A DNA stretch of 20,392 nt from a virus. The DNA is taken from positions 1-20,392 of IMG/VR virus record IMGVR_UViG_3300046011_009311, one strand, 5' to 3'. Made by a program: the position numbers and the translations under genes. Each line of letters opens with the position of its first letter. The stretch's first letter is position 1. The notes under the pieces were generated by a model. It made no database searches and was not told the DNA's origin. It worked only from the letters and a program-made list of their open reading frames with translations. Below, in pieces: positions 1-20,392 of this stretch.

Positions 1-354
1 ATGCTTCAATCACATGGCGTCCAGTACACATTCAATGAAATGATTGCTATTCAGACACATGATGGTTTATATGATAAGGCGAATGAAAAATATCTTATGT
101 CTTATATGCCAGAACAAAAGCCAAGAACATCTCTACCTTTTATCTTACACCAGGCCGATTTAATGGCAGCACGTATCGAATTTGAACGTGAATGGTTACC
201 TAAGTTAAAAGAGGATAAAAAGTCCGTGGATGCCGGAAAAGGAAATTTTACATTAGGGAATAAACCCAACATGTCTAAAAAGACATCAACCAAAACTAAA
301 GCACTTGGAACATTCAAAAGTGATAGTTTAAAAAACATGTTAGATAGCTTATGA
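1..354 (+). CDS. HD-domain phosphohydrolase, C-terminal part (5' end outside the window)
   Basis: The 117 visible residues resemble the C-terminal half of small phage HD-superfamily (metal-dependent phosphohydrolase) proteins. The recognisable part is residues 10-66: a THDGLYD segment (19-25), a KPRTSLPFILHQADLMAARI-type stretch (about 40-58) and EREWLPKL. The His-Asp pairs at THDG and HQAD fit metal-binding or helix positions of this fold, but the N-terminal part carrying the main HD motif is not in the window. The ATG at base 1 is therefore probably internal. The last 45 residues are Lys/Ser/Thr-rich and look disordered. The stop overlaps the next start (ATGA). In phages such enzymes are usually assigned to nucleotide metabolism, but the substrate cannot be told here. 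The family call rests on recalled similarity and is moderate. Confidence 0.6.
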   Translation: MLQSHGVQYTFNEMIAIQTHDGLYDKANEKYLMSYMPEQKPRTSLPFILHQADLMAARIEFEREWLPKLKEDKKSVDAGKGNFTLGNKPNMSKKTSTKTKALGTFKSDSLKNMLDSL

Positions 355-632
355 CAACAGTAGTAATTAGCGTTTTAGCGGTTTTAGTCGTGATCCTAGG
401 ATTCACGACTTTTAACCTTATGCGCAAAGTAGAAAAACAAGAAGACGTACTAGCCGGATATTTAACCTACCTAGACCGTCTATCTCGCACAATTGAAATT
501 TCAGATAAGAAATTAAAAGAACTAGATCGTGGAGGTGTATTTGAAAAAGATGACGAAGTTGGGGTTATATTTCAATCAATTTTAAAAATCCAAGAAATCC
601 TCAATGAGTTTAACCTTAGAAAGTTCAGTTAA
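351..632 (+). CDS. Small membrane-anchored protein with helical tail, unknown function
   Basis: A 93-residue protein with an uninterrupted hydrophobic segment at residues 4-23 (valine, leucine and isoleucine rich), followed by Arg-Lys and a charged, probably helical or coiled-coil region (25-60, many Lys/Glu). This is the layout of a single-pass N-terminal anchor with a soluble C-terminal domain. It overlaps the upstream gene by four bases (ATGA), and the late sigma factor ATG follows two bases after its stop, so the three are likely co-translated. I do not recognise a family. Size and single membrane segment are also seen in holin or spanin subunits, but there is no lysis cassette nearby and no lipobox, so that reading is weak. 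Confidence 0.7.
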   Translation: MTTVVISVLAVLVVILGFTTFNLMRKVEKQEDVLAGYLTYLDRLSRTIEISDKKLKELDRGGVFEKDDEVGVIFQSILKIQEILNEFNLRKFS

Positions 633-633
633 A

Positions 634-1341
634 ATGCCTAAAAAACCGGGAAGTAAAAATTACTTTACTCAAGATACAGAAGATGCGATCGTGTTGTACA
701 ATAACACGGTCGATTCTGTGTTGAAAAGTAAAATTTACGAGGACCGTATCCATTATGCATTTTTTAAATTAACCCAAAATATAATCCATACGTTCAAATT
801 TTACCATACTGAAGTAGAAAATTTAGAACATTTGCAACATGAGATTATAGTATTTCTTTTATCTAAAATTCACCTATTTAACCCCCAGAATGGAGCTAAA
901 GCATATTCTTACTTTGGTACCATTGTAAAACGTTGGTGCATTTTATATAATGAGAAAAATTACAAAAGTAAAATTAGCAAGGTTTCAGTAGATGAGTTAT
1001 CTAAAGACGATTCAGATCATACCTATACTATTGAACCAAACAATTCAGATGATAGACTATCTCATTTTATGGACGAATATGTTGAATTCGTCAGCTTTAA
1101 CTTATACGAAATCTTCCCTAAAGAATATGACGCGAAAATTGCGGATGCGGTTTTAGAGCTGTTTAGAAAACGAGATAGCATCGATGTATTCAATAAAAAA
1201 GCTCTTTACATTTATATACACGAGATGATACCTGATGCTAAAACTCCTAAAATTACTAAAATAGCAGGTGTATTATATGGAGTATTTAAGAAAAATTACC
1301 TGTTCTATTTGGAGGAAGGATATATGAGTTTCCACCTCTAG
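634..1341 (+). CDS. 55: Late-transcription sigma factor (T4 gp55-like)
   Basis: Divergent sigma factor expected to direct host RNA polymerase to phage late promoters, by analogy with T4 gp55. The best match to gp55 is residues 58-112: a helix with LEHLQHEIIVFLLSKI, then FNPQNGAKAYSYFGTIVKRW, then YNEKNYKSK. This mirrors the gp55 order of an EMI...I helix, an F-D/N-P type turn, an AYI/YSYF segment and a basic helix (sigma region 2-like). The protein has 235 residues against 185 in T4, the extra length being C-terminal. I chose ATG 634 over the in-frame ATG 604, because 604 would overlap the upstream gene by 29 bases while 634 follows that stop directly and begins MPKKPGSKNYF. The C terminus ends in an acidic/hydrophobic peptide (EEGYMSFHL) that could be a sliding-clamp contact, as at the end of T4 gp55. 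Confidence 0.8.
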   Translation: MPKKPGSKNYFTQDTEDAIVLYNNTVDSVLKSKIYEDRIHYAFFKLTQNIIHTFKFYHTEVENLEHLQHEIIVFLLSKIHLFNPQNGAKAYSYFGTIVKRWCILYNEKNYKSKISKVSVDELSKDDSDHTYTIEPNNSDDRLSHFMDEYVEFVSFNLYEIFPKEYDAKIADAVLELFRKRDSIDVFNKKALYIYIHEMIPDAKTPKITKIAGVLYGVFKKNYLFYLEEGYMSFHL

Positions 1342-1350
1342 TAGTTGTTT

Positions 1351-1360
1351 ATATTTATAA
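1351..1360 (+). promoter_or_regulatory. Candidate late regulatory motif ATATTTATAA (copy 1)
   Basis: Lies in the 31-base gap after the sigma factor gene, 12 bases before ATG 1373. The same 10-mer recurs before 4086 and 6711, with a one-mismatch copy before 14233. The + strand contains TATAAAAA (6 to 7 of 8 matches to the T4 late promoter TATAAATA), and the minus strand contains the exact TATAAATA core. Orientation and role are inferred. Confidence 0.45.
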
Positions 1361-1372
1361 AAAACAATACAT

Positions 1373-1711
1373 ATGAGTAATTTAGAATCAAACGTATTTG
1401 GTAAGAAAAAATTCTCGGACATTCTTAAGGAAATTTACGAAAACCAAAAGAAAAAAGAGACCCAAATCACAGCTTTGATAGGTGAGTTAAAACCCCTTAT
1501 TAATGACATTGGTGACGCTACTTTGATTGTTCCTTTAATCAAGGAATATATGGAATTAGGTATCAAAAATGATGAGCAATTAATTAAAATGGCTACTATC
1601 ATCCAACGTGCCTTAGCTACAGGTAAATCAGAAGATGAAGGATTTGGAATGACTGAGGATGAAAAAGCACAATTGTTATCTGAGGTAAAAAAATTCAACC
1701 CTAAAGATTAA
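1373..1711 (+). CDS. Small helical protein of unknown function
   Basis: 112 residues, strongly helical by composition. There is a basic N-terminal segment (KKKFSDILKEIYENQKKKE, about 11-29) followed by regularly spaced Ile/Leu (LIGELKPLINDI, LIVPLIKEYMELGI) and an acidic C-terminal tail ending NPKD. There is no membrane segment, cysteine pair or catalytic motif that I can identify. It is the first gene after the candidate late motif, and its stop shares a base with the start of the spike gene (TAATG), so it is probably expressed with the baseplate genes as a small structural or assembly factor. Its length is close to that of the T4 late co-activator gp33 (112 aa), but I see no sequence feature that supports that identity. 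Confidence 0.75.
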   Translation: MSNLESNVFGKKKFSDILKEIYENQKKKETQITALIGELKPLINDIGDATLIVPLIKEYMELGIKNDEQLIKMATIIQRALATGKSEDEGFGMTEDEKAQLLSEVKKFNPKD

Positions 1712-2958
1712 TGTCACATAAATTTGGATTTCCTTCAATGACCAATAAGGCCTTAAATGATAAGGCTAAAGGGGGAGGGTCTGGTAAAACGTCTAATGAA
1801 GAATTTATAGTTCGTGTAAGTGATATTAATTTAGATCCTTCACTTGGTTTTACAAAAATAGGAACTATTAGTGGAGAAAAAGTAAGTAGTAAAGGAGTAT
1901 TAACTGGAAAAACATATGTTGATATTCTTCCAAGTGACCCATATAAAAAAGCATTTCCATTAGTTAACGAATATGTTAGAGTTAAGTATGTAATTGCCCC
2001 CAATACCATTGGAGGTCAATTCGTATATGAAGGACCTATTTCATTGTACGGAGCAGTTTCCCCCAATGTGAATCCAAATCCTACTCCACTAGTTAACCCA
2101 ACCCCAACATCTCAAAAATTAAATTATTCTCAAGTAGAAAGTGGGGGGTATAACGTACAAAATAATAATCTTGTTTCTTTAGATTTTAATTCTCTTTCCA
2201 ATCCGGACCGAGCTACATTTGTTGAAAAAAGTAATATTCATCCTTTATTACCATTTGCTGGAGATGTAATTTATGAAGGTAGATGGGGTAATAGTGTACG
2301 CTTAGGTAGTACAGCTAAAGTAACTGGTAATTATTCTAACTCTTGGTCTTCATTTGGAAATAATGGAGATCCTATCACTATACTTATAAATGGTCAAAAT
2401 CCTAAAGCTAGTAGCTTTGGGGCTGAACCTATTACTGAAAATATATCTCAAGATTTATCTTCAATATATTTAACCTCTTACCAAAAAATTCCATTTAGTA
2501 TAGCAAATGAGAATTTTGTTTCATATACTACCCCACCAACCACACCTGCTCAATACGCTAATCCTCAAATTATCTTTAATTCAGATAGGGTTATAATCAA
2601 TGCCAAAAACGATAGTGTATTAATTAGTGGACAAAATTCAGTAGGTATTTCTTCAAACGGAAGTGTAAATATTGAATCCACAAGTGAAATAAATATTACT
2701 AGTAAATTAACTCGTTTAGGCAATAAAAATGCAAATCAATCAGTTTTGCGAGGTGATGAGACAGTAGAATATTTAAAAATAATACTTAATGAATTACAAA
2801 ATATAGCTGAGGCTTTAAAAGTAGTCCAAGATTGGCCTAGTGGAGCCCCTTCACCCAACCCAGTTGTTTTAACAACCGCAAATTCAGCACTTAAAGTGTT
2901 TGAAAGTGTTTACAATCAAATTGATAGTGTAAAATCTAAAATTGTTAAAACAGCATGA
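1711..2958 (+). CDS. Baseplate spike / hub protein, gp5- or VgrG-like with beta-helical C-terminal region
   Basis: Likely the membrane-piercing spike at the tail tip. Residues about 15-120 are beta-rich and could form the OB-like domain typical of gp5/gpV spikes. A Pro/Asn linker follows (about 115-135). Residues 180-215 contain GDVIYEGRWGNSVRLGST, a segment I associate with phage baseplate proteins. Residues 286-335 form a run of short alternating strands (IIFNSDRVIINAKNDSVLIS, then GISSNGSVNIESTSEINITS), as in the triple beta-helix of T4 gp5 and VgrG. A helical C-terminal tail ends the protein (about 345-415). It has 415 residues against 575 in T4 gp5, and I see no region corresponding to the gp5 lysozyme domain. 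The start is fixed by the TAATG junction with the previous stop; the end overlaps the next gene by ATGA. Confidence 0.72.
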   Translation: MSHKFGFPSMTNKALNDKAKGGGSGKTSNEEFIVRVSDINLDPSLGFTKIGTISGEKVSSKGVLTGKTYVDILPSDPYKKAFPLVNEYVRVKYVIAPNTIGGQFVYEGPISLYGAVSPNVNPNPTPLVNPTPTSQKLNYSQVESGGYNVQNNNLVSLDFNSLSNPDRATFVEKSNIHPLLPFAGDVIYEGRWGNSVRLGSTAKVTGNYSNSWSSFGNNGDPITILINGQNPKASSFGAEPITENISQDLSSIYLTSYQKIPFSIANENFVSYTTPPTTPAQYANPQIIFNSDRVIINAKNDSVLISGQNSVGISSNGSVNIESTSEINITSKLTRLGNKNANQSVLRGDETVEYLKIILNELQNIAEALKVVQDWPSGAPSPNPVVLTTANSALKVFESVYNQIDSVKSKIVKTA

Positions 2959-4067
2959 TTTATTCTATAAAAGGAACAGTTGTAAATGGTCAATCTCAAG
3001 ATCCAATTAAGGGAGCTAATGTAAAAATTTTACCTTTAAATTTTGTATTTACTGACACTGACGGTAATTTTACTATTACTGGAGATACTCCTGAAAGTGG
3101 AAGTTTATCTTTAGATATAACTGCTATTGGGTATGAATCTATAGAACCACCTTTATATAAAGGAGATGGTGCTCTAAAAACTGATTTAGGAGTTTTACAA
3201 CTTCAACCTACAATTTCTTCTTTAGCTCAAGATAAACTTAAATCTACTCAATTAAGTAAAAATCAAATTAAAGAGCTTTCTAAAAGCAAAAAAGATATTT
3301 CATACTATGCTGAGGAAAAATTATCTAATCAAGTTAATACTTTAAAGAATACTTTAATCCCTGCTATACTAACTATGGTTGCAGGGTTTGGTATAACTAA
3401 ACTCTCAGAATATAAAGCTGAACAATTACCTAAACTTTTAGATCAAGCAGTTTGCCCTACACAAGCTGAATTAACTGATTTAATTAACCGAAAGAATAAA
3501 CTAGTAAAACAATTAACTAATAGTTTAAAAATTATTGATACAACTACTAAAGTATTAGGAGTTACCCAAGGTGTTATTGCTATTCTTCAAATTACTTTAA
3601 CCATAGCTGAAACTAACCCTCCAGTAACAAATCCTATCCCCTCAGGAGTTGAAAAAAGATTAGATAAAACCATTGCTACACTATCTTCAGTTAATGCTGG
3701 GATATTATCTATATTAGTCATTTTAAAACAAGTATTAGCCCAAGCTATTCAGTTACTTAATTTACTTGATCAATTAGTACAAAAATGTTATCCTGATGCT
3801 GATCAAGAAAGAATCTCAGCAGAATTGACTGCATTAACGATTCAACAATCAACTCAATTATCTCCTGTAGTTACAAATGTAAATGGATTTGAAATGGGGG
3901 TTGAAACAGAAAATACTACAAATACTTTAAAACGTAGAAGAGCACTTGCACGTAACAAACAAGGTGTGGTAATGTTAAAAGGAGAATGGTCATTTAGCTC
4001 AATTGACCAAATATTAATAGATGAACTAGTATTTTACATTCAGCAAAATGATTTAAAAGCTGACTAA
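2955..4067 (+). CDS. Structural protein with N-terminal carboxypeptidase-regulatory-like domain and long helical body
   Basis: Residues 3-75 read as a carboxypeptidase-regulatory-like (transthyretin-type beta-sandwich) domain. The features are IKGTVVNGQSQDPIKGANV, then a TDTDGNFTITGDTP turn, then LDITAIGYES. This is the arrangement seen at the N termini of Bacteroidota TonB-dependent outer-membrane proteins. The rest (about 85-330) is helical: Lys/Ser/Leu-rich heptad-like stretches plus hydrophobic helices near 130-145, 203-218 and 248-275, then a basic LKRRRALARNKQ segment and a compact C-terminal end. No signal peptide is present. Overlap with the spike gene (ATGA) suggests a baseplate or tail-tip partner. 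The hydrophobic helices could insert in membranes or pack in a bundle. Domain call fairly confident, function unknown. Confidence 0.65.
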   Translation: MIYSIKGTVVNGQSQDPIKGANVKILPLNFVFTDTDGNFTITGDTPESGSLSLDITAIGYESIEPPLYKGDGALKTDLGVLQLQPTISSLAQDKLKSTQLSKNQIKELSKSKKDISYYAEEKLSNQVNTLKNTLIPAILTMVAGFGITKLSEYKAEQLPKLLDQAVCPTQAELTDLINRKNKLVKQLTNSLKIIDTTTKVLGVTQGVIAILQITLTIAETNPPVTNPIPSGVEKRLDKTIATLSSVNAGILSILVILKQVLAQAIQLLNLLDQLVQKCYPDADQERISAELTALTIQQSTQLSPVVTNVNGFEMGVETENTTNTLKRRRALARNKQGVVMLKGEWSFSSIDQILIDELVFYIQQNDLKAD

Positions 4068-4071
4068 CTTA

Positions 4072-4081
4072 ATATTTATAA
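4072..4081 (+). promoter_or_regulatory. Candidate late regulatory motif ATATTTATAA (copy 2)
   Basis: Starts 4 bases after the stop at 4067 and ends only 4 bases before ATG 4086. The + strand reads TATAAACA next to the start. If it is a late promoter read on the + strand, the transcript would begin at or very near the ATG, giving an almost leaderless message; this tells against a simple promoter reading for this copy. Confidence 0.4.
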
Positions 4082-4085
4082 ACAT

Positions 4086-4433
4086 ATGAAAATTGACGGA
4101 TTAAAAAAATTAATTAAAGAAGCTGTACGAGAGGCAATTCAAGAGGAATTAAAAGATATTCTTTTAGAAGCAGTTCGTACTCCAAAAACACTTGTAAAGG
4201 AATCCTTTACCTCAATTCCTGTACCTCCCCAACCAACAAACCCCACATTTACTCAACCTACAATGGATACCCGAAAAGCATATGCTGATATCATGAATGA
4301 AACTATGATGAGTTTTACTTCTAAAGATGCTCAAGTTCCATTTAAACCACAAGTAAGTGACCCTATAAATGGTAATTTAGGTGCCGGAGAAGTAGGAATG
4401 GATCAAATTATGGCCTTAATGAATAGTAAGTAA
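4086..4433 (+). CDS. Small conserved-looking phage protein of unknown function
   Basis: 115 residues. The N-terminal 30 residues form a highly charged amphipathic helix (LKKLIKEAVREAIQEELKDI). A Pro/Thr-rich linker (about 43-60, several Pro, Gln and Thr) and a less ordered Met-containing C-terminal part ending QIMALMNSK follow. There is no membrane segment or enzymatic motif. It is the first gene after a copy of the candidate late motif, and its stop overlaps the gp25 start (TAATG), so it is expected to be made with the wedge proteins. A scaffold, adaptor or internal-protein role is possible. The N-terminal helix resembles that of the kinase gene at 19623 (L-x-x-L-[IL]-K-E), which I mention only as an observation. 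Confidence 0.7.
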   Translation: MKIDGLKKLIKEAVREAIQEELKDILLEAVRTPKTLVKESFTSIPVPPQPTNPTFTQPTMDTRKAYADIMNETMMSFTSKDAQVPFKPQVSDPINGNLGAGEVGMDQIMALMNSK

Positions 4434-4837
4434 TGGCATTTAGTCCTCAACAAATAGCACCTATTGACTTTGATACAAGTACAGCTGTTGGGGTTAATCT
4501 TCCCTTTAGTGGCCCCGCTGTTTTTCTTTCAAACTATACAACAGCAGAAGCCACTAAAAATAATCTTATTAACTACTTCCTTACAAACCCAGGAGAAATA
4601 CCTATGAATCCTACTTTTGGGGGTGGTTTACGAACATTTATATTTGAACAAATAACTGCAGATAATTTAAATTTTCTTAGAGAAGATGTTAACAATAAAA
4701 TATCTGTTTATTTTCCTAATATTATAGTAAATGATCTATTAGTAACAGGCCAATCAGATACTAATCAAATCACAGTTACACTTAAATACTCAGTATTAAA
4801 CACTAGTATCAATGATACTATAACAATTGAATTTTAA
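4433..4837 (+). CDS. 25: Baseplate wedge protein gp25 (GPW/gp25 family)
   Basis: Sheath-initiating component of the contractile-tail baseplate, which in T4 contacts gp6 and nucleates the tail sheath. The family signature is plain at residues 53-70: PGEIPMNPTFGGGLRTFI, matching the P-G-E-x-P-x-x-P-x-F-G-x-G-L pattern of gp25/GPW proteins, followed by FEQIT. The C-terminal half alternates beta strands (INDLLV-type, ITVTLKYSVL). At 134 residues it is almost the length of T4 gp25 (132). The ATG overlaps the previous stop by one base (TAATG). Two bases separate its stop from the gp6 start, which preserves the 25-6 adjacency usual in contractile injection systems. Confidence 0.93.
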   Translation: MAFSPQQIAPIDFDTSTAVGVNLPFSGPAVFLSNYTTAEATKNNLINYFLTNPGEIPMNPTFGGGLRTFIFEQITADNLNFLREDVNNKISVYFPNIIVNDLLVTGQSDTNQITVTLKYSVLNTSINDTITIEF

Positions 4838-4839
4838 AA

Positions 4840-6684
4840 ATGGCTAACGTAAATAGAGATATAAAATACATAAATCGTGATTTTTCTAGTTTTAGACAAA
4901 GACTAATAGAATTTTCTAAAACCTATTTCCCGTTAACCTATAACGATTTTACCCCTGCATCCCCAGGTATGATGTTTATAGAACAAGCATCATATGTGGG
5001 AGACGTTTTAAGTTTTTATTTAGATAACCAATTTCAAGAAACATTTGTTCAATATGCTCAACAAACAAATAATGTTTATGAGTTAGCATATATGTTTGGT
5101 TATAAACCTAAATTATCAACTGCTGCACAAGCTGTAGTTGATGTATATCAACAAGTACCTTCTAAATTGGTTCTTGGAGAATATATTCCTGATTATGATT
5201 ATGCTTTAACTGTAGGAGAAAATACTACTATAAGTTCTCTTAATGGTGGTAATTTCCTCATCCAAGATAAAATTGATTTTTCAGTTTCAAGTTCCCAAGA
5301 CCCAACTGAAGTAACCATCTATCAAATTTCAGGAAATAACCCCCAATATTTTCTTTTAAAGAAAAGTAGAAAAGCAATTTCTGCTACTATTAATGTTCAA
5401 TCATTTAATTTTACAGATCCTATTCCGTTTAATACTATTCAACTTACTGCTAATAATTTTCTTAAAATATTAGATGTTACCGATTCTGATGGTAATATTT
5501 GGTATGAAGTAGATACTTTAGGTCAAGAAATGGTATTTAATACTATAAAAAATACTAATGTAAATGACCCAAATTCTAATGGAGATACTTCTTATTTACT
5601 TCGTCTTAAAAAAGTAGCAAGACGTTTTACTACTAGAGCTATTTCTAATACCAATATTGATTTACAATTTGGTTCTGGAGATCCTCTTAACGTTACTGAA
5701 GAAATTACTCCAAATGCCGATAATGTAGGGATTGGTTTACCATTTTCTCAAGATAAATTAACAACAGCATATTCACCTACAAATTTCCTATTTACAGGAA
5801 CTTATGGTATTACTCCTTCAAATACTACTTTAACAGTAAGATATTTAACTGGTGGTGGTGTTTCATCAAATGTTGCCGCAAATTCTCTTACTACTATAAA
5901 CCCATCTCAAACTAAATTTAATAATATAAATTTAGACTCTACTTTAGCAAACTATGTATTTAATTCATTAGCTTCAAATAATACTGAAGCTGCTAGTGGA
6001 GGTAAAGGTGGAGACAATATTGAAGAAATCCGTCAAAATACTTTAACATTAATAGCCTCTCAAAAACGTTCAGTTACAGCAGATGATTATTTAGTTAGAG
6101 CTTTAAGTATGCCTTCCGATTATGGATCTATTTCTAAAGCATTTATTGAACAACCTAAATTAACAGATAATCAAGTTTCAACAATTGAAACACTTAATTT
6201 ATATGTTTTATCTTTAAATGCACAAGGACAACTAGATTATGCTACTGAAACTTTAAAAAATAATTTACGTACCTATATGTCCCAATATAGAATGATTGGT
6301 GACAATATTGAAATTAGAGATGCGTTTATTATCAATATTGGTGTTGATTTTGAAATCATAGTACTTCCTGAATATAATAACAATGAAGTTCTATTAACAT
6401 GTGTCACTGCTTTACAAACCTACTTTAACTTAAATAATTGGCAAATTAATCAACCAATTTTACTTCGTGACCTCTATATTCTCCTTGACAAAATTTCCGG
6501 AGTTCAATCTGTTAAAAATCTTTCTATTTCAAATAAAGCAGGAACCACTTCAGGATATTCACAATATGCTTATGATATTGCCGGAGCAACTCAAAATCAA
6601 GTAATTTATCCTTCATTGGATCCTAGTATTTTTGAAGTAAGATACCCTAACACTGATATAAAAGGTAAAGTAGTTCCTTTATAA
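4840..6684 (+). CDS. 6: Baseplate wedge protein gp6 (gpJ-like)
   Basis: Central wedge protein; in T4, gp6 forms the iris ring joining neighbouring wedges and changes conformation when the tail contracts. Strong N-terminal signature: INRDFSSFRQRLIEFSKTYF (11-30), then a P-A-S-P-G-M-M-F-I-E segment, then SYVGDVLSFYLDNQFQET and YELAYMFGYKPK. This matches the gp6/gpJ pattern in which a helical N-terminal domain holds D-x-L-x-x-Y-x-D-x-x-x-x-E. The middle carries the gpJ-like RQNTLTLIASQKRSVTADDY motif (about 398-417), and the C-terminal part has alternating strands and helices. It has 614 residues against 660 in T4. Gene position after gp25 agrees. Confidence 0.92.
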   Translation: MANVNRDIKYINRDFSSFRQRLIEFSKTYFPLTYNDFTPASPGMMFIEQASYVGDVLSFYLDNQFQETFVQYAQQTNNVYELAYMFGYKPKLSTAAQAVVDVYQQVPSKLVLGEYIPDYDYALTVGENTTISSLNGGNFLIQDKIDFSVSSSQDPTEVTIYQISGNNPQYFLLKKSRKAISATINVQSFNFTDPIPFNTIQLTANNFLKILDVTDSDGNIWYEVDTLGQEMVFNTIKNTNVNDPNSNGDTSYLLRLKKVARRFTTRAISNTNIDLQFGSGDPLNVTEEITPNADNVGIGLPFSQDKLTTAYSPTNFLFTGTYGITPSNTTLTVRYLTGGGVSSNVAANSLTTINPSQTKFNNINLDSTLANYVFNSLASNNTEAASGGKGGDNIEEIRQNTLTLIASQKRSVTADDYLVRALSMPSDYGSISKAFIEQPKLTDNQVSTIETLNLYVLSLNAQGQLDYATETLKNNLRTYMSQYRMIGDNIEIRDAFIINIGVDFEIIVLPEYNNNEVLLTCVTALQTYFNLNNWQINQPILLRDLYILLDKISGVQSVKNLSISNKAGTTSGYSQYAYDIAGATQNQVIYPSLDPSIFEVRYPNTDIKGKVVPL

Positions 6685-6688
6685 TGCC

Positions 6689-6698
6689 ATATTTATAA
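6689..6698 (+). promoter_or_regulatory. Candidate late regulatory motif ATATTTATAA (copy 3)
   Basis: Starts 4 bases after the gp6 stop and 12 bases before the end of the gap preceding ATG 6711. The 26-base gap also holds a second + strand TATAAATG string that runs into the start codon. The same 10-mer precedes 1373 and 4086. Confidence 0.45.
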
Positions 6699-6710
6699 TA
6701 AAATATATAA

Positions 6711-7835
6711 ATGGCTGTATATAAACTATTTCCTACTCAAGACGCCACTCTATATTCTGCTTATCCTACAATGAACACAGGGTTAGATGCTATTTTAGAA
6801 GCATCTAATAAACTCGGTTTAGATGGGACCCCGGATGTATCTAGATATTTAATTCAATTTGACACAAACGAAATTCAAGATGTCATTAACAATAAAATAT
6901 CTGGAGATAGTTATGCTGTTTATTTAAAAAACTTTATAGCAGAAGCTCAAGGTCTTAATCAATCTACAAAATTAGAAATTCGCCCTATTGCTCAAGGATG
7001 GAATAATGGTACTGGGTATACTTTAGATTCCCCCATTGTTACCGATGGAGCTTCTTGGGGATTTTCCTCATTTTCAGGCTCAAACCCATGGCTTTTAAGT
7101 GGTAGCAATTCAGGAGGAACATATACAAGTTCATTCAATTCAACTTACACTACCCAAGGTGGTGGTAACTGGTATACTGCTTCAAATTATTTAGTTACTG
7201 AATCTTTTGCTTTACGTGATGTAAAAGATATTGAAATTAATACTAGTAATACTGTAAATGCTTGGTATAGTTCATCTATTCCAAATTATGGTTTTTTAGT
7301 TAAACTTACAGGTTCACAAGAATTTAATACAAGTGAATATATTCAACCTATATTTAAATTTTATAGTGTTGATACAAATACAATATATCCTCCAACTTTA
7401 GAATTTAGATGGAGAGACTACACAACAGTATTAACTGGATCAGCTACAGGAAGTATAGTTTCAACTTCCAATATTAAAATGTCTCTAGCTGAAAATCCTG
7501 GTGTTTTTTTTCCTGAAAGTGTAAATAGATTTTACATTAATGTAAGTCCATTATATCCTACTAGAACATATCAAACATCATCTTTATACACTAATTTAAA
7601 TTATTTACCAACTGCTTCATACTATGCAATAAAAGACTTGGATACTAACGAGTATGTTGTTAACTTCGATAACAATTATACTCAAATTAGTGCCGATTCA
7701 ACTGGTAATTATTTTGATGTTTATATGAGTGGTTTAGAACCTGAAAGATATTATAAAATCCTAATTAAATCCATCATCCAGGGTTCTACAATAATATATG
7801 ATGATAGCTATTACTTTAAAGTTATTAACGGATGA
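6711..7835 (+). CDS. Baseplate or tail structural protein with DNRLRE-like domain
   Basis: 374 residues, beta-rich. Residues about 5-235 resemble the DNRLRE-type beta-sandwich found in surface-attached and tail proteins: a QDATLYSAYPTMNTGLDAIL start, an SRYLIQFD strand, LEIRPIAQGWNNGTG, a W-rich GASWGFSS segment and NYGFLVKLTGSQE near 195-207. The order (DAT-x-Y, R-x-L-I-x-F-D, W, then NYGF-L-x-K) is the basis for the call. A second beta domain (about 245-374), ending in a YYKILIKSIIQGS strand pair, could be fibronectin-like. No signal peptide or catalytic residues are seen. It lies between gp6 and the giant tail protein and overlaps the next gene by ATGA, so a peripheral wedge or fibre-attachment role is likely, perhaps binding sugars; the binding is speculative. 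Confidence 0.6.
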   Translation: MAVYKLFPTQDATLYSAYPTMNTGLDAILEASNKLGLDGTPDVSRYLIQFDTNEIQDVINNKISGDSYAVYLKNFIAEAQGLNQSTKLEIRPIAQGWNNGTGYTLDSPIVTDGASWGFSSFSGSNPWLLSGSNSGGTYTSSFNSTYTTQGGGNWYTASNYLVTESFALRDVKDIEINTSNTVNAWYSSSIPNYGFLVKLTGSQEFNTSEYIQPIFKFYSVDTNTIYPPTLEFRWRDYTTVLTGSATGSIVSTSNIKMSLAENPGVFFPESVNRFYINVSPLYPTRTYQTSSLYTNLNYLPTASYYAIKDLDTNEYVVNFDNNYTQISADSTGNYFDVYMSGLEPERYYKILIKSIIQGSTIIYDDSYYFKVING

Positions 7836-8194
7836 GTGAAAGCGTAAACTTACAAAAACAAGTATATGATAAAAGACAATATACTAAAGTTATAGATACG
7901 TCTTTTAAAGAATTAGGTGTTCAAACTGTTCAAGAAAGAATAGCAGTACAACCAACTACTGAAGAGTTCTTTGGCCTTTACAATGAACTTTTTTATAATA
8001 TACCCGAATTAGGCGCAACTAATTCACACGAATATTTGATTAAAACAAGTAGTGAATATATTAATTTTGATGCAAACCAAGAAGAAATAACTGCTTTGCA
8101 GGATGAAATTGCTCAATTAAGAACAGATTTACTTGATGCTCAAAGACAAATAGTAGAATTGCAAACAGGAACAACATTAGCTAATCCACAATAA
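7832..8194 (+). CDS. Small protein with C-terminal coiled coil, probable baseplate component
   Basis: 120 residues. The middle contains EEFFGLYNELFYNIPELGAT followed by SHEYLIKTSSEYINF, a segment I have the impression of seeing in other phage tail clusters but cannot name. Residues about 78-110 are a good coiled coil with heptad-spaced Ile/Leu (ITALQDEIAQLRTDLLDAQR). The start overlaps the preceding gene (ATGA) and the stop overlaps the giant tail gene (TAATG), a tight three-gene coupling. A trimerising adaptor between the preceding protein and the giant protein is plausible from this position, but function is not established. Confidence 0.7.
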   Translation: MSESVNLQKQVYDKRQYTKVIDTSFKELGVQTVQERIAVQPTTEEFFGLYNELFYNIPELGATNSHEYLIKTSSEYINFDANQEEITALQDEIAQLRTDLLDAQRQIVELQTGTTLANPQ

Positions 8195-11100
8195 TGGCAG
8201 CAGAAATTGTACAAATAGACACCCAAAACTTTACTTCACAAACTTATGGAGGTCAAGATACAAATTTAATATCTACTTTTGAAGTAAATACATCTTTATC
8301 TTCAAGTAGTTATATTGAATATTTTGTGTACGATAATAATCAAAATATATTATCTACAGATTACAATTTTACCCAATACACAGTTTTAGCTGATGGTCAA
8401 TCAGCTGGATCAAATAATACTGTTTCTCAAATTATAATTGATCCTGAAAAATCATTAATTAACAGTGGTTTTGATCAAGGAGAATACATTACATACTTTA
8501 ATTTCTTTAATAAACAAATCGGTTCAGAACTTCAACAACTTTATATTGTTGAAATTTCATCTGATCGTACTGAAATTCGTTTAGATAGTACTTCATTAAC
8601 CGATTTAGATATAGTTGAACAAGCTAATTCTTTAATTCAACAAAGGGAAGATAGCCCATATTTTTTAGATTTTTATCTTAATTTTGGAGACAATCAATTA
8701 GCTATTGCTAATAATATCCAATTAGATAATCAAGATCCTACTAACCCAACTATATTAATTAAATTATACGAGGCATTACCTGAAGAATTTGATGTTAATT
8801 CTACTTTATGGGTTGTAACTTTAGTTGAAGAACCTATAGCATATCAAGTTACTTTCCCTTTAGAGCCTATAGAAATATTAGATACAGTTAATTTAAAAGG
8901 TCCTAATTTTAATCTAGAATTAAAAGACCAAATTAATAATTCTACAGTATCTTTAGATTATACCGCTTTAACAACTACTTCATTAACCAGTTCCTACAAC
9001 CAATTAAGTAGTTTACTTGAAGAAAAAGAAATAGATATTAATATAGATTACACAGATTTTAATGAGTTTGTTCATTTTAGTTCTGTTGAAGCTCGTTTAG
9101 AAAATTTTTATTATAAAATGAGCTTATTAGAAGATTATTCTTCTTCTATTGCTGTTTTAAACACTACTACAAACAATGATCCAAGTGCTAGTCTTGCGGT
9201 ATATGAATCTTTAATAAATAATGTCATAACTAATTTTGATGGTTACGAATATTACTTATACTATAATAGTGGTTCATGGGCTTGGCCAAAAACAACATCC
9301 CAACCCCCATATCAATTAGCTACAACAGGAAGTGCTTTAGTTACTAATTGGTACGCTAATATTTCTCTTTCCGCTTCTAATTTTGATAACACTAACCAAA
9401 ATAATCTTTACTATTCAATCCCAGAATATTTAAGAAATGATTCATTAAATGACCCATACCAAATGTTTGTGGAAATGATGGGTCAATTCTATGATAATAT
9501 TTGGATTTACTATAAAGATGTTACTCAAAAATATAACGCAGATAACCGTTTAGAATATGGTGTTTCAAAAGATATAGTAGCCGATGCTATACGTGATTTT
9601 GGAATTAAATTATATCAAAATAATTTCTCAAACGACGATTTATATACTGCATTTTTAGGTTTAACTCCTGGTGGGGCTTTATTTCCGTTCTCTAATATTA
9701 CAGGTTCACTTCCAACACCAAGTGGATTTGAGTATATTAATACTTTAATATCTGCCTCTAACGATTATATGCCGTTAGATGACGTAAATAAGTCGCTATA
9801 TAAACGCATCTATCATAACCTGCCGTACCTATTGAAGGCAAAAGGTACATTACCTGGTCTGCGCACTTTAATTACCTCATATGGTATTCCTGATACAGTA
9901 TTAAGAATTAATGAGTTTGGAGGTAAAGATAAATCAAACACAAACGATTGGGATGATTGGGAAAATGTATTTAATTATGCCTATTATAGTACTGGAAGTA
10001 ATTTACTTGCTACAAATTGGGTTCTTAACTCAAATTGGAATTCGGCAAATAACGTTCCTGCTACTTTAGAATTTAGATTTAAAATTCCAAGCCTGTCTAC
10101 TATAAGTGGATCCTCAGGAGTAAATCTTTGGAATACAAATACAAATGCTAGAATTAGATTACGATATACTGGTTCTGGACTTACAACAGGCTCATATTCA
10201 GGTTCAATTATTGATCCATATTACCAATATGCTACTTTAGACTTTTCCCCAGATTTTTCTGGGAATCCATCTCTTTCAGCAAGTGTGTATTTACCATTTG
10301 CAAATGAAGGATGGTGGTCAGTAATGGCTACTCGTAATGGAACTAATTTTACTTTATATGCAGGGAACAATGTTTATGAAGGAGGTGAAAATGGAACTCA
10401 ATTAGGATTCTATGCTACTTCTTCTACAACCGTAAGTAGCACCCCTTGGACCTCAGGAAATGCCTCTCGATTTACTCAATTTGGTGGGGCAATATATTTC
10501 CAAGAGATACGTTATTATAATACCGTATTAAGTGAAAGTGTATTTAAGGATTATATTATGAATCCTTCTTCAACTGAAGGAAATTCAATTAATAGTTCTC
10601 CTAACCAACTTGTATTTAGATTACCTTTAGGAAATGAATTATATACTGGATCTATTTCAGTACACCCTAAAATTACAGGATCTTGGACTACAACTAGTTC
10701 ATTTGTTGGAAATAGCAGTGCTTCATTTACTTTAACTCCAACATTTGTTCCTAATACAGAATATTTCTTTTTAGATCAACCTGTAGTTGGTATTAAGAAT
10801 GCTGTATCTGATAAAATACGAGTAGAAAATAGTGTTATACCTTCCGGAAACACTTTATCTCCATTTAGATCATTAGCACAAAATTTAGCAGCTAGTCAAA
10901 GCTATACTGCAAATACTAATTTACTTGAGGTAGCATTTGCACCACAAGATGAAATTAATGATGATATTATATCTCAAATTGGGTATTTTAATATAGGTGA
11001 ATATATAGGTGATCCAAGACAACGCTCATCCTCAGCTACTTCATATCCTGATTTAGATCGTTTACGTAACGAATATTTCCAAAAATATACTTCAAACTAT

Positions 11101-14100
11101 GACTTGAACGATTATATTCGTTTGATCAAATATTTTGATAACTCGTTATTTAAAATGATCAAAGACTTTGTACCTGCACGTACAAGTCTTGCTTCGGGTG
11201 TTGTTATTAAACAAACACTTTTAGAAAGAAATAAATACCCACAACCTCAAGTAGATATAAATTCTACAATATCATATTATGGAAGTGGCTCTACAAATAA
11301 TATCCCATTTAATTTCCAAGATATTTCAGTTTCTGGTACTGTAGCCCCACAATGGAACGCTTACCAACCAGGAACTATAGAAAATTTTAGTGGTGGTGCT
11401 GGAGGTACATTTGAAATGTTTAATGGAGTTGATACTTCACCATATGGTCCTAATGGATTAGGTCCTGAAAATATTTATTTTGTTACTCAAAGTTGGTATG
11501 AAAATATCCAAACTATTTCAGGTTCAGTATTAGTATTACATGATTCTCAAGATGAATTTTATGATGGTGAATTTAGCGGATCTAATATAACTGTTACTAC
11601 ACAAAGCTTAGCTCAACCATATCCTTTAGATTTAGTTGAAGCCAATTATAATATTATAATATATTCCATGCCTTTATGGGATTTACCTTTACAACAAATT
11701 AGTTCAACTTATTTGTCATTTCTTCAAAATGAAGTTATTCCAAGTCAATATACAGATCCTGATGTTGGAGATTTAGTTGTAATAGCTCCTTACCCATATA
11801 AACAAGATACTGTTCCTTCTAATCCATTTGTAAAGATAAATAAAGTAGATCTTAATGGAACTGACTTTGAAATCCCTTTAGGACAATTAAATCAACTTAT
11901 CATTAAAAATCTTCCTTATACTATTATAGGAATTTCAGAATTTACTAACCATTATTTATATCAATTAGCCCCAAATTCAGTAGCTGCAACTATATCAACC
12001 TCAGGTCCTTTACCTACAGAAATTAAAAATTATAGAGTTAGTGCTTCTAGAACTACTTCTCTTACAGTTAATAATGGAAATAATGTAAGAGCAATTTATG
12101 ATACTTCCCTATATAATCCTAACAATTATTACACTGCTTCTAATGGTTATTATACGGTTGATACTATACCTAATGTAGAACTTTCACTTACCATGAGTGG
12201 TACTGCAATAGCTACTGGGGCTACAGCTGAAATGGTTTTATTTTATAAAATAACAGGATCAGATGTAGGTCAAGCTGCTCAAACTATTGATACCTCTACT
12301 TCATATATTGTAACTACTGGAACCCCAATAAATTTTGTCTATTCAGGAACCTTTTCTGTGGGTACAGGTCCTTCAGTTCATCCGTATTGGATTCCATTAT
12401 TTAACTTACCTGAGGGGATTTTATCTCCAGGTGCTAGTTTATTTACTGAAATCCAAAATAACAATGATTTTTATACTGGAAATCTTCAAATAACAGGTTT
12501 AAATATATCTGTAAATCAAAAATTCCCAAATACGGCTTCTAATTCTACTTCTGTAATATTTGAACCGTATATAGCACTTCCTAATTATTATAATAGTAAT
12601 TATAATCCTTTAATTAACAATGCTGAATTAGAAAGATTAAGCTCTACTTACCAAGCAGTAGATTATTCCTCAGGTATAACTACTCCAACTAACTATTTAC
12701 AATTAATTAGTGGAAGTGCACTTAAAGCTGCTGTTCAAGATTCAAATTATACTTCAAAACGAGTAATTTATCCTCGTTATAATGGAAGTAAATCTACATC
12801 TCAATACTTAAATGTTTGGACCCCTGGCGATTTAGGAACATATGGAAAATTACCTTCTGTAGATAGTTTAAAAACAGCAGTAGCATATTGTGATGGTATA
12901 GGAGGATGGCCCCCAGAAAAAATGAACGCATCTGCAATATTTGTTAGATACTTAATTAAATCTGATGGAACTGTAATTGTTCCTAATACAACAGAAAATT
13001 CTCTTTATGATATACAAGGTAACTTTGAATCAGGAGAAAATATGTTAATCCAATATAAATCTACAGGAAACCAAGTTTCAGCCCTCAGAAAAGTAATTCG
13101 AGGAGGATCAGGAATTGAACCTATTTTGTATACTCAATATGGTCAAGCTCCATCTGCTTCTTGGAATACTACTATGAGTTTTGAAGATATAACCCCTTCC
13201 CCAGGAGGAAGTGTAGGAAATTATTCAGTTTCTTATAAAACTACAGGTGTATTTGCTTCAATCCCAGCTAACACTAACACTAAAATTTTATTTAATAATG
13301 TAGTTTATGGAAGTGTTAGCCTAGTAAGTAATTCATACACTATTCCTCTTTCTGCAGTAAATGAAGGTGTTTCTTTAAAATTAAGTTCTAAACTTCAATA
13401 TGTTAATTTAACTGGGGGTGTTGTGAATCTTACAGTAAAAATGTATAAAAATTCTACTTCTTGGTACAGTGAAGATTATACTATCCCTGCAAATTCACTC
13501 ACAGGAAATATAGATTTTCTTAACAAAGCTATTCCTCTACTCAACCCAGCAATATTTACTAATGGAGATCAACTTTCTATCTATGTATTTTGGTCTTCTC
13601 CTACAGGTGCTACTTCACCATTTTCAGTTGGAGGAAGTCTTATCGTTTCCCAATATCCAGCTTATACTAATCCAGTAACTTCTTCTGGTGCTAATTCTAT
13701 ATGGGGTTGGCCTAATAAATCTAGTTATCCAAATGTTATTACTTCTTCAAATCCTACCTTAACTCAATTGTATGGAGATGAAAATGTTAAAATGACTGAT
13801 ATTATTGGTTCTGGATTCAATAATATATCATTACCATGGTCATTAGAATATGGAGATGAATTTAGATTTGAAGGAAGAGAAGACTATACTTATCAAGTAA
13901 CCAAAATATTTGCCCCATATACTACTGGATCAGGAGATAGAGTATCTCAAACAGGTTCTCTTGAAATCCATTTCAACCAACCTCTTCCAGTCTCAGCTTC
14001 AACTTCGAATTTTAATCTAGATCATTTTATTATTAGAAGATATGTTGATAATCCCTCGCAAATAGTAATGGAAGGATTTAAACCAAATAATTCTCAAGGA

Positions 14101-14196
14101 CCATATATTGTACGACCTGAATATGTATCACCTGAGCTAAATAAATCAATTGATCAATTTATTTTAGATCTCACGCAGAAAGGGTTGTTATCATAA
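8194..14196 (+). CDS. Giant (2000-residue) baseplate/tail protein with LamG-like domain
   Basis: The largest gene in the window. Conserved-looking core segments are separated by beta-rich inserts. Residues 410-470 hold FVEMMGQFYDNIWIYYKDVT; residues 536-569 hold YKRIYHNLPYLLKAKGT and ITSYGIPDTVLRINEFGG, a motif I associate with phage tail/baseplate proteins (NLPxLLKxKGT...YGIP). Residues about 610-795 form a LamG/concanavalin-like jellyroll (LEFRFKIPS start, GWWSVMATRNGTNFTLYAG, IYFQEIRYYN end). Residues 953-1016 hold a second core block (DYIRLIKYFDNSLFKMIKDF, then VPARTSLASGVVIK). The last 130 residues look like another conserved end (LPWSLEYGDEFRFEGRE). By position after gp6 it may occupy the place of T4 gp7 (1032 aa) with added lectin-like domains; that equivalence is inference. 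No frameshift is seen across the 6 kb. Confidence 0.75.
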   Translation: MAAEIVQIDTQNFTSQTYGGQDTNLISTFEVNTSLSSSSYIEYFVYDNNQNILSTDYNFTQYTVLADGQSAGSNNTVSQIIIDPEKSLINSGFDQGEYITYFNFFNKQIGSELQQLYIVEISSDRTEIRLDSTSLTDLDIVEQANSLIQQREDSPYFLDFYLNFGDNQLAIANNIQLDNQDPTNPTILIKLYEALPEEFDVNSTLWVVTLVEEPIAYQVTFPLEPIEILDTVNLKGPNFNLELKDQINNSTVSLDYTALTTTSLTSSYNQLSSLLEEKEIDINIDYTDFNEFVHFSSVEARLENFYYKMSLLEDYSSSIAVLNTTTNNDPSASLAVYESLINNVITNFDGYEYYLYYNSGSWAWPKTTSQPPYQLATTGSALVTNWYANISLSASNFDNTNQNNLYYSIPEYLRNDSLNDPYQMFVEMMGQFYDNIWIYYKDVTQKYNADNRLEYGVSKDIVADAIRDFGIKLYQNNFSNDDLYTAFLGLTPGGALFPFSNITGSLPTPSGFEYINTLISASNDYMPLDDVNKSLYKRIYHNLPYLLKAKGTLPGLRTLITSYGIPDTVLRINEFGGKDKSNTNDWDDWENVFNYAYYSTGSNLLATNWVLNSNWNSANNVPATLEFRFKIPSLSTISGSSGVNLWNTNTNARIRLRYTGSGLTTGSYSGSIIDPYYQYATLDFSPDFSGNPSLSASVYLPFANEGWWSVMATRNGTNFTLYAGNNVYEGGENGTQLGFYATSSTTVSSTPWTSGNASRFTQFGGAIYFQEIRYYNTVLSESVFKDYIMNPSSTEGNSINSSPNQLVFRLPLGNELYTGSISVHPKITGSWTTTSSFVGNSSASFTLTPTFVPNTEYFFLDQPVVGIKNAVSDKIRVENSVIPSGNTLSPFRSLAQNLAASQSYTANTNLLEVAFAPQDEINDDIISQIGYFNIGEYIGDPRQRSSSATSYPDLDRLRNEYFQKYTSNYDLNDYIRLIKYFDNSLFKMIKDFVPARTSLASGVVIKQTLLERNKYPQPQVDINSTISYYGSGSTNNIPFNFQDISVSGTVAPQWNAYQPGTIENFSGGAGGTFEMFNGVDTSPYGPNGLGPENIYFVTQSWYENIQTISGSVLVLHDSQDEFYDGEFSGSNITVTTQSLAQPYPLDLVEANYNIIIYSMPLWDLPLQQISSTYLSFLQNEVIPSQYTDPDVGDLVVIAPYPYKQDTVPSNPFVKINKVDLNGTDFEIPLGQLNQLIIKNLPYTIIGISEFTNHYLYQLAPNSVAATISTSGPLPTEIKNYRVSASRTTSLTVNNGNNVRAIYDTSLYNPNNYYTASNGYYTVDTIPNVELSLTMSGTAIATGATAEMVLFYKITGSDVGQAAQTIDTSTSYIVTTGTPINFVYSGTFSVGTGPSVHPYWIPLFNLPEGILSPGASLFTEIQNNNDFYTGNLQITGLNISVNQKFPNTASNSTSVIFEPYIALPNYYNSNYNPLINNAELERLSSTYQAVDYSSGITTPTNYLQLISGSALKAAVQDSNYTSKRVIYPRYNGSKSTSQYLNVWTPGDLGTYGKLPSVDSLKTAVAYCDGIGGWPPEKMNASAIFVRYLIKSDGTVIVPNTTENSLYDIQGNFESGENMLIQYKSTGNQVSALRKVIRGGSGIEPILYTQYGQAPSASWNTTMSFEDITPSPGGSVGNYSVSYKTTGVFASIPANTNTKILFNNVVYGSVSLVSNSYTIPLSAVNEGVSLKLSSKLQYVNLTGGVVNLTVKMYKNSTSWYSEDYTIPANSLTGNIDFLNKAIPLLNPAIFTNGDQLSIYVFWSSPTGATSPFSVGGSLIVSQYPAYTNPVTSSGANSIWGWPNKSSYPNVITSSNPTLTQLYGDENVKMTDIIGSGFNNISLPWSLEYGDEFRFEGREDYTYQVTKIFAPYTTGSGDRVSQTGSLEIHFNQPLPVSASTSNFNLDHFIIRRYVDNPSQIVMEGFKPNNSQGPYIVRPEYVSPELNKSIDQFILDLTQKGLLS

Positions 14197-14205
14197 TATT
14201 TATTA
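14196..14205 (+). promoter_or_regulatory. Candidate late regulatory motif, variant copy ATATTTATTA (copy 4)
   Basis: Begins on the last base of the giant gene's stop codon, 27 bases before ATG 14233, in the largest intergenic gap of the window (36 bases). It differs from the exact 10-mer at one position. A further TATAATAC string at 14209-14216 lies in the same gap. Weaker than the other three copies. Confidence 0.35.
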
Positions 14206-14232
14206 CATATAATACACCAATAATAAAACACA

Positions 14233-14898
14233 ATGGGATATTTAAATAACCAAGTCGTAACAGTTGATGCGATTTTAACAAATAAAGGTAGAGAACTTTT
14301 AGCAAAAAATGACGGTTCATTCCGCATTACACAATTTGCTTTAGCAGATGATGAAATTGATTATACATTATATAATCCAACTCATCCATCTGGATCTTCA
14401 TTTTATGGTGAAGCAATTCAAAATATGCCTTTACTTGAAGCCTTTCCAACTGAAACCCAAATCATGAAATATAAATTAGCTACTCTACCACGTGGAACAG
14501 CTAAATTACCTGTACTTGATTTAGGCTATTCTGCAATTACCTTAGTACAAGGAGCTTCACTTGCAGTTACTCCTCAAACATTAAATTATTTAGGTAATAA
14601 TCAAACCTTTGAAACTAGTGGTTACTCAGCTACCATTTCTGATGTTCGTCTATTTAATACATTTACCGGAATTGGTATTAACACTCCAGCAGCAACTGCA
14701 GCTAATGCTTCAGTTACTTCAACTACTACGCTTGGAACTAATGTGTCAGTAACAGTAATTGGTTCTCAAATTAATTTACGTGCAACTACAGTAAATACAT
14801 TATTTGGCTCAAATACTCAATTAACTGCTACATTAACTGTTGTAGGTTTAGACAGTGGTGCTCGCCTAACAATCCCAGTTACAATTAATCAAAACTAA
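14233..14898 (+). CDS. Probable tail/baseplate structural protein, unknown family
   Basis: 221 residues in two parts. Residues 1-105 carry conserved-looking sequence: VDAILTNKGRELLAKNDGSF, then FALADDEIDYTLYNPTHPSG, then AIQNMPLLEAFP and YKLATLPRGTAKLPVL. I have the impression that this combination occurs in structural proteins of environmental myophages but cannot give a family name. Residues about 110-221 are a Thr/Val/Ala-rich beta domain (SVTVIGSQINLRATTV, LTATLTVVGLDSGARLTIPV), possibly Ig-like. There is no signal peptide. It is the first gene after the variant motif and begins a set of four peripheral tail genes. The ATG was chosen because upstream bases are non-coding and MGYLNNQVVTVDA starts the conserved part directly. 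Confidence 0.65.
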   Translation: MGYLNNQVVTVDAILTNKGRELLAKNDGSFRITQFALADDEIDYTLYNPTHPSGSSFYGEAIQNMPLLEAFPTETQIMKYKLATLPRGTAKLPVLDLGYSAITLVQGASLAVTPQTLNYLGNNQTFETSGYSATISDVRLFNTFTGIGINTPAATAANASVTSTTTLGTNVSVTVIGSQINLRATTVNTLFGSNTQLTATLTVVGLDSGARLTIPVTINQN

Positions 14899-14912
14899 TT
14901 AAAATATAAACA

Positions 14913-15926
14913 ATGGCATTTAAAAGATTTGATCCTGAAGATTTTGTAGTAAGTACGGATTCTATTACTTCTACATTGTGGTCAACTGGAACCCCAACTT
15001 TGACACAATTTTTTACATCTTCAATTCAAGAAGCAGGATCTTCTGGTAATTATTATTTAAGTGTTTACCAAACATCTTCCACTCTTACTTCAGCAGAAAT
15101 TCAATTCGATGTTGTTTATGCTGATATTTTAGGTAGTGGAAGTGAATTATATAATACCGCGGTACCTGAAAATTCTTATACTAAAACAATGTATGGTCAA
15201 TACCGTTCATTAATTTTAGAAGATGAAAATGCAAATTTTGTTTTTGGAACAGGTAATAATGTTGTTACAGCTTCAAACTTTTGGGTTCTTTCTGTTGAAA
15301 GAGCTAGATATAAACAATCACTTTTCCCTGGATCTTTAAATTTAAAAATTTCTGGATCTGGTGGTATTATTAATTTAACAGACAATTCTCTTGATAACCC
15401 AGTAAGTGTATTTATTGGTTCAACTCGTGTTTACCAATTAATTTCAGGTTCAAATGGTACAGCTGGTTCATTACCAAATAGTGGGTATGTAGCAGGATCG
15501 GGTTCATATGGTTTAGTCTTCCCAGATTTAGGAACTATAATGCTAAACCCAACAGCAATATCTCAATCTATTAAAGTATCTCCTAGCCGTTCAAATAATG
15601 CTGATGGATTTAATAATAGAAAATTATATGAATCTATTAAATTAGGATCTTCATTTGCATTAAATTCTCAAGAAAATGTCACTTCAGATTATGTATTTGT
15701 TAGAGCACGTAACTCTGAATTTAATTATTCAGAAAACCCATCATTTATTTCGGGTTCAACTGGAGAAGTAATTTATAGTAATTTCATTAATCAACCACAA
15801 GTTTATATTACAACTGTGGGAATGTATAATGATAGTAATGATTTATTAGCAGTTGCTAAAATGTCACGCCCATTATTGAAAGACTTTACAAAAGAAGCTC
15901 TTGTACGAGTTAAACTAGATTTCTAA
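14913..15926 (+). CDS. Fibre-like structural protein A (paralogue of the next gene)
   Basis: 337 residues, beta-rich, Ser/Thr/Gly-rich, no enzymatic motif. Its C-terminal domain (residues about 265-337, SEFNYSENPSFISGS to VRVKLDF, containing TTVGMYNDSNDLLAVAKMSR) aligns with residues 244-318 of the following gene. The central parts also share an order: a PGSLNLKISGSGGIINLTD strand pair, then a YGLVFPDLGTIMLNP strand. The two are therefore related along most of their length. A TATAAACA string abuts the ATG. Placement among tail-peripheral genes suggests an adhesin, whisker or fibre-network component; the actual structure is unknown. Confidence 0.65.
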   Translation: MAFKRFDPEDFVVSTDSITSTLWSTGTPTLTQFFTSSIQEAGSSGNYYLSVYQTSSTLTSAEIQFDVVYADILGSGSELYNTAVPENSYTKTMYGQYRSLILEDENANFVFGTGNNVVTASNFWVLSVERARYKQSLFPGSLNLKISGSGGIINLTDNSLDNPVSVFIGSTRVYQLISGSNGTAGSLPNSGYVAGSGSYGLVFPDLGTIMLNPTAISQSIKVSPSRSNNADGFNNRKLYESIKLGSSFALNSQENVTSDYVFVRARNSEFNYSENPSFISGSTGEVIYSNFINQPQVYITTVGMYNDSNDLLAVAKMSRPLLKDFTKEALVRVKLDF

Positions 15927-15931
15927 AATGA

Positions 15932-16888
15932 ATGAGCATATTCAAGCCATTTATAACGTCTGATGTCATTGTATCTCCTTTTGAGGTAAATAAATCGTTT
16001 ACCTTTAGAGGAAATGAATTAACAGCCTCAAACGTAGAAATTGATAGATATATTGGCCTTAATAATACATCTTCTCTTTGGACTTCAGGCTCATATCCAA
16101 CGGGACAAATTAATACTCAAGATCAAGTTTTAGTATATCGTTCTGTTAAAGAATTATATTATTCAAATTACATCTCAGGAAGTGATGGTTCCCCAGCAGG
16201 TATAGCATTATTTAATATTGATGGAACTATAACTGGTCCTGCATATACTCCAAATTATTATAATTATCTTTCTTCAACTCTCCCCGCAGATAGATATATC
16301 CCAACAGGCTCAGATGAAAAAATAGGTGTAATTTCAATCCCATCTAATTTATTTGGGGAACATCTCAAACCAGGTACTGTAAGTATTTCAAATGGTACTA
16401 TTGTTTTAATAGACGATGGTAATGGAAATATGATTAATAATTCATTAAAATATGGAGATGTAATCTATGAACACGGGATTATTACCATTACTAGTGATGG
16501 AACCCCAGGACAAAATGATGGATACGGGTATATAAATTATGGAACCGCACTTTATGGAGGAGGTACAATTAGTATTATAGATAGTTTTATAACTGGATCT
16601 AATATTACTTGTTCTTTTCAAAGTACTCTTACAATTTATGAAACACAATATAAATGTACCCTTAGAGAAAATGAATTTAATTTTTCTACAAATCCAACCT
16701 TAATTTCTGGAAGTTCAAATAGTGGAATTTTATATAATTTTGCAACAGGTTCATATTTTTCACCTTATGTTACAACAGTAGGTTTATATGATAATAATTA
16801 TAATTTATTAGCAGTAGCAAAACTTGCGCAACCACTTCCAACTTCCGCAGTAACAGATACTACAATATTAATAAATTTAGACTTATAA
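15932..16888 (+). CDS. Fibre-like structural protein B (paralogue of the preceding gene)
   Basis: 318 residues. The C-terminal domain (244-318: ENEFNFSTNPTLISGSS to ILINLDL, with VTTVGLYDNNYNLLAVAKLA) matches the C-terminal domain of the previous protein in order and in key residues: E-F-N-[YF]-S-x-N-P, then ISGS, then TTVG-[ML]-Y-[ND], then LLAVAK, then a short strand to the end. The middle has HLKPGTVSISNGTIVLIDDG and YGDVIYEHGIITITSDG, corresponding to the strand pairs of the paralogue. Start ATG 15932 was chosen over ATG 15928, which opens a frame that stops after 11 codons. Five bases separate it from the previous stop. Divergence is too large for a recent duplication. Confidence 0.65.
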   Translation: MSIFKPFITSDVIVSPFEVNKSFTFRGNELTASNVEIDRYIGLNNTSSLWTSGSYPTGQINTQDQVLVYRSVKELYYSNYISGSDGSPAGIALFNIDGTITGPAYTPNYYNYLSSTLPADRYIPTGSDEKIGVISIPSNLFGEHLKPGTVSISNGTIVLIDDGNGNMINNSLKYGDVIYEHGIITITSDGTPGQNDGYGYINYGTALYGGGTISIIDSFITGSNITCSFQSTLTIYETQYKCTLRENEFNFSTNPTLISGSSNSGILYNFATGSYFSPYVTTVGLYDNNYNLLAVAKLAQPLPTSAVTDTTILINLDL

Positions 16889-16891
16889 AAT

Positions 16892-17431
16892 ATGGCAAAT
16901 TTAAACTCATCTAATATTACAAATGGTAATACAGTTGAACCAAACGATTTACTCCAATTATATGATGCTTTTACTTCAGGTGGAGGTACAACAGGAGCAT
17001 ATAGTGTTTCTATAAGTGGGAGCATTACTGGTTCTGCATCAACGGCAACTTCAGCTTCATTTGCTACCACTGCATCATTTGCTACTACAGCATCATATGC
17101 TCTTAATGGTGGTAGTGGAGGATCAGGTTTTCCATTTTCAGGATCAGCAGTTATAACAGGATCTTTATTAATTAGTGGCTCAGGCTTAACTGTTACTGGT
17201 TCTGTTTCTTTAAGTGGAAGTGCTGGAAGTACTAATTTAGTAGCAAGTAAAAGTTCTATATTAAATTGGTCTGCTGCTGGAGATACAGGATTTAATGGAC
17301 AATTTGTACTCCCCTTAAAAGCCCCAGATAATCCAGTAGCAGGTACTGTATATGTTAATGTTCAATCTGATCCTAGAGCTTTATATATCTATGATGGATC
17401 TGTTTGGGTATATGTCAATTTATCATACTAA
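16892..17431 (+). CDS. Short fibre-like protein with hexapeptide repeats
   Basis: 179 residues, Ser/Gly/Thr/Ala-rich. N-terminal 1-35 could be an attachment segment (EPNDLLQLYDAFTSGGG). Residues 48-71 are four six-residue repeats of the form [ST]-A-S-[TFY]-A-[TL] (SASTAT, SASFAT, TASFAT, TASYAL), a pattern typical of shafts in phage fibre proteins. A Gly/Ser hinge and short strands follow (SGSAVITGSLLISGSG and SGLTVTGSVSLSGS). The C-terminal 30 residues (PDNPVAGTVYVNV and ALYIYDGSVWVYV) resemble the small capping domain seen at the ends of phage tail fibres, with a Tyr/Trp-rich strand pair. The start is three bases after the previous stop. It is the last structural gene before the replication genes. 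Confidence 0.65.
   Translation: MANLNSSNITNGNTVEPNDLLQLYDAFTSGGGTTGAYSVSISGSITGSASTATSASFATTASFATTASYALNGGSGGSGFPFSGSAVITGSLLISGSGLTVTGSVSLSGSAGSTNLVASKSSILNWSAAGDTGFNGQFVLPLKAPDNPVAGTVYVNVQSDPRALYIYDGSVWVYVNLSY
17033..17104 (+). repeat. Four 18-base in-frame tandem repeats in the fibre gene
   Basis: Units of 18 bases at 17033, 17051, 17069 and 17087, each encoding a six-residue unit [ST]-A-S-x-A-x. The second and third units are closest (TCATTTGCTAC shared). This is coding repetition, a candidate site for length variation by unequal recombination or slippage. Confidence 0.85.
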
Positions 17432-17435
17432 TATC

Positions 17436-17888
17436 ATGTTAAATTGGTTATATAAAAAAGAAGAAATTGAGAACTTTTCTCAATTCCCAAACAACACATT
17501 TGGGTTCATTTACAAGATTACCCATATACCTTCAGGTAAATCATATATTGGTAAAAAAGTACTTTACCATAACAAAAAAGTAAAGTTAACCAAAAAAGAA
17601 CTTGCAATGTATGAAGGTGTAGCAGGCCGTAGAGCTTCCTACAAAATGGTAATTACTGAATCTGATTGGAAAAAATATTGGGGTTCAAATAAAACACTAC
17701 TTGAACTTAAAAAAACCGAACCATTAGAAAATTTCAAACGCGAGATTTTGATAATGTGTCCTACCAAAAAACTCTTAACGTACTACGAAACACAAACATT
17801 ATTTGTTTATAGAGTTTTAGAGGAACCCGATCTATATTTTAACGACAATATTTTAGGCAAGTTTTTCCGAAAAGATTTTGATATCTAA
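17436..17888 (+). CDS. GIY-YIG family endonuclease
   Basis: 150 residues. The N-terminal GIY-YIG motif reads GFIYKI (23-28) and SYIGKK (36-41), a spacing usual for the family. A conserved region VESDW-type (here TESDWKKYWGSNKTLLELKK, about 75-94) and a later YYETQTLF segment with the expected catalytic Glu follow. Such small GIY-YIG proteins are common in T4-like phages, either as homing endonucleases (Seg) or as fixed nucleases. There is no recognisable second DNA-binding domain, which would be usual in a homing enzyme. The start was set at ATG 17436: the frame is open upstream to 17352 but this would overlap the fibre gene and add a sequence lacking any family feature. It marks the boundary between the tail and replication blocks. 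Confidence 0.75.
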   Translation: MLNWLYKKEEIENFSQFPNNTFGFIYKITHIPSGKSYIGKKVLYHNKKVKLTKKELAMYEGVAGRRASYKMVITESDWKKYWGSNKTLLELKKTEPLENFKREILIMCPTKKLLTYYETQTLFVYRVLEEPDLYFNDNILGKFFRKDFDI

Positions 17889-17890
17889 AA

Positions 17891-17905
17891 AAGATATTGT
17901 ATCTT
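17891..17905. repeat. Short perfect inverted repeat before the primase start
   Basis: AAGATA-TTG-TATCTT, six-base arms with a three-base loop, in the gap between the GIY-YIG stop (17888) and the primase ATG (17912). It could be a small hairpin or protein site, but it is short and AT-rich and may be chance. Confidence 0.3.
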
Positions 17906-17911
17906 AAGGTT

Positions 17912-18841
17912 ATGGTAAATGAACTGTTAGTCAATCTAGTTAACGGTGTCTTAGGCACCGGTAAACGTACAGCACGAGGAAATCAAGCATACACTTGCCC
18001 ATTTTGCCATCACCATAAACCAAAACTCGAAGTTAATTTTACCGAAAACAAAGACGGTGTCAATAAATGGGCTTGTTGGACTTGTGGTAAAAAAGGTAAA
18101 ACTATAAGAAGTTTATTCAAACAAGTACAAGTTGATGCTTCCTATTTTCAAGAACTTTCCAAACTTGTAAAAAATGTCTCTACTGAAGACATAGGAGAGG
18201 TAAAACATGTTTTACTTGAATTGCCAAAGGAATTTAAAACCTTTATTAACAACAAAGATATTGTAGCAAGACATGCTTTTGCTTATCTTAAGAAAAGAAA
18301 CATTACCAAACAAGATATTCTCAAATACAATATAGGCTATTGCGATTCAGGACAATATGCTAATATGATTGTTATACCCTCATATGATAGCACCGGTAAA
18401 TTAAATTATTTCACCGCGAGATCATTTGAGAAAGATCCTTACACCAAGTACCGCAACCCCGAAACGTCTCGCGATATTATACCGTTTGAATTGTTTATTA
18501 ATTGGGATTTACCTATTATATTATGTGAGGGACCATTTGATGCTATGGCAATCAAACGTAATGTAGTTCCATTACTTGGTAAAAATATTCAATCTAGTTT
18601 GATGAAAAAGCTAGTAGAATCTAAAGTACAAAAAATATATATTGCCCTAGATAACGATGCTATTTCAAAAGCCCTTGGTTTTTGTGAACAGCTTTTAGAC
18701 ATTGGGAAAGAAGTCTATTTGGTAGAACTTGAAGGTAAGGACCCTAGTGAAATGGGATTTGAAAACTTCACCAAATTGATACAAACCGTTTCTCCATTAA
18801 CACAATATAAACTGATGGAGAAAAAATTATTTACTCTATGA
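17912..18841 (+). CDS. DNA primase (DnaG/gp61-like)
   Basis: Makes RNA primers for lagging-strand synthesis. A zinc ribbon is formed by Cys29, Cys32, Cys55 and Cys58 (TCPFC and WACWTCG). The TOPRIM catalytic core is at 203-255: Glu206 and Asp210 in LCEGPFDAMAI, and Asp247-Asn-Asp249 in IALDNDA, the metal-binding acids. A linker helix region (110-140) and a YFTARSFE segment in the RNA-polymerase domain lie between. It has 310 residues or fewer, close to T4 gp61 (342), with no fused helicase. ATG 17912 was chosen; an in-frame TTG at 17897 would add five residues but sits inside the inverted repeat and gives no extra family sequence. The stop overlaps the next gene (ATGA). Confidence 0.88.
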   Translation: MVNELLVNLVNGVLGTGKRTARGNQAYTCPFCHHHKPKLEVNFTENKDGVNKWACWTCGKKGKTIRSLFKQVQVDASYFQELSKLVKNVSTEDIGEVKHVLLELPKEFKTFINNKDIVARHAFAYLKKRNITKQDILKYNIGYCDSGQYANMIVIPSYDSTGKLNYFTARSFEKDPYTKYRNPETSRDIIPFELFINWDLPIILCEGPFDAMAIKRNVVPLLGKNIQSSLMKKLVESKVQKIYIALDNDAISKALGFCEQLLDIGKEVYLVELEGKDPSEMGFENFTKLIQTVSPLTQYKLMEKKLFTL

Positions 18842-19611
18842 AGAAAAGGAACATTAAACAATCCTACAATCGCATCTTAGAAATTTCAGATGATGCAACC
18901 CAAATCACTCTTCCAGATTCTCGCTACTATCGCCGCAATGGAAAGTATTATCCTTCAGTAACATATGTTTTAGGTTATTATCCAAAAGGAAAATTTTTTG
19001 AAAATTGGTTAAAGCAAGTAGGTTTTTCTGCTGATTATATCGTTAAAAAAGCAGCTGAAGAAGGTACTCAAGTACATGAATTAGCTGAAGCTTATTTAAA
19101 TGGTGAGGAACTTAACTTTTTAGATGAACGTGGTCGCCCACAATATAATCCTGATGTTTGGCAAATGTTTTTACGTTTTGTTGAATTTTGGGAAACATAT
19201 AAACCTACCTTAATTGAAACTGAAGTATATATCTTTTCAGATGAGCTTAAAGTAGCAGGTACGTGTGACTTGATTGTTGAAATCAATGGTGAACTATGGT
19301 TATTGGATTTAAAAACATCTAATCAAATCCAAACAGTATATGAGCTACAAACTGCGGTTTATGGTCAGTGCTATGAAGAATGTTTTGGAAAGAAAATAGA
19401 TCGTTATGGTATCTTGTGGTTAAAATCATCTAAACGAGGTTCTAAAAAAGATAAAATGCAAGGTAAAGGTTGGGAGATAGTTGAATCATCTCGCACGTTT
19501 GAGGAAAATATTGATATCTTTAAAACAGTAAAACGTTTATTTGATCTAGAAAACCCAACACATTCTCCAGTATTTACTGAATTTAGAACAACAGCTAAAC
19601 GAGATTTGTAA
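18838..19611 (+). CDS. PD-(D/E)XK nuclease (RecB/Cas4-type fold)
   Basis: Probable exonuclease or recombination nuclease. The motifs are in the standard order for PDDEXK_1-type proteins: GTQVHELAEAYL with His80; ETEVYIF with Glu127/129; GTCDLIV with Asp144; LLDLKTS with Asp157 and Lys159 (the D-x-K); and QTAVYGQ with Gln171 and Tyr175. No cysteine cluster for an iron-sulfur centre of the Cas4/AddB kind is evident (only Cys143, and Cys in QCYEECFG). It has 257 residues, the usual size of stand-alone phage members. The ATGA overlap with the primase suggests work in replication, recombination or end processing. The upstream end near residues 20-50 (YYRRNGKYYPSVTYVLGYYP) is also typical of the family. 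Confidence 0.85.
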   Translation: MKKRNIKQSYNRILEISDDATQITLPDSRYYRRNGKYYPSVTYVLGYYPKGKFFENWLKQVGFSADYIVKKAAEEGTQVHELAEAYLNGEELNFLDERGRPQYNPDVWQMFLRFVEFWETYKPTLIETEVYIFSDELKVAGTCDLIVEINGELWLLDLKTSNQIQTVYELQTAVYGQCYEECFGKKIDRYGILWLKSSKRGSKKDKMQGKGWEIVESSRTFEENIDIFKTVKRLFDLENPTHSPVFTEFRTTAKRDL

Positions 19612-19622
19612 TACGTATAAGT

Positions 19623-20372
19623 ATGATAAGCTTGGTTCAATTGTTAAAGGAGGTTCAATCCCAACCTAAAGCCATTTTGATGGCAGGTCCTGCGGGTGCA
19701 GGAAAATCCTATACACTTAACCAATTAGGTCTTCAAGGTTTTACTACAATTAATGTAGATGATGATTTTGAAGAACTTTTACAAAAAGAACTAGGCAAAT
19801 CAGACTTCGCTTCAATGTCCCCTGAAGAACTTTCCATTGCTGCTAAAATGATGGGTAAAGCTAGAGCTACAACTAAAGAAAAAGAGTTGTTAGCTACCAC
19901 CAATCTGAACAATATTATTGTTGATGGAACTGGTGCTTCATATAAAGTAGTGTCAAAGAAAAAAGAAGAACTTGAAAATATGGGTTATGATGTTTTTATG
20001 GTTCTTATTTATGTTTCACCGATGACTTCGTTGACTCGTAACGCTCAACGTGGTAGAAGTTTACCTACAAGCGCAGTATTGAAAAGTTGGGCTAATGTGG
20101 TTAATAATATTGAACCATACAGACAATTATTTGGAAAAAATATAGTTGTCATTAACAATGATCCTTCAGACGCTAATAAAACATTTAACTCTGAAGATAT
20201 TCAAAAATTGTTTCCTCAACCAAAAGGAAAAGAAAAAACACCTGAGGAAACAGCAAAAATTAAAGCAGAAAGAGAAGCAACAAATCAACAAATACAAGCT
20301 TTACTCCAAAAAGAACCTGAATTTGATTCAATGGAGACCGCAAAAAGTAAAATAGATGAATTCACTCGTTAA
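19623..20372 (+). CDS. P-loop kinase, zeta-toxin-like
   Basis: 249 residues. The Walker A motif is GPAGAGKS (22-29), after a hydrophobic strand KAILMA. An acidic NVDDDF (45-49) follows strand 2, as in zeta-toxin and related kinases where an Asp contacts the substrate. IIVDGTGAS (98-106) is a D-G-T-G motif common in this family. RNAQRGRSLP (139-148) provides the lid arginines. The C-terminal 60 residues are Lys/Glu-rich and probably helical. Family: zeta-toxin/nucleotide-kinase-type P-loop proteins. No epsilon-type antitoxin gene is visible here, so a plain toxin-antitoxin pair is not supported. The N-terminal LVQLLKEVQ helix before the fold is unusual for a bare kinase. The start has no Shine-Dalgarno; ATG 19623 directly precedes the domain. 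Substrate unknown. Confidence 0.72.
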   Translation: MISLVQLLKEVQSQPKAILMAGPAGAGKSYTLNQLGLQGFTTINVDDDFEELLQKELGKSDFASMSPEELSIAAKMMGKARATTKEKELLATTNLNNIIVDGTGASYKVVSKKKEELENMGYDVFMVLIYVSPMTSLTRNAQRGRSLPTSAVLKSWANVVNNIEPYRQLFGKNIVVINNDPSDANKTFNSEDIQKLFPQPKGKEKTPEETAKIKAEREATNQQIQALLQKEPEFDSMETAKSKIDEFTR

Positions 20373-20392
20373 GTCACTTATACAACCTATTT

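Follow-up and report, generated by a model that had tools for sequence, protein, structure and literature searches.

The window analysed here, that is, the whole 20,392-nucleotide stretch (one strand) formed by positions 1–20,392 of the viral record IMGVR_UViG_3300046011_009311, contains a sigma-like gene on the + strand (604–1341, encoding 245 amino acids), a series of downstream genes on the same strand, and a recurrent 10-mer, ATATTTATAA, in the gaps between them. A scan of the entire window places exact copies on the + strand at 1351–1360 (copy 1), 4072–4081 (copy 2) and 6689–6698 (copy 3) and none on the - strand; a fourth, one-mismatch copy (ATATTTATTA) lies on the + strand at 14196–14205 and overlaps the stop codon of the preceding gene. 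Three exact copies and one near copy, all intergenic, is what the initial annotation had reported, and the scan confirms it; its estimate of about 110 bases for the gaps involved is also sound, as the four measure 31, 18, 26 and 36 bases (111 in total), while all the intergenic gaps of the window together amount to 195 bases.

The copies had also been described as standing directly ahead of runs of coupled genes, and this is true of the first three. Specifically, copy 1 precedes a run at 1373–4067 (1373–1711; the weakly DUF2345-like 1711–2958; 2955–4067), copy 2 a run at 4086–6684 (4086–4433; the gp25-like 4433–4837; the gp6-like wedge gene 4840–6684) and copy 3 a run at 6711–14196 (6711–7835, 7832–8194 and 8194–14196), the genes of each run touching or overlapping. 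The description fails for copy 4, which precedes a single + strand gene (14233–14898, an orthologue of gp107 of Flavobacterium phage immuto) with a further gap behind it. By matrix score, too, this copy is the weaker candidate, at 11.4 compared with 17.2–19.9 for the exact copies, copy 3 being the best at 19.9. Two database names attached to genes of the window deserve comment. The product of 2955–4067, in the baseplate region, has an N-terminal carboxypeptidase-regulatory-like domain (Pfam E 7e-10), and the annotation of its immuto orthologue as a RecN-type repair ATPase looks wrong for a gene in that position. Also, the GIY-YIG-like product of 17352–17888 matches homing endonucleases and a PHROGs family named NAD synthetase (E 1e-32), a name that looks misleading and that the immuto copy bears as well.

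The placement of the copies is not readily produced by chance. Under a first-order Markov model, 0.0036 exact + strand copies are expected in the gaps of the window and the probability of at least three is 8e-9; when the AT-rich composition of the gaps themselves is used, the probability of three copies is 4e-6, and overall we put chance at about 1e-5 or less. One-mismatch matches across the window show no excess (11 observed, 16.6 expected), and hence the signal lies in position and strand rather than in number.

It is informative to examine the motif in related genomes. Viral contigs encode hundreds of relatives of the gp6-like and sigma-like proteins, and the nearest isolates by the gp6-like protein are immuto (44%), which infects Flavobacterium sp. 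LMO8 from the Baltic Sea, and 'Microcystis' phage Mel-JY01, the latter being more distant than immuto in its sigma protein. We read six whole records: G001 (166 kb), G002 (174 kb), G003 (106 kb), G004 (95 kb), immuto (160 kb) and Mel-JY01 (190 kb). The genes run almost without exception on the + strand (237 of 239 in G002 and 210 of 213 in immuto). Counting intergenic against coding copies by strand, as the initial annotation had proposed, gives 83 of 88 + strand copies between genes and 2 copies on the - strand in five genomes (G001–G004 and immuto), the opposite of a motif that is equally common inside genes, which it had named as the outcome that would speak against a promoter. By genome, the exact 10-mer occurs in gene-sense and antisense orientation at ratios of 23:1 (G001), 18:0 (G002), 21:0 (G003), 18:1 (G004) and 8:0 (immuto), although the counts from G001–G004 are not independent because these genomes have orthologous sites in common. 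A reversed-pattern control was itself strand-biased, since AATATTTATA shares a 9-base overlap with the motif; among 251 10-mers of the same letters, used in its place, ATATTTATAA ranks best in the five genomes by a wide margin, and those next in rank are the motif itself shifted along. Matches to a refined matrix are intergenic in 33 of 37, 33 of 37, 28 of 35, 19 of 24 and 22 of 22 cases, with intergenic DNA making up only 4–10% of these genomes; this matrix was trained on the genomes in which it was then counted, a bias of which the exact 10-mer counts are free. Furthermore, a motif search without a starting pattern ranks ATATTTAT first or close to first. The exact motif is confined to the lineage of the window, immuto and G001–G004. 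It does not occur in the 190-kb record of Mel-JY01, where the motif takes the looser form ATATTTAT (24 + strand copies between genes vs 7 on the - strand), and the late motif is absent from a 49-kb stretch (95000–144000) around the sigma gene of LR756508.1, a 484-kb uncultured phage that keeps the sigma gene (38% identity) near a gp6-like gene.

The genes that follow the motif belong predominantly to one functional class. Where a gap precedes the gene, the motif is found ahead of 65 of 101 virion genes vs 1 of 28 genes for replication or nucleotide metabolism; the corresponding figures are 48 of 70 vs 0 of 13 in G001–G004 and 17 of 31 vs 1 of 15 in the respective regions of immuto, whose cluster of small early genes ("early" being a label from gene content and position) has it at 1 of 36. 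Sheath, tube, hub, tape measure, fibres and baseplate blocks all have it. No late site of its own was found for the capsid gene, nor for TerL and portal in G001–G004; these genes would need read-through from upstream. The sites themselves are strongly conserved. The slot before 4086 holds the exact motif in all 76 distinct upstream sequences of relatives and that before 6711 in 59 of 60 distinct relatives, while 64 of 66 relatives keep the motif within one mismatch before 1373, where the immuto copy is at 78884 and DNA similarity between the window and immuto starts exactly at the motif (1351 vs 78884). Before 14233, ATATTTATTA is kept in most relatives and immuto has the exact motif (90660). 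In contrast, no upstream sequence of a relative holds the motif within one mismatch where the start is coupled (1711, 4840, 14913 and 15932). The intergenic and + strand bias, together with placement at virion rather than replication genes, lends support to the original proposal that the motif is the late promoter of the phage or its equivalent.

Aligned sites from the related genomes give the consensus [AC]TATTTATAA-NN-AAA, in which the AAA is conserved at motif positions 12–14 of the + strand; upstream of the motif, no position is conserved in 82 late sites, that is, there is no -35 box. The obvious comparison is with the late box of phage T4, TATAAATA, which is read by gp55, is also found in KVP40, takes the form NATAAATA in cyanophages and has a variant in Aeh1 (PMC2988020, PMC2984593). 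The T4 box, numbered -13 to -6, lies about one helical turn ahead of the start (PMC2988020), and gp55 flips A-12, A-9 and A-8 into pockets (PMC7892883). Like it, the phage motif is a single AT-rich, 8-bp, -10-like box with an AT-rich segment behind it and no -35 element, it stands ahead of virion genes in a phage that encodes a sigma-region-2 protein, and it keeps A-12 and A-8. Unlike T4, it has TT instead of AA at -10/-9, an extended AAA behind the box, and predicted leaders of 0 to about 20 nucleotides; neither the A-9 contact of T4 nor the T99 residue of gp55 is kept. The consensus is thus not TATAAATA or a near variant: on the + strand, TATTTATA occupies its place and shares six of its eight letters, the two differing letters in the middle being near-invariant. 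Profiles for gp45 and gp33 (PF09116, PF02916, PF16805) find no match in the six records, although divergent versions could escape them, and the result may reflect either true absence or poor sensitivity; immuto carries polymerases annotated as family A. Judged by sequence, the element resembles a T4-type late promoter with a changed consensus; strict membership would call for TATAAATA itself, which it lacks, and for dependence on gp45 and gp33. No earlier account of this motif as a phage promoter was found in the literature searched.

The orientation of the motif relative to T4, which had been regarded as a puzzle, ceases to be one once TATTTATA is taken as the + strand reading of the motif. 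Its reverse complement does contain TATAAATA, which raises the idea of a T4 late promoter on the - strand that makes antisense RNA. Such a promoter would transcribe against nearly all genes of these phages, and it does not explain why conservation reaches the downstream AAA on the + strand or why spacing to the + strand ATG is constrained, with the 4 bases before 4086 kept in the relatives listed. On strand, spacing and conservation we reject this reading, which we consider scarcely credible; the - strand TATAAATA is a by-product of the near-palindromy of the motif. A second register on the + strand, which takes its -10 box, TATAA(A/T), from the 3' half of the motif, was also rejected: its letters are less conserved, and copies lying 3–6 bases before the ATG would start RNA inside the gene.

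The distance between motif and ATG ranges from 3 to more than 20 bases and is bimodal, with classes at 3–6 and 9–21, almost nothing at 7–8 and a floor of about 3. This pattern fits a predicted start 4–5 bases past the motif, in which case a message would lack a leader or carry one of about 5 bases or more. When TATTTATA is set in the T4 register, the predicted +1 is the motif end plus 5. For copies 1 and 3 the start would then be at about 1364–1365 and 6702–6703, each with a leader of about 8–9 nucleotides, and for copy 4 at about 14209–14211; for copy 2, which is 4 bases from the ATG at 4086, it would be at or adjoining the A of that ATG and, in the T4 register, the A itself. An almost leaderless message from copy 2, which had been anticipated, is therefore what we predict, and it is no objection to a promoter since the 3–6 class recurs in every genome. 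Leaders this short would be unusual given that in F. johnsoniae 87% of predicted messages have leaders of more than 10 nucleotides (PMC6847099).

The nearness of the motif to the ATG invites a different explanation, namely that it is a signal for translation initiation or another 5' mRNA signal, for example a modified form of the A-rich signal that lies upstream of genes in Bacteroidetes. The motif is AT-rich, and Flavobacterium uses A-rich upstream regions in place of Shine-Dalgarno sequences (PMC6847099). Nonetheless, its distance from the ATG varies from 3 to more than 20 bases, coupled, replication and early genes do without it, and its strongest letters are T's and A's in a fixed order rather than an A-run. 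Its relation to intrinsic terminators also argues against this explanation: the motif is present at 22 of 128 gene starts behind terminators vs 45 of 779 other starts (about three times commoner; Fisher p = 6e-5), the very places where a new transcript must start. Several of the terminator-to-ATG intervals with the motif are shorter than 40 bases, which leaves little other room for a transcript start. We consider a translation signal very unlikely.

A more serious alternative, although still an improbable one, is that the motif is a late promoter read by the main or another sigma factor of the host, perhaps with a phage activator, and not by the 604–1341 protein. The host promoter in Bacteroidetes has the -33/-7 form TTTG/TANNTTTG and is read by sigma-ABfr (PMC6847099). 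The late motif resembles it in its TA start and AT-richness, and the same host phylum is expected; indeed, of the six fixed letters in the host -7 element TAHHTTTG (PMC6847099), four are present in TATTTATA, and ATATTTA is common to the early-type and late motifs of immuto. However, the late motif has neither part of a sigma-ABfr promoter (TAnnTTTG plus a -33 element): the TTTG end is missing, T-7 and G-5 being replaced by near-invariant A's, and there is no -33 box. TAHHTTTG is not enriched between genes of G001–G004 and immuto, and the phage carries a sigma-like protein of its own. A sigma-70 scan of the window finds no more sites than in shuffled sequences.

The same genomes contain a separate, strand-specific two-box motif that is concentrated in the early gene cluster. 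In G001–G003 it consists of AAGGAAT upstream of TTTCGTATATT, with 24–32 forward copies and 1 reverse copy per genome, and it somewhat resembles an ECF-type promoter; in immuto it is AGTTGC-N18-TATATTTAGGTAT (early cluster, 60–77 kb), which, as TTG-N20-TATATTTAGG, resembles the -33/-7 promoter of the host. Early promoters thus seem to differ even between close relatives. The early-type and late sites differ sharply in their upstream sequence, with GGA(A/C) at 69 of 83 of the former vs 4 of 82 of the latter.

The candidate for the protein that reads the late motif is the product of 604–1341. A gp55-like gene ending at 1341 had been named in the initial annotation; this is right for the open frame, and the sigma identity was examined separately by profile and fold. 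Searches of Pfam and PHROGs with this protein alone give no convincing sigma match, and a PDB sequence search found nothing. In each of G001–G004 its orthologue is the only match to Sigma70_r2 (E 1e-4 to 0.02), with scores that do not reach the curated cut-off, and in G002, G004 and immuto (where it is gp118) the orthologue is the only match to phrog_234 (late sigma). With hhalign, residues 14–112 align weakly with gp55 4–105 (E 0.0012, probability 20%); in this weak alignment gp55 Y97 corresponds to an invariant Y103 and F86 to F92, while T99 faces G105 and R57 faces T63. The AlphaFold model of the whole protein is poor (pLDDT 69, pTM 0.42) and that of the gp55-like region-2 domain (residues about 19–127) is better (pLDDT 84, pTM 0.77). 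With the latter, Foldseek retrieves phage sigma factors at a probability near 1 and TM values reaching 0.74, albeit at E 0.05 and above; proteins of the gp55 type rank lower, and the PDB fold matches are mostly sigma factors at E > 1. Taken together, homology and predicted fold point to a sigma-like protein with region 2. It exceeds gp55 in length by about 60 residues, and its region 2 is followed by four or five predicted helices (151–238) that have no known relative; on the model, these C-terminal helices might replace gp33 or sigma region 4. At the C-terminus, the place of a sliding-clamp-binding motif in gp55, the last residues are hydrophobic in the family of the window and different in immuto. 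The position of the gene is also suggestive: in the window, G001, G002, G004 and immuto the first late site starts no more than about 25 bases after the end of the sigma coding sequence, and the immuto sigma gene closes a gene run at whose head the last early-type site (76215) is found.

These observations make it quite probable, in our judgement, that ATATTTATAA serves this phage lineage as its late promoter, a T4-type, -10-only promoter used on the + strand and read by a phage sigma factor. Transcripts would then start at the motif, late in infection. The sigma factor (604–1341) would be made from the operon just upstream of the first late site, bind the host core RNA polymerase and read the single box TATTTATA at -13 to -6; the A-rich stretch behind the box would melt easily, with no -35 box involved, and RNA would start 4–5 bases past the motif. 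The first late promoter to be used in this way would lie directly behind the sigma gene itself. A spacing of 3–6 would produce a leaderless message (copy 2) and one of 9–21 a very short leader (copies 1 and 3). A bolder version is that of a late system free of both clamp and gp33, in which the C-terminal part of a gp55-related sigma replaces gp33, the one-box promoter often fires at the start codon and some virion messages are leaderless; we regard this as speculative and rather unlikely in its entirety.

If the late-promoter reading is right, the promoters of an abundant and largely uncultured phage group, with immuto as a cultured relative, can be mapped, and its switch from early to late genes becomes testable as a two-box early motif, a phage sigma and a one-box late motif. 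It would extend T4-type late control to phages of the Bacteroidetes, hosts that have an unusual main sigma and whose messages, mostly leadered, lack Shine-Dalgarno signals; leaderless virion messages are predicted in these hosts. It is also worth considering the host of Mel-JY01 (PP395634.1), which is recorded as a Microcystis phage and is related to this Flavobacterium-type lineage. In its genome the Bacteroidetes promoter TTG-N17-24-TAHHTTTG is enriched between genes, 14 of 29 forward copies being intergenic where intergenic DNA is 9%, and its recorded host deserves checking.
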